NCBI RefSeq assembly: GCF_902826655.1
Contig: NZ_CADEFR010000013.1
Coordinates: forward strand, 1-64,000
From: an uncultured Methylibium sp.
Lineage (GTDB): Bacteria; Pseudomonadota; Gammaproteobacteria; Burkholderiales; Burkholderiaceae_C
Length of the DNA: 64,000 nucleotides
Direction of reading: 5' to 3'
Shown here: positions 1 through 64,000 of the stretch, one piece after another
How positions within the stretch are numbered: the first letter of the stretch is position 1
Layout of the letters: every line of letters begins with the position of its first letter
Notes under the pieces: generated by a model
Told to the model about the DNA's origin: nothing
Database searches by the model: none
Seen by the model: the letters and a program-made list of their open reading frames with translations, nothing else
Program-made: the position numbers and the translations under genes

Positions 1-55
1 GAGCGGCGCCCTTACAAGGCGTAGGTCGGGGGTTCGAACCCCTCAGCACCCACCA
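1..55 (+). tRNA. tRNA-Val (anticodon TAC), 3' part
   Basis: The 3' portion of a tRNA; the 5' end lies before the window. The anticodon stem pairs 6-10 with 18-22 around the loop CTTACAA, giving anticodon TAC at 13-15, which reads valine codons. The T arm (GGTTCGAACC core) and the acceptor 3' strand follow, and CCA is encoded at 53-55. A tRNA-Val immediately before ppiD is an arrangement I associate with Burkholderiales. Confidence 0.93.
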
Positions 56-98
56 AGCAAGCGCGCGCCGGCCCGATCGGGCAGCCCGGCCGCTTCGC

Positions 99-104
99 TA
101 GAAT
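99..104 (+). promoter_or_regulatory. possible -10 element upstream of ppiD
   Basis: TAGAAT lies about 120 bases before the ppiD start, in the only non-coding stretch between tRNA-Val and ppiD. It matches the -10 consensus at five of six positions, but no convincing -35 box sits 16-18 bases upstream, so this is a tentative call. Confidence 0.3.
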
Positions 105-222
105 CCAGCCGTGCCGTTCCATGCAGAGGGCTGCATGACGGGCGCCGGCTCCGCGCAAGAAGGCGAACCTCGGTTCGCCTTCGTCGCATCTGGCCGGTGC
201 ATTCCGCCACCGAGGTCTCCCG

Positions 223-2157
223 ATGTTCGAGTTCGTCCGTTCCCACACCCGGCTCTTCCAGTTCATCCTGGTGCTGCTGATCTTCCCGGCCTTCGTGTTC
301 TTCGGCATCGAGGGCTACAGCACGTTCAACGCCGCCAACGTGTCGGTGGCCAAGGTTGCCGGCCGCTCGATCACGCAGGCCGAGTGGGATGCCGCCCACC
401 GCAAGCAGGTCGAGCAGTTGCGCGCGCAGTCGCCCAACCTCGATCTCAAGCTGGTCGACACCCCGGCGATGAAGCAGCAGACGCTGGAGAGCCTGGTCCG
501 GGAGCGCGTGATGCTGGTCGCGGCCGACAAGCTGCACCTCACGGCGAGCGACGAACGCGCTGCGCGCTGGCTGCTCGACGCACCGCAGTTCGAGTCGCTG
601 CGCAATCCGGACGGCAGCCTCAATCGGGCCCTGATCGACCAGCGCCTCGCGGCGCTCGGCATGAGCGGCGCGCAGTTCGACCAGGACCTGCGCCTGGAGC
701 TGGCGCGGCGGCAGGTCGAGACCGGCATCGGTGGCAGCGCGGTGGCGCCGGTGGGGGTGACGGAAGCGGCGCTCGACGCGCTGCTGCAGCGGCGCGAGGT
801 GCGAGTGGCACGCTTCGAGACGAAGAACTTCGTCGACAAGGTCAAGCCGACCGACGCCGACGTCGAGGCCTACTACAACGCCCCCAAGCGCGCCGGCGAG
901 TTCGACACGCCGGAGCGTGCGTCGATCGAGTACCTCGTGCTCGACATGGAAGCGATCAAGGCCGGCATCAGCGTCAGCGACGAGGATCTGCGCAAGTACT
1001 ACGCCGAGAACGCCAGCCGCTACACCACGCCGGAAGAGCGGCGCGCCAGTCACATCGTCGTGAAGCTGGCGCCGGGTGCGCCGGCGGCCGAGCGCGAGAA
1101 GGCGAAGGCCAAGGCCGAAGGCCTGCTGGCCGAGGCCCGGAAGGACCCGAGCCGCTTCGCCGATCTGGCGAAGAAGAACTCGGACGATCCGAGTGCCGCT
1201 CAGGGCGGCGACATCGGCGTGTTCTTCGCCCGTGGCGCCATCGACAAGGCGGTCGAGGACGTGGCCTTCTCGCTGAAGGTCGGCGAGGTCGGCGGTGTCG
1301 CGCAGAGCGAGTCGGGCTTCCACGTGATCCAGCTGACGGCGGTGCGAGGCGGCGAGAAGAAGCCCTTCGAGGCCGCCAAGGATGAGATCGCCAACGAGAT
1401 CAAGCAGCAACTCGCGCAGCGCCAGTTCGCCGAGGCGGCCGAAAGCTTCAGCAACCTCGTCTACGAACAGTCCGACAGCCTGAAGCCCGCAGCGGACAAG
1501 CTGAAGCTGAGCATCCGCAGCGCGAAGGCCGTCACGCGCACGCCGGCCCAGGATGCCGCCGGCCCGCTGGCCAACGTCAAGTTCCTGAGTGCGCTGTTCG
1601 CGGCCGAAGTGCTGCGCGACAAGCGCAACACCGAGACGGTGGATCTCGGCGGCAACCAGCTGGCGGCCGGCCGCATCGTCGAGTACGCCCCGGCACGCAA
1701 GCTGCCGCTGGCCGAGGTGAAGGATCTGGTGCGCCAACGCGTCATCGCCGACCAGGCCGCGGCGCTCGCGCGCAAGGAAGGCGAAGCCAGGCTCGCTGCC
1801 TGGCGCGGCGGCGCCGCGCCCGAGGGCCTCGAGCCTGCCATGCCGGTGTCGCGCGGGCTGACGCAGACGCTCCCACCGGAGTTGATCGACGCGGTGATGA
1901 AGGCGCCGGCGTCGCCGCTGCCGGGCTGGACCGGCGTGGACTTCGGCGTGCAGGGCTTTGCGGTGGTGCGGATCGACAAGCTGCTGCCGCGCGACCCGGC
2001 CCTCGGTGACCTGCCGCGCCTTCAATCCCAGTACGCGCAGGTCTGGGGCGCCGCCGAGGCCGAGGCCTACTACGCCGCACTGAAGGAGCGCTACAAGGTC
2101 CAGATCACCGGTGTCGCGAAGGAGTCCGACACGTCCGGTGGCGGCACGTCGCGCTGA
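223..2157 (+). CDS. ppiD: PpiD-like periplasmic peptidyl-prolyl isomerase/foldase (SurA N-terminal and parvulin domains)
   Basis: A 644-residue inner-membrane-anchored chaperone for newly exported proteins. A short cytoplasmic N-terminus is followed by one hydrophobic segment at about residues 12-30, which anchors the rest in the periplasm. A SurA_N-like chaperone region follows, then a parvulin-type domain at about residues 267-377 containing the typical ASHIVVK, GGDIGVF and GFHVIQ blocks. The C-terminal part is a second chaperone-like region. Length and layout match PpiD, which is about 620-650 residues. The ATG at 223 is chosen because the membrane anchor begins within 12 residues. Parvulin domains of PpiD are often catalytically weak, so chaperone activity is the safer inference. 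Confidence 0.93.
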   Translation: MFEFVRSHTRLFQFILVLLIFPAFVFFGIEGYSTFNAANVSVAKVAGRSITQAEWDAAHRKQVEQLRAQSPNLDLKLVDTPAMKQQTLESLVRERVMLVAADKLHLTASDERAARWLLDAPQFESLRNPDGSLNRALIDQRLAALGMSGAQFDQDLRLELARRQVETGIGGSAVAPVGVTEAALDALLQRREVRVARFETKNFVDKVKPTDADVEAYYNAPKRAGEFDTPERASIEYLVLDMEAIKAGISVSDEDLRKYYAENASRYTTPEERRASHIVVKLAPGAPAAEREKAKAKAEGLLAEARKDPSRFADLAKKNSDDPSAAQGGDIGVFFARGAIDKAVEDVAFSLKVGEVGGVAQSESGFHVIQLTAVRGGEKKPFEAAKDEIANEIKQQLAQRQFAEAAESFSNLVYEQSDSLKPAADKLKLSIRSAKAVTRTPAQDAAGPLANVKFLSALFAAEVLRDKRNTETVDLGGNQLAAGRIVEYAPARKLPLAEVKDLVRQRVIADQAAALARKEGEARLAAWRGGAAPEGLEPAMPVSRGLTQTLPPELIDAVMKAPASPLPGWTGVDFGVQGFAVVRIDKLLPRDPALGDLPRLQSQYAQVWGAAEAEAYYAALKERYKVQITGVAKESDTSGGGTSR

Positions 2158-2167
2158 GTCGGTCCGC

Positions 2168-2173
2168 TATACT
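2168..2173 (+). promoter_or_regulatory. -10 element of the tRNA-His promoter
   Basis: TATACT sits 14 bases before the tRNA-His 5' end and just after the ppiD stop codon. The expected -35 position falls inside the last codons of ppiD and has no clear TTGACA match. Position and sequence make this the likely promoter of the tRNA gene. Confidence 0.55.
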
Positions 2174-2186
2174 TGCCGCCTTCGGT

Positions 2187-2263
2187 GGTGGCTGTAGCTC
2201 AGTTGGTAGAGTCCAGGATTGTGATTCCTGTTGTCGTGGGTTCGAGTCCCATCAGCCACCCCA
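2187..2263 (+). tRNA. tRNA-His (anticodon GTG)
   Basis: A complete cloverleaf. The acceptor strand GTGGCTG (2188-2194) pairs with 2253-2259, the anticodon is GTG, the T arm is regular and CCA is encoded at 2261-2263. The extra G at 2187 faces the discriminator C at 2260, the G-1:C73 pair that is the identity mark of bacterial tRNA-His. A terminator follows within 15 bases, so this is probably a single-gene transcript. Confidence 0.97.
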
Positions 2264-2276
2264 AAACGATGATGCG

Positions 2277-2304
2277 AAGGGCCCCGTTCGGGGCCCTTTT
2301 TCTT
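2277..2304 (+). terminator. rho-independent terminator after tRNA-His
   Basis: GGGCCCC (2279-2285) pairs with GGGGCCC (2290-2296) around the loop GTTC and is followed by a T-rich run. On the minus strand no T run follows the stem, so it mainly serves the plus strand. Confidence 0.9.
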
Positions 2305-2324
2305 TGCCGGTGCGACAGCGAAAG

Positions 2325-3017
2325 TCAGCGCTGCTTGTACTGCTCGCTGCCGAAGAGCATCTTGCGCGCCTGCTCGTCGACCAGCGGCTTGCGGCGATTG
2401 GCCAGCACCTCGACGCCGCGCTGCACGGCCGGACGGCCGCCGATCTCGTCGAACCAGCCCTTGAGGTGAGGGTAGTCGTTCCAGTCGATGCCCTGGTTCT
2501 TCCAGGAGCGCAACCACGGAAAGATCGCGATGTCCGCGATGCCGTACTCGTCGCCGGCGATGTACTTGTGGCGGGCGAGCTGCTTGTTCATCACGCCGTA
2601 CAGGCGCTTCGCCTCGTTGGTGTAGCGGTCGATCGCGTAGCCGATCTTCTCGGGCGCGTAGATGCGGAAGTGGTGCGTCTGCCCCAGCATCGGGCCGACG
2701 CCGCCCATCTGGAACATCAACCACTCGAGCACGCGATAGCGGTCGCGCAGCTCGGTGGGCAGGAAGCGTCCGGTCTTGGCGGCGAGGTACAGCAGGATCG
2801 CGCCCGACTCGAACATCGAGATCGGCTCGCCGTCCGGCCCGTCGGGGTCGACGATGGCGGGGATCTTGTTGTTGGGGCTGATTGCCAGGAACTCCGGCTT
2901 GAACTGGTCGCCGGCGCCGATGTCGACCGCGTGGACGCGGTAAGGCAGACCGCACTCTTCGAGCATGATGTGGACCTTGTGGCCGTTGGGCGTGGCCCAG
3001 GAATACACTTCGATCAT
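2325..3017 (-). CDS. yfcG: YfcG/YghU-type glutathione S-transferase (disulfide-bond oxidoreductase)
   Basis: A 230-residue cytosolic protein with an N-terminal thioredoxin-like domain and a C-terminal helical domain. The block TPNGHKVHIMLEE near residue 10 and the blocks SPNNKIPAIVD, FESGAILLYLA and GGVGPMLGQ are hallmarks of the nu-class GSTs YfcG and YghU of Escherichia coli. Those enzymes lack a catalytic cysteine or tyrosine at the usual place, bind two glutathione molecules and reduce disulfides. The frame is open further upstream, but homology begins at the ATG at 3017, so that start is chosen. It is transcribed towards the tRNA-His terminator and is apparently a single gene. Confidence 0.9.
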   Translation of the reverse strand: MIEVYSWATPNGHKVHIMLEECGLPYRVHAVDIGAGDQFKPEFLAISPNNKIPAIVDPDGPDGEPISMFESGAILLYLAAKTGRFLPTELRDRYRVLEWLMFQMGGVGPMLGQTHHFRIYAPEKIGYAIDRYTNEAKRLYGVMNKQLARHKYIAGDEYGIADIAIFPWLRSWKNQGIDWNDYPHLKGWFDEIGGRPAVQRGVEVLANRRKPLVDEQARKMLFGSEQYKQR

Positions 3018-3102
3018 CGTCGGAGCCTCGGTGGATGGGTCGGTCGTCGAGCGGCCGAGCGGCCGAGCGGCCTGCAGCCACTCTATTCCATCGCACAGAC
3101 CC

Positions 3103-3858
3103 ATGCTCGAGTCATTCAAACGCTGGATCGGTGGCAAGCGGGGCGGGCCCGACGGCCGTGCCCTGCACGCCTGGGCCCGGCAGCGCGGCTGGATGGCCAA
3201 GCGCGTGCGTGACGACGAAGGGGTCGTGATCGAAGGCACCATGCACGGCACGGCGTGGCGCATGGAGTGGGGCACGCCGCAGCGCGCCTACCTGCTCGAC
3301 CGCGAGTTGCGCCTGCGCATGGACCTGGGACTGCCCCAGAGCCTGCAGATGCTGATCACCTCTCGCGGGCTGGCCGAAGAGCTCGAGCAGGCTGCCTACG
3401 CGCTGTTCACGCAGGACATGCAGACGCAGATCGACTCCGGCATGCCCGAAGAGATGCGCTGGCTCGCGATGTTCCCGAAGACGCAGCTGTCGGCGCTCAA
3501 GCCGCTGCGCTCGCGCTTCTCGGCGACGGCCAGCTCGGCCGAGAACCTGTCCAACTGGCTCGGCGCCGAACTGATCGCCCAGCTCGATGCAGCCACCCGC
3601 AGCTGGCTGGCCCAGGACGAGCCGATGGTGCTGATGACCCTGCGCGGCCGCATCTACCTGCGGCTCGAGGCGCTGTCCCCCGATTCGGCCATGCTCGACG
3701 GCGTGCTGGCCTTGTTCGAGGCCGCTGCGCGCAGCGCACTCGCGTCGGCCGACGGCGCCTCGGGCCAGCAGCACTGGCCGACGACCGGCTCGACAGCCTG
3801 GCAAAGCCACCTGCCGTCGAGCTACCCCGACGACAGCGTCCGCGGCGACGAGCGCTGA
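3103..3858 (+). CDS. conserved hypothetical protein
   Basis: A 251-residue protein I do not recognise. It has no signal peptide, membrane segment or known catalytic motif. The N-terminus is basic (FKRWIGGKR) and the middle and C-terminal parts are helix-rich with a mixed charged composition. Codon use shows the strong G/C third-position bias of real genes here, whereas the opposite-strand reading does not give a plausible protein. The ATG at 3103 gives the natural N-terminus. It starts 85 bases from the divergent yfcG gene and converges on the acyl-CoA dehydrogenase gene. Confidence 0.7.
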   Translation: MLESFKRWIGGKRGGPDGRALHAWARQRGWMAKRVRDDEGVVIEGTMHGTAWRMEWGTPQRAYLLDRELRLRMDLGLPQSLQMLITSRGLAEELEQAAYALFTQDMQTQIDSGMPEEMRWLAMFPKTQLSALKPLRSRFSATASSAENLSNWLGAELIAQLDAATRSWLAQDEPMVLMTLRGRIYLRLEALSPDSAMLDGVLALFEAAARSALASADGASGQQHWPTTGSTAWQSHLPSSYPDDSVRGDER

Positions 3859-3874
3859 GCCCGCGCTCGTCGCG

Positions 3875-5122
<1,248 letters not shown>

Positions 5123-5152
5123 GCCGTCTCTCCTGTGTGTGTCGGCGATCGC

Positions 5153-6244
5153 TCAGCGCATCTTCTGCGCGATCGCCCAGCCCATCTCCGCCAGTGGCCT
5201 GGCGCCCGCGCCGGCCTGTCGCGCCTGCTCGCTCGCGGCGGTGCCGTCGACGACCCGCTTCGCGATGCCCTGCAGGATGCCGGCCATGCGGAACAGGTTG
5301 TAGGCGAGGTAGAAGTTCCAGTCAGTCACCAGCGCGTCAGCGCCTCCTCGTGAGCCCGCACGGCCGGTCCGGTCGCAATAGCGCTGGATGTAGTCGGCCT
5401 CGCTCGGGATGCCCAGCGCGGCGAGATCCAGGCCGCCGATCCCGCGGAAGGCGCCAGGCTGGATGTGCCAGCTCATGCAGTGGTAGCTGAAGTCGGCCAG
5501 CGGATGCCCCAGCGTCGACAGCTCCCAGTCCAGCACGGCGAGGATGCGCGGCTCGCTCGGGTGGAAGATGAGGTTGTCGAGGCGGTAGTCGCCATGCACG
5601 ATGCCGACCTGCGACGCGTCCAGCGCGCTGGCCGGGATGTGCGCCGGCAGCCACTCGATCAGCCGGTCCATGGCGGGGATCGGATCGGTGATCGAGGCCT
5701 GGTACTGCCGGGTCCAGCGGCCGATCTGACGCTCGAAGTAGTTGCCCGGCTTGCCATAGGCCTCGAGGCCGCACGCCTTGAAGTCGACCTGGTGCAGGGC
5801 GGCGATCACGCGGTTCATCTCGTCGTAGATCGCGCCGCGTTCGGGCGGGGTGAGGTCGGGCAGGGCCTGGCTCCACAGCACGCGGCCCTGGACGAACTCC
5901 ATCACGTAGAAGGCGCGGCCGATGATGGCCTCGTCCTCGCACAGCACGTGCATCTGCGCCACCGGCACCTCGCTGCCGGCCAGCGCGCGCATCACGGCGA
6001 ACTCGCGCTCGATCGCATGGGCCGACGGCAGCAGCCTGGCGACCGGGCCGGGCTTGGTCCGCATCACGTAGCTGCGGCCGGGGGTCACGAGCTTGAAGGT
6101 CGGATTGGACTGGCCGCCCTTGAACTGTTCGACTTCCAGCGGGCCGGCGAAGCCGTCGAGATGGCGTCCCAGGTAGTCCTGGAGGGCGCCCTTGTCGAAG
6201 GCATGCTGGGCGGCGACGGGCTTGGTTCCGGTGTAGGCGTCCAT
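5153..6244 (-). CDS. phosphotransferase family protein resembling the ACAD10/11 kinase domain (LvaA-like)
   Basis: A 363-residue aminoglycoside-phosphotransferase-fold kinase. It carries a glycine-rich region (FKGGQSNPTFKL), the catalytic loop HGDYRLDN at residues 217-224 with Asp219 as presumed base, and a metal-binding LDWELSTLGHPLAD block about 20 residues on. These blocks match the N-terminal kinase part of ACAD11 and LvaA, which phosphorylate 4-hydroxyacyl-CoAs, rather than antibiotic kinases. It precedes the dehydrogenase gene and is probably co-transcribed with it. No small LvaB-like subunit is visible. Antibiotic resistance is not implied. Confidence 0.87.
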   Translation of the reverse strand: MDAYTGTKPVAAQHAFDKGALQDYLGRHLDGFAGPLEVEQFKGGQSNPTFKLVTPGRSYVMRTKPGPVARLLPSAHAIEREFAVMRALAGSEVPVAQMHVLCEDEAIIGRAFYVMEFVQGRVLWSQALPDLTPPERGAIYDEMNRVIAALHQVDFKACGLEAYGKPGNYFERQIGRWTRQYQASITDPIPAMDRLIEWLPAHIPASALDASQVGIVHGDYRLDNLIFHPSEPRILAVLDWELSTLGHPLADFSYHCMSWHIQPGAFRGIGGLDLAALGIPSEADYIQRYCDRTGRAGSRGGADALVTDWNFYLAYNLFRMAGILQGIAKRVVDGTAASEQARQAGAGARPLAEMGWAIAQKMR

Positions 6245-6271
6245 CGGGGGCGGGTCTCTCGTCCTATCGTT

Positions 6272-6976
6272 CTATCGTTCCGCGATCGCGAGCAGCTTCT
6301 GGCGCGACAGCACCACCAGCCGCGTCGGCTCGACCCGCACCGCGCCGTCGCGCTCGAAGCCCTTGAGCTCCTGGTTGACCCGCTGGCGCGACGCGCCGAG
6401 CAGTTGCGCCAGATCCTCCTGCGCGAGCTGCAGGCCGATGCGGATCTCCTCGCCCTGCGCGATGCCGTAGCTGCGGGCCAGCAGCAGCAACTGCTTGGCG
6501 AGCCGGGCCGCGAGCGGGCGGGTGTTGAGGTCCTCGAACACGTCGAACATCAGGCGCAGCCGCCGGCATTGCAGGCGAAGCAGGGCGTCGTACAGCTCGA
6601 CGTACTGCGCCAGCAGGTCGCGGAAGTCGCCCTTGCGCACCGCCAGCAGCGTGGTCTCGCCGTGGGCGTTGGCGTCGTGTGTGCGCGGCAGGCCGTCGAA
6701 CAGCGCGATGTCGCCGAACCAGGTGCCGGGTTCGACATAGGTCAGCGTGATCTGCTTGCCCGACAGCGACACCGAGCTCACGCGCACCGCACCCTTGGCG
6801 ACGCCGACCCATTCGTCGGCAGGGGCGCCCCGCGAACTCAACAGCGCCCCGTCGGGCAGCCGCCGGATCTGCGAGCGCTCGAGGATCGCTGCCCTCAGGG
6901 TCGGCGAGAGTTTGCTGAACCAAGGGCCCGAGTCGATGTTCTTCTGTTCGGCGATGGTAAGAGCGGGGGTATTCAT
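6272..6976 (-). CDS. Crp/Fnr-family transcriptional regulator
   Basis: A 234-residue regulator. It has an N-terminal cyclic-nucleotide-type beta-barrel (about residues 20-135, with the GTWFGDIALFDGLPR block), a dimerisation helix, and a C-terminal winged helix whose recognition region is LAQLLGASRQRVNQEL. It contains a single cysteine, so it is not an Fnr-type Fe-S sensor. The barrel lacks the full set of residues typical of high-affinity cAMP binding, so its signal is unknown. The start at 6976 is preferred over the longer open frame because the Crp fold begins soon after it. It lies 27 bases before the kinase gene on the same strand and may control the ACAD11-like pair. Confidence 0.87.
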   Translation of the reverse strand: MNTPALTIAEQKNIDSGPWFSKLSPTLRAAILERSQIRRLPDGALLSSRGAPADEWVGVAKGAVRVSSVSLSGKQITLTYVEPGTWFGDIALFDGLPRTHDANAHGETTLLAVRKGDFRDLLAQYVELYDALLRLQCRRLRLMFDVFEDLNTRPLAARLAKQLLLLARSYGIAQGEEIRIGLQLAQEDLAQLLGASRQRVNQELKGFERDGAVRVEPTRLVVLSRQKLLAIAER

Positions 6977-7047
6977 CGTTTGTCCCTGACGTGACAGCAT
7001 GGCGTCCGTCCAGGCGCCTATTGTTGTCCACGCCAAGGAGACCGCCG

Positions 7048-7824
7048 ATGAACGCCCCCGAACCGAAGATTCCGAGCCGCCAGCACGACGTGACGCCCGC
7101 CGAATGGCAGGCGCGTGTCGACCTCGCGGCGGCCTACCGGCTGGTCGCGCACTTCCGCTGGGACGACCTGGTCTTCACCCACGTCACGGTGCGCGTGCCG
7201 GGGACCGAGGACCAGTTCCTGATCAACCCCTACGGCTTCATGTTCGACGAGATCACGGCGTCCAGCCTGGTCAAGATCGACCTGGCCGGCAACAAGCTGG
7301 ACGACTCGCCCTACCCGGTCAACCCGGCCGGGTTCACGATCCACAGCGCGATCCATGCGGCCCGCCACGACGCCGCCTGCGTGCTGCACACGCACACGCT
7401 CAACGGTGTCGCGGTGTCGGCGCAGAAGGACGGCGTGCTGCCGATCTCGCAGCAGTCGATCTTCGTGCTGGGAAGCCTGGCCTATCACGACTACGAAGGC
7501 GTGGCCCTGCGCGACGACGAGAAGCCGCGCCTGGTGGCCGACCTCGGCGACAGGAACTACCTGATGCTGCGCAACCACGGCCTGCTGACCCTGGGCGCGA
7601 CGGTCGCCGACGCGGTGGTGGCGATGTACCTCTTCGAGGCGGTCTGCACGATCCAGGTCCGGGCCCAGTCCGGTGGCGGACCGCTGACGACGATCGCCCC
7701 GGAGATCGTCTCGACCTCGGCGCGCCAGGCGATGCAGGTGACGCGCGGGCAGGGGGCCGGGGCGCTGGCCTGGCCCGGCCTGCTGCGGCGCCTGGACCGG
7801 ATCGACCCGAGCTACCGCAGCTGA
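7048..7824 (+). CDS. class II aldolase/adducin family protein
   Basis: A 258-residue zinc-dependent aldolase-fold protein. The metal ligands are visible as His114 and His116 in LHTHTLNG and His177 in RNHGLLTLG. The family includes fuculose-phosphate aldolase, ribulose-phosphate 4-epimerase and decarboxylases, and also many members of unknown substrate in proteobacteria, the group this resembles. A strong ribosome binding site AAGGAG (7035-7040) sits 7 bases before the ATG at 7048, which settles the start. It is divergent from the Crp-like regulator (71 bases apart), so the two promoters share that space. Confidence 0.87.
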   Translation: MNAPEPKIPSRQHDVTPAEWQARVDLAAAYRLVAHFRWDDLVFTHVTVRVPGTEDQFLINPYGFMFDEITASSLVKIDLAGNKLDDSPYPVNPAGFTIHSAIHAARHDAACVLHTHTLNGVAVSAQKDGVLPISQQSIFVLGSLAYHDYEGVALRDDEKPRLVADLGDRNYLMLRNHGLLTLGATVADAVVAMYLFEAVCTIQVRAQSGGGPLTTIAPEIVSTSARQAMQVTRGQGAGALAWPGLLRRLDRIDPSYRS

Positions 7825-7834
7825 AGCGGCCCGC

Positions 7835-8542
7835 TCAGGCCGGCTGGCGCAGGTACTGCGCCAGCAGCTTCTCCATCGTCGTGTAGCGCTCGCGCTCGTG
7901 CAGCCACTGCGTGGGCGCGAGATTGACGGCGCGCACCACGGCCTCGTCGCCGGCGCCGACGTCGAGCACGTTGATGCAGGCCGGCTGCTGCTCGAGCCGA
8001 CCGAAGAAGGCGCGCTCGCCGGTCAGTGCGGTGGACAGCAGCGCGCGGTTCACGCCGCCGTGCAGCACCATCAGCAGGCACTGCCAGTCGTCGCGCGCGC
8101 GCCAGGCGGCGAAGGCCGGCAGGGCGCGGTCGAGCAGCTCGCCGATCGACTCGCCGCCGAGAAAGCGCTGGGCCTCGATGCCGGAGCCGCCGCGGAAGGC
8201 GCCCAGGAAGGCCTGTTCGATCTCGTCGGGCGGGATGTCGGCGAGCCGGCCGCCACGGATCTCCTGCAGCGCCGGCTCGACCAGCGGTTCGAGGGCCTGT
8301 TCGGCCGCTGCCAGCACGCGCTGGGCGGTCTGCACGGTGCGCGGCAGGCCGCTGACCACGACACGATCGAAGCGCACGCCGCACTGCGCGAACAGCCGGC
8401 CGGCCGCATCGGCCTGGCGCTCGCCTTCGGCGTTGAGCGGCACGCGCTCGGGATGTACCGGGCTGCCGTCCGGCAGGAAGTAGTCGACCGAGCCGTGGCG
8501 CATCAGGTAGATGCGCCGGCGCGCTGCCGGCTTCATCGGCAC
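7835..8542 (-). CDS. histidine phosphatase family protein
   Basis: A 235-residue phosphoglycerate-mutase-like protein. The catalytic RHG triad is at residues 15-17 (LMRHGSVDYF), followed by a SGLPRTVQTA block and a second histidine in LMVLHGGVNRALL. Such enzymes form a phosphohistidine and hydrolyse small phosphate esters; the substrate cannot be assigned here. It lies 6 bases after the enoyl-CoA hydratase stop on the same strand, so the two are probably translated from one transcript. The start could be the ATG at 8542 or the next one two codons on. Confidence 0.85.
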   Translation of the reverse strand: MPMKPAARRRIYLMRHGSVDYFLPDGSPVHPERVPLNAEGERQADAAGRLFAQCGVRFDRVVVSGLPRTVQTAQRVLAAAEQALEPLVEPALQEIRGGRLADIPPDEIEQAFLGAFRGGSGIEAQRFLGGESIGELLDRALPAFAAWRARDDWQCLLMVLHGGVNRALLSTALTGERAFFGRLEQQPACINVLDVGAGDEAVVRAVNLAPTQWLHERERYTTMEKLLAQYLRQPA

Positions 8543-8548
8543 GCCCCG

Positions 8549-9328
8549 CTACCGGAAGCGCGGCGAGCGCTTGTCGAAGAAGGCCTGCAGGCCTTCGGCA
8601 CCGTTGTCATGGAAGAGGTTGTCCAGAAAGTGATCGCGTTCGGCATCCAGCTGCTGATCCAGCGAGTTCGAGCCGGCCTCGTTCAGCAGCTCCTTCGCGC
8701 TGGCCACCGCATTGGGCGCGCACGCGCCGAGCTGTTGCGCGACGCGCAGAGCTTCGGTCAGCGCCTGGCCGCTGTCTGTCACGCGATTGACAAGGCCACG
8801 CGACTGCAGCTCGCGCGCCGTCAGCGCTTCGCCGAGCCACAGCAACTCGAGGGCAAGCGCCCGCGGCAGTGCGCGCGCCAGGTGCCAGCTGCCGCCGCCA
8901 TCGGGCGACAGGCCGACGCGTCCGTAGGCGAGCGAGAAGCGGGCGTCCTCGGCCGCCACGATCAGGTCGCAGGCCAGGGCCAGTGAAAAGCCGCCGCCGG
9001 CGGCTGCTCCTTCGACCGCGGCGATGACCGGCTTCGGGAAGCTGCGCAGCGCGCCGATGAACTGGTGGAACATCCCGATCGCGCGCTGCTGGGCCTCGCG
9101 ACCTTGCTGCCGGTTGGCGGACAGGCGGCCGAGGTGTCCGCCGGCGCAGAAGTGGGCGCCGTCGCCGCGCAGCACTACCGCGCGAACCGCCGCATCGGCT
9201 TCGGCGACGTTGAGCGCTTCGACGCCGGCGGCATAGACCTGCGGCGACAGCGCATTGCGCGCGGAAGGATCGCTGATGGTCAGCAGCAGCGTGGCGTCGC
9301 GTCGCTCGGTGCGCAGTTCGGCGGTCAT
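8549..9328 (-). CDS. enoyl-CoA hydratase/isomerase family protein
   Basis: A 259-residue crotonase-fold enzyme acting on acyl-CoAs. The oxyanion-hole blocks HFCAGGHL and EGAAAGGGFSLALACD are clear. In the second active-site segment it reads GRVGLSPDGGGSWHL, with Asp where classical hydratases carry Glu; this variant is common in isomerase-type members such as PaaG. The exact reaction is uncertain and could be hydration or double-bond shift. The upstream phospho-dehydrogenase block makes a role in the same acid-degradation pathway plausible, but this is inference. Confidence 0.87.
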   Translation of the reverse strand: MTAELRTERRDATLLLTISDPSARNALSPQVYAAGVEALNVAEADAAVRAVVLRGDGAHFCAGGHLGRLSANRQQGREAQQRAIGMFHQFIGALRSFPKPVIAAVEGAAAGGGFSLALACDLIVAAEDARFSLAYGRVGLSPDGGGSWHLARALPRALALELLWLGEALTARELQSRGLVNRVTDSGQALTEALRVAQQLGACAPNAVASAKELLNEAGSNSLDQQLDAERDHFLDNLFHDNGAEGLQAFFDKRSPRFR

Positions 9329-9501
9329 CGTCGGCGGCAGGCCCGGATTCGTCGAGGCGAGAATTGTGTCACGCAGGTTCGCGCCGGGCGTCGCGCGAGC
9401 GCCGCATGCCTCCCGCGATCGAGGGCCCGCGAGGCCCGGTGGGAGGCCGGTCGCCGCATGGCAGCATGCTAGAGTCAGTCGCGACAGTCACAACAAGAGA
9501 C

Positions 9502-11430
9502 ATGCAGCTCGGCGGGCGTCAACTACTGGTAGGTCTGGGTCTTGGGGCGATCGCGCAGGCTGCGCTGGCGGTTGGCTTCGGCCGCCTGCCCTCGACGGCC
9601 ACGCTGGGTCAACCACTGCAACTCAGCATCCCGCTGCGGCTCGAGCCCGACGAGGAACTGCGGCCCGAATGCCTGTCCGGTTCGGTCTCCTTCGCCGACA
9701 ACCTGCAGCAACCCGGAACGACCTCGCTGCGCCTGGATCCGGCGCCGCCCGGTGTCACCGATCGCAACCTGCGCCTGGCCACCACGACGCGGGTCGACGA
9801 GCCGGTCGTCAACGTCGAGATCAGCATCGGCTGCGGCGCCCGCGTGGTGAGGCGCTTCACCCTGTTTGCCGATCCTCCCCTGGTGCTGGCGACCGAGGCG
9901 CCATCGGTCGTCGCCGCGGGCAGCACCGGTGCGTCGGTCGAACCCTCTCCCGCCGCTGCGCCGGTCAACCCGGCCGCGCAGGCCTTGCCGCCGACGTCCG
10001 GCGCCATGGCCCAGGCCGTTGCGGCCGAGCCGACGGCCCGTTTGCGTGCGGTGGCGCCGCCGGCGCGCCAGCGCGCGGCGACGGCCTCGGGCGCGACGGC
10101 CACGGCGAAGCCACGCGCCGCTGCGCCCCGCCGGCCGGCCGACAACACGGCGCGCCTGCGGCTCACGCCGATCGAGCCGAGCGCCGTGATCGCGGCTGCT
10201 GCGACCAGCGCGGCGGCCAGCGCTGCCGAAGCGGCCGCCACGGCAGCATCGGCCGCCGCTGCCGAGGAAGCGGCCAGCGCGGCCAGCGCCGCAGCGGCCG
10301 CGCGTCGGCGTGTCGAGGAACTCGAAGCCTCGATGAAGCGACTGCAGGCCGAGACCGCCAGCACCAATCAGCAGCTCGGTACGCTGCAGTCGCGACTGCA
10401 GCGCGCCGAGGGTGATCGCTACAACAACCCGCTGGTCTACGCGCTCGTCGCGCTGATCGCCCTGCTGCTCGGCCTGGTGCTGTGGCTGTGGCGGCAGCGT
10501 CAGCAGGAAGCCGAGGCCCACGCCTGGCTGGTGCAGGCGGCAGCAGAGCCCAAGCCGCGCGGCCCGGCGACACGGGTCGACTCCGACGACGCCGCCACGG
10601 CGGAGGCCATCGCCTTCGCGCCGGTGCCGACGCTCAAGGCCTGGGTCAGCAAGCCGAACGAGATCGACGGTTTCGACGACACGCTGGCAGCGACGCGGGC
10701 CGGCCCGGCCTCGATGTCCGGCGCCCTGACGGCGCTGGCGCCGCTGGCGACGCCGCAGAAGCGCGAGGTCTCGGTCGAGGAACTGATCGACCTCGAGCAG
10801 CAGGCCGAATTCTTCGTCGTGCTGGGCCAGGACACCGCGGCGGTGGACTTGCTGCTGGGCCATCTGCGCAGCACCGCCGGCAACAGCCCGCTGCCCTACC
10901 TGAAGTTGCTCGAGATCTACAAGCGCCGCGGCGACCGCAACGACTACGAGAAGCTGCGCGAGCGCTTCAACAGCCGCTTCAACGCCTACGCCCCGGCCTG
11001 GGAGACCGACCTGCAGGGGGGGCGCTCGCTCGACGAGTACCCGACGGTGATCGATCGGCTGCAGAACCTGTGGTCCGAACCCCAGCGCGCGATGGACGTG
11101 CTGCAAGCCTCGCTGCTGCGCGCCGAAGGCGGCGAGACCAGCACCGGGAGTGCGAGCGCCGGCAGCTTCGACCTGCCCGCCTACCGCGAGCTGATGCTGC
11201 TCTACTCGGTGGCGCGCGACCGGTCGGAAGTCGAGAACGGTGGCGCCGTCGACCTGCTGTTGCCGATCGGCGACGCCGAGCCTGGCGAGATCCACAGCGG
11301 CGTGTTCGAGCGCCTGCTCGCGACGACCACGCTGCCGGCCCAGCCCGACGCGCAGAAGCCGCTCGAGATCGACCTGACGCTCGAGGACCTGGAGCCCAAG
11401 CCGCCCGAGTCCGGCGGCGAGCGTCACTGA
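9502..11430 (+). CDS. fimV: FimV-like peptidoglycan/pilus assembly hub protein, short form without LysM
   Basis: A 642-residue membrane protein. A signal-like hydrophobic start (LLVGLGLGAIAQAALA) is followed by the FimV N-terminal domain (GFGRLPSTATLGQPLQLSIPL). Next come a Pro/Ala-rich linker, an Ala-rich coiled coil up to about residue 305, one membrane span at about 309-330, and a cytoplasmic part with a TPR-like segment (VEELIDLEQQAEFFVVLGQ, then LEIYKRRGDRNDYEKLRERF). FimV proteins organise polar type IV pilus and secretion machinery. I see no LysM motif, and the protein is shorter than typical FimV. The start at 9502 places the signal segment correctly. Confidence 0.83.
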   Translation: MQLGGRQLLVGLGLGAIAQAALAVGFGRLPSTATLGQPLQLSIPLRLEPDEELRPECLSGSVSFADNLQQPGTTSLRLDPAPPGVTDRNLRLATTTRVDEPVVNVEISIGCGARVVRRFTLFADPPLVLATEAPSVVAAGSTGASVEPSPAAAPVNPAAQALPPTSGAMAQAVAAEPTARLRAVAPPARQRAATASGATATAKPRAAAPRRPADNTARLRLTPIEPSAVIAAAATSAAASAAEAAATAASAAAAEEAASAASAAAAARRRVEELEASMKRLQAETASTNQQLGTLQSRLQRAEGDRYNNPLVYALVALIALLLGLVLWLWRQRQQEAEAHAWLVQAAAEPKPRGPATRVDSDDAATAEAIAFAPVPTLKAWVSKPNEIDGFDDTLAATRAGPASMSGALTALAPLATPQKREVSVEELIDLEQQAEFFVVLGQDTAAVDLLLGHLRSTAGNSPLPYLKLLEIYKRRGDRNDYEKLRERFNSRFNAYAPAWETDLQGGRSLDEYPTVIDRLQNLWSEPQRAMDVLQASLLRAEGGETSTGSASAGSFDLPAYRELMLLYSVARDRSEVENGGAVDLLLPIGDAEPGEIHSGVFERLLATTTLPAQPDAQKPLEIDLTLEDLEPKPPESGGERH

Positions 11431-11446
11431 CCGCGGGTCGTCCCGG

Positions 11447-12622
11447 CTAGAGCCGGCTCGCGAGGCGCCGCAGCGCCTCGTCCAGCGTGCCGTCCTGCTT
11501 GGCGAAGCAGAAACGCACGACGCGCTGCTCGAAACCTCCGTCATAGAAGGCCGACAGCGGAATGGCCGCGACGCCGGCCTGCATCGTGAGCCAGCGGCAG
11601 AAGTCGAGCTCGCTGCGCTCGCGGTGCGCGGGCAGTGCGGAGTAGTCGACGCACTGGAAGTAGCTGCCTTCGCTGGCCAGCAGCGCCAGCCCGCTGTCCG
11701 CCAGGCCGGCGCGGAAGCGGTCGCGCTTGGCGGCATAGAACGCGGGCAGGTCCAGGTAGGGCCGGGGATCGGCAAGGTAAGCCGCCAGCGCATGCTGCAC
11801 CGGCGTGTTGACGGTGAAGACGTTGAACTGGTGCACCTTGCGGAACTCGGCCATCAGCGCGGCCGGTGCGGCCGCGTAGCCGACCTTCCAGCCAGTGACG
11901 TGGAAGGTCTTGCCGAAGCTCGAGACCACGACGGCGCGCGCCGCCAGGTCCGGGAAGCGCGACACGCTCTGGTGCGGTGCGCCGTCGAACACCATGTGCT
12001 CGTAGACCTCGTCGGCGATCAGCAGCACGTCGGTCGGCTGCAGCAACGCGGCGAGCCGACGCATGTCGGCCGCACTCCAGACGGTCGCGCTGGGGTTGTG
12101 CGGCGTGTTGACGATCAGCGCCCGCGTGCGGGGCGTCAGCGCCGCGGCCAGCCGGTCGAAGTCCGGGCGGAAGCTGCCGGGCGTCAACGGGACGCGCACC
12201 ACGCGCCCGCCGGCCAGCTCGATGTTGGGCGCGTAGCTGTCGTAGCAGGGTTCCAGCACGATCACCTCGTCGCCCGGATGGACGAGTGCCAGGATCGCGG
12301 TCAGGATCGCCTGGGTCGCGCCGGCGGTGATGGTGATCTCGCTGCCGGCGTCGTAGCGGTGACCGTACAAGGCCTCGATCTTGGCGGCCACCGCCTCCCG
12401 CAGCGCGACCACGCCGGGCATCGGCGGGTACTGGTTGTGTCCGGCCCGCATCGCCTGCGCCACCGCATCGACCAGCCGCGGATCGCAGTCGAAGTCCGGG
12501 AAGCCCTGGCCCAGGTTGACGGCGCCGTGCTCCTGGGCCAGCGCCGACATCACGCTGAAGATGGTCGTGCCGACCTGCGGCAAGCGGCTGGCGGGCAAGG
12601 GAGTGCGGTGGACGACGGTCAT
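11447..12622 (-). CDS. PLP-dependent methionine-type aminotransferase
   Basis: A 391-residue fold-type I class I/II aminotransferase. The PLP lysine is Lys238 in SFGKTFHVTGWKVGY, with the upstream NTPHNPSATVW and DEVYEHMVFDG blocks typical of the YbdL/methionine aminotransferase group (also annotated as kynurenine-oxoglutarate transaminase-like). These act on methionine, glutamine or aromatic amino acids with a 2-oxo acid. It lies 4 bases after the CysB-type regulator gene on the same strand, which fits a sulfur amino-acid role. It converges on fimV. Confidence 0.87.
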   Translation of the reverse strand: MTVVHRTPLPASRLPQVGTTIFSVMSALAQEHGAVNLGQGFPDFDCDPRLVDAVAQAMRAGHNQYPPMPGVVALREAVAAKIEALYGHRYDAGSEITITAGATQAILTAILALVHPGDEVIVLEPCYDSYAPNIELAGGRVVRVPLTPGSFRPDFDRLAAALTPRTRALIVNTPHNPSATVWSAADMRRLAALLQPTDVLLIADEVYEHMVFDGAPHQSVSRFPDLAARAVVVSSFGKTFHVTGWKVGYAAAPAALMAEFRKVHQFNVFTVNTPVQHALAAYLADPRPYLDLPAFYAAKRDRFRAGLADSGLALLASEGSYFQCVDYSALPAHRERSELDFCRWLTMQAGVAAIPLSAFYDGGFEQRVVRFCFAKQDGTLDEALRRLASRL

Positions 12623-12626
12623 GGAC

Positions 12627-13580
12627 TCAGAGTTCGTAGTTCTCGCCGCCGCCCTGCATCACACGCTGGATCAGCGACCGCGTCAGGCGGTCGGACAGCA
12701 GCTCGGCAAAGCTGTAGACGAAGCTGCGCAGGTAGGCGCCGCGCTTGAAGGCGAGGCGAGCGACGTTCTTGCCGAACAGCTGGCCGGCCGGACGCGTGAC
12801 GAGGTCGCCGCCCGGCGCGCAGGCAGGGTCGTCGCGTACCGCCATCTCGGCCACGATGCCGACGCCCAGGCCCAGCCGCACGTAGGTCTTGATGACGTCG
12901 GAATCGATGGCCTCCAGCACCACGTTGGGCTTGAGCCCGCGTGCGGCGAAGGCCTGGTCGATGCGCGTGCGGCCGGTGAACGAGGGGTGGTAGGAGATCA
13001 ACGGTTCCTGCGCCAGCTGCTCGAGCGTCAGCCGCTCCTGGACCGACAGCGGATGGGTCAGCGGCAGCACGACGACGTGATGCCAGTCGTAGCACGGCAG
13101 GGTCACCAGGGCATCGAAGTCGCTGAGCGACTCGGTGGCGAGGCCGACGTCGGCGGTCTCGTCGATCAGCATCTGCGCGACCTGCTCGGGCGTGCCCTGG
13201 TGCAGGCTGATCGCGACCTTGGGATGGCGCTTGCGCAAGGCGGCCACCGGCCCCGGCAGCACGTAGCGCGCCTGCGTGTGCGTCGTGGCGATCGACAGCG
13301 TCCCGGTGTCCTGCTGGCTGAACTCCTCGCCGATGCGCTTGAGGTTGCCGACCTCGCGCATGATGATCTCGACCGCGGCCAGCACCTGGCGGCCCGGCTC
13401 GGTGATGCGCTTCAGGCGCTTGCCATGGCGCGCGAAGATGTCGATGCCGAGCTCGCCCTCGAGCTCGAGGATGGCCTTGGAGATGCCGGGCTGCGAGGTG
13501 TGCAGCGCCTTCGCGGTCTCGGTCAGGTTCAGATTGCGGCGCGCGGCTTCCTGGACAAAGCGGAACTGGTGCAGGTTCAT
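12627..13580 (-). CDS. cysB: CysB-family LysR-type transcriptional regulator
   Basis: A 317-residue LysR-type activator. The N-terminal winged helix carries the CysB/Cbl signature (MNLHQFRFVQEA, LHTSQPGISKAI, FARHGKRLKRITEPG), and the effector domain includes the threonines of TTHTQARYVLP that contact sulfate or N-acetylserine in CysB. It should activate sulfate/thiosulfate assimilation genes, none of which is visible here. It follows cbiX, encoding a sirohydrochlorin chelatase; sirohaem is the cofactor of sulfite reductase. Both genes lie on one strand with a 27-base gap. Confidence 0.93.
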   Translation of the reverse strand: MNLHQFRFVQEAARRNLNLTETAKALHTSQPGISKAILELEGELGIDIFARHGKRLKRITEPGRQVLAAVEIIMREVGNLKRIGEEFSQQDTGTLSIATTHTQARYVLPGPVAALRKRHPKVAISLHQGTPEQVAQMLIDETADVGLATESLSDFDALVTLPCYDWHHVVVLPLTHPLSVQERLTLEQLAQEPLISYHPSFTGRTRIDQAFAARGLKPNVVLEAIDSDVIKTYVRLGLGVGIVAEMAVRDDPACAPGGDLVTRPAGQLFGKNVARLAFKRGAYLRSFVYSFAELLSDRLTRSLIQRVMQGGGENYEL

Positions 13581-13607
13581 CGGCGTGGCGCAGCAGGTGG
13601 GCCGCGA

Positions 13608-14003
13608 TTATCGGCGGGGTGGCGTCGGTGCGCCGGCTTGCGCCCAGGCGACGTCGGCCATCGCGCCGATGACATCGGCATGCTCGCCGACGGCCGCCGC
13701 GAGCCGCCACTCGACCTGCGGATGAGCGGCGCGCAGCGCATCGACCAGCAGCGGGAGGTCCTTGCGCACGTGTCCGCCGGCCCCGAGGAAGAGCGGCACG
13801 ATGGTCACGCGCTCGCAGCCTTGAGCGGCCAGCTCGCGGCCGGCATGCGGCAGGTCGGGCGCCATGAACTCCAGGAAGGCCAGGGCCACCGGCGTGGCGG
13901 GTGCCTTCTGCCGCAGCCGATCGGCGACGGCCTCGAAGGGCCGGGCCCACAGCGGGTCGCGCGCGCCGTGCGCGAACAGCAGGATGCCGCCGGGCCGAGT
14001 CAT
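13608..14003 (-). CDS. cbiX: CbiX/SirB-type sirohydrochlorin chelatase
   Basis: A 131-residue single-domain chelatase of the short CbiX type. His12 in LLFAHGARD and the VTIVPLFLGAGGHVRKDLP block hold the metal-binding histidines. These proteins insert cobalt, iron or nickel into sirohydrochlorin for sirohaem or corrinoid synthesis; the metal cannot be decided. Its ATG overlaps the lptG stop codon by 4 bases (ATGA), so translation is coupled to lptG even though the functions differ. Confidence 0.9.
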   Translation of the reverse strand: MTRPGGILLFAHGARDPLWARPFEAVADRLRQKAPATPVALAFLEFMAPDLPHAGRELAAQGCERVTIVPLFLGAGGHVRKDLPLLVDALRAAHPQVEWRLAAAVGEHADVIGAMADVAWAQAGAPTPPRR

Positions 14004-15109
14004 CGAAAGCGCACCAGCCAGCTGAAGGCGGCCATCGACAGCAGCAGGTAGAACACCCCCGGCGCGGCGGCGGCGATCCAGGGCGTCCAGTCGCGCAGCA
14101 GGCCGAGGTGCGTCGAGACGTTGTTCAGCAGCACGAAGCTGATGCCCAGCAGGATGCCGCCGAAGACGCGCACGCTGACACCGCCGGCGCGCGCGTGCAG
14201 ATAGGCGAAGGGCAGTGCCAGGCCCATCATCACCAGGCAGGCCAGCGGGTAGAAGGCCTTCTTCCAGAACTGGATCTCCTGGCGCTGCGCCGCCTGCTCG
14301 TTCTGCGACAGGTGGCTCACGTAGCGGTACAGGTCGATCGTCGACATGCTCTTGAGCGGCGACACCGCGGCGCCGACGACCGACGGCGACAGCTGCGTCG
14401 GCCAGCGCATCTCGGCATGCGTCTCCTCGACCGGCAGCCGGCTCCCGTCGCCCTGCCAGCGCGTGATGCGCACGTCCTGCAGCAGCCAGGCGCGGTCCTC
14501 CACCTGCGCGCGCGCCGCCGAGACGCGCGCCAGCAGCTGGTTGTCGGCGCTGAACTCGTAGATGCGCACATCGTCCAGCTTGCCGCCCGACCCGACGCGA
14601 CCGACATTGATGGAGTCGATGCGTTCGCCGGGCGGCGACTCGTCAGCGGTGGCGATGCGGCGGTCACGCAACCACGCGCTCTCGCTGCCTGCCGCGCCGC
14701 GCAGACCGGCCCGCAGCGCCTGCGCCTGGGCGTCGAAGTAGGGCGCCACGTAGTCGCCGACGACGAAGGTGACGAGGGCGAAGGCGACACCCAGCTGCGC
14801 CAGCAACGACAGCGCCCGGCTCGGGCCCAGGCCGCCGGTGCGCAGGATGGTGAACTCCGAGGACTGCGCCAGCCGCGCCATCGCGTAGATGCCGCCGATC
14901 AGCACGGCGATCGGCACCAGTTCGTAGAAGTGCGCCGGCACCTCCAGCAGACAGAAGAGCAGGGCGTGCTGCACACCGTAGGCGCCGCGGGTCACGTCGC
15001 CCAGTTCATCGACGAAGTCGATGAAGAAGAACAGCGCCAGGAAAGCGATCGCGACGAAGGCGACGGCGCCCAGCACGTCGGCATACAACAGTCGGCGCAC
15101 GGTGCGCAT
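14000..15109 (-). CDS. lptG: LPS export ABC permease LptG
   Basis: A 369-residue inner-membrane permease of the LptB2FG transporter that pulls lipopolysaccharide from the inner membrane to the Lpt bridge. The start MRTVRRLLYADVL and the N-terminal membrane spans match LptG, with a periplasmic jellyroll in the middle and three C-terminal spans. An upstream in-frame extension exists, but the ATG at 15109 fits the family and lies 8 bases after the lptF stop. The lptF-lptG order is standard. Confidence 0.93.
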   Translation of the reverse strand: MRTVRRLLYADVLGAVAFVAIAFLALFFFIDFVDELGDVTRGAYGVQHALLFCLLEVPAHFYELVPIAVLIGGIYAMARLAQSSEFTILRTGGLGPSRALSLLAQLGVAFALVTFVVGDYVAPYFDAQAQALRAGLRGAAGSESAWLRDRRIATADESPPGERIDSINVGRVGSGGKLDDVRIYEFSADNQLLARVSAARAQVEDRAWLLQDVRITRWQGDGSRLPVEETHAEMRWPTQLSPSVVGAAVSPLKSMSTIDLYRYVSHLSQNEQAAQRQEIQFWKKAFYPLACLVMMGLALPFAYLHARAGGVSVRVFGGILLGISFVLLNNVSTHLGLLRDWTPWIAAAAPGVFYLLLSMAAFSWLVRFR

Positions 15110-15117
15110 GGCGGGCC

Positions 15118-16209
15118 TCAGGCGACCGCGCGCCGCCGGCGCAGGCTGAACGAGGCGCCGCGCTCGCGCCACCACAGCAGCGTCAGCGCCAGCACGAAGA
15201 TGCCGCCATGGACCAGGAGCAGCGCGTTGCCCGGCGTGAGCTTGCCGCCAGCCACCCAGGCCTGGCTCAGGTTCAGCAGGTTGTAGTAGACGACGAAGGC
15301 GAGCAGCGCGAACAGCAGGTTCCAGCTGCCGGCGCGGCGCGGGTTGCCGGCCGACAGGCCGATCGCCAGCAGCACCAGGTTCACGCCACCGAGCGCCAGG
15401 CCGATGCGCCAGATCAGCTCGCCGAGATGTCGATTGCTGGGCTGGGTCAGCAGCTCCCAGGTGCTGCGGGCCTTGGGCGGGAGGCTGTCGTCACCCGAGG
15501 CGGCGACGTCGCCGGCCAGCACGCGGTAGGTGTCGAACTGCGCCAACTTGCGCTCGCCGGTGACGAGGTTGATGTCGCTGCGCTGGCCGCGTTCGAGCAC
15601 GATGAATCGCTGGTCGCCCTCGACCTCGATGCGTCCGCTGCGTGCCGAGGTGACGCTCTCGGAGTCGGCCTTGCGCTCGAGCACGAACACGTTGCGGGCG
15701 CCGGCCGCATCGCCGCTCTCGCGCTCGATGAAGAAGACGCGCTGGCCGTCGGCCGAGCGCTGGAACTGCCCCGGCGCGACGCGCGACACGTCGGAGCGGC
15801 GTTCGTAGCGGTCCTTCAGCTCGGCGACCTGGCGGTTGCCCCAGGGCCAGACGAAGAGTGCCAGGATCGCCACCAGCAGCAGCAGCGGCCAGGCCAGCCG
15901 CAGCACCGGCAGCACGAAGCGCAGCAGGCTCACGCCGCTGGCGAACCAGATGACCATCTCGCTGTCGCGGTACATGCGCGTCAGCGTCGTCACGACCGCG
16001 ATGAAGAGCGACAGGCTCAGCATCGTCGGCAGGTTCTCCAGCGCGATGTAGCCGAGCAGCAAGGCCACGTCCTGCGCCGCCACCGAGCCGCCGGCCGCCT
16101 GGCCGAGCGTGCGGATCAGGAACATCGTGATCACGATCGTCATGATGACGATCAGGGTGGCGCCGAAGCTCCGGCTGAGGTCTCGACGCAGAGTGGAATC
16201 GAATAACAT
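15118..16209 (-). CDS. lptF: LPS export ABC permease LptF
   Basis: A 363-residue partner permease of LptG. It begins MLFDSTLRRDLSRSF, followed by a hydrophobic first span, the LptF/LptG block FLIRTLGQAAGGSV, a periplasmic domain rich in beta strands and three C-terminal spans. The start at 16209 is fixed by these residues. Its start codon is only 27 bases from the divergent pepA start. Confidence 0.93.
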   Translation of the reverse strand: MLFDSTLRRDLSRSFGATLIVIMTIVITMFLIRTLGQAAGGSVAAQDVALLLGYIALENLPTMLSLSLFIAVVTTLTRMYRDSEMVIWFASGVSLLRFVLPVLRLAWPLLLLVAILALFVWPWGNRQVAELKDRYERRSDVSRVAPGQFQRSADGQRVFFIERESGDAAGARNVFVLERKADSESVTSARSGRIEVEGDQRFIVLERGQRSDINLVTGERKLAQFDTYRVLAGDVAASGDDSLPPKARSTWELLTQPSNRHLGELIWRIGLALGGVNLVLLAIGLSAGNPRRAGSWNLLFALLAFVVYYNLLNLSQAWVAGGKLTPGNALLLVHGGIFVLALTLLWWRERGASFSLRRRRAVA

Positions 16210-16236
16210 CGATTGGTCTTCAAAACGGATCGCATT

Positions 16237-17691
16237 ATGGACTTTCGCTCTCTGATCACGACCACCGACAAGCTCTCGAAGACCGCGGCCGACGCGCTGC
16301 TGGTGGTGGTGGCCGGCGATCCGAAGAAGCAGGTCCTCGACGCCCCACTGAAGACGGCCCTGCTGGATGCCATCGCCGCCGGCGACCTGACGCTCAAGCC
16401 GGGCCGCACGCTGTACCTGCACCGCCCGGCCGGCATCAAGTCGGCCCGGGTGGTCTTCGCGGCCGCGGCGGACGAGAGCGCCAAGGCCTTCCGGTCGGCG
16501 GTCGGCGCCGGGCTGGGCGAGCTCAAGCCCAAGGGCGTCAAGCACGTGGCCGTGATCGCAGCAGGCACCGCCGAGGCAGCGCATGCCGAGGCGCTGGTGG
16601 CCGCCGCGACCGACGCGACCTACGTCTACCGGCATACCAAGCCCAGCGCGCCGACGGCCCCGGCCCTGCAGACCGTCACCCTGCTGGCCGGCAAGGCGGC
16701 GGGCAAGTCGGTCCAGGCGGGCCTGGCGCGGGGTGAGGCGATCGCCGCCGGCGTGACGCTGGCGCGCGAGTGTGCCAACCGGCCCGGCAACCATTGCACG
16801 CCGAGCTTCCTGGCCGCCGAGGCGAAGAAGCTCGCCAGGCTGCCGCGCATCAAGGTCGAGGTGCTGGAGCGCAAGGACTGCGACAAGCTCGGCATGGGCT
16901 CCTTCCTGGCCGTGGCGCAGGGCTCGGACGAACCGCCCAAGTTCATCGTGCTGCGCTACGACGGCGACGCCAAGGCCAGCGCGCCGGTCGTGCTGGTCGG
17001 CAAGGGCATCACCTTCGACACCGGCGGCATCTCCATCAAGCCGGCCGGCGAGATGGACGAGATGAAGTTCGACATGGGCGGTGCCGCCAGCGTGCTGGGC
17101 AGCTTCCAGGCGCTGGCGCGGCTGCAGCCCAGGCTCAACGTCGTCGGCCTGATCCCGACCTGCGAGAACATGCCCAGCGGCCGCGCGGTCAAGCCGGGCG
17201 ACGTGGTGACGTCGATGTCGGGCCAGACCATCGAGGTGCTCAACACCGACGCCGAGGGCCGGCTGATCCTGTGCGACGCGCTGACCTATGCCGAGCGCTT
17301 CAAGCCGTCGGCCGTGGTGGACATCGCCACGCTGACCGGCGCCTGCGTGATCGCGCTGGGCCATCATCGTACCGGCCTGTTCAGTGCCGACGATTCGCTG
17401 GCCCAGGGCCTGCTGGCCGCCGGCGACGCCGGGCTGGACCCGGCCTGGCGGATGCCGCTGGACGACGAGTATGAAGAGGCGCTGAAGAGCAACTTCGCCG
17501 ACATGGGCAACGTCGGCGGCCGTGCGGGGGGTGCCATCACCGCCGCGATGTTCCTGAAGAAGTTCACCGCCAAGTACCGCTGGGCCCATCTCGACATCGC
17601 CGGCACCGCCTGGAAGTCGGGTGCCGCCAAGGGATCGACCGGCCGGCCGGTGCCGCTGCTGACGCACTTCCTGCTGTCGCAGGTCCGCTGA
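16237..17691 (+). CDS. pepA: leucyl aminopeptidase (M17), PepA
   Basis: A 484-residue cytosolic hexameric aminopeptidase with two metal ions. The C-terminal catalytic domain contains VGKGITFDTGGISIKP and the signature NTDAEGRL at residues 336-343. It removes N-terminal leucine and other residues; in some bacteria PepA also binds DNA as an accessory factor. The ATG at 16237 (MDFRSL) is preferred to an upstream in-frame ATG that would leave only 3 bases to lptF. holC follows 28 bases downstream. Confidence 0.95.
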   Translation: MDFRSLITTTDKLSKTAADALLVVVAGDPKKQVLDAPLKTALLDAIAAGDLTLKPGRTLYLHRPAGIKSARVVFAAAADESAKAFRSAVGAGLGELKPKGVKHVAVIAAGTAEAAHAEALVAAATDATYVYRHTKPSAPTAPALQTVTLLAGKAAGKSVQAGLARGEAIAAGVTLARECANRPGNHCTPSFLAAEAKKLARLPRIKVEVLERKDCDKLGMGSFLAVAQGSDEPPKFIVLRYDGDAKASAPVVLVGKGITFDTGGISIKPAGEMDEMKFDMGGAASVLGSFQALARLQPRLNVVGLIPTCENMPSGRAVKPGDVVTSMSGQTIEVLNTDAEGRLILCDALTYAERFKPSAVVDIATLTGACVIALGHHRTGLFSADDSLAQGLLAAGDAGLDPAWRMPLDDEYEEALKSNFADMGNVGGRAGGAITAAMFLKKFTAKYRWAHLDIAGTAWKSGAAKGSTGRPVPLLTHFLLSQVR

Positions 17692-17719
17692 CGCCCTGTC
17701 GGGCGACGCGCCGGGCGCG

Positions 17720-18151
17720 ATGACCGAGGTCAACTTCCATCACGGGGCGGCGGACCCGCTGGGTTACGCCTGCCGCCTGCTGCTGAAGGCCTACCAGCGC
17801 GGGGCCCGCGCCGCGGTCACCGGAGCGAGCGGCGTGCTGGCCGAGCTGGACGTGGCGCTCTGGACCTTCGAGCCGCTGGCCTTCGTGCCCCACGTCCGGC
17901 TGCGTGCCGGCGAGGCGCCGGCCGCACGCCTGGCCGCCACGCCGGTGTGGCTGCTGGAGCGCGCCGTCGACGCACCGCACCACGAGGTGCTGGTCAACCT
18001 GGGGCCGGAGATCGCGCCGGGTTTCGAGAGCTTCGAGCGCCTGTTCGAGATCGTCGGCAGCGACGAGCCGGGTCGCCTGGCGGGACGGCAGCGCTGGCGC
18101 CATCTCGAGAGCCGGGGCTACGCGATCCGGCCGCACGAAGTCCGTGGCTGA
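17720..18151 (+). CDS. holC: DNA polymerase III chi subunit
   Basis: A 143-residue clamp-loader accessory subunit that contacts single-strand-binding protein. It begins TEVNFHHGAADPLGYACRLL and includes the FVPHVRL and TPVWLLE blocks typical of HolC in betaproteobacteria. The pepA-holC order is conserved across many proteobacteria, which supports the call. Confidence 0.92.
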   Translation: MTEVNFHHGAADPLGYACRLLLKAYQRGARAAVTGASGVLAELDVALWTFEPLAFVPHVRLRAGEAPAARLAATPVWLLERAVDAPHHEVLVNLGPEIAPGFESFERLFEIVGSDEPGRLAGRQRWRHLESRGYAIRPHEVRG

Positions 18152-18189
18152 CCGACCGGGCGTGCGGCCGGTCGACCGGCGCGGGGCGT

Positions 18190-18204
18190 GGTCTGCCCCT
18201 TGCT
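18190..18204 (+). promoter_or_regulatory. possible sigma-54 (-24/-12) promoter
   Basis: A GG (18190-18191) and a GC (18202-18203) are separated by exactly 10 bases, with a T before GG and TTGCT around the GC, as in sigma-54 promoters. It lies about 158 bases before the binding-protein gene. GC-rich DNA produces this pattern by chance fairly often, so confidence is low. A weak sigma-70-like TATGGT at 18297-18302 is an alternative. Confidence 0.22.
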
Positions 18205-18361
18205 AGCGAGGAAGCCGGGCGGTTGTCGATTCCGTGCGAGGGCGCTGACGGTGTTTTCACTAGGCGCGGCCGGCCGGCCGAAGCCTTGTTTTGGAGTATG
18301 GTTTCGGCCGTTGAGAACAACCCGTTTTCCTCAACTCTCTCTTCCAACCCGGAGGTTCTTC

Positions 18362-19495
18362 ATGCAACTCAGACTCAACGCGATCGTCGCTGCGATGACC
18401 CTGCTGGCAGCCGCGACGGCGGTCAGCGCTCAAGAGCAGGTGGTCAAGATCGGCCACGTCGGCCCCGTCTCGGGCGCCCAGGCCCACTACGGCAAGGACA
18501 ACGAGAACGGCGCCCGGATGGCGATCGAGGAGCTGAACTCGCAGGGCATCACGATCGGCGGCAAGAAGATCAAGTTCGAGCTGGTGGCCGAAGACGACGC
18601 AGCCGACCCGAAGCAGGGCGCCGCGGCCGCTCAGAAACTGTGCGACGCCAAGGTCAACGGCGTGGTCGGTCACCTGAACTCGGGCACGACCATTCCGGCC
18701 TCGAAGATCTACAACGACTGCGGCATCCCGCAGATCACCCCGTCGGCGACCAACCCGAAGTATTCGCAGCAGGGCTACAAGACGGCCTTCCGCCTGCTGG
18801 CCAACGACAACGCGCTGGGCGCCGGCCTGGCGCTGCACGCCGCCAACAACCTGAAGCTGAAGAAGGTCGCGATCATCGACGACCGCACCGCCTACGGGCA
18901 GGGCGTGGCCGAGGTGTTCAAGAAGACCGCGATGGCGCGTGGCATCCAGATCGTCGACGAGCAGTACACGACCGACAAGGCCACCGACTTCATGGCCATC
19001 CTGACCTCGATCAAGTCGAAGGCCCCGGACGGCGTGTTCTACGGTGGCATGGACCCGCAAGCCGGCCCGATGCTGCGCCAGATGGAGCAGCTGGGCCTGG
19101 CCAACGCCAAGTTCTTCGGCGGTGACGGCATCTGCACGGCCAAGCTGGCCGAGCTGTCGGCCGGCGCCAAGACGCTGAACAACGTGGTGTGCGCCGAAGG
19201 CGGTGCCTCGCTCGACAAGATGCCCGCCGGCAAGGCCTGGAAGGCCAAGTACGACGCCAAGTACCCGGGCCAGTTCCAGGTCTACTCGCCGTACGTCTAT
19301 GACGCGACGATGGTCCTGGTCGACGCGATGAAGCGCGCCAACTCGGTCGACCCGAAGGTCTACCTGGCCAAGCTGGTCGAGACCAACTACACCGGCGTCA
19401 CCGCCAAGGTCGGCTTCGAAGCCGACGGCGAGCTGAAGAACCCGGCGATGACCCTCTACGTCTACAAGGACGGCAAGAAGGTCCCGCTGAACTGA
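18362..19495 (+). CDS. branched-chain amino-acid ABC transporter substrate-binding protein
   Basis: A 377-residue periplasmic LivK-type binding protein. A signal peptide at residues 1-24 ends in AVSAQEQ, and the mature part begins VVKIGHVGPVSG with later blocks IDDRTAYGQGVAEVF and FFGGDGICT. It delivers leucine/isoleucine/valine or related ligands such as aromatic acids or amides to a Liv-type permease. No permease or ATPase gene is adjacent, and a terminator follows at once, so it is a stand-alone unit. The ATG at 18362 gives a proper signal peptide and has AGG about 9 bases upstream. Confidence 0.9.
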   Translation: MQLRLNAIVAAMTLLAAATAVSAQEQVVKIGHVGPVSGAQAHYGKDNENGARMAIEELNSQGITIGGKKIKFELVAEDDAADPKQGAAAAQKLCDAKVNGVVGHLNSGTTIPASKIYNDCGIPQITPSATNPKYSQQGYKTAFRLLANDNALGAGLALHAANNLKLKKVAIIDDRTAYGQGVAEVFKKTAMARGIQIVDEQYTTDKATDFMAILTSIKSKAPDGVFYGGMDPQAGPMLRQMEQLGLANAKFFGGDGICTAKLAELSAGAKTLNNVVCAEGGASLDKMPAGKAWKAKYDAKYPGQFQVYSPYVYDATMVLVDAMKRANSVDPKVYLAKLVETNYTGVTAKVGFEADGELKNPAMTLYVYKDGKKVPLN

Positions 19496-19516
19496 GTCGG
19501 CATTGCCGATCTGGAG

Positions 19517-19542
19517 AAGGCGCCCCGCGGGGCGCCTTTTTC
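19517..19542 (+). terminator. rho-independent terminator after the binding-protein gene
   Basis: AAGGCGCCCC and GGGGCGCCTT form a near-perfect stem with a very short loop, followed by a T run. It begins about 20 bases after the stop codon. Confidence 0.9.
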
Positions 19543-19570
19543 ATGGCCGGCAGCATGACCCCGAAACGGC

Positions 19571-19593
19571 GACGCCACCGTTCAGGTGGCGTC
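19571..19593. terminator. inverted repeat, possible terminator of tRNA-Ser
   Basis: GACGCCACC (19571-19579) and GGTGGCGTC (19585-19593) form a 9-bp stem with a 5-base loop. It stands directly downstream of the minus-strand tRNA-Ser. The T run after it on the minus strand is weak, so termination is likely but not certain. Confidence 0.45.
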
Positions 19594-19599
19594 TTGATC

Positions 19600-19690
19600 T
19601 GGCGGAGAGAGCGGGATTCGAACCCGCGGAGGGCTGTTAACCCTCACACGCTTTCCAGGCGTGCGACTTAAACCGCTCATCCATCTCTCC
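19600..19690 (-). tRNA. tRNA-Ser (anticodon GGA)
   Basis: A 91-base class II tRNA with a long variable arm. On the minus strand it starts GGAGAGATGG, the anticodon loop reads CTGGAAA with anticodon GGA, the T arm is regular and CCA is encoded at the 3' end (19600-19602). It lies between the binding-protein terminator and the SPFH gene. Confidence 0.96.
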
Positions 19691-19721
19691 GGAGCGCCGC
19701 ATTGTAGCGACGCACGCTGCC

Positions 19722-20639
19722 TCAGGCGGCCGGCTTGCCCTTGCCGATCAGCGTCATCGCGGTACCGATCAGCGTCGCGACCTCGCCCATGTGGCCCGGC
19801 ACGATCATCGTGTTGTTCTTCTGGGCCAGCTGGCCGTAGGCGTCGACGGCGCGCTCGGCGACCTTGAGCTGCACGGCCTGCTCGCCGCCCGGCTCGCGGA
19901 TCGCCGCGGCGACCTTGCGGATCGCATCGGCCGTCGCTTCGGCGACGGCGACGATCGCCGCCGCTTCGCCCTGGGCGTTGTTGATCTCGGCCTGCTTCTC
20001 GCCTTCGGAGCGCGCGATGAAGGCTTCGCGCTCGCCGGTCGCGATGTTGATCTGCTCCTGGCGGCGGCCCTCGGAGGCGGCGATCAGGGCGCGCTTCTCG
20101 CGCTCGGCGGTGATCTGCGCCTGCATCGCGTGCAGGATCGCGGCCGGCGGCGTCAGGTCCTTGATCTCGTAGCGCAGCACCTTGACGCCCCAGTTCAGCG
20201 CCGCCTCGTCGAGCGCGTTGACGACGGCCGCATTGATGGCGTTGCGCTCCTCGAAGGTCTTGTCGAGTTCCATCTTGCCGATCACGCTGCGCAGCGTGGT
20301 CTGCGCCAGCTGCGTGATCGCGACGATGTAGTTCGACGCGCCGTAGCTCGCGCGCATCGGGTCGGTGACCTGGAAGTACAGGATGCCGTCGACGGTGAGC
20401 TGGGTGTTGTCCTTGGTGATGCAGACCTGGCTGGGCACGTCGAGCGGGATCTCCTTCAGCGAGTGCCGGTAGGCCAGCCGGTCGACGAAGGGCACCAGGA
20501 AGTTGAGCCCCGGCACCAGCGTCGCGTGGTACTTGCCGAGCCGCTCGACCACCCAGGCGCTCTGCTGGGGCACGACCTTGATGGCGCGGGCCACGAAGAT
20601 GACGGCGATGACGAGGAAGAGGATCGCGACGATTTCCAT
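19722..20639 (-). CDS. qmcA: SPFH/band-7 (stomatin-like) membrane protein, QmcA type
   Basis: A 305-residue membrane scaffold protein. One N-terminal span (residues 3-18) is followed by the SPFH domain (VVPQQSAWVVERLGKY, FLVPFVDRLAYRHSLKE) and a long Ala/Glu-rich coiled coil (AAIVAVAEATADAIRKVAAA). Such proteins form oligomeric membrane microdomains and often partner with NfeD, whose gene lies 41 bases upstream on the same strand. Members of this family associate with FtsH-type proteases, but the role here is not shown by sequence. Confidence 0.92.
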   Translation of the reverse strand: MEIVAILFLVIAVIFVARAIKVVPQQSAWVVERLGKYHATLVPGLNFLVPFVDRLAYRHSLKEIPLDVPSQVCITKDNTQLTVDGILYFQVTDPMRASYGASNYIVAITQLAQTTLRSVIGKMELDKTFEERNAINAAVVNALDEAALNWGVKVLRYEIKDLTPPAAILHAMQAQITAEREKRALIAASEGRRQEQINIATGEREAFIARSEGEKQAEINNAQGEAAAIVAVAEATADAIRKVAAAIREPGGEQAVQLKVAERAVDAYGQLAQKNNTMIVPGHMGEVATLIGTAMTLIGKGKPAA

Positions 20640-20680
20640 GGCTCGGGCAGTTGAAGAAGAGAACGGAGGAGGGGCGAGGC

Positions 20681-21109
20681 TCAGCGGCCGAGCAGCAGCC
20701 GGTTGCCGTCGAGGCCGCGGATCACGAACTCGCCGGGCTCGGGCACGCCGTCGCCGGCGAAGCGCGCGGTCCACTGCGCGCCGCGGTAGAGGATGCTGGC
20801 CGAGCCATCGGCACGCCACGACTCGACATGGACGCGTTCGCCGATGTCGAGGTTGACGTTGCGGTCGTTGCTCGCGGAGGTCGTCGTCGGATGGCGCTGG
20901 CGGCGGAAGTGCCACGCAGCGACGGCGCCGCCCCCCACCAGGGCCGCGGCCATCATCTGGCTGCTGAAGCCCAGGCCGGCGTGCGCGCACAGCGCAGCAG
21001 CGGCAGCGCCGAGGGCCAGCATCAACAGGTAGAAGGTGCCGGTGGTCATCTCGGCGGCGATCAGCGCGCCGGTCACGATCCACCACCAGGTGGCGGCAGT
21101 CCAGTCCAT
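20681..21109 (-). CDS. NfeD-family membrane protein
   Basis: A 142-residue protein. Two or three hydrophobic spans fill residues 8-68 (WWWIVTGALIAAEMTTGTFYLL and following). A C-terminal OB-fold domain (IGERVHVESW, GAQWTARFAGD, FVIRGLDGNRLLLGR) typical of NfeD comes after them. It is the short form without the protease domain. The nfeD-SPFH pair is a widely conserved operon for a membrane quality-control complex. Confidence 0.9.
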   Translation of the reverse strand: MDWTAATWWWIVTGALIAAEMTTGTFYLLMLALGAAAAALCAHAGLGFSSQMMAAALVGGGAVAAWHFRRQRHPTTTSASNDRNVNLDIGERVHVESWRADGSASILYRGAQWTARFAGDGVPEPGEFVIRGLDGNRLLLGR

Positions 21110-21267
21110 CGGGTCTCCTCGGCGCCGGTAAGCGCCATCGCGGTAGCGCGGCAGTGTACGCCGCGCCCCTGTCAGCGATCGGTCGTCGAAGCGGCGCGGA
21201 CGAAGCCCTAAACTGCGCGCTTTCCGGCGCGGCGGCAGCTCGCCGCGCTGTCCAGAAAGGCCCCGAG

Positions 21268-23532
21268 ATGCTGCGTTTCCGCTTCCCCATCGTCATCATC
21301 GACGAGGATTTCCGCTCCGAGAACACCTCGGGCCTCGGCATCCGCGCACTGGCCGACGCGATCCAGAAGGAAGGCTTCGAGGTGCTGGGCGTCACCAGCT
21401 ACGGCGACCTCAGCCAGTTCGCCCAGCAGCAGAGCCGCGCCAGTGCCTTCATCCTGTCGATCGACGACAACGAGTTCACCGGCGGCCCGGAGATCGACCC
21501 TGCGGTCGTGAACCTGCGGCTCTTCATCAAGGAGATCCGGCGCAAGAACGCCGAGATCCCGATCTACCTCTACGGCGAGACGCGCACCTCGCAGCACCTG
21601 CCCAACGACGTGCTGCGCGAGCTGCACGGCTTCATCCACATGTTCGAGGACACGCCGGAGTTCGTGGCCCGGCACATCATCCGCGAAGCCAAGAGCTATC
21701 TCGACGGCCTGGCGCCGCCGTTCTTCAAGGCGCTGATGGGCTATGCGCAGGACGGCTCGTACTCCTGGCACTGTCCGGGCCACTCCGGCGGCGTGGCCTT
21801 CCTGAAGAGCCCGGTCGGGCAGATGTTCCACCAGTTCTTCGGCGAGAACATGCTGCGCGCCGACGTCTGCAACTCGGTCGACGAACTCGGCCAGCTGCTC
21901 GACCACACCGGGCCGGTGGCCGCCTCGGAGCGCAATGCGGCGCGCATCTTCAACGCCGACCACTGCTACTTCGTCACCAACGGCACCAGCACCAGCAACA
22001 AGATGGTGTGGCACCACACCGTCGCGCCCGACGACATCGTCGTGGTCGACCGCAACTGCCACAAGTCCATCCTGCACGCGATCATCATGACCGGCGCGGT
22101 GCCGGTGTTCCTGACGCCGACCCGCAACCACCTGGGCATCATCGGCCCGATCCCGCAGAGCGAGTTCGAGCCCGAGGCGATCCGCCGCAAGATCGCCGCG
22201 CACCCGCTGCTGCAGGGTGTGGAGTCCGCCAAGGCCAAGCCGCGCATCCTGACGCTGACGCAGAGCACCTACGACGGCGTGCTCTACAACACCGAGACCA
22301 TCAAGGGCATGCTCGACGGCTGGATCGACAACCTGCACTTCGACGAGGCCTGGTTGCCGCACGCCGCCTTCCATCCGTTCTACGGCGGTTATCACGCGAT
22401 GGGCAAGTACCGCCCGCGGCCGAAGTCGGCGGTGGTCTATTCGACGCAGTCGACGCACAAGCTGCTGGCGGGCATCAGTCAGGCCTCGCAGGTGCTGGTG
22501 CAGGACTCGCAGACGGTCAAGCTCGACCGGCACCTCTTCAACGAGGCCTACCTGATGCACACGTCGACCTCGCCGCAGTACTCGATCATCGCGAGCTGCG
22601 ACGTGGCCGCCGCGATGATGGAGCCGCCCGGCGGTACCGCGCTGGTCGAAGAGAGCATCCAGGAGGCGCTGGACTTCCGCCGTGCGATGCGCAAGGTCGA
22701 CAAGGAGTTCGGCAACAAGGACTGGTGGTTCAAGGTCTGGGGCCCGGACAAGCTGTCGGAAGACGGCATCGGCAAGCCCGACGACTGGATGATCAAGGCC
22801 GACGCCAAGTGGCACGGCTTCGGCGACCTGGCCCCGGGCTTCAACATGCTCGACCCGATCAAGTGCACGGTGGTGAACCCCGGGCTCGACGTGGCCGGCA
22901 AGTTCGCCAGGAGCGGCATCCCCGCGTCCATCGTCACCAAGTTCCTGGCCGAGCACGGCGTGATCGTCGAGAAGACGGGGCTCTACTCGTTCTTCATCAT
23001 GTTCACGATCGGCATCACCAAGGGCCGCTGGAACACGCTGCTGACCGCGCTGCAGCAGTTCAAGGACGACTACGACAAGAACGCACCGCTGTGGCGCATC
23101 CTGCCGGAGTTCTGCGCCCAGCATCCGCGCTATGAACGCATGGGCCTGCGCGACCTGGCACAGAGCATCCACGAGGCCTACGTCAAGGGCGACATCGCCC
23201 GGCTGACCACCGAGATGTACCTGTCCGACCTGCAGCCGGCCATGAAGCCGAGCGAGGCCTACGCCTACATCGCGCACCGCAAGACCGAGCGCGTCGAGAT
23301 CGAGGCGCTGGAAGGGCGCATCACGACCTCGCTGCTGACCCCGTACCCGCCGGGCATCCCGTTGCTGATCCCGGGCGAGCGCTTCAACAAGAAGATCGTC
23401 GACTACCTGCGCTTCACGCGGGACTTCAACAAGCGCTTCCCCGGCTTCGACACCGACGTGCACGGCCTGGTCGAGGAAGAGGCCGAAGAGGGCGCCGAGC
23501 GCCGCTACTACGTGGACTGCGTGGCGGCCTGA
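21268..23532 (+). CDS. Orn/Lys/Arg decarboxylase family protein, probable arginine (or lysine) decarboxylase
   Basis: A 754-residue fold-type I PLP decarboxylase of the AdiA/LdcC/SpeC class. It has an N-terminal wing domain (FPIVIIDEDFRSENTSGLGIRAL), a core with the PLP lysine Lys398 in STQSTHKLL, and the C-terminal domain (PYPPGIPLLIPGERF). It would convert arginine to agmatine or lysine to cadaverine with CO2 release. The wing and length match the large inducible-type enzymes. Substrate is not certain; the agmatinase gene 40 kb on makes arginine attractive. AGAAAGG at 21254-21260 is a fitting ribosome binding site for the ATG at 21268. Confidence 0.87.
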   Translation: MLRFRFPIVIIDEDFRSENTSGLGIRALADAIQKEGFEVLGVTSYGDLSQFAQQQSRASAFILSIDDNEFTGGPEIDPAVVNLRLFIKEIRRKNAEIPIYLYGETRTSQHLPNDVLRELHGFIHMFEDTPEFVARHIIREAKSYLDGLAPPFFKALMGYAQDGSYSWHCPGHSGGVAFLKSPVGQMFHQFFGENMLRADVCNSVDELGQLLDHTGPVAASERNAARIFNADHCYFVTNGTSTSNKMVWHHTVAPDDIVVVDRNCHKSILHAIIMTGAVPVFLTPTRNHLGIIGPIPQSEFEPEAIRRKIAAHPLLQGVESAKAKPRILTLTQSTYDGVLYNTETIKGMLDGWIDNLHFDEAWLPHAAFHPFYGGYHAMGKYRPRPKSAVVYSTQSTHKLLAGISQASQVLVQDSQTVKLDRHLFNEAYLMHTSTSPQYSIIASCDVAAAMMEPPGGTALVEESIQEALDFRRAMRKVDKEFGNKDWWFKVWGPDKLSEDGIGKPDDWMIKADAKWHGFGDLAPGFNMLDPIKCTVVNPGLDVAGKFARSGIPASIVTKFLAEHGVIVEKTGLYSFFIMFTIGITKGRWNTLLTALQQFKDDYDKNAPLWRILPEFCAQHPRYERMGLRDLAQSIHEAYVKGDIARLTTEMYLSDLQPAMKPSEAYAYIAHRKTERVEIEALEGRITTSLLTPYPPGIPLLIPGERFNKKIVDYLRFTRDFNKRFPGFDTDVHGLVEEEAEEGAERRYYVDCVAA

Positions 23533-23547
23533 GCCGCCCGGCGTCGC

Positions 23548-24333
23548 TCAGGCGTCGGCCATGCCGCTGGCCACGCGGCTGAAGCCGCCGTCGACGTAGG
23601 TGATCTCGGCCGTCACGCCGGCGGCCAGGTCGCTCAGCAGGAAGGCCGCGACGTTGCCCACATCGTCGACCGTCACGTTGCGGCGCAAGGGGGCGTTGTT
23701 CTCGACCACGTCGAGGATCTTGCCGAAGCCCTTGATACCCGAGGCCGCCAGCGTCTTGATCGGCCCGGCCGAGATGCCGTTCACCCGGATGCCCTTGGGG
23801 CCCAGGCTGCCGGCCAGGTAGCGCACGCCGGCCTCGAGCGAGGCCTTGGCCAGACCCATGGTGTTGTAGTTGGGCACCACGCGCTCCGAACCCAGGTAGG
23901 TCAGCGTCAGCAGCGCCGCCTTCTCGTTGAGGCGCGGCAGCGCCGCCTTGGCCATCGCCGGGAAGCTGTAGGCCGAGATGTCGTGGGCGATCCGGAAGCC
24001 CTCGCGCGACAGGCCGTCCAGGAAGTCGCCGGCGATCGCCTCGCGGGGGGCGAAGCCGATCGAGTGCACGAAGCCGTCGAAACGGGGCCAGGTCTGCCCG
24101 AGCGCATCGAACATGGCCTGGATCTGGGCGTCGTCGCCGACGTCGCAGTCGAAGATCAGCGTCGAGTCGAACTCCCGGGCGAAGTCGGTGATGCGCTCCT
24201 TGAAGCGCTCGCCGACGTAGCTGAAGGCCAGCTCGGCGCCTTCGCGCCGGCAGGCGCGGGCGATGCCATAGGCGATCGAGCGGTTGGACAGCAGCCCGGT
24301 GATCAGAAGGCGCTTGCCGGCGAGAAAGCCCAT
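23548..24333 (-). CDS. fabI: enoyl-[acyl-carrier-protein] reductase (NADH), FabI
   Basis: A 261-residue short-chain-dehydrogenase-fold enzyme completing each elongation round of fatty-acid synthesis. It begins [23 protein letters not shown]. The catalytic Tyr146 ([12 protein letters not shown]) and the Tyr156-x6-Lys163 pair (YNTMGLAK) match FabI. The upstream in-frame extension is rejected because the family starts at MGFL. It converges on the decarboxylase gene and is divergent from the rimP operon. Confidence 0.95.
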
Positions 24334-24417
24334 GGTGTCTCCGTCTGCGGGTGGGTTCTGGGGCTGGAAATTCTGGCACGCGGGGCCGCCGCCCCGGGCG
24401 CTTGACACCCTGCAGGC

Positions 24418-24446
24418 TTGCCGGTAAGGGTCAGTCCGGCTACAAT
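24418..24446 (+). promoter_or_regulatory. sigma-70 promoter of the rimP-nusA-infB operon
   Basis: TTGCCG (24418-24423) and TACAAT (24441-24446) are separated by exactly 17 bases. Transcription would begin near 24453, giving a leader of about 105 bases before rimP. It is the best promoter match in the window. Confidence 0.7.
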
Positions 24447-24470
24447 GCGCGCTTCGCTAGACCAGAAATT

Positions 24471-24498
24471 GGGCAGGGGAATCCAGCCCTTTTTTTTT
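24471..24498 (+). terminator. probable attenuator in the rimP-nusA leader
   Basis: GGGC (24471-24474) pairs with GCCC (24486-24489) and, inside it, GG (24476-24477) pairs with CC (24483-24484) across an A-A mismatch; nine T residues follow at 24490-24498. The structure looks like an intrinsic terminator placed between the promoter and the rimP start codon. In E. coli the nusA operon is autoregulated by termination in its leader, so an equivalent control is plausible. Confidence 0.55.
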
Positions 24499-24557
24499 GC
24501 TTGAACCTTTCTGCAACCCGGGTCCGGGTCGCACACGGAGCAGCAGGACACCGATCG

Positions 24558-25091
24558 ATGAATTGGCAGGCCGCCGTCGAGAAGACCGTCACCGGTCTCG
24601 GCTACGAACTGGTGGAGTGCGAGCGCGGCTCGCAGGGGCTGCTGCGCGTTTTCATCGACCGGCTGCCAGGCAAGACCTACCCGTCCGGCGGCGAGGACTT
24701 CGTGACGGTCGAGGATTGCGAGCTCGTCACACGGCAACTGCAGTATGTGCTCGAGGTCGAGGGCTGCGACTACACGCGCCTCGAGGTGTCGTCGCCGGGT
24801 CTGGACCGGCCGCTGAAGAAGGACGCCGACTACGGGCGCTTCCAGGGCGAGCGGATCGACCTGGTGCTGAAGCTGCCGTTCCAGGGCCGCAAGAAGTACC
24901 AGGGCGTGCTGGCCGGTGCCGGCGAAGGCTGGGAACTGCATTTCCACGATGGCAAGCAGGATCAGGTGCTGGGATTCAAGCTCGATGAGGTCCGCGAGGC
25001 TCGGCTGGTGCCCGTGCTGGACTTCAAGGGTCGCAAGGGCAGGGCTCCCGCCCCGGCCGCGCCCCAGGCAATCGGAGGTCAAGAACAATGA
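24558..25091 (+). CDS. rimP: ribosome maturation factor RimP
   Basis: A 177-residue protein needed for 30S subunit maturation. The blocks [35 protein letters not shown] and [14 protein letters not shown] are typical of RimP. A C-terminal Lys/Ala/Pro-rich tail follows the SH3-like domain. The ATG at 24558 fits the family N-terminus. Its stop overlaps the nusA start by 4 bases (ATGA), so the two are translationally coupled. Confidence 0.94.
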
Positions 25092-26566
25092 ACCGTGAAC
25101 TGTTGATGCTGGTGGATGCGATCGCACGCGAGAAGAGCGTCGAGCGCGAAGTGGTGTTCGAGGCCGTCGAGGCCGCGCTCGCGTCGGCCAGCAAGAAGCT
25201 GCACGGCGGCGAGGTCGAGATGCGCGTCTCGATCGATCGCGAGACCGGCAACTACGAGACCTTCCGCCGCTGGCACGTCGTGCCCAACGAGGCCGGCCTG
25301 CAACTGCCCGATTCCGAGAAGCTGCTGTTCGAGGCCCAGGAGGAGATCCCGGACATCGAGGTCGACGACTACATCGAAGAGCAGGTCGAGTCGGTGTCTA
25401 TCGGCCGCATCGGCGCCCAGGCTGCCAAGCAGGTGATCCTGCAGAAGATCCGCGACGCCGAGCGCGAGCAGCTGCTCAACGACTTCCTGTCGCGCGGCGA
25501 CAAGATCTTCGTCGGTACCGTCAAGCGCCTCGACAAGGGCGACCTGATCGTCGAGAGCGGTCGCGTCGAGGGCCGATTGCGCCGCAGCGAGATGATCGCC
25601 AAGGAGAACTTGCGCACCGGCGACCGCGTCCGCGCCTACATCCTGGAGGTCGACACGACCCAGCGCGGTCCGCAGATCATGCTGTCGCGCAGTGCGCCGG
25701 GCTTCATGATGGAGCTGTTCCGCCACGAGGTGCCCGAGATCGAGCAAGGCCTGCTCGAGATCAAGAGCTGTGCCCGCGACGCCGGCTCGCGCGCCAAGAT
25801 CGCCGTGCTGTCCCACGACAAGCGCGTCGACCCGATCGGCACCTGCGTCGGTGTGCGCGGGTCGCGCGTCAACGCGGTCACCAACGAGCTCGCCGGCGAG
25901 CGCGTCGACATCGTGCTCTGGTCGGCCGACCCGGCGCAGTTCGTCATCGGCGCCCTCGCGCCGGCCAACGTGCAGTCGATCGTCGTCGACGAGGAGAAGC
26001 ACGCGATGGACGTCGTGGTCGACGAGGAGAACCTCGCGATCGCGATCGGCCGCGGCGGCCAGAACGTGCGCCTCGCCTCCGAGCTGACCGGCTGGCGCAT
26101 CAACATCATGAGCGCCGAGGAGTCGCAGGACAAGCAGGCCACCGAGACCGAGTCGATCCGCAAGGTGTTCGTCGAGAAGCTCGACGTCGACGTCGAGGTT
26201 GCCGACATCCTGATCGCCGAAGGCTTCACCAGCCTCGAGGAAGTGGCCTACGTGCCGCTGACCGAGATGCTGGAGATCGAGTCCTTCGACGAAGACACCG
26301 TCAACGAGCTGCGCACCCGCGCCAAGGACGCGCTGCTGACGATGGAGATCGCCAAGGAAGAGTCGCTCGACGGCGTCTCGCAGAACCTGCGCGACCTCGA
26401 AGGGCTGACGCCCGAGCTGATCGCCAAGCTGGCCGAAGGCGGCGTGCAGACCCGCGACGACCTGGCCGACCTGGCCGTCGACGAGCTGACCGAGCTGACC
26501 GGCATGGCCGAGGAGCAGGCCAAGGATCTGATCATGAAGGCCCGCGAGCACTGGTTCACCGCCTGA
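25088..26566 (+). CDS. nusA: transcription termination/antitermination factor NusA
   Basis: A 492-residue RNA polymerase elongation factor. The N-terminal RNAP-binding domain starts [16 protein letters not shown]. An S1 domain spans roughly residues 135-200, two KH domains follow ([15 protein letters not shown] and [15 protein letters not shown]), and the C-terminus has two helix-hairpin acidic repeats, as in E. coli. It promotes pausing, hairpin termination and rrn antitermination. It may act on the hairpin in its own leader. Confidence 0.97.
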
Positions 26567-26633
26567 GCCGCCGTTCCTCAGACCCCAGACCGCCCCCTGC
26601 CAGGCCCCCGAGACCCACCAAGGACCACCCACA

Positions 26634-29450
26634 ATGGCCGTGACCACCGTCGCACAATTGGCCGCCGAGCTCAACCGGCCGGCCGCGACGCTGCTCGAGC
26701 AGCTGCATTCCGCCGGCGTCGCCAAGGCGTCGAGCGACGACGCCCTGACCGAAGGCGACAAGGAGCGCCTGCTCGACTACCTGCGCAGCGCGCACGGCAC
26801 CAGCGCCGGCGGCGAGCGCAAGAAGATCACGCTCACCAAGAAGTCGACCACCGAGATCAAGCAGGCCGATGCCTCCGGCAAGGCGCGCACGATCCAGGTC
26901 GAGGTGCGCAAGAAGCGTGTCTTCGTCAAGCGTGACGACACGCCGGCACCCGAGGAAGCCGCCCCGGCCGCGCCTGTGATCGACGAGGCCGAGCTCCGCA
27001 AGCGCGAGGAAGAAGCGAGCCGCCAGGCCGAGCTGCTGCGTCGCCAGGAAGAAGACCTGGCCGAGAAGCGCCGTGCCCGCGAGGCCCAGGAGCAGGCCGA
27101 ACGCGACGCCGCCGAGCAGCGCCAGCGTGCCGCCGCCGAGCAGGCTGCGGCCGCGCTGGCCGCCGCCGCCGAAGTGCCGACCGGCAAGAAGGACAAGGCG
27201 GCCGCCGCGCCGGCTGCAGCCGCGGTGGTTCCGGCCGCTCCGGCAGAGCCGGTCAAGCCGGCGGTGCGCGTCGTCAAGGCCGCTGACATCGAGGCCGAAG
27301 AGAAGCTCAAGGCCGCCGAGCTCGCCAAGCGGCGCAAGGCGGCCGAAGACGAGGCCTCGGCGATCCGCGCGATGATGAACGCACCGAAGAAGGTGCTCGT
27401 CGCGAAGAAGCCCGAGGAACCGAAGCCGGCCGAAGGCATCAAGGGCACGATCCACAAGCCCACCGCCAAGCCGGGTGCCACGACGGCCCCGGGTGCTGCC
27501 AAGCCGGGCGACAAGAAGTCGGTCAAGTCCGAGAAGCTGTCGTCCAGCTGGGCCGATGACGCGGCCAAGAAGCGCGCGGCGCTCAAGGGCCGCCCCGACA
27601 CCGGCGGCCGTGGCGGCTGGAAGGCGCCGCGCGGCGGTCGCCGCGGCGATCGCGGCGATGGCATGTCGTCCGCGCCGATCCAGGTCGAGGCGCAGGTCCA
27701 CGAGGTGCACGTGCCCGAGACCATCTCGGTCGCCGACCTCGCGCACAAGATGAGCGTCAAGGCCTCCGAGGTCATCAAGCAGCTGATGAAGCTGGGCCAG
27801 ATGGTCACGATCAACCAGCAGCTCGACCAGGAGACCGCGATGATCCTGGTCGAGGAGATGGGCCACAAGGCCTTTGCGGCCAAGCTCGACGACCCGGATG
27901 CCTTCCTCGAGGAGGAAGCCGCGGTATCCGAGGCCGAGATGCTGCCGCGCGCGCCGGTGGTCACCGTGATGGGCCACGTCGACCACGGCAAGACCTCGCT
28001 GCTGGACTACATCCGCACCACGCGCGTGGCGGCGGGCGAGGCCGGCGGAATCACGCAGCACATCGGGGCTTACCACGTGGAAACGCCGCGCGGCATGATC
28101 ACCTTCCTCGACACGCCGGGCCACGAGGCCTTCACGGCCATGCGTGCCCGCGGCGCCAAGGCGACCGACCTGGTGATCCTGGTCGTGGCCGCCGACGACG
28201 GCGTCATGCCGCAGACCAAGGAAGCGATCCACCACGCCAAGGCGGCCGAGGTGCCGCTGGTCGTGGCCATCAACAAGATCGACAAGCCCGGCCACAACAT
28301 CGAGCGCGTGCGCAGCGAGCTGATCGCCGAGCAGGTCGTGCCCGAGGACTTCGGCGGCGACTCGCCGTTCGTGCAGGTGTCGGCCAAGACCGGCCAGGGC
28401 ATCGACGACCTGCTGGAGCAGGTCCTGCTGCAGGCCGAGGTGCTGGAGCTCAAGGCGCAGAAGGACGCGCCGGCCAAGGGCCTGGTCATCGAGGCGCAGC
28501 TGGACAAGGGCCGCGGCCCGGTGGCCACGGTGCTGGTGCAGAGCGGCACGCTCAAGCGCGGCGACGTGGTGCTGGCCGGCTCGACCTACGGTCGCGTGCG
28601 CGCGATGCTCGACGAGAACGGCAAGCCCGCCAACGAGGCCGGGCCTTCCATCCCGGTCGAGATCCAGGGCCTGACCGAGGTGCCGCAGGCCGGCGACGAG
28701 TTCATGGTGCTGGCCGACGAGCGGCGTGCGCGTGAGATCGCGACCTTCCGCTCGGGCAAGTACCGCGACGTGAAGCTGTCCAGGCAGCAGGCCGCCAAGC
28801 TCGAGAACATGTTCGAGAACATGGGCGAGGGCCAGGCGCAGACGCTGCCGCTCATCATCAAGGCCGACGTGCAGGGCTCGCAGGAGGCGCTGTCGGCGTC
28901 GCTGCTCAAGCTCAGCACGGCCGAGGTCAAGGTGCAGGTGGTGCACGCGGCGGTCGGCGGCATCAGCGAGAGCGACGTCAACCTGGCGATCGCGTCCAAG
29001 GCCGTCATCATCGGCTTCAACGTGCGTGCCGACGCCGGCGCGCGCAAGCTGGCCGAAGGCAACAGCGTCGACCTGCGCTACTACAACATCATCTACGACG
29101 CGGTCGACGAGATCAAGGCGGCGATGAGCGGCATGCTGGCGCCGGAGCAGAAGGAAGAACTGCTCGGCACCGCCGAGATCCGGCTGGTCTTCGTGGCCTC
29201 CAAGATCGGCACGGTGGCCGGCTCGATGGTCACCTCGGGCCTGGTGCGTCGCGGTGCGCGCTTCCGCCTGCTGCGCGACAACGTCGTCGTCTACAGCGGC
29301 GAGGTCGAGTCGGTGCGGCGCCTCAAGGACGACGTGCGCGAGGTCAAGGAAGGCTTCGAGTGCGGCATCAAGCTGAAGAACTACAACGAGATCAAGGAAG
29401 GCGACCAGCTCGAGTTCTTCGAGATCAAGGAAGTCGCCCGAACGCTGTAA
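26634..29450 (+). CDS. infB: translation initiation factor IF-2
   Basis: A 938-residue GTPase that brings initiator tRNA to the 30S subunit. An N-terminal IF2_N module is followed by a long Ala/Lys/Glu-rich linker, then a second IF2_N region ([18 protein letters not shown]), the G domain with GHVDHGKT at residues 447-454, DTPGHEAF and NKID, and domains II-IV ending [15 protein letters not shown]. It lies 67 bases after nusA. The high-charge linker explains the long antisense open frame opposite it. Confidence 0.97.
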
Positions 29451-29472
29451 GGCGGTCCTTGCTCATCCTCGA

Positions 29473-29507
29473 ACAAGCCCCGCCCTCCGAAAGATGGCGG
29501 GGCTTGT
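29473..29507 (+). terminator. strong hairpin between infB and rbfA
   Basis: ACAAGCCCCGCC (29473-29484) and GGCGGGGCTTGT (29496-29507) make a 12-bp stem with an 11-base loop. The following run is only CTTTGG, so it may act as a partial terminator, an RNA-processing site or a 3'-end stabiliser inside the operon. Confidence 0.6.
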
Positions 29508-29525
29508 CTTTGGAGGCGCCCCACG

Positions 29526-29891
29526 ATGAAACACAAGCGAGTCATTCCCAACCGCAGCTTCCGCGTCGCCGACCAGATCCAGCGCGACGTCGCCGAGCTG
29601 ATCCGCGAGCTGAAGGATCCGCGCGTCGGCATGGTGACGGTGCAGGCCGTCGAGGTGTCGGCGGACTACGCGCACGCGAAGGTGTTCTTCTCGGTGCTGA
29701 TGGGCGACCCGGCCGAGTGCGAGACCGCGCTGAACGAGGCCGCCGGCTGGCTGCGCAACAGCCTCTTCAAGCGCCTGCAGATCCACACCGTGCCGACGCT
29801 GCATTTCCAGTTCGACCGCACCACCGAGCGGGCGGCCGACCTGAATGCACTCATCCATCAGGCCAACGCGACCCGCGCCAAGGAAGACTGA
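29526..29891 (+). CDS. rbfA: ribosome-binding factor A
   Basis: A 121-residue KH-type cold-shock and 30S maturation factor that works with RimP and Era. The blocks [38 protein letters not shown] and [16 protein letters not shown] match RbfA. GGAGG at 29512-29516 is a good ribosome binding site. It follows a strong intercistronic hairpin and precedes truB by 7 bases. Confidence 0.95.
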
Positions 29892-29898
29892 GCCTGTC

Positions 29899-30878
29899 AT
29901 GTCCGCGAGCTCCCGTCCGCCGCGCCAGCCGCGCCGTGCCCTGCACGGCGTGCTGCTGCTCGACAAGCCGCTGGGCTGGTCGAGCAACGATGCGCTGCAG
30001 AAGGTCAAGGGAATGCTGCGCGCCGAGAAGGGCGGCCACACCGGGACGCTGGACCCGCTGGCCACCGGCCTGCTGCCGCTGTGCTTCGGCGCGGCGACCA
30101 AGTTCTCGCAGGCCAGCCTGGACGCCGACAAGACCTACCGTGCGACGCTGAAGCTCGGCGTCACGCGGGTCGGCGGCGACCTGGAAGGCGAGGTCCTCGA
30201 GACCCGGCCGGTCGCCTTCGACGATGCCGCACTGGCCGCTGCCTGCGCCGCGCTGACCGGCAGCATCGAGCAGCTGCCGCCGATGCAGTCGGCGCTCAAG
30301 CACGAAGGCCGCGCGCTGTACGAGTACGCCCGCGCCGGCGTCGAGGTCGAGCGCCTGCCGCGCCGCGTCCAGGTTCATCGGCTCGACATCGTCGGCCGGC
30401 AGGATGATGAACTGCAGATCGAGGTCTGCGTCAGCAAGGGCACCTACGTGCGCACCCTGGCCGAAGACCTGGGCGCCGCGCTCGGTTGCGGGGCGCACCT
30501 GATTGCCTTGCGCCGCACCGCCAGCGGGCCGGTCCGCGTGGACGACGCCATCACGATCGACGCCCTGCAGGCCCTCGAACCCGCCGAACGCGAATCGCGG
30601 CTGCTGCCGCCCGACGTGCTGCTGTCCGGCTGGCCTGCGGTCCAGCTGGCGACCGACGAGGCCGCGCGCTTCCTGACGGGCCTGCGCCGCCGCACCGAAG
30701 CCCGCGACTGCGCGGCCGTGCGCGTCTACGGCCCCGAGCCGCGCGCCTTCCTGGGCAGCGCCCACGTCAAGGGCGGCGAGCTGATCCCTGGCCGGCTGTT
30801 GAGCCCACCCGAGGTGCAGGCGCTGGTCGCCGTTGCACCGCCTCCGAATCCCGCATCCCCGCATCCCGTGAGCACGAC

Positions 30879-30882
<4 letters not shown>
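29899..30882 (+). CDS. truB: tRNA pseudouridine-55 synthase TruB
   Basis: A 327-residue enzyme that makes pseudouridine 55 in the T loop of tRNAs. The catalytic Asp52 lies in [12 protein letters not shown], preceded by [15 protein letters not shown] and followed by the [14 protein letters not shown] block. A C-terminal PUA-like region ends the protein. The ATG at 29899 gives the usual N-terminus. The stop overlaps the typA start by 4 bases. Confidence 0.95.
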
Positions 30883-32711
<1,829 letters not shown>

Positions 32712-32730
32712 GCCGGCGCCGGGCCGCTGC

Positions 32731-33639
32731 ATGACGCACGGGCGAGCCGTCGCCTCGATGATCCTGGTGACGCTCCTCTGGAGCATCGCCGGCGTCGTGA
32801 CGCGGCATCTGGACGCCGCGCGCAGCTTCGAGGTGACGTTCTGGCGCAGTCTCTTCAATGCGCTGGCCCTGGCCGTCGCGCTGACCGCGATGCGCGGGCC
32901 GGCGTTGTGGCGCGGCCTGCTGCGGGCGCCGGGGCCGGTGTGGGTCTCGGGCCTGTGCTGGTCGGTGATGTTCACGGCCTTCATGGTCGCCATCACGCTG
33001 ACGACGGTGGCCAATGTGCTGGTCACGATGGCGATCGGGCCGCTGATCACCGCACTGTTCGCGCGCCTCTTCCTGCACCACCGCCTGCCGGTGCGCACCT
33101 GGGTGGCCATCGCGGTCGGTGGCGCCGGCATCGCATGGATGTTCGGTCGCGAGGCCAGCGAAGGCCTGTCGGTCGTCGGCACGCTGGTCGCGCTCGCGGT
33201 GCCGCTGGCCGCAGCGACCAACTGGACGCTGCTGCAGCACATCGGCCACGGCTCCGGCGACCCGGACGGCGAGGGCGCCCCGCAGGACATGCTGCCCGCG
33301 GTGCTGATCGGTGCCGTGATCTCGGCGGCGACGACCCTGCCGCTGGCCTGGCCCTTCCAGGCCTCGACGCACGACCTGGGCCTGCTGGCGATGCTGGGCG
33401 TCGTCCAGCTCGCCATCCCCTGCCTGCTGGTCGTGCGCCTGACGCGCGAGCTGCCGGCGCCCGAGATCGCACTGCTGGGCCTGCTGGAAGTGGTGTTCGG
33501 TGTCGCCTGGGCCTGGCTCGGCGCCGGCGAGCATCCGGGCGCCAGCGCGCTGACCGGCGGTGCGCTGGTGCTGGGGGCGCTGGTGGCCAACGAACTGCTG
33601 GCGCTGAAGCGCCGACCCGAGGAGAACCTGCGCCCATGA
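32731..33639 (+). CDS. EamA/DMT-family transporter
   Basis: A 302-residue inner-membrane protein with about ten hydrophobic spans in two EamA repeats (SMILVTLLWSIAGVVTRHLD at the first). Substrates in this superfamily include amino acids, nucleosides and drugs and cannot be read from sequence. Its stop overlaps the next gene by 4 bases (ATGA), so the two are coupled. Confidence 0.87.
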   Translation: MTHGRAVASMILVTLLWSIAGVVTRHLDAARSFEVTFWRSLFNALALAVALTAMRGPALWRGLLRAPGPVWVSGLCWSVMFTAFMVAITLTTVANVLVTMAIGPLITALFARLFLHHRLPVRTWVAIAVGGAGIAWMFGREASEGLSVVGTLVALAVPLAAATNWTLLQHIGHGSGDPDGEGAPQDMLPAVLIGAVISAATTLPLAWPFQASTHDLGLLAMLGVVQLAIPCLLVVRLTRELPAPEIALLGLLEVVFGVAWAWLGAGEHPGASALTGGALVLGALVANELLALKRRPEENLRP

Positions 33640-34754
33640 GTCCCCGTCCGCTGCCGCCGCTGGTCGGCGACTCCCAGGTGCTGGCCGAGGTGCGCGGCAC
33701 GATCGGCCTCGTCACCCTGAACCGCGCGGGTGCGCTGAACGCGCTGTCGCTGGGCATGATCCGCGACCTGACGGCGCTGCTGCGCCACTGGGCCGGCGAC
33801 GCGGCGGTGCAGGCCGTCGTGGTGCGCGGCGCGGGCCGCGAGGGCAAGGCCCCGGCCTTCTGCGCCGGCGGCGACATCCGCTTCTTCCATCAGGCGGCGC
33901 TGGCCGGGGATCCGCGGCTGGAGGACTTCTTCACCGAGGAGTACGCCCTCAACCACCTGATCCACCGCTACCCCAAGCCCTACCTTGCGCTGATGGACGG
34001 CATCACGATGGGTGGCGGCATGGGCATCTCGCAGGGCGCGCGGCTGCGCGTCGTGACCGAGCACAGCAAGCTCGCGATGCCCGAGACCCACATCGGCCTC
34101 TTCCCCGACGTCGGCGGCGGCTGGTTCCTCGGCCGCTGCCCGGACCATGTGGGCGAGTACCTCGCACTGACCGGTCACGTGCTCGGCGCCGGCGACGCGA
34201 TCGCGCTCGGTCTGGCCGACGTGATGCTGTCGTCGGGCGGCCTGCCGGCGCTGGTCGAGGCGCTGTGCGACCAGCCGCACGGCAGCGACGAGGCCTTGCT
34301 GGCCGCCGTCCGCGCGCGAGCCCAGGCCGCGCCGCCGGCCGCGCTGGACGCACATCGCACGGCCATCGACCGGCACTTCGCGCAGCGTGATGTGGCGGCG
34401 ATCGCCGCATCGCTCGGGGCCGAAGACAGCGACTGGGCTCGCCACACGCTCGCCGCCCTGCGCCAGCGTTCGCCGCTGATGCTGGCCGTGACGCTGGAGC
34501 AGGTCCGCCGTGCGCGCACGATGAGCCTGCCCGAGGACCTGCGCATGGAGCGCGACCTGGTGCGCCACTGCTTTCACCTGCGGCCCGGTGTCGCGAGCGA
34601 GACAGTCGAGGGCATCCGTGCGCTGGCCGTCGACAAGGACCACGCGCCGCGCTGGAGTCCGGCGCGCATCGAGGACGTCGGCGCCGATCAGGTCGCGGCC
34701 TTCTTCGCGAGTCCCTGGCCGGCCCACGCTCACCCGCTGCGCGACCTGGGCTGA
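33636..34754 (+). CDS. 3-hydroxyisobutyryl-CoA hydrolase-like crotonase family enzyme
   Basis: A 372-residue crotonase-fold protein, longer than simple hydratases and of the length usual for 3-hydroxyisobutyryl-CoA hydrolase of valine catabolism. Blocks FCAGGDIRFFH, GITMGGGMGISQGAR and MPETHIGLFPDVGGGWFL, with the catalytic Glu in PET, match that group. The C-terminal half includes the LDAHRTAIDRHF region of HIBCH proteins. Enoyl-CoA isomerase activity is an alternative. No other valine-degradation gene is adjacent. Confidence 0.83.
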   Translation: MSPRPLPPLVGDSQVLAEVRGTIGLVTLNRAGALNALSLGMIRDLTALLRHWAGDAAVQAVVVRGAGREGKAPAFCAGGDIRFFHQAALAGDPRLEDFFTEEYALNHLIHRYPKPYLALMDGITMGGGMGISQGARLRVVTEHSKLAMPETHIGLFPDVGGGWFLGRCPDHVGEYLALTGHVLGAGDAIALGLADVMLSSGGLPALVEALCDQPHGSDEALLAAVRARAQAAPPAALDAHRTAIDRHFAQRDVAAIAASLGAEDSDWARHTLAALRQRSPLMLAVTLEQVRRARTMSLPEDLRMERDLVRHCFHLRPGVASETVEGIRALAVDKDHAPRWSPARIEDVGADQVAAFFASPWPAHAHPLRDLG

Positions 34755-34842
34755 CGGTTCCCGCGCGCTAGCGCAAACCCGCTGCATCGCGCCGCGCACC
34801 CGCGGCTAGCATGGTCCGGACCCAGGGGCCAGGAGGCGAAGC

Positions 34843-36528
34843 ATGGTGCAGCAACTGAGCGGACTCGACGCGGCATTCCTCTATCTCGAGACGCCACAGA
34901 TGCCCATGCACGTGGGCGCGCTGCACACCTTCAGCCTGCCGCCGGGCTATGCGGGGGACTTCGTCGCCGACGTGCGCCGTCACCTCCGCGAACGTGCACA
35001 CCTCGCGCCGCCGCTGGGCCGCAAGCTGCTGCCGCTGCCGATGAACCTGGCGACGCCGGCGTGGACCGACGCCAGCGTCGACTTCGACTGGCACGTGATC
35101 GGCCTCAAGCTGCCGCGGCTGGCACGCGGCAGCACCGGCATGGCCGAAGCGCAGGCGCTGGTGTCCAGGCTGCACAGCCACCTGCTCGACCGCGACCGGC
35201 CGATGTGGCGATTTCACGTGCTCACCGGCTTCAAGCCGCTGCCCGACGGCTCGCCGGTGTTCGGCCTCTACACGCAGCTGCATCACGCCGCGGTCGACGG
35301 CCAGGCGGCGGTGGCGCTGGGGCAGGCCATCCTCGACCTCAGTGCCGACGGCCGCGCGATCAACATGCCGAGCGAGCGGCCGGCCAGCGTCGCCCTCGGC
35401 ATGGCCGAACGCCTGGGCGGCGCGCTGGCCCACCAGATGAAGCAGATCGCCGACCTGGCGAAGGCGCTGCCGGGGACCGCCACCGCCGTCGGCAAGGCGG
35501 CGGGCCAGGTGGCCGCGAGCGGCGCCAAGGACGCGATGCTCGACGCCGCCAGGAAGGCCGCCAGCCGCTGGGTCGAGGTGCAGGACGCGAAGGGCCGCAA
35601 GCTGCAGGGCGGCATGCGCAACCTGAAGATCGCGCCGCGCACCGTCTTCAACGTCACCGTCGGCCGGCGCCGCGCGTTCGCCGCGGTCAGCCTGTCGATG
35701 GCCGAGCTGAAGGTCCTGCGTACGGCTTTCGAGGCGACGCTCAACGACGTCGTGCTGGCCGTGTGCAGCGGAGCCCTGCGGCGCTACCTGCAGGCGCGCA
35801 AGGCGCTGCCTAAGGAGTCGCTGATCGCCGCGGTGCCGATCTCGCTGCGCGCGGCGGGCGACACGTCCGCCAGCAACCAGGCCTCGATGTCGGTCGTGAG
35901 CCTGGGCACGCACCTGGCCGCGCCGGCCCGGCGCGTGGCGCACGTCAAGGCCGCGACCGCCGCGATGAAGTCGGCCCTGGTGGACCTGAAGAGCGTGATG
36001 CCGACCGACTTTCCGACGCTGGGCGTGCCCTGGCTGCTGACCGGCATGGTCTCGCTGTACGGCCGCACGCGGCTGGCCGACCGCATCCCCCCGATCGCCA
36101 ACGTGACGATCTCCAACGTGCCGGGGCCGGCCGTGCCGCTCTACCTGGCCGGCGCCAAGATGCTGAGCAACCACCCGACCTCGATCGTCGTGCACGGCGT
36201 GGCGCTGAACATCACGGTGCAGAGCTACAACGGCGCGCTCGAGTTCGGCGCGATGGCCTGCGCCAAGGCCATGCCCGACGTCGCGCTGTTCGCGCAGGCA
36301 CTGCACGAGAGCCATGCCGAGCTGCTGGCGCTGGCGCACAAGACGCTGGCCCGATCGGCGGCGAAGCAGGCCGCCACCAAGGCCACCAAGGCCACCAAGG
36401 CACCGGCCGGCAAGGTCGCGAAGAAGGCCGCCGCGAAGACCGTCAGGAAGACGCCAGCGAAGGTCGCTGCCAAGGCGCCGCTGCGCAAGCCGCGCGCCCC
36501 GGCAACCGCCTCTAGAACGGCCCGTTAG
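34843..36528 (+). CDS. wax ester synthase/diacylglycerol acyltransferase (WS/DGAT) with Lys/Ala-rich tail
   Basis: A 561-residue acyltransferase that joins acyl-CoA to fatty alcohols or diacylglycerol to make storage lipid. The active site HHAAVDG is at residues 147-153, with MPMHVGAL near the N-terminus and the VPGPAVPLYLAGAKML block in the C-terminal half. After about residue 500 a tail of some 60 residues is almost only Lys, Ala, Pro, Thr and Arg, with three tandem ATK units. It resembles histone-H1-like and PhaF-like DNA-binding tails. Typical WS/DGATs are about 450-500 residues and lack it. GGAGG 34832-34836 precedes the start. A fusion or late extension is likely; DNA or polyphosphate binding of the tail is inference. 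Confidence 0.88.
   Translation: MVQQLSGLDAAFLYLETPQMPMHVGALHTFSLPPGYAGDFVADVRRHLRERAHLAPPLGRKLLPLPMNLATPAWTDASVDFDWHVIGLKLPRLARGSTGMAEAQALVSRLHSHLLDRDRPMWRFHVLTGFKPLPDGSPVFGLYTQLHHAAVDGQAAVALGQAILDLSADGRAINMPSERPASVALGMAERLGGALAHQMKQIADLAKALPGTATAVGKAAGQVAASGAKDAMLDAARKAASRWVEVQDAKGRKLQGGMRNLKIAPRTVFNVTVGRRRAFAAVSLSMAELKVLRTAFEATLNDVVLAVCSGALRRYLQARKALPKESLIAAVPISLRAAGDTSASNQASMSVVSLGTHLAAPARRVAHVKAATAAMKSALVDLKSVMPTDFPTLGVPWLLTGMVSLYGRTRLADRIPPIANVTISNVPGPAVPLYLAGAKMLSNHPTSIVVHGVALNITVQSYNGALEFGAMACAKAMPDVALFAQALHESHAELLALAHKTLARSAAKQAATKATKATKAPAGKVAKKAAAKTVRKTPAKVAAKAPLRKPRAPATASRTAR
36373..36399 (+). repeat. three tandem 9-base units encoding Ala-Thr-Lys
   Basis: GCCACCAAG occurs three times in tandem, encoding residues 511-519 of the WS/DGAT tail. 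Copy number may vary between strains by slippage. Confidence 0.85.
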
Positions 36529-36559
36529 GATCGGGGCGTTCGTTCCCTTCGACGATTCC

Positions 36560-37360
36560 ATGTCCTTCTTTCCCGGCTCCGACGCCCGTTCCGTCCCGAC
36601 CGAAGTCAAGGCGCCATCGCCTTTCCTGCTGATGCTCGAGGCGCGTGCGCCCTGGGAGTACGCGGCGCTGTGGCTCAGCAGCCCCTGGCTGCGCGAGCTG
36701 CCGCGCGGCGACGGGCATCCGGTGCTGGTGTTCCCGGGCCTCGGCGCCAACGACCTGTCGACCTATCCGCTGCGCAACCTGCTGACGGTGCTGGGCTACA
36801 CGCCCTATCCCTGGAACTTCGGCTTCAACTTCGGGCCCCGGCCGGGCGTGCTGCGCGGCTGCGCCGAGCTGACGCGCGAGCTCTGCGACAAGCACGGCCA
36901 GCCCGTCAGCCTGATCGGCTGGAGCCTGGGTGGCGTCTACGCGCGCGAGGTCGCGAAGCTGGCGCCCGAGGCGACGCGCTGCGTCGTCACGCTGGGCACG
37001 CCCTTCGCCGGCCCGCCGAAGGCCAACCACGCATGGCGCGTCTACGAGTTCCTCAGCGGCCAGAAGATCGACGACCCGCACGAGCTGCGCGACCAGATCC
37101 ACATCGCGCCGCCGGTGCCGACCACGTCGGTCTACTCGCGCAGCGACGGTGTCGTCGCCTGGCCCTGCAGCCTGAACGAGGACGGGCCGCTGACCGAGAA
37201 CATCGAGGTCTTCGCCAGCCATGTGGGCCTCGGGCTCAACCCGCTGGCGCTGACGGCCGTCGCCGACCGCCTGACGCAGGACCCCAAGCGCTGGCGCAAG
37301 TTCGACCGGCCCGGCGCGCTGGCCTGGCTGGTGAAGCACGGCCCGGCACGTCCCGCCTGA
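36560..37360 (+). CDS. alpha/beta hydrolase
   Basis: A 266-residue hydrolase-fold protein. The nucleophile elbow is GWSLG with Ser122, an oxyanion region HPVLVFPGLGAND lies before it, and later SRSDGVV (acid) and ASHVGLGLNP (His) fit the triad. It resembles short lipases or esterases that act on acyl chains; the neighbouring WS/DGAT makes a role in storage-lipid turnover plausible but unproven. The ATG at 36560 begins MSFFPGSD after a 31-base gap. Confidence 0.82.
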   Translation: MSFFPGSDARSVPTEVKAPSPFLLMLEARAPWEYAALWLSSPWLRELPRGDGHPVLVFPGLGANDLSTYPLRNLLTVLGYTPYPWNFGFNFGPRPGVLRGCAELTRELCDKHGQPVSLIGWSLGGVYAREVAKLAPEATRCVVTLGTPFAGPPKANHAWRVYEFLSGQKIDDPHELRDQIHIAPPVPTTSVYSRSDGVVAWPCSLNEDGPLTENIEVFASHVGLGLNPLALTAVADRLTQDPKRWRKFDRPGALAWLVKHGPARPA

Positions 37361-37369
37361 TGACGACCA

Positions 37370-37461
37370 CCCCCGTTGCGGCTGCGCCGCTCCCCCTCCA
37401 GGGGGCGCCGCTAGCGGACCGGCAGAGCCGGATCCACGGCGGCTGCTGGGTTGGCACCGGT
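37370..37461. repeat. probable Burkholderiales intergenic repeat element
   Basis: This stretch between two hydrolase genes holds no convincing gene. It has short inverted repeats, CCCCCT/AGGGGG (37392-37405) and CCGGC/GCCGG (37419-37431), and the look of a family-wide intergenic repeat known from Burkholderiales genomes. Only one copy lies in this window, so the repeat status rests on recollection. Confidence 0.35.
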
Positions 37462-37505
37462 GCATGGGTAGTGGTGGGCGTTGGGCGGCAACCGTCTAGC
37501 TCAAG

Positions 37506-38402
37506 ATGAAGATCCAGGCCGGCAGCACCACACTCGAAGTCGAAGTCCACGGTCCCGACAGCGGCGAACCGCTGCTGCTGATCATGGGCCTGGGCATGCA
37601 GCTGATCGCCTGGCGCGAAGGCCTGGTCGAGCAATTGGTGGCGCGGGGCTTCCGCGTGATCCGCTTCGACAACCGCGACGTCGGCCTGTCGCAGCGCTTC
37701 GACCACCTCGGCACGCCCAACCTCATGTGGCAGACGCTGCGCTTCCTGGCGCGGCTGCCGGTGCAGGCGCCGTACACGCTGCGCGAGCTGGCGGCCGACA
37801 CCGTTGCGCTGCTCGATGCGCTGGGCATCGCGAAGGCGCATGTCTGCGGCGCGTCGATGGGCGGCATGATCGCGCAACGCGTCGCGGCCGATCATCCGTC
37901 GCGCGTGAAGAGCCTGACGCTGATGATGACGACATCGGGCGCGCGCCACCTGCCGCAGCCGACGCGCGCCGCGCGTGCCGCCTTGCTGGCGCGCCCGGCA
38001 TCGCCGACGGCCGACGCCGTGCTGGACCACTACGTGCGCCTGTTCCGCGTGATCGGCAGCCCCGGCTACCCGGCCCCCGAGGAAGAGCTGCGCGCCACGC
38101 TGCGCCGCAGCCTGGACCGCGGCGGCCTGAAGAGCGGCCCCGGCGTCGCCCGGCAACTCGTCGCGATCGCTGCCGACGGCGACCGCACGCCGCTGCTGGG
38201 CCGCATCGCCGTGCCGACGCAGATCATCCATGGCCAGGCCGACCCGCTGGTGCCGCTGGCCTGCGGCGTGCAGCTCTCGCAGGCGATCAAGGGTGCGCAG
38301 TTCGACGCCGTCGAAGGCATGGGCCACGACCTGCCGGCGCCGCTGTGGCCGCTGTTCGCGGACCGCATCGAGCAGGCGGCGCGGCGGGCGTCGCCACCAT
38401 GA
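37506..38402 (+). CDS. alpha/beta hydrolase
   Basis: A 298-residue cytosolic hydrolase. Blocks LLLIMGLGMQL, FDNRDVGLSQ, GASMGGM with nucleophile Ser117, HGQADPLVPL with the acid, and GMGHDLP with the histidine give a full triad. Similar proteins are called aclacinomycin methylesterase-like or 3-oxoadipate enol-lactonase-like, but the substrate is not defined. Its stop overlaps the following lipoprotein gene by 4 bases. Confidence 0.85.
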   Translation: MKIQAGSTTLEVEVHGPDSGEPLLLIMGLGMQLIAWREGLVEQLVARGFRVIRFDNRDVGLSQRFDHLGTPNLMWQTLRFLARLPVQAPYTLRELAADTVALLDALGIAKAHVCGASMGGMIAQRVAADHPSRVKSLTLMMTTSGARHLPQPTRAARAALLARPASPTADAVLDHYVRLFRVIGSPGYPAPEEELRATLRRSLDRGGLKSGPGVARQLVAIAADGDRTPLLGRIAVPTQIIHGQADPLVPLACGVQLSQAIKGAQFDAVEGMGHDLPAPLWPLFADRIEQAARRASPP

Positions 38403-38773
38403 AGCTGTACCTCGCCGTCGCTGCCACCGTCGCGCTGTCCGCCTGTGCGGTCCCGCCGCCGGCCCCGGAGCCGTCGGTGCTGGTCGGTACCTGGCGGGTC
38501 GACCTTCGGCCCAGGCCGGACGCTCCGGCGTACTACCAGGAGCTGGTCGTGCGGTCGGTGTCCGGCAAGTCCTTCGAAGGCACGTTCTACGGGGCGCCGG
38601 TCAGTCAGGCGCGCATCAATACCGACTGGGGCGCCGTGCGCATCGCCTTCGTCACCGCGGACGTGTCGGGCCCCTACAACCACTCGGCCGTGCTCACCGG
38701 CGGCAAGCTCGAAGGCCTGACCAACGCCACCGGTCGCGACTTCCTGTCCTACTGGTCGGCGGTCAAGCAGTAG
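38399..38773 (+). CDS. small lipoprotein of unknown function
   Basis: A 124-residue protein with a lipoprotein signal peptide; the lipobox LSAC puts the lipid-bearing cysteine near residue 16. The mature part starts with a Pro-rich spacer and then a small, probably beta-rich domain (LVGTWRVDLRP, FEGTFYGAPV, WGAVRIAFVTAD). I do not recognise the domain. The ATG overlaps the upstream hydrolase stop (ATGA), so it is coupled to it. Confidence 0.75.
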   Translation: MKLYLAVAATVALSACAVPPPAPEPSVLVGTWRVDLRPRPDAPAYYQELVVRSVSGKSFEGTFYGAPVSQARINTDWGAVRIAFVTADVSGPYNHSAVLTGGKLEGLTNATGRDFLSYWSAVKQ

Positions 38774-38819
38774 GCTCACGCCCGCTGCGGCGTCGGATCG
38801 TCGCGAACCACTCGGATCG

Positions 38820-39851
38820 ATGAGTCACCACCCGCAAGCCCAGCCCGCACGAATCGCCTCGCCGTGGCGACTCAGCGTCGCGCCGATGATGGACTGGACC
38901 GACCGCCATTGCCGCGTCTTCCATCGCCTGCTGACGCGCCGCACGCGCCTGTACACCGAGATGGTGACGACCGGGGCGCTGCTGCACGGCGACGTGCCGC
39001 GGCACCTGGACTTCGATGCGCGCGAGCATCCGGTCGCGCTGCAGATCGGCGGCAGCGAGCCCGACGACCTGGCCGCCTGCGCGAAGCTGGGGCAGCGCTG
39101 GGGCTACGACGAGATCAACCTCAACTGCGGCTGCCCGAGCGAGCGGGTGCAGCGCGGGGCCTTCGGCGCCTGCCTGATGGCCGAGCCGGCGCTGGTGCGC
39201 GACGGCGTGAAGGCCATGCTCGACGCGGTGAGCATTCCCGTGACTGTCAAGCACCGCATCGGCATCGACAAGGGGGAGGACTACGACTTCGTGCGCGACT
39301 TCGTCGGCACCGTGGCCGAGGCGGGCTGCAGCGTGTTCATCGTGCACGCACGCAATGCCTGGTTGAAGGGCCTGTCGCCGAAGGAGAACCGCGAGGTCCC
39401 GCCGCTGCGCTACGAGACGGTGCACCGGCTCAAGCGGGACTTTCCGGGACTCACGCTCGTGCTCAACGGCGGCGTGAACAGCGATGCGGTGATCACCGAC
39501 CAGCTGCAGCAGCTCGACGGCGTGATGATCGGCCGGCATGCCTACCACGAGCCCTGGGCGATGGCGGCCTGGGACCGCAGCTTCTTCGGCGAGGAACCGC
39601 CATCGACCGCGGCCTCGCGCAGCGCCGCCGAGTCGGCCTGGGTCGACTACCTCGAGACGCTGCACGCCGCCGGCCAGCCGTGGATGAGCGCGATGCGTCA
39701 CGCGATGGGCCTGTGGAATGGCGTGCCGGGCGCGCGTCGCTGGCGCCAGGTGTGGAGCGACCATCGCCTGCGCGGCGAATCGCCGCGCGCGGTGCAGGCT
39801 AGCGCCGCCGAGGCGCTGGCGCAGGTGCTGGCCGAGACCTCGACGGGCTGA
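38820..39851 (+). CDS. dusA: tRNA-dihydrouridine(20/20a) synthase DusA
   Basis: A 343-residue FMN-dependent enzyme reducing uridine to dihydrouridine in the D loop of tRNA. The TIM-barrel start SVAPMMDWTDRHCR, the ALQIGGSEPDDLA block, the catalytic Cys105 in CGCPSERVQ, and VKHRIGIDK match DusA rather than DusB or DusC. The start at 38820 leaves a short N-terminal extension before the barrel. It converges on a DMT transporter gene. Confidence 0.95.
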   Translation: MSHHPQAQPARIASPWRLSVAPMMDWTDRHCRVFHRLLTRRTRLYTEMVTTGALLHGDVPRHLDFDAREHPVALQIGGSEPDDLAACAKLGQRWGYDEINLNCGCPSERVQRGAFGACLMAEPALVRDGVKAMLDAVSIPVTVKHRIGIDKGEDYDFVRDFVGTVAEAGCSVFIVHARNAWLKGLSPKENREVPPLRYETVHRLKRDFPGLTLVLNGGVNSDAVITDQLQQLDGVMIGRHAYHEPWAMAAWDRSFFGEEPPSTAASRSAAESAWVDYLETLHAAGQPWMSAMRHAMGLWNGVPGARRWRQVWSDHRLRGESPRAVQASAAEALAQVLAETSTG

Positions 39852-39860
39852 CTCTGAGGT

Positions 39861-41987
<2,127 letters not shown>

Positions 41988-41995
41988 GCGCGCGC

Positions 41996-43327
41996 TCAGA
42001 ACGCGGCGCCGTAGCGCGCGTGCTCCCAGTCGCTGACGTGGCGTGCGTACTCGATCCACTCGGCGCGCTTGAGGCGCACGAACTCGAGGTGCAGCGTCTC
42101 GCCGAGGGTCGTGCGCATCAGCGCGCTGGCCTCCAGCGCGTCGGCGGCCTCGCCCAGGCTCTGGGGCAGCAGGCCGATGCCGCGGCGGCGGATCTCGGCC
42201 AGGCCCAGCTCGAACAGGTCGTCGGTGCAGGCCGGGCCCGGGTCGAGCTGGCGGTCGATGCCGTCCAGGCCGGCGGCGATCAGGCCCGCGGTCGCCAGGT
42301 AGGGATTGGCCGAGGCATCGGGCACGCGCCACTCGAAGCGGCCGGGCAGGGTGCGCACCAGTGCGGTCCGGTTGTTGGGACCGTGCGCCACGTAGGCCGG
42401 CGCCCAGCTGGTGCCCGACAGCGATTCGCCGACCACCAGGCGCTTGTAGCTGTTGACCGTGGGGGCGGCCAGCGCGCACAGGGCGGCGCTGTGGACCAGC
42501 ACGCCGCCGATGAAGTGGCGCATCTGCGGCTCGTCGTCGAACAGGCAACGCTCGCCGTTCCACAGCGAGACATGGAAGTGCAGCCCGCTGCCAGGCTGGT
42601 TGGCAAAGGGCTTGGGCATCATCGAGAACACCGCACCGTCCTGCTCGGCCAGGTGGTGGGCCGCCAGCTTGAAGAGCATCAGGTGGTCGGCGCTGCGCAG
42701 GGCCTCGTCGTGCAGGAAGTTCAGCTCGTACTGGCCGTGCGCGTCTTCGTGGTCGATCTGCAGCACCTGCAGGCCGGCGGCCTCGAGCGCCTCGCGCAGC
42801 GCGTGCAGGAAGCCGGCCTGGCGCGGCAGGCTCTTCAGGTCGTAGCTGGGCTTGTCGAGGCGGTCGGCATCGTCGACCGGCAGGTAGCGCGCGCTGTCTC
42901 GCTGGCGCTTCATCAGGAAGAACTCGGGCTCGATGCCGGTCTGCAGCGTCCAGCCGCGCTCGGCCAGCCGCGCGACCTGGCGCTTCAAGACCTGCCGCGG
43001 GCAGGCGTCGAAGGCCTGGCCCGCCACGAAACCGTCGCCGACGATGCGTGCCACGCCGGGCATCCACGGCAGGGCCTGCAGGGTGCCGGCGTCGCCGCGC
43101 GCGTAGTACTCGGCGCGCGGGCCGGTCCGCGGCAGCGCCGTGCCCCAGATCGACGGGCCGGCGAAGCCTGCGCCGTCGCGCAGCACCGCGTCCAGCTGGT
43201 CCAGCGGCACGAGCTTGCCCTTGGCCACGCCGTGCACGTCGGTGAACTGCACCAGCAGCGTGTGCACGCCCTGGGCAGCGAGCGACTCGCGCGCCGGGGC
43301 GGTGAAGGCGGCAGGTTCGATCTTCAC
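41996..43327 (-). CDS. glutamine-synthetase-family enzyme, gamma-glutamylpolyamine synthetase type
   Basis: A 443-residue GS-fold ligase. Blocks FTDVHGVAKGKLVPL, GIEPEFFLM, NQPGSGLHFHVSLW and TVNSYKRLVVGESL match the PuuA/SpuB/GlnA3 group more than nitrogen-assimilating GlnA. Such enzymes attach glutamate to putrescine or other amines with ATP. The start is taken as the GTG at 43327, 8 bases after the aldehyde dehydrogenase stop; no good ATG is near. It is the second GS-like gene of the cluster (see 51972), and the two may prefer different amines. Confidence 0.85.
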   Translation of the reverse strand: MKIEPAAFTAPARESLAAQGVHTLLVQFTDVHGVAKGKLVPLDQLDAVLRDGAGFAGPSIWGTALPRTGPRAEYYARGDAGTLQALPWMPGVARIVGDGFVAGQAFDACPRQVLKRQVARLAERGWTLQTGIEPEFFLMKRQRDSARYLPVDDADRLDKPSYDLKSLPRQAGFLHALREALEAAGLQVLQIDHEDAHGQYELNFLHDEALRSADHLMLFKLAAHHLAEQDGAVFSMMPKPFANQPGSGLHFHVSLWNGERCLFDDEPQMRHFIGGVLVHSAALCALAAPTVNSYKRLVVGESLSGTSWAPAYVAHGPNNRTALVRTLPGRFEWRVPDASANPYLATAGLIAAGLDGIDRQLDPGPACTDDLFELGLAEIRRRGIGLLPQSLGEAADALEASALMRTTLGETLHLEFVRLKRAEWIEYARHVSDWEHARYGAAF

Positions 43328-43335
43328 GCGCCGAC

Positions 43336-44832
43336 TCAGGAGTTGATGCGCAGCCAGGTCGTCTTCAATTCGGTGTACTTGTCGAAGGCGTGCAGCGACT
43401 TGTCGCGGCCGTTGCCGCTCTGCTTGTAGCCGCCGAAGGGCACGGTGATGTCGTCGTCGTCGTACTGGTTGACGTGCACCGTGCCGGCGCGCAGCGCGCG
43501 GGCCACGCGGTGGGCGCGGTCGACGTTGGAGCTCCAGACGCTGGCCTGCAGGCCGTAGGCGGAGTCGTTGGCCAGGCGCACGGCCTCGGCCTCGTCCTTG
43601 AAGCGGATGATCGAAAGCACCGGGCCGAAGATCTCCTCCCGCGCGATCCTCATGTCGTTGCGCACGCCGTCGAAGACCGTCGGCTCGACGTAGTAGCCGC
43701 CGGTCTCGGCGCGCGCCTGCGCGCCGCCGGCCAGCAGCCGCGCGCCCTCGGTCTGACCGGCGTCGATGTAGCTCATCACGGTGCGCAGCTGCCCGTCGTC
43801 GACCAGCGCGCCCATCACGGTCTTGGGATCCAGCGGGTCGGCGGGGCGGTATTTCGGCGCCTCGGCGGCGACGCGCTTCGCGAAGTCGTCGGCGATGGAC
43901 TCGTGGACCATCAAGCGCGAGGGCGCGTTGCAGCTCTCGCCCTGGTTGAAGAAGATGCTGCCGGCCAGCGTCTTGGCGCAGCGGTCCAGGTCGTCGAAGT
44001 CGGGGAAGACGAGGAAGGCGCTCTTGCCGCCCAGCTCGTTGTAGACGCGCTTGAGGTTGCTGCGGCCCGCGTACTCCAGCATCTTGCGGCCCACGCGCGT
44101 CGAGCCGGTGAAGCCGATCGCGTCGACATCGGGGTGCAGCGCCAGCGCCTCGCCGGCCTCGTGGCCGTAGCCGGGAACGACGTTGAAGACGCCCGGCGGC
44201 AGGCCGGCGGCCAGCGCCAGCTCGGCCAGCTTCAGTGCGGTCAGCGGGCTTTTCTCGCTGGGCTTCAGGACCACAGAATTGCCGGCCGCGAGCGCGGGAC
44301 CGAGCTTCCAGGCGGCCATGATCATCGGGTAGTTCCAGGGCACGATCACGCCGATCACGCCCATGGCTTCGCGCTGGATCAGCGCCAGCGCGTTGTGACC
44401 CGTCGGTGCGATCTCGTCGTAGATCTTGTCGACGGCCTCGGCGTACCAGGCGATCGTGCGCGCCGTGGAGGGCACGTCGACCGACAGCGAGTACTGGATG
44501 GGCTTGCCCATGTCCAGCGTCTCGAGCAGCGCGAGTTCCTCCTTGGCGGCGAGGATCCTGTCGGCGAAGACCTGCAGCGTGCGCTTGCGCTGCGCCGGCG
44601 AGCGGCGCGCCCAGCGGCCGTCCTCGAAGGCGGCGCGTGCCGCCTTGACCGCGAGGTCGATGTCGGCCGCCTGGCCGCGCACGACGCGGCCCAGCACGCG
44701 GCCGTCGATCGGCGAGATGCAGTCGAAGCGTTCGCCACCGACGGCGTCGTGCAGGTCGCCGTCGATGAAGCTGCGGCCGTCGACGACGGTCTTGGCGGCG
44801 CGTTCGCGCCAGTCGATCACGGGGTTTGCCAT
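43336..44832 (-). CDS. puuC: aldehyde dehydrogenase, PuuC type
   Basis: A 498-residue NAD(P)-dependent aldehyde dehydrogenase. Catalytic Cys301 is in NQGESCNAPSR, with ELGGKSAFLVF, FTGSTRVGRKML and the PFGGYKQSGNGRDKSLHAFDKYTE end. Sequence and context fit gamma-glutamyl-gamma-aminobutyraldehyde oxidation (PuuC). The start at 44832 is chosen over an in-frame upstream extension because it fits the family N-terminus. It is the first gene after a strong terminator and forms a two-gene unit with the GS-type gene. Confidence 0.88.
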   Translation of the reverse strand: MANPVIDWRERAAKTVVDGRSFIDGDLHDAVGGERFDCISPIDGRVLGRVVRGQAADIDLAVKAARAAFEDGRWARRSPAQRKRTLQVFADRILAAKEELALLETLDMGKPIQYSLSVDVPSTARTIAWYAEAVDKIYDEIAPTGHNALALIQREAMGVIGVIVPWNYPMIMAAWKLGPALAAGNSVVLKPSEKSPLTALKLAELALAAGLPPGVFNVVPGYGHEAGEALALHPDVDAIGFTGSTRVGRKMLEYAGRSNLKRVYNELGGKSAFLVFPDFDDLDRCAKTLAGSIFFNQGESCNAPSRLMVHESIADDFAKRVAAEAPKYRPADPLDPKTVMGALVDDGQLRTVMSYIDAGQTEGARLLAGGAQARAETGGYYVEPTVFDGVRNDMRIAREEIFGPVLSIIRFKDEAEAVRLANDSAYGLQASVWSSNVDRAHRVARALRAGTVHVNQYDDDDITVPFGGYKQSGNGRDKSLHAFDKYTELKTTWLRINS

Positions 44833-44880
44833 GGCAGGACTCGATGGAGAGCGCGGGAAAGCGATTCGGACTTGTAGCGC

Positions 44881-44914
44881 AAAAGCGCATGACGCTGCCT
44901 GGGCAGCGTCATGC
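44881..44914 (-). terminator. terminator after the porin gene
   Basis: GCATGACGCTGCC (44887-44899) and GGCAGCGTCATGC (44902-44914) are a perfect 13-bp inverted repeat with a 2-base centre; on the minus strand it is followed by GCTTTTG. It separates the transport/porin genes from puuC and its GS partner. Confidence 0.8.
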
Positions 44915-44936
44915 ACGGACCAGGGGCACTCCCCGG

Positions 44937-46352
44937 TCAGAAGCTCACGACCACCGCCGCGCCGAACAGGTGGTTGGTCTTCTTGTAGCTGCCGTCCTTG
45001 ACGTCGATGAAGACCGCCTGGTTGGCGCGGTCGAGGCGGTACTCGGCCTTGAAGGTCGTGTTGAGGTTGAACAGATAGCTCAGGCCGAAGGAGACCGCCG
45101 TGCGCGTCGCGCCCTTCTCGGTGTCGGACTGGATCCAGGAGCCGGTGCCTTCGTCGAACACGTAGCCGGGGCCGATGCCGTTGCGGTAGTCGGCGAAGCC
45201 GTAGCCGAGCAGGCCGCCGCCGTTCTTGTCGTTCTTGATGTAGTCGGCCCGGACGATGCCTTCCAGGCGCGGCGTGAACTTGTAGGCCGCCAGGCCCGAC
45301 AGGCCGTACCAGCGCGCGTCGCGCAGTTCGCCGGTGACCGGGTCGGCGGTGACGGCGGCGTTCTTCTGCTGGCCGTAGCTGACCTGGCCCTGCACCGTCC
45401 AGTCGCCGCGGATGAAGTAGGCGTCGAACTCGAACAAGTTGAGTGATGTCTTCCTGGCGTCGTACGGCGAGCCGCTGATTGGGTTCACGTCGTCGCTCCT
45501 GAGATTGGCGGACTTCCCATGGACGCCGGCGAAGCCGAAACCCTGGAACTCGCCTCGCGAGTAGTCCACTCGATACACAAGTGCCGCCCCCTTTTCGCCG
45601 GCCTCATTCTTCGTCGCGTTGACCTGTGCGAGCATGCTCTTTACGATCCACTTGCCGCGAGTGATCTCCACGCCGGCGCCGGTGTATCCGTAAGGCAGCG
45701 TCGTGTCGAACAAGAGGTTGTGCGTGATGAGCTTGGTCAAGGTCGGCTGCACATACTCGTAGCCCGACCAATCAGGCACTTGGCCTGCGATGAAGCGCGT
45801 CTGCAAGTCGCCCAGTGGCAGCGACACGGACGCTTCGTGAACGATGCTCTTGCCGTCGATGAACGCGCCGATACCGCGCTGCGGGGTCAACGTCAGACGC
45901 CAGCGAGCACCGCTGTCGGTCTCTTTCAGGAAGTCGACGGAGACTGCGCCGAAGTAGGAGTTGTCATAGCTGTAGGGGTCGTCGATCGCCGAGTTCAAGA
46001 ACTGGAAGCCGCTGCGGCCCTGGTTCTTGTTGTAGATGTAGGTCGGGTCCATGTAGCCGCTGATCTTCAGGCCCTTCAGGCCCGAGGCGTCGCGCGCGTC
46101 CTCCAGCGCCTCGGTCTTGACCGCGATGCGGTTGAACTCGGCCGCCTGCTCGGGCGTCATGCCCCACTGCGCAGAACCTGCCGGCACCGCGGGCTTGGCG
46201 CCCTGGGCGGCCTTGAGCTTGGCTTCGAGCTCGGCCACGCGGTCCTTCAGCGCCTGCAACTCCTTCAGCACCTCGGCATTGCTCTGGGCCATCGCGGCCG
46301 GGAAGGCGCTGGCCAGTGCGAGGGCGAGAGCGGTTTGTTTCCAGGTTCTCAT
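44937..46352 (-). CDS. DUF3138-type outer-membrane porin-like protein
   Basis: A 471-residue secreted protein. A signal peptide ends at about residue 22 (PAAMAQ), a coiled-coil segment follows (VLKELQALKDRVAELEAKLKAA), then a beta-barrel-like region of alternating polar and aromatic residues and a C-terminal Phe (VVVSF), the usual outer-membrane sorting signal. I recall this as a Burkholderiales DUF3138 family. Its place after the polyamine transporter suggests an outer-membrane channel for polyamines. The middle (45420-45960) uses codons unlike the ends. Confidence 0.8.
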   Translation of the reverse strand: MRTWKQTALALALASAFPAAMAQSNAEVLKELQALKDRVAELEAKLKAAQGAKPAVPAGSAQWGMTPEQAAEFNRIAVKTEALEDARDASGLKGLKISGYMDPTYIYNKNQGRSGFQFLNSAIDDPYSYDNSYFGAVSVDFLKETDSGARWRLTLTPQRGIGAFIDGKSIVHEASVSLPLGDLQTRFIAGQVPDWSGYEYVQPTLTKLITHNLLFDTTLPYGYTGAGVEITRGKWIVKSMLAQVNATKNEAGEKGAALVYRVDYSRGEFQGFGFAGVHGKSANLRSDDVNPISGSPYDARKTSLNLFEFDAYFIRGDWTVQGQVSYGQQKNAAVTADPVTGELRDARWYGLSGLAAYKFTPRLEGIVRADYIKNDKNGGGLLGYGFADYRNGIGPGYVFDEGTGSWIQSDTEKGATRTAVSFGLSYLFNLNTTFKAEYRLDRANQAVFIDVKDGSYKKTNHLFGAAVVVSF

Positions 46353-46406
46353 GTCGTGGGCTCCTCTCTTGAAGGTCGTTCGGGTTCGTGGATGCGGTGA
46401 GGCGTA

Positions 46407-47270
46407 TCAGCCGCCGGCGCGTTGCGCGGCGGCCATGGCCAGGGCGCGCTGGCGCTCGGCGCGGGCGATCAGGTAGCTGGCGGTCAGCACGCCGATGGCG
46501 ACGACGGCGATGATCACGGTCGCCATCGCGTTGACGCTCGGGTTCACGCCCAGTCGGGCGCGCGAGAAGATCACCAGCGGCATCGTGGTCGAGCCGGGCC
46601 CGGACAGGAAGGCCGACAGCACGACGTCGTCGAGCGAGATCGTGAAGGTCAGCAGCCAGGCCGAGAACAGCGACTGCGCGATCATCGGCAGCGTGACCAG
46701 GTAGAACACCTGGTGCGGTCGGGCGCCGAGGTCCATCGCGGCTTCCTCGAGCTGCGGGTTCAGGTCCTGCAGGCGGGCCTGGATCACGACGGTCGCGTAG
46801 GCCATGCCCAGCAGCAGGTGGCCGAGCCAGATGGTCAGCATCCCGCGCTCGGGGAAGCCCAGCGCGCGCTGCACCGACACCAGCATCAGCAGCAGCGACA
46901 GGCCGACGATGACCTCGGGCATCACGAGCGGCGCGTTGACCATGCCCGAGAACAGCGTGCGCCCGGTGAAGCGCCGGTACTTGACCAGCGCGAAGGCCGC
47001 CAGCGTGCCCAGCACCACCGAGCCGCAGGCGGTGAAGAAGGCGATCTTCAGGCTGAGCCACAGGCCGCCGATCATCTCGCGGTCGGCCGGCAGGGCCGCG
47101 TACCACTTCAGCGTGAAGCCGGTCCAGACGCTGGGGATCGGCGAGTCGTTGAACGAGTAGATGACGAGCGCGAGGATCGGCAGGTAGAGGAACAGATAGC
47201 CCGCGCCGAGCCAGCCGAAGCCGAAGCGGCGCGCGAAGGTTGCGCCGAAGAAGGTGCGGCGCGCCGTCAT
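46407..47270 (-). CDS. potI: putrescine/polyamine ABC transporter permease PotI
   Basis: A 287-residue permease with six spans. The signature EEAAMDLGARPHQVFYLVTLPM (EAA loop) couples it to the ATPase, and the TISLDDVVLSAFLSGPGSTTMPL block is typical of PotC/PotI. The ATG at 47270 overlaps potH by 4 bases. It is the last gene of the potFGHI set; the porin follows after 54 bases. Confidence 0.93.
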   Translation of the reverse strand: MTARRTFFGATFARRFGFGWLGAGYLFLYLPILALVIYSFNDSPIPSVWTGFTLKWYAALPADREMIGGLWLSLKIAFFTACGSVVLGTLAAFALVKYRRFTGRTLFSGMVNAPLVMPEVIVGLSLLLMLVSVQRALGFPERGMLTIWLGHLLLGMAYATVVIQARLQDLNPQLEEAAMDLGARPHQVFYLVTLPMIAQSLFSAWLLTFTISLDDVVLSAFLSGPGSTTMPLVIFSRARLGVNPSVNAMATVIIAVVAIGVLTASYLIARAERQRALAMAAAQRAGG

Positions 47271-48199
47271 GGCCGCTTCTCCTGGGCCTGCGCCTGGTAG
47301 CGGTTGAACAGCGCCAGCGGCACGATGATCAGCAGCACCATCACGACGGCGACCGTCGATGCCATCGGCCAGTCGTTGTTGCTGAAGAACTCGTCCCACA
47401 GCACGCGCCCGATCATCAGGGTCTGCGGCCCGCCGAGCAGCTCGGGGATGACGAACTCGCCGACGCAGGGGATGAAGACCAGCATCGAGCCGGCGATGAT
47501 CCCGGCCTTGGAGAGCGGTACCGTGATCTTCCAGAACGCGGTCGCTGGCGTCGCGCCCAGGTCCTGCGCCGCCTCGAGCAGCCGCAGGTCCATCTTGGAC
47601 AGGTTGGCGTACAGCGGCAGGATCATGAACGGCAGGTAGGTGTAGACCATGCCCACGACCAGCGAGAAGGGCGTGTTCATGAACTTGCCCTCGGCGGCGA
47701 TCAGGCCGGCGGCCAGCAGCACGTGGTCCAGCCTCAGCGCGATCAGCAACTCGGAGACCCAGCCGTTCTCGCCCAGCAGACCCTTCCAGGCATAGACGCG
47801 CAGCAGGAAGGAGGTCCAGAACGGCAGCATCACCAGCATCAGGAGGGCCGGCTGCAGCGTGGCCTTGGCTCGCGCCATGAAGTAGGCGAAGGGGTAGCCG
47901 ATGGCCAGGCACAGCACGGTGGTGATGGCCGCGTACTTGACGCTCGACACGTAAGTCGCGAAGTAGAGGTCGTCCTCGGTGATGAAGACGTAGTTCGACA
48001 ACTTCAGCGACAGCGCCAGCACGCCGTCCTTCAGCACCAGCAGATCCTTGAAGCGGACGTTCTCCATCTCGGAGACGCTGATCTTCAGGACGATCAGGAA
48101 GGGCGCCAGGAAGAAGGCGAGCAGCCACAGGTAGGGCAGCCCGATCACGGCCGTGCGGCCGCGCTTCAGCCAGGTCCACAGGGCGGTCAGGCGGCGCAT
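47267..48199 (-). CDS. potH: putrescine/polyamine ABC transporter permease PotH
   Basis: A 310-residue permease, partner of PotI. The EAA loop is LLEAAQDLGATPATAFWKITVPLSKAG, and the GEFVIPELLGGPQTLMIGRVLWDEFF block is typical of PotB/PotH. It starts 7 bases after the potG stop on the same strand. Confidence 0.94.
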   Translation of the reverse strand: MRRLTALWTWLKRGRTAVIGLPYLWLLAFFLAPFLIVLKISVSEMENVRFKDLLVLKDGVLALSLKLSNYVFITEDDLYFATYVSSVKYAAITTVLCLAIGYPFAYFMARAKATLQPALLMLVMLPFWTSFLLRVYAWKGLLGENGWVSELLIALRLDHVLLAAGLIAAEGKFMNTPFSLVVGMVYTYLPFMILPLYANLSKMDLRLLEAAQDLGATPATAFWKITVPLSKAGIIAGSMLVFIPCVGEFVIPELLGGPQTLMIGRVLWDEFFSNNDWPMASTVAVVMVLLIIVPLALFNRYQAQAQEKRP

Positions 48200-48206
48200 G
48201 CGGGCC

Positions 48207-49304
48207 TCACTGCGTCAGCACCACTTGCGCGGACGGAGTCCACGAGGCCCAGGCGGCGTCGCCCCAGGTCAGCTCGTTGTCGCGGTGGCGGTCGACGTTG
48301 CTCTGGCTGATCTTGAGCGTGCGGCCGCTCTGCAGCTTGAGGTGGTAGACCGTGAAGCTGCCGAAGTAGGACAGGTCCTGGACCGTGCCCTGCACGCGGT
48401 TGTGCGGGCCGGCGGGTTCGTCGCGCGCGAGCCGGATCTTCTCGGGCCGCACCGCGACGCTGACCGCCATGCCTTCGGTGCCGGTGATGCCGTGGCCGAC
48501 GAGGTGGCTGCAGTCCTCGCAGTCGATGACGACGCGGTCCGGGTGGTCCTCGGTCAGCCGGCCGTCCATCAGGTTGACGTTGCCGATGAAGTCGGCGACG
48601 AAACGCGTGGCCGGCGTCTCGTAGATCTCGCTCGGCGCGCCGACCTGCAGCACGCGGCCCTCGCTCATCACGGCGATGCGCGAGGCCATGGTCATCGCCT
48701 CTTCCTGGTCGTGGGTGACCATCACGCAGGTGACGCCGACCTCCTCGATGATGTTGACCAGTTCGATCTGCGTTTCCTCGCGCAGCTTCTTGTCGAGCGC
48801 GCCCAGCGGCTCGTCGAGCAGCAGCAGCTGCGGCCGCTTGGCCAGGCTGCGTGCCAGCGCCACGCGCTGCTGCTGGCCGCCCGACAGCTGGTGCGGCTTG
48901 CGCTGCGCGTACTTGCCCAGCTGCACCAGCTTGAGCATGGTCTCGACGCGCTCGACCATCTTGTCCTTGGCCATGCCCTCGCGTCGCAGGCCGAAGGCGA
49001 TGTTCTCCCACACCGTGAGGTGCGGGAAGAGCGCGTAGCTCTGGAACATCATGTTGATCGGGCACTCGTAGGGCGGCATCTTCGCGAGGTCCTGCCCGTT
49101 GAGGAGGATGCGCCCCGAGGTCGGCGTCTCGAAGCCGGCCAGCATGCGCAGCAGCGTCGTCTTGCCGCAGCCGGACGAACCGAGCAGCGCGAAGATCTCG
49201 CCCTTGGCGATCTCCAGGCTGACGTGGTTGACCGCGACGGCACCGCCGCCGAAGTCCTTGACCACGTCCTGGATCTGCAGGAAGGCCTGCGGTATGGCGC
49301 TCAT
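48207..49304 (-). CDS. potG: putrescine/polyamine ABC transporter ATPase PotG
   Basis: A 365-residue ATPase powering the importer. Walker A GSSGCGKTT is at residues 42-50, signature LSGGQQQRV in the middle, Walker B LLLLDEPLGALD and the switch THDQEEAM follow. A C-terminal TOBE domain (VRPEKIRLAR) is present as in PotA/PotG. The ATG at 49304 starts it 23 bases after the potF stop. Confidence 0.94.
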   Translation of the reverse strand: MSAIPQAFLQIQDVVKDFGGGAVAVNHVSLEIAKGEIFALLGSSGCGKTTLLRMLAGFETPTSGRILLNGQDLAKMPPYECPINMMFQSYALFPHLTVWENIAFGLRREGMAKDKMVERVETMLKLVQLGKYAQRKPHQLSGGQQQRVALARSLAKRPQLLLLDEPLGALDKKLREETQIELVNIIEEVGVTCVMVTHDQEEAMTMASRIAVMSEGRVLQVGAPSEIYETPATRFVADFIGNVNLMDGRLTEDHPDRVVIDCEDCSHLVGHGITGTEGMAVSVAVRPEKIRLARDEPAGPHNRVQGTVQDLSYFGSFTVYHLKLQSGRTLKISQSNVDRHRDNELTWGDAAWASWTPSAQVVLTQ

Positions 49305-49327
49305 GCTCCCTCTCCCGGCGCCGAGGG

Positions 49328-50443
49328 TCAAAGACCGGTCTTGAAGCTCGTGTACAGCCGCGTCATCGTCCGCCGGATGTCGTTGGACAGGGCGTCCGGT
49401 GCCTGCATCTTCTTCATCTCGGCGTCCGGCAGGAAGACCGTCGGGTTGCCGGCGACCTCGGGCTTGATGAACTTCTTCGATTCCTTGTTGGGATTGGCGT
49501 AGAAGACCTTGTTGGTCAGGCTCGCGCTGACCTCGGGGCGCAGCATGTAGTCGATGAACTTGTGGGCGTTGCCGGGGTGGGGCGCGTCGACCGGGATCAC
49601 CATCACGTCGAAGAACAGGATGCCGCCGGTCTTGGGCACCAGGGCCTCGATCTTCTGGCCGGTCTTGCCGTCGATGGCGCGCTGCTTGGCGATGTTGATG
49701 TCGCCCGACCAGCCGAGGGCCAGGCAGATCGAGCCGTTGGCCATATCGTTGATGTAGCCCGACGAGCTGAACAGCGTCACGTACGGCCGCACGCTCTTGA
49801 GCAGCGGCGCCACGCCGGCGTAGTCGGCCTGGCTCTTGGAATAGGCCGGCTTGCCCAGGTAGTGCAGCGCGGCCGGGATGATCTCGGTGGCCGAATCGAG
49901 GAAGCTGACGCCGCAGCTCTTGAGCTTGGAGATGTACTCGGGCTTGAACACCAGGTCCCAGACGTTGTCCGGCATCGGCGTGCTGCCGAGCGCGGCCTTG
50001 ACCTTGTCGACGTTGACGCCGATGGTGGTGAAGCCCCACAGCCAGTTGACCTGGTACTGGTTGCCCGGATCGAGCTTGGCCAGCTGCTCCTGCAGCGCGG
50101 GGTCGAGGTTCTTGTAGTTCGGGATCTTGCCCTTGTCGAGCTTGGCGAGCAGGCCGCCGTCGGCCTGGATCTTGGCCCAGTACGAGGACGGCACGACGAT
50201 GTCGTAGCCGGTCTTGCCGGCCACCAGCTTGGCGTGGACGATCTCGTTGTTGTCGAAATTGTCGTAGCGGACCTTGATGCCGGTTTCCTTCTCGAAGTTC
50301 TTGAGCGTGTCCTCGGCGATGTAGTCGGACCAGTTGTAGACGTTGAGGACCTTCTCCTCTTCCTGGGCCCGCGCGCCGGCCGACGCGAGCGCAAGGACGG
50401 TGAAGGCAAGAACACTCAAGGCACCGACGGGCAACAGCTTCAT
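49328..50443 (-). CDS. potF: putrescine/spermidine-binding periplasmic protein PotF
   Basis: A 371-residue binding protein. A signal peptide ends in GARAQ, and the mature part starts VLNVYNWSDYIAEDTLKNFEKETGIKVRYD, the PotD/PotF signature. A SD-like GGAGG precedes the ATG. It selects putrescine, spermidine or both; the ligand pocket cannot be resolved by eye. It follows spuC by 93 bases. Confidence 0.93.
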   Translation of the reverse strand: MKLLPVGALSVLAFTVLALASAGARAQEEEKVLNVYNWSDYIAEDTLKNFEKETGIKVRYDNFDNNEIVHAKLVAGKTGYDIVVPSSYWAKIQADGGLLAKLDKGKIPNYKNLDPALQEQLAKLDPGNQYQVNWLWGFTTIGVNVDKVKAALGSTPMPDNVWDLVFKPEYISKLKSCGVSFLDSATEIIPAALHYLGKPAYSKSQADYAGVAPLLKSVRPYVTLFSSSGYINDMANGSICLALGWSGDINIAKQRAIDGKTGQKIEALVPKTGGILFFDVMVIPVDAPHPGNAHKFIDYMLRPEVSASLTNKVFYANPNKESKKFIKPEVAGNPTVFLPDAEMKKMQAPDALSNDIRRTMTRLYTSFKTGL

Positions 50444-50536
50444 GATGGGCAGTCCTCCAGGTTGAAACCGATCAGGGATGTCAGGAAAATCCGTTAACGC
50501 AAAGCTTGTCCGAGACGCCGACCGCTGGCCATGCGG

Positions 50537-51940
50537 TCAGACCCAGCCCCGGGCCTGCGCGTCGGCCCAGGTCAGGTCCAGGCAGCGGCGGATCAGGCTC
50601 ATCATCTCGTCGATCTGCTCGCGCGTGATCACCAGCGGCGGGGCGATGATCATGCGGTCGCCGACGGCCCGCATGATCAGGCCGTTGCCGAAGCAGTGGC
50701 CGCGGCAGACCATGCCGACCTCGAGCTCGCTTGCAAACGGCGTGCCTCGGTCCTTTTCCTTGACCAGCGTGATGGCGCCCATCAGGCCGCAGGTCTCGGC
50801 GTTGCCGACCAGCGGGTGCTCGTCCAGCGTGGCGAACTGCTGCGCCAGGTAGGGGCCGGTCTCGGTGCGGACCTTTTCGACCAGGCGCTCGCGCTGGATC
50901 AGGCGGATGTTGGCCAGCGCCACCGCGCAGGCCACCGGGTGGCCGCTGTAGGTGTAGCCGTGGTTGAACTCGCCGCCCTGCTCGATCAGCACCTTGGCGA
51001 CCCGCTCGCCGACCATCACGCCACCCAGCGGGATGTAGCCCGAGGTCACGCCCTTGGCGAAGGTCATCAGGTCGGGCTTCGAGCCCAGGGTCTCGCAGCC
51101 CCACCAGTTGCCGGTGCGGCCGAAGCCGCAGATGACCTCGTCGGACACCAGCAGGATGCCGTACTTGTCGCAGATCGCCTGCACGGCGGGCCAGTAGGTC
51201 TCGGGCGGGATGATCACGCCGCCGGCGCCCTGGATGGGCTCGCCGATGAAGGCCGCGACGCGCTCGGGGCCGACCTCGAGGATCTTCTTCTCGAGCCATG
51301 ACGCCGCCAGGCGGCCGAACTCGGCGCGCGACAGGCCCTGCGGGCGGCCGAGTTCGTACCAGTGCGGCTGCTCGATGTGCGTGATGTCGGGGATCGGCAG
51401 GCCGCCCTGGGCGTGCATGCCGCTCATGCCGCCCAGCGAGGCGCCGGCCATCGTCGAGCCGTGGTAGGCGTTGTTGCGGCTGATGATGACCTTGCGCTCG
51501 GGCTGGCCCAGCACGTCCCAGTAGCGGCGCACCATGCGCACGACGGTGTCGTTGCCCTCCGAGCCCGAGCCCGAGAAGAACACGTGCTGGAACTGCGGCG
51601 GCGTGACCTCGGCCAGCAGTTCGGCCAGCTCGATGGCCGGCGGCGTCGCCGTCTGGAAGAAGGCGTTGTAGAAGGGCAGCTGCTTCAGTTGCGCGGTGGC
51701 GGCGTCGATCAGCTCGGCCCGGCCATAGCCGACGTTGACGCACCACAGGCCGCTCATCGCGTCGAGGATGCGCTGGCCTTCGCTGTCGCGCAGGTAGATG
51801 TTGTCGGCCTGCGTGATGATGCGAGAGCCCTTCTTCGCCAGGGCATGGAAGTCGGTGAAGGGATGCAGGAAGTGGGCGGCGTCGGCGGCCTGCCAGGCCT
51901 GGGTGTCGCGCGCCTGGCGCGGGTGGAGGACGGCGTTCAT
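50537..51940 (-). CDS. spuC: putrescine-pyruvate aminotransferase (SpuC type)
   Basis: A 467-residue class III PLP aminotransferase. PLP Lys296 is in DLMTFAKGVTSGYIPLG; SGSGSEGNDTVVRMVRRYW, GYHGSTMAG-like and GGVIIPPETYWP blocks follow Pseudomonas SpuC closely along the whole length. It would convert putrescine plus pyruvate to 4-aminobutanal and alanine. It gives the cluster a second entry route besides gamma-glutamylation. Confidence 0.9.
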   Translation of the reverse strand: MNAVLHPRQARDTQAWQAADAAHFLHPFTDFHALAKKGSRIITQADNIYLRDSEGQRILDAMSGLWCVNVGYGRAELIDAATAQLKQLPFYNAFFQTATPPAIELAELLAEVTPPQFQHVFFSGSGSEGNDTVVRMVRRYWDVLGQPERKVIISRNNAYHGSTMAGASLGGMSGMHAQGGLPIPDITHIEQPHWYELGRPQGLSRAEFGRLAASWLEKKILEVGPERVAAFIGEPIQGAGGVIIPPETYWPAVQAICDKYGILLVSDEVICGFGRTGNWWGCETLGSKPDLMTFAKGVTSGYIPLGGVMVGERVAKVLIEQGGEFNHGYTYSGHPVACAVALANIRLIQRERLVEKVRTETGPYLAQQFATLDEHPLVGNAETCGLMGAITLVKEKDRGTPFASELEVGMVCRGHCFGNGLIMRAVGDRMIIAPPLVITREQIDEMMSLIRRCLDLTWADAQARGWV

Positions 51941-51971
51941 GGCGGATTCCTTGGGTGCGTCGGTCGGCGGG

Positions 51972-53339
51972 TCAGACGTGCAGCAGCAGGTGCTCGCGCT
52001 CCCAGGGCGAGATCACCTTCATGAACTCGGCGTACTCGATCTCCTTGACCTCGGTGTAGACGGTGACGAAGGGAGTGCCCAGCACCTCGGCCAGGTCCTT
52101 CTCGGCGCGCAGCAGTTCCAGCGCCTCGCCCAGGCTGCGCGGCAGCTGGAAGTCGCCGAGGTAGGCGTCGCCCTTGCACTCGGGCGTCGGTTCGATGCGG
52201 TGCTTGATGCCGAGGTAGCCGCAGGCCAGCGTGGCGGCCAGGGCGGCGTAGGGGTTGGCGTCGGCGCCGATCACGCGGTTCTCGATGCGCCGCGCCATCG
52301 CGGTGGCCACCGGCGAGCGGATGCCCACCGTGCGGTTGTCGGTGCCCCACTGGATGTTGATCGGCGCGGCGTTGCTGCGCACCAGCCGTCGGTAGCTGTT
52401 GACGTAGGGCGCGAACAGCGCCATCGCCGCCGGCACGTACTTCTGCAGGCCGCCGATGTACCAGTAGAACTCCTGGCTCGGCGAGCCGTCCTCGTTGCTG
52501 AACAGGTTGCGGCCGGTCTGCTTGCTGACGATGCTCTGGTGCACGTGCATCGCGCTGCCCGGCTCGCCGGCGATCGGCTTGGCCATGAAGGTGGCGAACA
52601 TGTCGTGGCGCATCGCCGCCTCGCGCAGCGTGCGCTTGAAGAAGAACACCTCGTCGGCCAGGCCCAGCGGGTGGGCGTGGAAGAAGTTGATCTCCATCTG
52701 GCCGGCACCGATCTCGTGGATCAGCGTGTCGACGTTGAGCTCCATCTTCTCGCAGTAGTCGTACACGTCCTCGAACAGCGGGTCGAACTCGTTGACCGCA
52801 TCGATCGAGTAGGCCTGGCGCGAGGTCTCGGCGCGGCCGCTGCGACCGATCGGTGCCTTCAGCGGCACGTCTGGGTCGGTGTTGCGGGCCACGAGGTAGA
52901 ACTCCAGCTCGGGCGCGACGACCGGGTCCCAGCCCTCGGCGTCGTAGAGCTCGCAGACGCGGCGCAGCACCGAGCGCGGCGCGAACGGCACCAGCTTGCC
53001 GTCGCGGTCGAAGCAGTCGTGGATCACCTGCGCGGTCGGGTCGGTCGCCCAGGGGACGATGCGCACCGTGCTGGGATCGGGACGCAGGTGCATGTCCTGA
53101 TCGGTCGGGCTGATGACGTCGTAGTACGGCCCTTCCTCGGGGAACTCGCCGGTCACGCCCATGGCGACGACCGCCTCGGGCAGCCGCATGCCGCGGTCCT
53201 CGGTGAACTTCTGGCGCGGCAGGATCTTGCCGCGGGCCACGCCGGTGAGGTCGGGCACCAGGCACTCGATCTCGGTCACGCGCCGTTCATTGAGCCACTG
53301 CTCGAGTTCGCTGAAAGTGAAATTGTCTCGGACCACCAT
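51972..53339 (-). CDS. puuA: gamma-glutamylputrescine synthetase (PuuA/SpuB type)
   Basis: A 455-residue GS-fold ligase joining glutamate to putrescine with ATP. The N-terminal block RRVTEIECLVPDLTGVARGKILP, GAGQMEINFFHAHPLGLADE and the TDNRTVGIRSPVATAM block match PuuA/SpuB. It lies between puuD and spuC on the same strand. It shares its fold with the GS-type gene at 41996 but differs clearly from it, so the two are probably functionally distinct. Confidence 0.9.
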   Translation of the reverse strand: MVVRDNFTFSELEQWLNERRVTEIECLVPDLTGVARGKILPRQKFTEDRGMRLPEAVVAMGVTGEFPEEGPYYDVISPTDQDMHLRPDPSTVRIVPWATDPTAQVIHDCFDRDGKLVPFAPRSVLRRVCELYDAEGWDPVVAPELEFYLVARNTDPDVPLKAPIGRSGRAETSRQAYSIDAVNEFDPLFEDVYDYCEKMELNVDTLIHEIGAGQMEINFFHAHPLGLADEVFFFKRTLREAAMRHDMFATFMAKPIAGEPGSAMHVHQSIVSKQTGRNLFSNEDGSPSQEFYWYIGGLQKYVPAAMALFAPYVNSYRRLVRSNAAPINIQWGTDNRTVGIRSPVATAMARRIENRVIGADANPYAALAATLACGYLGIKHRIEPTPECKGDAYLGDFQLPRSLGEALELLRAEKDLAEVLGTPFVTVYTEVKEIEYAEFMKVISPWEREHLLLHV

Positions 53340-53431
53340 ATGTCACCTGTTCGGTTGCTGCGCGCTGTGCAGGGAAGGGGAGGCGGCGCGCCATCGCATC
53401 GCACCCCGGCCGGGCCGGGGCCGCCAGGGAC

Positions 53432-54268
53432 CTAGGGCACGCGGGGACGCTCGCGCACCGACTCTCGGTTCAGCTCCCGGAAACTGCGGCAGGCATCCCC
53501 GAAGGCGCGCAGCAGCGTCATCGAGACGGGGTTGTCGCGCGCCTGCCATTCGGGATGCCATTGCACCCCGAGGTTGAAGCCCGGCGCCGACGGGCGCGAG
53601 AAGGCCTCGACCACGCCGTCCGGCGCCAGGGCCTCGACGCGCAGGCCGTCGGCCAGGCGCTTGACGCCCTGGCCATGCAGGCTGTTGACCTTGAACTCCG
53701 TCTCGCCCAGCAGCGTGGCCAGCAGGCCGCCCGGCTGCACGTGCACGGGATGGGCCGGGCCGTACTGCACCTCGACCGGATCATCGTGACGATCGCGGTG
53801 GTCCATCAGCCCCGGCTGCTCCTGCACCGCCTGGTGCAGGCTGCCACCGAGCGCCACGTTGGTCTCCTGGAAGCCGCGGCAGACGGCGAACAGCGGGATG
53901 CCGCGTTCCAGCGTCCGCGGGATCAGCGGCAGGGTCCAGTCGTCGCGCGCGGGGTCCAGCGGCAGCGAGGGGTCGTGGACAGCCTCGCCGAAGTGACGCG
54001 GATGCACGTTGCTCGGCGAGCCGGTGAGGAAGACGCCATCGGCCAGGTCCAGCAGTTCGTCGATCTCCTGCAACTGCGCCGACGGCACGACCAGCGGCAG
54101 GCAGCCGGCCAGCCGCACCGCGTCGACGTACTTCTGGCCGGCGATGTGGAAGGGGTGGTGGCCGATCCGGCGGTTGCAGGCCGGGACCAGCACGACCGGG
54201 CGAGCGGAGGAGCCCATGGCCGGGCCTCGTGCAAGCGGCATGCCACGCAGGGCTTCGGGCTTGTTCAC
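53432..54268 (-). CDS. puuD: gamma-glutamyl-gamma-aminobutyrate hydrolase PuuD
   Basis: A class I glutamine-amidotransferase-like hydrolase that frees GABA from gamma-glutamyl-GABA. Catalytic Cys130 is in FAVCRGFQE, with VNSLHGQGVKRL and GVQWHPEW supplying the histidine block. Start: a GTG at 54268 overlaps the puuB stop by 4 bases and has AAGGA upstream; it gives 278 residues. An in-frame ATG at 54217 would put the nucleophile at residue 113, close to Cys114 of E. coli PuuD. Both starts remain possible. Confidence 0.87.
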   Translation of the reverse strand: MNKPEALRGMPLARGPAMGSSARPVVLVPACNRRIGHHPFHIAGQKYVDAVRLAGCLPLVVPSAQLQEIDELLDLADGVFLTGSPSNVHPRHFGEAVHDPSLPLDPARDDWTLPLIPRTLERGIPLFAVCRGFQETNVALGGSLHQAVQEQPGLMDHRDRHDDPVEVQYGPAHPVHVQPGGLLATLLGETEFKVNSLHGQGVKRLADGLRVEALAPDGVVEAFSRPSAPGFNLGVQWHPEWQARDNPVSMTLLRAFGDACRSFRELNRESVRERPRVP

Positions 54269-55590
54269 AGCGCGTCCTTCAGCCGGTAGTAGGCCATGCC
54301 CAGCACCAGCGCGGGCGTGCGCAGCAGGCGCCCGCCGGGAAAGCGACGGTGCTTCAGGCGCGCGAAGGTGTCGAAGCGCGAGGCGTCGCCGGCCATCGCC
54401 TCGGCCACCAGCTTGCCAGCCAGGCCGGTGAGGGCCAGGCCGTGGCCCGAGAAGCCCTGCAGGTAGTAGACGTTGGCGGCCTGGCCCGGCAGCCGGCCGA
54501 AGTCCGGCGCCCGGTTCATCGAGATGTCGACGAAGCCGCCCCAGGCGTAGTCGACGCGCGTGCCCTGCAGCTGCGGGAAGGTGGTCGCCATGCGCTGCTG
54601 CATCCCGTCGGCCAGGTGCATGGGCGTGACGGTGCTGTAGCTGACCCGTCCGCCGTAGAGCAGGCGGTGGTCGGCGGTCGGGCGGAAGTAGTCGAGCACG
54701 AAGTTGGTGTCGCAGACGGCCGAACGCGACGGGATCAGCGACGCGCACAGCGCCGGGTCCAGCGGTTCGGAGCAGACGATGTAGGTGCCGACCGGCATGA
54801 TGCGCGCACCGAGCTGCGGCGCGATCTGCGGTGCCAGCTCCTGCAGGTAGACGTTGCCGGCGAGCAGCACCTGCCGCGCCCGCACGCTGCCCTGCGCCGT
54901 GCGCACGAGGTTGGACGTGCCGGGCGCGATCGCCGGCTCGAGCGCCGTCACGGCCGACTGCTCGAAGATCCTCACACCCAGCGATCGCGCCGCATTCGCC
55001 AGCCCCAGGCTGTACTTCAGCGGATGCAGGTGGCCGGAGCGCGGGTCGTGAAGGCCGCTGTGGAAACGCGGGCTCGCGATCCACTGCGGCAGTTCGTCGG
55101 GGCCGATCCAGCGCAGCGGGTAGTCGTAGACCGAGACGGTGCGCGCATGCCAGCGCTGCAGCTCGGCGGCCTTGCGGGCGCCGACCGCCACACCGAGGTA
55201 GCCGTCCTGCCAGTCGCAGTCGATCGCGAAGCGGCGGCAGCGCTCGCGGATCAGGTCCAGCGCCTCGATCGACATCGACCAGACGCGCCGGGCTTCGTCG
55301 AGGCCCAGCTGCGACTCGATCTCGTCCTGGTCGCAGGCCAGGCCGTGGATGGCCTGCCCGCCGTTGCGGCCCGACGCGCCCCAGCCGATCTGCCGCGCCT
55401 CGAGCAGCGCGACGCTGAAGCCGCGGTCGGCCAGCTCGATGGCGGCCGACAGGCCGGCCAGGCCGCCACCGACGATGGCCACGTCGGCGGTGATGCCGCC
55501 TTCGAGCGCCGGAAAGTCCGTCTCGCGCGGCGCGGTGGCCACGTAGTAAGAGTCTCGCGTGAGGTCCTGGTCGGCGCGAAGGAGGCTCAT
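54265..55590 (-). CDS. puuB: gamma-glutamylputrescine oxidase (PuuB type, FAD-dependent)
   Basis: A 441-residue DadA-like flavoprotein oxidising gamma-glutamylputrescine to the aldehyde with H2O2. The FAD motif is VGGGLAGLSAAIELA, followed by the EARQIGWGASGRNGGQAIHG block of the PuuB/OrdL group. Its stop overlaps puuD by 4 bases. A related amine or amino-acid oxidase cannot be excluded, but the cluster supports PuuB. Confidence 0.88.
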   Translation of the reverse strand: MSLLRADQDLTRDSYYVATAPRETDFPALEGGITADVAIVGGGLAGLSAAIELADRGFSVALLEARQIGWGASGRNGGQAIHGLACDQDEIESQLGLDEARRVWSMSIEALDLIRERCRRFAIDCDWQDGYLGVAVGARKAAELQRWHARTVSVYDYPLRWIGPDELPQWIASPRFHSGLHDPRSGHLHPLKYSLGLANAARSLGVRIFEQSAVTALEPAIAPGTSNLVRTAQGSVRARQVLLAGNVYLQELAPQIAPQLGARIMPVGTYIVCSEPLDPALCASLIPSRSAVCDTNFVLDYFRPTADHRLLYGGRVSYSTVTPMHLADGMQQRMATTFPQLQGTRVDYAWGGFVDISMNRAPDFGRLPGQAANVYYLQGFSGHGLALTGLAGKLVAEAMAGDASRFDTFARLKHRRFPGGRLLRTPALVLGMAYYRLKDAL

Positions 55591-55651
55591 ACGGTATGCG
55601 CTAGGCAGTGCCCTCGTGTGCGTGTCGTCGTGGCGGCCGGCGGACGCGGGC

Positions 55652-56956
55652 TCAGGCCGCGCGCTTCAACGCGTCGGCCAGGCTGCCGATCAGCTGGTCG
55701 ACCTGCTGGCGGTTGATGATCAGCGGCGGCGACATCGCGACCGTGTCGCCGGTGGTACGGATCAGCACGCCCTTCTCCCAGCAGGCGAGGAAGATGTCGA
55801 AGGCGCGCTTGCCGGGGCTGCCCTCGATCGGCTGCAGTTCGACGCCGCCCACCAGGCCGATGTTGCGGATGTCGATCACGTGCGGCAGCCCCTTCAACGC
55901 ATGCAGCGACTCGGCGAAGTAGGCCTCCATCTCGCTGGCGCGCGTCAGCAGGCCCTCGTCGGCGTAGGTGTCCAGCGTGCCGATGGCCGCGGCGCAGGCC
56001 AGCGGGTGGCCCGAGTAGGTGTAGCCGTGGAAGAACTCGATGATGTGCTCGGGGCCGTTCATGAAGGTGTCGTGGATGGCCTGCTTGGCAAACACGGCGC
56101 CCATCGGCACGCAGCCGTTCGTCAGGCCCTTGGCGACCGTCATCAGGTCCGGCGTCACGCCGAAGCGCTGCGCCGCGAAAGGCGCGCCGGTGCGCCCGAA
56201 GCCGGTGATGACCTCGTCGAAGATCAGCAGGATGCCGTGCTTGTCGCAGATCGCACGCAGGCGCTCGAGGTAGCCCTGCGGCGGCAGCAGCACGCCGGTG
56301 GAGCCGGCGACCGGCTCGACGATGACGGCCGCGATGGTGCTGGCGTCGTGCAGTGCGACCAGGCGCTCCAGGTCGTCGGCGAGTTCGACGCCGTGCGCCG
56401 GCTGGCCGACCGAGAACAGGTTGCGCGCATCGTGCGTATGGCGGATGTGGTCGACGCCGCCCAGCATCGTGCCGAACATCTTGCGGTTGGCGACCATGCC
56501 CCCCACCGAGATGCCGCCGAAGTTGACGCCGTGGTAGCCGCGCTCGCGGCCGATCAGCCGGGTGCGCTGGCCCTCGCCGCGGGCGCGGTGGTAGGCGATC
56601 GCCATCTTCAGCGCGGTGTCGACCGACTCGGAGCCCGAGTTGGTATAGAAGACCTTGTTCATGCCGGCCGGCGCGATCTGCACCAGACGCTCGGCCAGCT
56701 CGAAGGCCTTGGGGTGGGCCATGTTGAAGGGCGGCGCGAAGTCGAGCTCGCCGGCCTGCTTGCGGATCGCCTCGATGATCTTCGGGCGCGCATGGCCGGC
56801 ATTGACGCACCACAGGCCGGCGATGCCGTCCAGCACCTGGCGGCCTTCGGGCGTCCAGAAGTGCATGCCTTCCGCGCGCGACAGCAGACGCGGCGCCTTC
56901 TTGAATTGCCGGTTCGCCGTGAAGGGCATCCAGTAGGCGTCGAGATCGGTCGTCAT
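55652..56956 (-). CDS. beta-alanine--pyruvate aminotransferase (omega-amino acid type)
   Basis: A 434-residue class III aminotransferase. YWMPFTANRQFKKAPRLL near the start, TNSGSESVDTALKMAIAYHRARGEG, GRERGYHGVNFGGISVGGM and PLP Lys276 in DLMTVAKGLTNG match the Pseudomonas omega-amino-acid:pyruvate enzyme. It would turn beta-alanine (from spermidine breakdown through 1,3-diaminopropane) into malonate semialdehyde; GABA is also a possible substrate, in which case it would serve as PuuE. It is the first gene of the minus-strand cluster, divergent from the AsnC-type regulator. Confidence 0.87.
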   Translation of the reverse strand: MTTDLDAYWMPFTANRQFKKAPRLLSRAEGMHFWTPEGRQVLDGIAGLWCVNAGHARPKIIEAIRKQAGELDFAPPFNMAHPKAFELAERLVQIAPAGMNKVFYTNSGSESVDTALKMAIAYHRARGEGQRTRLIGRERGYHGVNFGGISVGGMVANRKMFGTMLGGVDHIRHTHDARNLFSVGQPAHGVELADDLERLVALHDASTIAAVIVEPVAGSTGVLLPPQGYLERLRAICDKHGILLIFDEVITGFGRTGAPFAAQRFGVTPDLMTVAKGLTNGCVPMGAVFAKQAIHDTFMNGPEHIIEFFHGYTYSGHPLACAAAIGTLDTYADEGLLTRASEMEAYFAESLHALKGLPHVIDIRNIGLVGGVELQPIEGSPGKRAFDIFLACWEKGVLIRTTGDTVAMSPPLIINRQQVDQLIGSLADALKRAA

Positions 56957-57010
56957 CGGGTCTTCCTCGTGAAGCAGGTCACGTCACTGCTGCAGGCTGT
57001 GACAGTGCAT

Positions 57011-57092
57011 GCAATCCAGTCTAGTCGGGCCCGCACGCAATGTGATTGCGCAATGACCGGGTAGAAGCCCCCGAAGGCGGCATAAGATTGCG
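57011..57092. promoter_or_regulatory. candidate Lrp/AsnC operator array
   Basis: Five GCAAT/ATTGC half-sites lie within 82 bases between the divergent aminotransferase and regulator genes: GCAAT at 57011, 57037 and 57050, ATTGC at 57045 and 57087. Three of them build the overlapping palindromes CGCAAT-GTG-ATTGCG (57036-57050) and ATTGCGCAAT (57045-57054). Arrays of palindromic half-sites are typical of Lrp/AsnC octamers, so autoregulation and control of the cluster are likely. Confidence 0.5.
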
Positions 57093-57118
57093 CTGTCTAG
57101 TCGTCAGCTCGAAACAAT

Positions 57119-57610
57119 ATGCCACCCAAGACAGTTCGCGCGCAATCCGATGCGTCCCTGGACGCCATCGATCGAGCCATCCTGGGCGAATTGCAGGTCG
57201 ACGGGCGCGTCTCCAACCTGGAGCTGGCGCAGCGCGTGCACCTGTCGCCCTCGGCCTGCCTGCGGCGCGTCAAGCAGCTGGAGGAGGGCGGCGTCATCGC
57301 CAGCTACGTGGCCCTGGTGAACCCCCGCGCCGTCGGCCAGCCGGGCACGAGCTACACGATCGTCAACCTCGAGCGGCTGACCAGCATCGCGATCGAGGCC
57401 TTCGAGGGCGCGGTGCGGGGCGTGCCCGAGATCCTGGACTGCTTCTATGTCGCCGGGACCAACGACTACCTGATCCGCTTCACCTACCGGGACGCCGATG
57501 ACCTGGAGCGCTTTCACAGCCAGGTGCTGATGCGGTTGCCGGGCGTGCTGCGCTCGAACTCGATGCTGGTGCTGCGGACCATCAAGAAGACCACGGCGCT
57601 GCTGGTCTGA
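57119..57610 (+). CDS. Lrp/AsnC-family transcriptional regulator
   Basis: A 163-residue feast/famine regulator. The N-terminal helix-turn-helix (DRAILGELQVDGRVSNLELAQ, LSPSACLRRVKQLEE) is followed by a RAM ligand-binding domain (VRGVPEILDCFYVAGTNDYLIRFTYRD). The start at 57119 has no strong ribosome binding site. Divergent placement at the head of the polyamine genes and the half-site array upstream suggest it senses an amino acid or amine of the pathway. Confidence 0.9.
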   Translation: MPPKTVRAQSDASLDAIDRAILGELQVDGRVSNLELAQRVHLSPSACLRRVKQLEEGGVIASYVALVNPRAVGQPGTSYTIVNLERLTSIAIEAFEGAVRGVPEILDCFYVAGTNDYLIRFTYRDADDLERFHSQVLMRLPGVLRSNSMLVLRTIKKTTALLV

Positions 57611-57716
57611 GGCGTGCCGTTCCGGGACGCTCCCGGGGAAAGCCCGCAGCTTGTGTCGGGCCGCCGGCTTTGCGATGCTCGACCGACACGGCTTCGACGG
57701 TCGTGCAAGGAAACGC

Positions 57717-58739
57717 ATGGATTCGAATGACGGCCTGCTGGCCGACTGGCGCGGCCGGGCACTGGAACTCGAGGCGCTGGCGGGTCGCGCCGTGATCGGG
57801 CAGGCGCGCGCACTGCGACTGATCACCACCGCCGTGTTCGCGCGGGGGCATGTGCTGCTGCAGGGCGACGTCGGCGTCGGCAAGACGACCTTGCTGCGCA
57901 GCGTGGCACGCCTGATCGGCGGCGCCTTCGGCCGCACCGAGGGCACCGTCGACCTGATGCCGGCCGATCTGGTCTATCACACGCACATCAACACCGACGG
58001 GCGGCCGCAGGTGGATCCGGGTCCGCTGACCGAGCACGGCGACGACCTGGCGATCTTCTTCTTCAACGAGATCAACCGTGCCCGGCCGCAGGTGCACGCA
58101 CTGCTGCTGCGCGTGATGGCCGAACGCAGCCTGACGGCCTTTAACCGCGAGTTCCGCTTTCCGCACCTGCTGGTGTTCGCCGACCGCAACCGGGTCGAGC
58201 GCGAGGAGACGTTCGACATCTCGGCCGCGGCGCGCGACCGCTTCATGATGGAGATCGCGATCGACGCGCCGGCGAGCGACGCCGACCGCCGCGCGCTGAT
58301 GTTCGATCCGCGCTATCACGACACCGATGCGCTGGTCGGCGAGCTGCCCTTCGGCATGCTGCCCTACCGCGAGCTGGGCACGGTGGCGGCGGCGGTGCAG
58401 CACGGCATCCAGGCGTCCGACGCGCTGCGCGACTACGCGCTCCACCTGTGGCGCGCCACCGGCGCGCCGGCCGACTACGGCGTGGCGCTGGAGCAGGCCG
58501 ACACACGCGACCTGATGCTGGCCGGCGCCAGCCCGCGTGGCATGAGCCTGATGCTGCGGGCCGCCCGCACTGCGGCCTGGCTCGACGGCCGCAGCTACGC
58601 GACGCCCGAGGACCTGCGTGCCGTCTTCTACGAGACCATCGCGCACCGGCTGTGCCTGCAGCCGGTGTACGAGCTGCGGCGCACCGAGATCATCGACGCG
58701 CTGATGGACGGCATCGTGTCGCGCGTCGCCGCGCCCTGA
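57717..58739 (+). CDS. mxaR: MoxR-family AAA+ ATPase, MxaR type
   Basis: A 340-residue AAA+ ATPase. Walker A GDVGVGKTT is at residues 50-58 (Lys56). The Walker B region reads FFFNEINRARPQ, with Asn117 where most MoxR proteins have Asp. Sensor and lid blocks follow (FADRNRVEREETFDISAAARDRF). The residues around it (YHTHINTDGRPQVDPGP, LTAFNREFRFPH) resemble MxaR of methanol-dehydrogenase clusters. Such ATPases work with von Willebrand domain proteins to mature metalloenzymes. AAGGAAA just upstream supports the ATG at 57717. It heads a six-gene array with gaps of 4, 1 and negative bases. Confidence 0.82.
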   Translation: MDSNDGLLADWRGRALELEALAGRAVIGQARALRLITTAVFARGHVLLQGDVGVGKTTLLRSVARLIGGAFGRTEGTVDLMPADLVYHTHINTDGRPQVDPGPLTEHGDDLAIFFFNEINRARPQVHALLLRVMAERSLTAFNREFRFPHLLVFADRNRVEREETFDISAAARDRFMMEIAIDAPASDADRRALMFDPRYHDTDALVGELPFGMLPYRELGTVAAAVQHGIQASDALRDYALHLWRATGAPADYGVALEQADTRDLMLAGASPRGMSLMLRAARTAAWLDGRSYATPEDLRAVFYETIAHRLCLQPVYELRRTEIIDALMDGIVSRVAAP

Positions 58740-58743
58740 GCCG

Positions 58744-59583
58744 ATGGCCGTCTCCGAGTTCCACTACCGCGTGCGGGGCCGCGCGAGCGGCCACGGGCCG
58801 GGGGCACATCGCAGCCGCCGCGGCGAGTCGGGCCTGGAGTTCCGCGGCCATGTGCCGCTGCTGGATGCCGCCGACGTGCGCCGCATCGACGTGCATGCCA
58901 GCCTGCGCGACGCCTTCGGGCAGTGGCAGCTCAAGGTGTTCAGCGAACCGATGGCGGTCCCGGTGATCGTCGTCGCCGATCTGTCGGCCTCGATGGCCTA
59001 TCGCGGCGAACGCGCCAAGCTGGACGTGCTGGCGGACTTCACCGAAGCGGCGGCGCAGTCGGCCTGGCGCCATGGCGATCCCTTCGGCTTCGTGGGCTGC
59101 GACGACGCGGTGCGCCGCGACTGGCTGACGCCGCCGACGCGGCGCCGCGGGCAGGGCGGGCTGCTCGCGCAGCGGCTGCGCGCCCTGCAGCCGCACGGCT
59201 CGGCGCGCGGTCTCGCACTGGCCGCGCGCGCCCTGCCGCAGCGGCGCAGCCTGGTATTCGTGGTCTCGGACTTCCACCTGCCGGTGCCCGAGCTGGACAG
59301 CGTGCTGGCCGCCCTGGCGCATCACGAGGTCGTGCCGGTGCTGCTGTGGGATCGGCACGAGTTCGAGCCGCCCCGCAACGGCATCCTGCAGCTGAGCGAC
59401 CCCGAGACCGGCCAGCAGCGGCTGGTCTGGATGCGTACGGCCTTGCGCGAGCGCTGGGTCGCCGCGCAGGCCGCGCGTCGCGCGGCCCTGCAGGCGCTGT
59501 TCCATCTCCATCGCCTCGACCCGCTGGTGCTGGACGACGGCTACCGCGCCGACGCGGTGAGCGCGCATTTCGTGCGGGCCTGA
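58744..59583 (+). CDS. mxaS: DUF58/von Willebrand-like protein, MxaS type
   Basis: A 279-residue cytosolic protein. A MIDAS-like metal site is visible as Asp79-x-Ser81-x-Ser83 (ADLSASM), in the VWA-like DUF58 domain that usually follows moxR. The N-terminal region (GLEFRGHVPLLDAADVRRID) is typical of the family. Partner of the MoxR ATPase; its gene starts 4 bases after mxaR stops. Confidence 0.8.
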   Translation: MAVSEFHYRVRGRASGHGPGAHRSRRGESGLEFRGHVPLLDAADVRRIDVHASLRDAFGQWQLKVFSEPMAVPVIVVADLSASMAYRGERAKLDVLADFTEAAAQSAWRHGDPFGFVGCDDAVRRDWLTPPTRRRGQGGLLAQRLRALQPHGSARGLALAARALPQRRSLVFVVSDFHLPVPELDSVLAALAHHEVVPVLLWDRHEFEPPRNGILQLSDPETGQQRLVWMRTALRERWVAAQAARRAALQALFHLHRLDPLVLDDGYRADAVSAHFVRA

Positions 59584-59584
59584 G

Positions 59585-60505
59585 ATGACGACGTCGCGTT
59601 GGCGTGGCCTGCTGCTCGGCCTGGCTTGCGGGCTCGCGGTGGTCGGCGCGCTCGCCGCCGAGCCCGATGCGATCGGCGTGCAGATCACGGAGCCGCGCGC
59701 CTTCGGGCACATGGTCGGCGATGTCGTGACGCGCCGCATCGTGCTGGACGTGCCGGCGCGGCTGAAGCTCGTCGAGGGATCGCTGCCGGCGCCCGGCCGC
59801 GTCGGCCAGAGCTTCGAACTGCGGCGCGTGCAGCACGAGCGCGACACCACGATCGGCGGCGTGCGGCACCTGCTGCAGCTCGACTACCAGGTGTTCCGCG
59901 CACCCGGCGAGCCGCGCGTGCTGGACCTGCCGAGCTTCGTGCTGCGCTTCGAGGGCCAGCCGCGCGGCGAGGAGCTGCGCGTCGACTACGCACCGGTCGG
60001 CGTGGTGCCGCTCGCGCCGGCCGAGCCGGTGCTGCGCGCCGGCTTCGGCGCGCTGCGGCCCGATCGCCTGCCGCGGCCCGTCGACACGCGGCCGGAACGC
60101 GTGCGGCTGCTGCTGTATGCGGTGCTGGCCCTCGGCCCGCTCGCCTACCTGGCCTATGTCCACGTCGGCTGGCCGTGGTGGCGCCGTCGGCAGCAGCCCT
60201 TCGCGGTCGCTCAACGGCAGCTGGCCAGCTTGCCGCTCGACGCGCCGGCCGAGCGCTGGCTCGGCGCCTGGCGGGCGCTGCACGCCGCGCTGGATGCCAG
60301 TGCCGGTCGCGTCGTGCAGGCCGACGGGATCGAACGCTTCGTCGGCGAGCGGCCGCGCTTCGCCGCACTGCGCGACGACCTCGGCCGCTTCTTCGATCGA
60401 TCGCAGGCCTTGTTCTTTCGCGAAAGCGCGCTGATCGATGCCGACCGGCAGTGGCTGCGGGACTTCTGCCGGCGTTGCTTCGATGTCGAGCGGGGGGCAG
60501 CATGA
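59585..60505 (+). CDS. mxaA: MxaA-like membrane protein
   Basis: A 306-residue protein. It has a signal peptide (residues 1-25, ending ALAA), a periplasmic beta-rich domain, one membrane span at about residues 174-192 (LLYAVLALGPLAYLAYVHVGW), and a cytoplasmic helical tail. MxaA is required for calcium insertion into methanol dehydrogenase in Methylobacterium. It starts 1 base after mxaS and overlaps mxaC by 4 bases. Confidence 0.72.
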   Translation: MTTSRWRGLLLGLACGLAVVGALAAEPDAIGVQITEPRAFGHMVGDVVTRRIVLDVPARLKLVEGSLPAPGRVGQSFELRRVQHERDTTIGGVRHLLQLDYQVFRAPGEPRVLDLPSFVLRFEGQPRGEELRVDYAPVGVVPLAPAEPVLRAGFGALRPDRLPRPVDTRPERVRLLLYAVLALGPLAYLAYVHVGWPWWRRRQQPFAVAQRQLASLPLDAPAERWLGAWRALHAALDASAGRVVQADGIERFVGERPRFAALRDDLGRFFDRSQALFFRESALIDADRQWLRDFCRRCFDVERGAA

Positions 60506-61566
60506 GCGTGGCCGGGCTGTGGCTGTCGATCGGCTGGGCGCATCCGGCCTGGCTGCTGCTGCTGCCCCTGCTGCTGCTGCCGCTGTGGCGCGACGGCCGC
60601 GCCGAGCGCGCCCATTCCTGGCTCGGACTGCTGCCGGCCGACCGGGCGTCGGACGTGCTGCACTGGCTGCTGCGCGTCGTGGGCGCGCTGGCCGTGGCCG
60701 CCCTGGTCATCGGCCTTGCCGGCGTCTACCGCGCGGAGTACGAGGTCGAGCGCGTCGGTCAGGGCGCCGAGATCGTGGTGCTGCTCGACCGCAGCCGCAG
60801 CATGGACGAGCGCTTTGTCAGCAGCGCGCCGCGGGGCCGCGCCCCCGCGCCCGGCACGGCGGCCTGGTATGCCTACAACCAGCCCGACGACAGCGAGCGG
60901 GTCACCAAGGGCCAGGCGGCCCGGCGCATGCTGTCGGAGTTCGCGGCGGGCCGTACGGAAGACCGTTTCGCCATGGCGATCTTCAGCACGCTGCCGATGC
61001 GCGTGCTCGACTTCACCCAGAAGCCCGAGATGGTCCAGGCCGCGATCGCGGCCGGCGAGATCGGCCGCGGCCTGGGCGAGACCGACATCGCGACCGCGCT
61101 GCTGCACGGCCTGAGCTTCTTCGACGACCGTCCCTACACCGGCTCGCGCATCGTCCTGCTGGTCTCCGACGGCGGCGACCACATCGACCCCGGCGTGCGC
61201 CAGGCCCTCACGGACCGCCTGCGCGAGCAGCGCGTGTCGCTGTACTGGATCTACATCCGCTCGGCCCGCAGCCCGGGCCTCAAGGCCGCGGCCGGGGACA
61301 CACCGGGCAAGGCCGACACCGTGCCCGAGGTCTTCCTCGACCGCTTCTTCGCGTCGGCCGGCACGCCCTACCGCGCCTACGAGGCCGAGAACCCCGAGGC
61401 CCTCCAGCGCGCCATCGCCGACGTGGGCCGGCTCGAGAACCTGCCGATCACCTATCGCGACGTGGTGCCGCGGCGCGACCTCTCGTCGATGGCCTATGCG
61501 GTCGCCCTGGCGGCGGTGCTGCTGCTGCTGGCCAGCCGCTGGATGGAGCATCGGGCATGGCGCTGA
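60502..61566 (+). CDS. mxaC: von Willebrand factor A-domain membrane protein, MxaC type (BatA-like)
   Basis: A 354-residue protein with two N-terminal spans (about residues 14-27 and 50-72), a VWA domain with the full MIDAS Asp96-x-Ser98-x-Ser100 (LLDRSRSM), and a C-terminal span near residue 340. It binds Mg2+/Ca2+-type metals through the MIDAS site. Overlaps mxaA by 4 bases at its start and the next gene at its end. Confidence 0.8.
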   Translation: MSVAGLWLSIGWAHPAWLLLLPLLLLPLWRDGRAERAHSWLGLLPADRASDVLHWLLRVVGALAVAALVIGLAGVYRAEYEVERVGQGAEIVVLLDRSRSMDERFVSSAPRGRAPAPGTAAWYAYNQPDDSERVTKGQAARRMLSEFAAGRTEDRFAMAIFSTLPMRVLDFTQKPEMVQAAIAAGEIGRGLGETDIATALLHGLSFFDDRPYTGSRIVLLVSDGGDHIDPGVRQALTDRLREQRVSLYWIYIRSARSPGLKAAAGDTPGKADTVPEVFLDRFFASAGTPYRAYEAENPEALQRAIADVGRLENLPITYRDVVPRRDLSSMAYAVALAAVLLLLASRWMEHRAWR

Positions 61567-62105
61567 TGACGCCGCGACAACGACTCGCCTCGGCCTGGCT
61601 GCTGCTGGGCCTGCTGGCCGCGGCCGCGGCGCTGGACGGCTGGCGCTGGCGCGACAAGGCGGCCGACAACGCGCACATCGCGGCGGGCGTGCCGGCGCGC
61701 CCGCCGCTGTCGGCGCGCGAGGAAGTCCGTTTCGCGCACGCCAGCGAACTGGCGACGCGCAAGTCGCACGAGGCGGCCGTCGACGCCTACCGCCTGCTGC
61801 AGGGCGACGACGAGTTGGGACAGGCCGCGCGCTACAACGCCGCCAACCAGCTGTTCCTGCAGGCGCTGGTCCTGCGCGAGTCGCCGCTGCCCGGCCAGGC
61901 GCTGCCCCTGATCGAGCTGGCGAAGTCCGGCTACCGGGAGGTGCTGCGCGTCGATCCGCAGCACTGGGATGCCCGCTACAACCTCGAGCGCGCGCAGCGT
62001 CTCCAGCCCGATCCCGACGACGCGCCGGTCGACGCGGGCGGACCGCCCGAGAACGCGGAGCGCGCCGCGACGACGATGCGCGGCGTGTCGCGCGGACTGC
62101 CATGA
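61557..62105 (+). CDS. mxaK: MxaK-like TPR-type membrane-anchored protein
   Basis: A 182-residue protein with one N-terminal span (about residues 11-28) and a periplasmic helical region (RKSHEAAVDAYRLLQ, ARYNAANQLFLQALVL, YREVLRVDPQHWDARYNLERAQ) that resembles TPR repeats, as in MxaK. Two starts are possible: 61557 (10-base overlap with mxaC) or 61566 (TGATG overlap, strongly coupled). A Pro/Glu-rich tail ends it. Confidence 0.7.
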   Translation: MALMTPRQRLASAWLLLGLLAAAAALDGWRWRDKAADNAHIAAGVPARPPLSAREEVRFAHASELATRKSHEAAVDAYRLLQGDDELGQAARYNAANQLFLQALVLRESPLPGQALPLIELAKSGYREVLRVDPQHWDARYNLERAQRLQPDPDDAPVDAGGPPENAERAATTMRGVSRGLP

Positions 62106-63178
62106 AGTCGCCGCTGCCCGGCTGGCGGGCGACCGCCACGAGCCTGCGGCGCAGCGGGGCGCGCGGGCTGTTGCTCGTCGCCGCGCTGGCGCTGCTGGCG
62201 GCCCTCGGGCGGCCGGCCCTCCACTGGCCGCAGCAGCAACACGATCTGCTCATCGTGCTCGACGTCACGCAGAGCATGGAGGTGGCCGACCTGCTGCGCG
62301 ACGGTGAACCGGTGACGCGGCTCGAGCAGGCGCGCTGGGCACTGGCGCAATCGCTGCGGCGTCTGCCCTGCGGCAGCCGGGTCGGCTGGGGCTTGTTCAC
62401 CGAGTACCGGTCCTTCCTGCTGCTCGAGCCGGTCGAGGTCTGCGAGCATCAGCGCGAACTGCTGGCGATGCTGGGCCACATCGACGCCCGCATGGCCTGG
62501 ACCGGCAACAGCGAGGTCGCCAAGGGCCTGTACAGCGGGCTGAAGATCGCCAAGGCGCTGTCGTCGAAGCCGGCACTGGTGTTCGTCACCGATGGCCACG
62601 AGGCGCCGCCGGTCCATCCGCAGTACCGGCCCAGCGACGAGGGCGCGGTGCGGGTCGTGCCGGGTCTCGTCGTCGGCGTCGGTGGCGACCGACCCGCGCC
62701 GATCCCGAAGCTCGACCCCGAAGGCCGCACCTATGGCTACTGGGCCGCCGACGAGGTCATGCAGCGCGACCCGCGCAGCTTCGGGCGCGGCGGCAGCGTC
62801 GCCGGCGAGCAGATGGTGGACGATGGGCCGGGGGGGGCGCCGGCCCTGGTGGGCGCAACGCCCGGCACCGAGCATCTGTCCTCGCTCAGGGAACCCTATC
62901 TGCGCCTGCTGGCCGAGGAGACGGGCCTCGTCTATCACCGGCTGAATGATCCCGAAGCGCTGTACCGCGCGCTCACGGACCGCCGCCTGGCCCATCCGAT
63001 CGTCTCCCGGATGGATGTCGGCTGGATGCTCGCCCTCGTCGCACTGGCCGCCGTGCTGGCGGTCTACCTGCCGTGGCCGGCGCTGAGGGACCGGATCAGC
63101 GCGCTGAGCGCTGGCGGTCGCGAGCGGCACGACCGCTCAGGTAGGTCCACACGAAGTTCGCTGCCGCGTAGCTCGTGA
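62102..63178 (+). CDS. mxaL: von Willebrand factor A-domain membrane protein, MxaL type (BatB-like)
   Basis: A 358-residue protein with an N-terminal span (about residues 20-37), a VWA domain with MIDAS Asp54-x-Thr56-x-Ser58 (LDVTQSM), a second span at about residues 304-323 and a short basic tail. Together with MxaC it gives two VWA subunits of the module. Overlaps mxaK by 4 bases at its start. Its last 83 bases overlap the 3' end of the convergent agmatinase gene. Confidence 0.78.
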   Translation: MKSPLPGWRATATSLRRSGARGLLLVAALALLAALGRPALHWPQQQHDLLIVLDVTQSMEVADLLRDGEPVTRLEQARWALAQSLRRLPCGSRVGWGLFTEYRSFLLLEPVEVCEHQRELLAMLGHIDARMAWTGNSEVAKGLYSGLKIAKALSSKPALVFVTDGHEAPPVHPQYRPSDEGAVRVVPGLVVGVGGDRPAPIPKLDPEGRTYGYWAADEVMQRDPRSFGRGGSVAGEQMVDDGPGGAPALVGATPGTEHLSSLREPYLRLLAEETGLVYHRLNDPEALYRALTDRRLAHPIVSRMDVGWMLALVALAAVLAVYLPWPALRDRISALSAGGRERHDRSGRSTRSSLPRSS

Positions 63179-64000
63179 GCTCGGCGTGGTCGTAGGGCGG
63201 GGCGACCTCGACGCAATCCATGCCGATGAAATCGAGGTCGGCGAGTTCCTCCAGCAGTGTGAGCACCTGGTTGGTGTTGAGCCCGCCCGGCTCGGGCGTG
63301 CCGGTCCCGGGGGCGAATGCCGGGTCCAGGCAGTCGATGTCCAGGCTCAGGTAGACCGGTGGATGGCCGTGCGCGGCGAGGCGCTCGCGCACCGCCTGCA
63401 GCGCCGGCGCGAGCTGGGCCGGACTCTCGAGACCGCGGAGGTCGCGCGCCGTGAAGATCTGCCCGCCCTGGTCGCGGACGTACTCGCGTGCCTCGCGTGC
63501 CCCGGGCGAGCGGATGCCGATCTGCGTGAAGCAGGGCGCGACCACCAGGCCTTCGCTGATCGCCTCGTAGACCCAGGTGCCGTGGCCGCTCGGCTCGCCG
63601 AAGTGATCCTCCCAGGTGTCGCAGTGCGCATCGAAGTGGATGACGGCCACCGGCCGGCCGAGCCATTCGACATAGGCCCGCAGCAGCGGCAGGGTGATCG
63701 AGTGGTCGCCGCCGAGCCAGGCGAGATGATGCTCGCGCAGCAGGGGGGCCACCACCGGCAGCATCGCACCACGCATGCGCTCGAGGCTGGTGTTCGGCAG
63801 GGGCAGGTCGCCCAGGTCCGTGAGCACGGCTTGGGGACTGACGTCGAAGTGGGGATGCGTGCCGTCGCAGAGCATGTGGCTCGCCTCGCGGATCGATCGG
63901 GGCCCGAAGCGCGCCCCCGGGCGATTCGTCACCGATCCGTCCCAGGCGACGCCGGCGACGGCGTAGCGGCGGCTCGGATCGCTCGGCGGCGACTTCAAGA
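63096..64000 (-). CDS. speB: agmatinase (ureohydrolase family), 5' end probably outside the window
   Basis: At least 300 residues of an arginase-fold enzyme. Metal ligands are in GGDHS, FDAHCDTWED and SLDIDCLDPAFAPGTGTPEPGG. Agmatinase hydrolyses agmatine to putrescine and urea; related guanidinobutyrase or proclavaminate amidinohydrolase activities are alternatives. The open frame reaches the window edge; the only in-window start would be a TTG at 63998, and homologues have about 25 more N-terminal residues, so the true start is probably outside. The 3' end overlaps mxaL by 83 bases. Confidence 0.88.
   Translation of the reverse strand, partial: LKSPPSDPSRRYAVAGVAWDGSVTNRPGARFGPRSIREASHMLCDGTHPHFDVSPQAVLTDLGDLPLPNTSLERMRGAMLPVVAPLLREHHLAWLGGDHSITLPLLRAYVEWLGRPVAVIHFDAHCDTWEDHFGEPSGHGTWVYEAISEGLVVAPCFTQIGIRSPGAREAREYVRDQGGQIFTARDLRGLESPAQLAPALQAVRERLAAHGHPPVYLSLDIDCLDPAFAPGTGTPEPGGLNTNQVLTLLEELADLDFIGMDCVEVAPPYDHAELTSYAAANFVWTYLSGRAARDRQRSAR

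Follow-up and report, generated by a model that had tools for sequence, protein, structure and literature searches.

Which enzyme is served by an mxaRSACKL-like gene module that has no methanol dehydrogenase beside it? The window analysed here, a stretch of 64,000 nucleotides from an uncultured Methylibium sp. (contig NZ_CADEFR010000013.1, hereafter C13), carries six intact open reading frames on the forward strand, spanning 57717–63178 in the order MoxR, DUF58, MxaA, VWA, TPR and VWA, with neighbouring frames either separated by gaps of 1–4 bp or overlapping by 1–4 bp (Table 1). A first-pass annotation, made from the letters alone, had described six tightly packed genes in mxaRSACKL order, and the reading frames, the 1–4 bp spacing and the domains bear this out. 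The source genome is a 4.22 Mb draft in 142 contigs, listed as 100% complete; the nearest named MxaR is that of Methylibium sp. Root1272 (88% identity), a member of the same genus.

Table 1. Genes of the window module and the gene directly upstream of it
Feature	Position	Strand	Length	Observations
Lrp/AsnC-type regulator, directly upstream of the module	57119..57610	+		profile matches; no evidence of control over the module
mxaR-like MoxR AAA+ ATPase	57717..58739	+	340 aa	Walker A GDVGVGKT, Walker B-like FFFNEINRA, FADRN
mxaS-like DUF58 protein	58744..59583	+	279 aa	DLSASM motif
mxaA-like protein	59585..60505	+	306 aa	no Pfam family; predicted structure
mxaC-like VWA protein	60502..61566	+	354 aa	MIDAS LDRSRSM, LVSDG
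mxaK-like small TPR-like protein	61566..62105	+	179 aa	weak TPR_16
mxaL-like VWA protein	62102..63178	+	358 aa	MIDAS-like DVTQSM

The domain content follows the gene order. Pfam assigns AAA_3 and AAA_lid_2 to MxaR, DUF58 to MxaS and VWA_2/VWA to MxaC, with a weak TPR_16 match in MxaK (E 0.098) and VWA_2 slightly below its cut-off in MxaL, and the Walker and MIDAS motifs are intact. None of the six proteins reaches the cut-off of an NCBIfam model, and the Pfam search returned no family for MxaA. The predicted model of MxaA (pLDDT 90) comprises an N-terminal hydrophobic helix, a beta-sandwich, one long transmembrane-like helix and a C-terminal helical domain; a search of the PDB with this model gave weak Ig-like matches only (best E 5e-4, TM below 0.3 by query length among the matches listed), and because these matches are weak no function is drawn from them. 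The gene set is not a matter of chance, since all six genes are matched in 33 of the 37 other loci compared (36 from relatives plus the second locus of the source genome); one of these 33, L048, has its mxaL cut by the contig start, and each of the remaining four runs into a contig end. To the right of the module lies an agmatinase-like gene, identified by eye only.

That no methanol dehydrogenase accompanies the module, as the first-pass annotation also stated, is correct for the contig: a PF13360 search of C13 found no PQQ dehydrogenase, and MxaI was not detected in the draft genome with a model that does find it in 5 of 300 genomes of the order. At the level of the genome the statement fails, because an xoxF lies on C116, and the suggestion that the client might be encoded elsewhere in the genome was right. 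PF13360 matches occur on four contigs, as a BamB-like protein on C18 and as dehydrogenases on C62, C87 and C116. The C116 protein is an XoxF5-type methanol dehydrogenase with a WDFDG motif (N-terminal 340 aa, cut by the contig end), whose best solved structure is XoxF 6dam. The other two are PQQ alcohol dehydrogenases, PedH-like with WDFDG on C62 and with YDHDG on C87; the best solved structures for both are 6zcv/6zcw, listed as quinoprotein ethanol dehydrogenase, which we take to be the lanthanide enzyme PedH, the match being far weaker for C87 than for C62. The second Asp of the D-x-D motif is a mark of lanthanide sites. It is present in all three dehydrogenases found, for which reason the calcium-insertion framing of the module is not an easy fit to this genome, and mxaF, with D-x-A, was not found by the PF13360 search and motif reading of the draft. 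PQQ synthesis was judged by PqqC, which is above its cut-off on C1. The source genome also holds a second complete RSACKL module on C5 (L043, 7150–12575, minus strand), 37–54% identical to the window module. In two congeners a complete xoxF is followed by a small cytochrome-like gene and a binding-protein-like gene, both read by eye; congener genomes likewise hold two modules as well as xoxF. The congener G053 has an extra PQQ dehydrogenase of calcium type (WDFSGNN, L258) near the C62 orthologue, which is absent from the PF13360 matches of the source genome.

The distribution of the module in the family points to XoxF5. Among 299 genomes, source genome included, a protein search with MxaA gave 33 matches, 31 of them strong; the weak matches in G075 and G175, where a profile finds nothing, are left out of the counts, as is a weak profile match in a 6048-aa frame of G153. 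XoxF5-type proteins (78–100% identity) occur in 39 of the 299 genomes, and all 31 credible MxaA genomes are among them (Fisher 5e-35 by genome, with no correction for phylogeny); at genus level, all 18 MxaA genera are among the 22 XoxF5 genera (3e-18, likewise uncorrected), and in genera g69, g86, g88 and g106 only XoxF5-bearing members show the module. Eight of the 39 XoxF5 genomes have no credible MxaA by profile. MxaI was detected in none of the 44 family genomes tested, which include all 31 MxaA carriers. The metal motif, read at 30 of the 39 XoxF5 loci, is D-x-D in every one. We read the window module as a maturation module whose client in the source genome is the XoxF5 encoded on C116, and give this reading a probability of about 0.6.

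A different PQQ alcohol dehydrogenase (the PedH-like enzyme of C62, the third enzyme on C87, or Mdh2) may be the client instead, or the two modules may serve different enzymes. The source genome does hold two such enzymes along with two modules, the methanol dehydrogenase published for M. petroleiphilum is Mdh2 (PMC2474590), and an evolved strain of M. extorquens showed a joint rise in ExaF and the mxa accessory genes (PMC8969499). Against this stands the distribution: PQQ dehydrogenases at E 1e-60 or better occur in 99 family genomes, and credible MxaA is found in none of the 60 that have only non-XoxF5 enzymes, compared with 31 of the 39 that have XoxF5. These non-XoxF5 enzymes were counted as one class, without Mdh2 being told apart by sequence. 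Both modules are kept in the source genome even though the calcium-type paralogue L258 was not found there. The metal motif was read in 12 non-XoxF5 matches: it is D-x-D in ten and D-x-N in one, one more (G151) lacks the Asp residues, and the MxaF-type D-x-A-G is absent from all of them. We consider another client unlikely.

Gene neighbourhoods in relatives, a survey of which the first-pass annotation had suggested, put MxaA no more than 15 kb from xoxF5 in 13 of the 31 family carriers. In G103, G180 and G091 the mxaR and xoxF frames are divergent neighbours about 200–300 bp apart, and in Methyloversatilis (L178) xoxF directly follows mxaL on the same strand. In Methylibium the module is unlinked to xoxF, with distances of 122 kb and 1.6 Mb in G053. 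Among 80 named loci, the examined flank contains XoxF in 11 and MxaF in 12; for labelling, nine duplicates were removed, leaving 109 of 118 loci, and L182, with a 77-aa XoxF-like end, was kept unlabelled.

A tree of MxaR, made by a quick method with SH-aLRT support only, comprises 106 of 108 loci (two short rows were removed) and one generic MoxR of the source genome. The window MxaR groups with the MxaR of MxaF-linked clusters and not with generic MoxR, copies of which in the source genome are only 28–36% identical to it. The placement among generic Bat proteins that would have spoken against the annotation did not emerge; judged by sequence, the window genes are members of the MxaRSACKL family rather than generic Bat proteins, and the module thus belongs to a known module family. 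Within the tree, the window MxaR falls in a 36-row clade (95, starred) that contains 18 XoxF-linked rows and none of the 12 MxaF-linked rows, the latter forming one side of a branch with weak support (61). The MxaR of the second module sits in a separate clade, with XoxF-linked Methyloversatilis. L141, an XoxF-linked row, lies on a long branch near the MxaF-linked group and counts against a clean split, and the position of the root is unsure because the branch of the single outgroup row is very long.

At ten distinct loci of the window's 36-row clade a TonB-dependent receptor gene precedes mxaR, on the same strand (a script listed 11 loci; two were duplicates, and L061 was added because its mxaR frame is over-extended), and no such locus was found outside that clade; five of these receptors were checked with Pfam. 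A same-strand upstream receptor was found at none of the 12 MxaF-linked loci, though the probes were taken from the window's own XoxF clade, so that dissimilar receptors elsewhere may be missed; the MxaF-linked L172 has a receptor 6.5 kb upstream on the opposite strand. Matches of the receptor to siderophore and PqqU models are below the cut-offs. The receptor-bearing stretch at L058 also encodes a PQQ-associated beta-propeller (TIGR03866, above cut-off) and an ABC-binding protein (TIGR03863, below cut-off). More tentatively, and at less than even odds, MxaRSACKL may not be calcium-specific at all, acting in this Burkholderiales clade as a dedicated lanthanide-insertion machine for XoxF5, with the upstream TonB receptor coupling metal import across the outer membrane to insertion.

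The reverse assumption is that the module loads calcium, for instance to keep XoxF5 or other PQQ enzymes working under a shortage of lanthanides. MxaACKL is described as the calcium insertion system of MxaFI (PMC6028718), and mxa accessory genes or proteins go down with La or Ce in M. extorquens (PMC6414531) and M. silvestris (PMC9291206), where XoxF goes up, and in M. trichosporium (PMC12482762). These three lanthanide-responsive methylotrophs have MxaFI. The source genome, by comparison, yielded no calcium-type PQQ dehydrogenase, and together with the uniform D-x-D of the family XoxF5 loci that were read (30 of 39) this makes calcium loading improbable here.

In the wider order, MxaA is found in 21 of 300 genomes, after leaving out G101 (E 8.6e-4 in a 2701-aa frame) and still counting G376, whose MxaA has an in-frame stop. 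Twelve of the 21 have an XoxF5-type protein (69% identity or more), five have MxaI together with a D-x-A MxaF, and four have no match at 1e-85; two of these four show split XoxF-like matches of 57–67% at a looser threshold, while G299 and G443 have XoxF-like fragments only (61–95% over 20 to about 100 aa) plus other PQQ dehydrogenases. Conversely, 13 of the 25 XoxF5 genomes of the order lack MxaA (one XoxF5 match, in G473, has two stops and is still counted). In the sampled genomes, the module implies XoxF or MxaF, in two cases on the strength of fragments, whereas XoxF5 does not imply the module.

Purifying selection acts on the window module. Against the congeners G053 and G154 (NG86), its six genes have dN/dS of 0.15–0.47 with no stops, xoxF has 0.17–0.19, and the second module evolves faster, at 0.31–0.74. 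In the MIDAS-like motif of MxaL, 11 of 12 XoxF-linked proteins have Q, whereas all 12 MxaF-linked proteins have G or R, a difference of which ancestry may be the cause. An origin of the module as a remnant of an MxaFI system that has been lost, which is the proposal for Sphaerotilus, where accessory genes persist as fragments (PMC13300288), would agree with accessory genes lacking mxaFI, with the stop in G376 and with the faster second module. This origin is very improbable in view of six intact frames with their motifs, dN/dS below 0.5, matches to all six genes in 33 of 37 loci, two modules kept in one genome, a presence tied to XoxF5 and an MxaR clade distinct from the MxaF-linked modules. 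Bat operons follow a MoxR–DUF58–VWA–TPR logic with a domain order similar to that of the module, and it is just as improbable that the module is of a generic Bat-like kind, acting in envelope stress and serving no dehydrogenase, given that R lies in the MxaR family, that XoxF5 co-occurs in all 31 sampled carriers and that the window MxaA has no Pfam family, MoxR being the one protein compared by sequence.

In the arrangement that we infer for a module with XoxF5 as client, the complex would be anchored in the envelope, with the cytosolic MoxR ATPase (R) and the DUF58 protein (S) as the driver. This drive would act, via the membrane-spanning MxaA, on the two membrane-bound VWA proteins (C and L) and the TPR protein (K). 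The MIDAS sites of C and L would bind metal, and C, L and K would help the secreted dehydrogenase to gain its metal–PQQ site in the periplasm. The module at most assists XoxF5, because a 2024 review calls mxaACKLD and mxaRSEH dispensable for XoxF (PMC11845868) and eight of the 39 XoxF5 genomes do without it. Further points against XoxF5 as the client are the 13 of 25 order genomes that have it and lack MxaA, the drop in mxa accessory genes or proteins under La or Ce, the distance between module and xoxF in Methylibium, the reviewer comment on M. petroleiphilum given below and the position of L141 in the tree. As far as these sources go, the prevailing view gives MxaACKL the task of inserting calcium into MxaFI and regards XoxF as independent of these genes; the association and linkage with XoxF5 are the informative result, and are awkward for a calcium- and MxaFI-specific view of the module. 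Two intact modules, PQQ dehydrogenases of lanthanide type only as far as found, and no carrier without XoxF5 among the 31 of the family mean that a single host genus allows a direct test of both the metal and the client of an AAA+/VWA machine, with relevance to how lanthanide enzymes are metallated.

Parts of this picture are already in print, namely mxa accessory genes without mxaI in Methylibium and orphan modules in XoxF-only Methylophilaceae; a literature search that covered far from every candidate paper found none that connects the module with a TonB receptor or, in Burkholderiales, with xoxF5, and the systematic XoxF5 association and the upstream receptor in several relatives are new as far as searched. 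In Methylibium petroleiphilum the other mxa accessory genes are present and mxaI is missing, and a reviewer comment printed with the paper holds that an xoxF mutation left methanol dehydrogenase activity, Mdh2 being its methanol dehydrogenase (PMC2474590). Some Sphaerotilus genomes with XoxF5 hold mxa fragments, read as remnants by the authors (PMC13300288). Both resemble the source genome in having accessory genes without mxaI or MxaFI, and the parts of the two papers covered draw no tie to XoxF, unlike the present analysis. Like the source genome, the Methylophilaceae strains JLW8 and 301 combine a pair of mxaRSACKL sets with XoxF, here part of the core genome, and lack mxaFJGI (PMC4109929); Methylophilaceae rows in the MxaR tree, which JLW8 and 301 themselves are outside, fall in a clade other than the window's. 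Lastly, the mxaRSACKL clusters of MxaFI methylotrophs (Ancylobacter, Hyphomicrobium, Methylobacterium Leaf117 and others) share genes, order and domains with the window, with MxaR 59–64% identical, but differ in having, at 12 loci, the start of a D-x-A MxaF about 4 kb upstream.

Directly upstream of mxaR, modules from several genera carry a TonB-dependent receptor gene, with xoxF5, the gene of the lanthanide-type methanol dehydrogenase, no more than 15 kb away. A second complete RSACKL module of the window's own genome, located on contig C5, is divergent from the window module (37–54% identity), and a PF13360 search of C5 found no PQQ dehydrogenase.

Coordinates of the features discussed
Feature	Locus	Positions	Remarks
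TonB-dependent receptor	L054	5217-7940	mxaR strand
TonB-dependent receptor	L056	12455-14809	mxaR strand
TonB-dependent receptor	L058	12230-14572	mxaR strand
TonB-dependent receptor	L062	12213-14609	mxaR strand
Second RSACKL module	L043	7150-12575	
Calcium-type PQQ dehydrogenase paralogue	L258	10915-12771	congener
Oxidase-like and aminotransferase-like genes	window	54265-56956	minus strand; by eye

The congener's calcium-type paralogue (motif WDFSGNN), which is close to that congener's orthologue of the C62 alcohol dehydrogenase, was not found in the window's genome by PF13360 search. Separately, an XoxF paralogue in genome G151 (L269, contig C13; ~61% identity to the XoxF of the window's genome) has NNNWGFSAAT as its metal/catalytic Asp motif, both Asp residues being absent. 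Left of the window module, the oxidase-like and aminotransferase-like genes were assigned, by eye, to polyamine catabolism.
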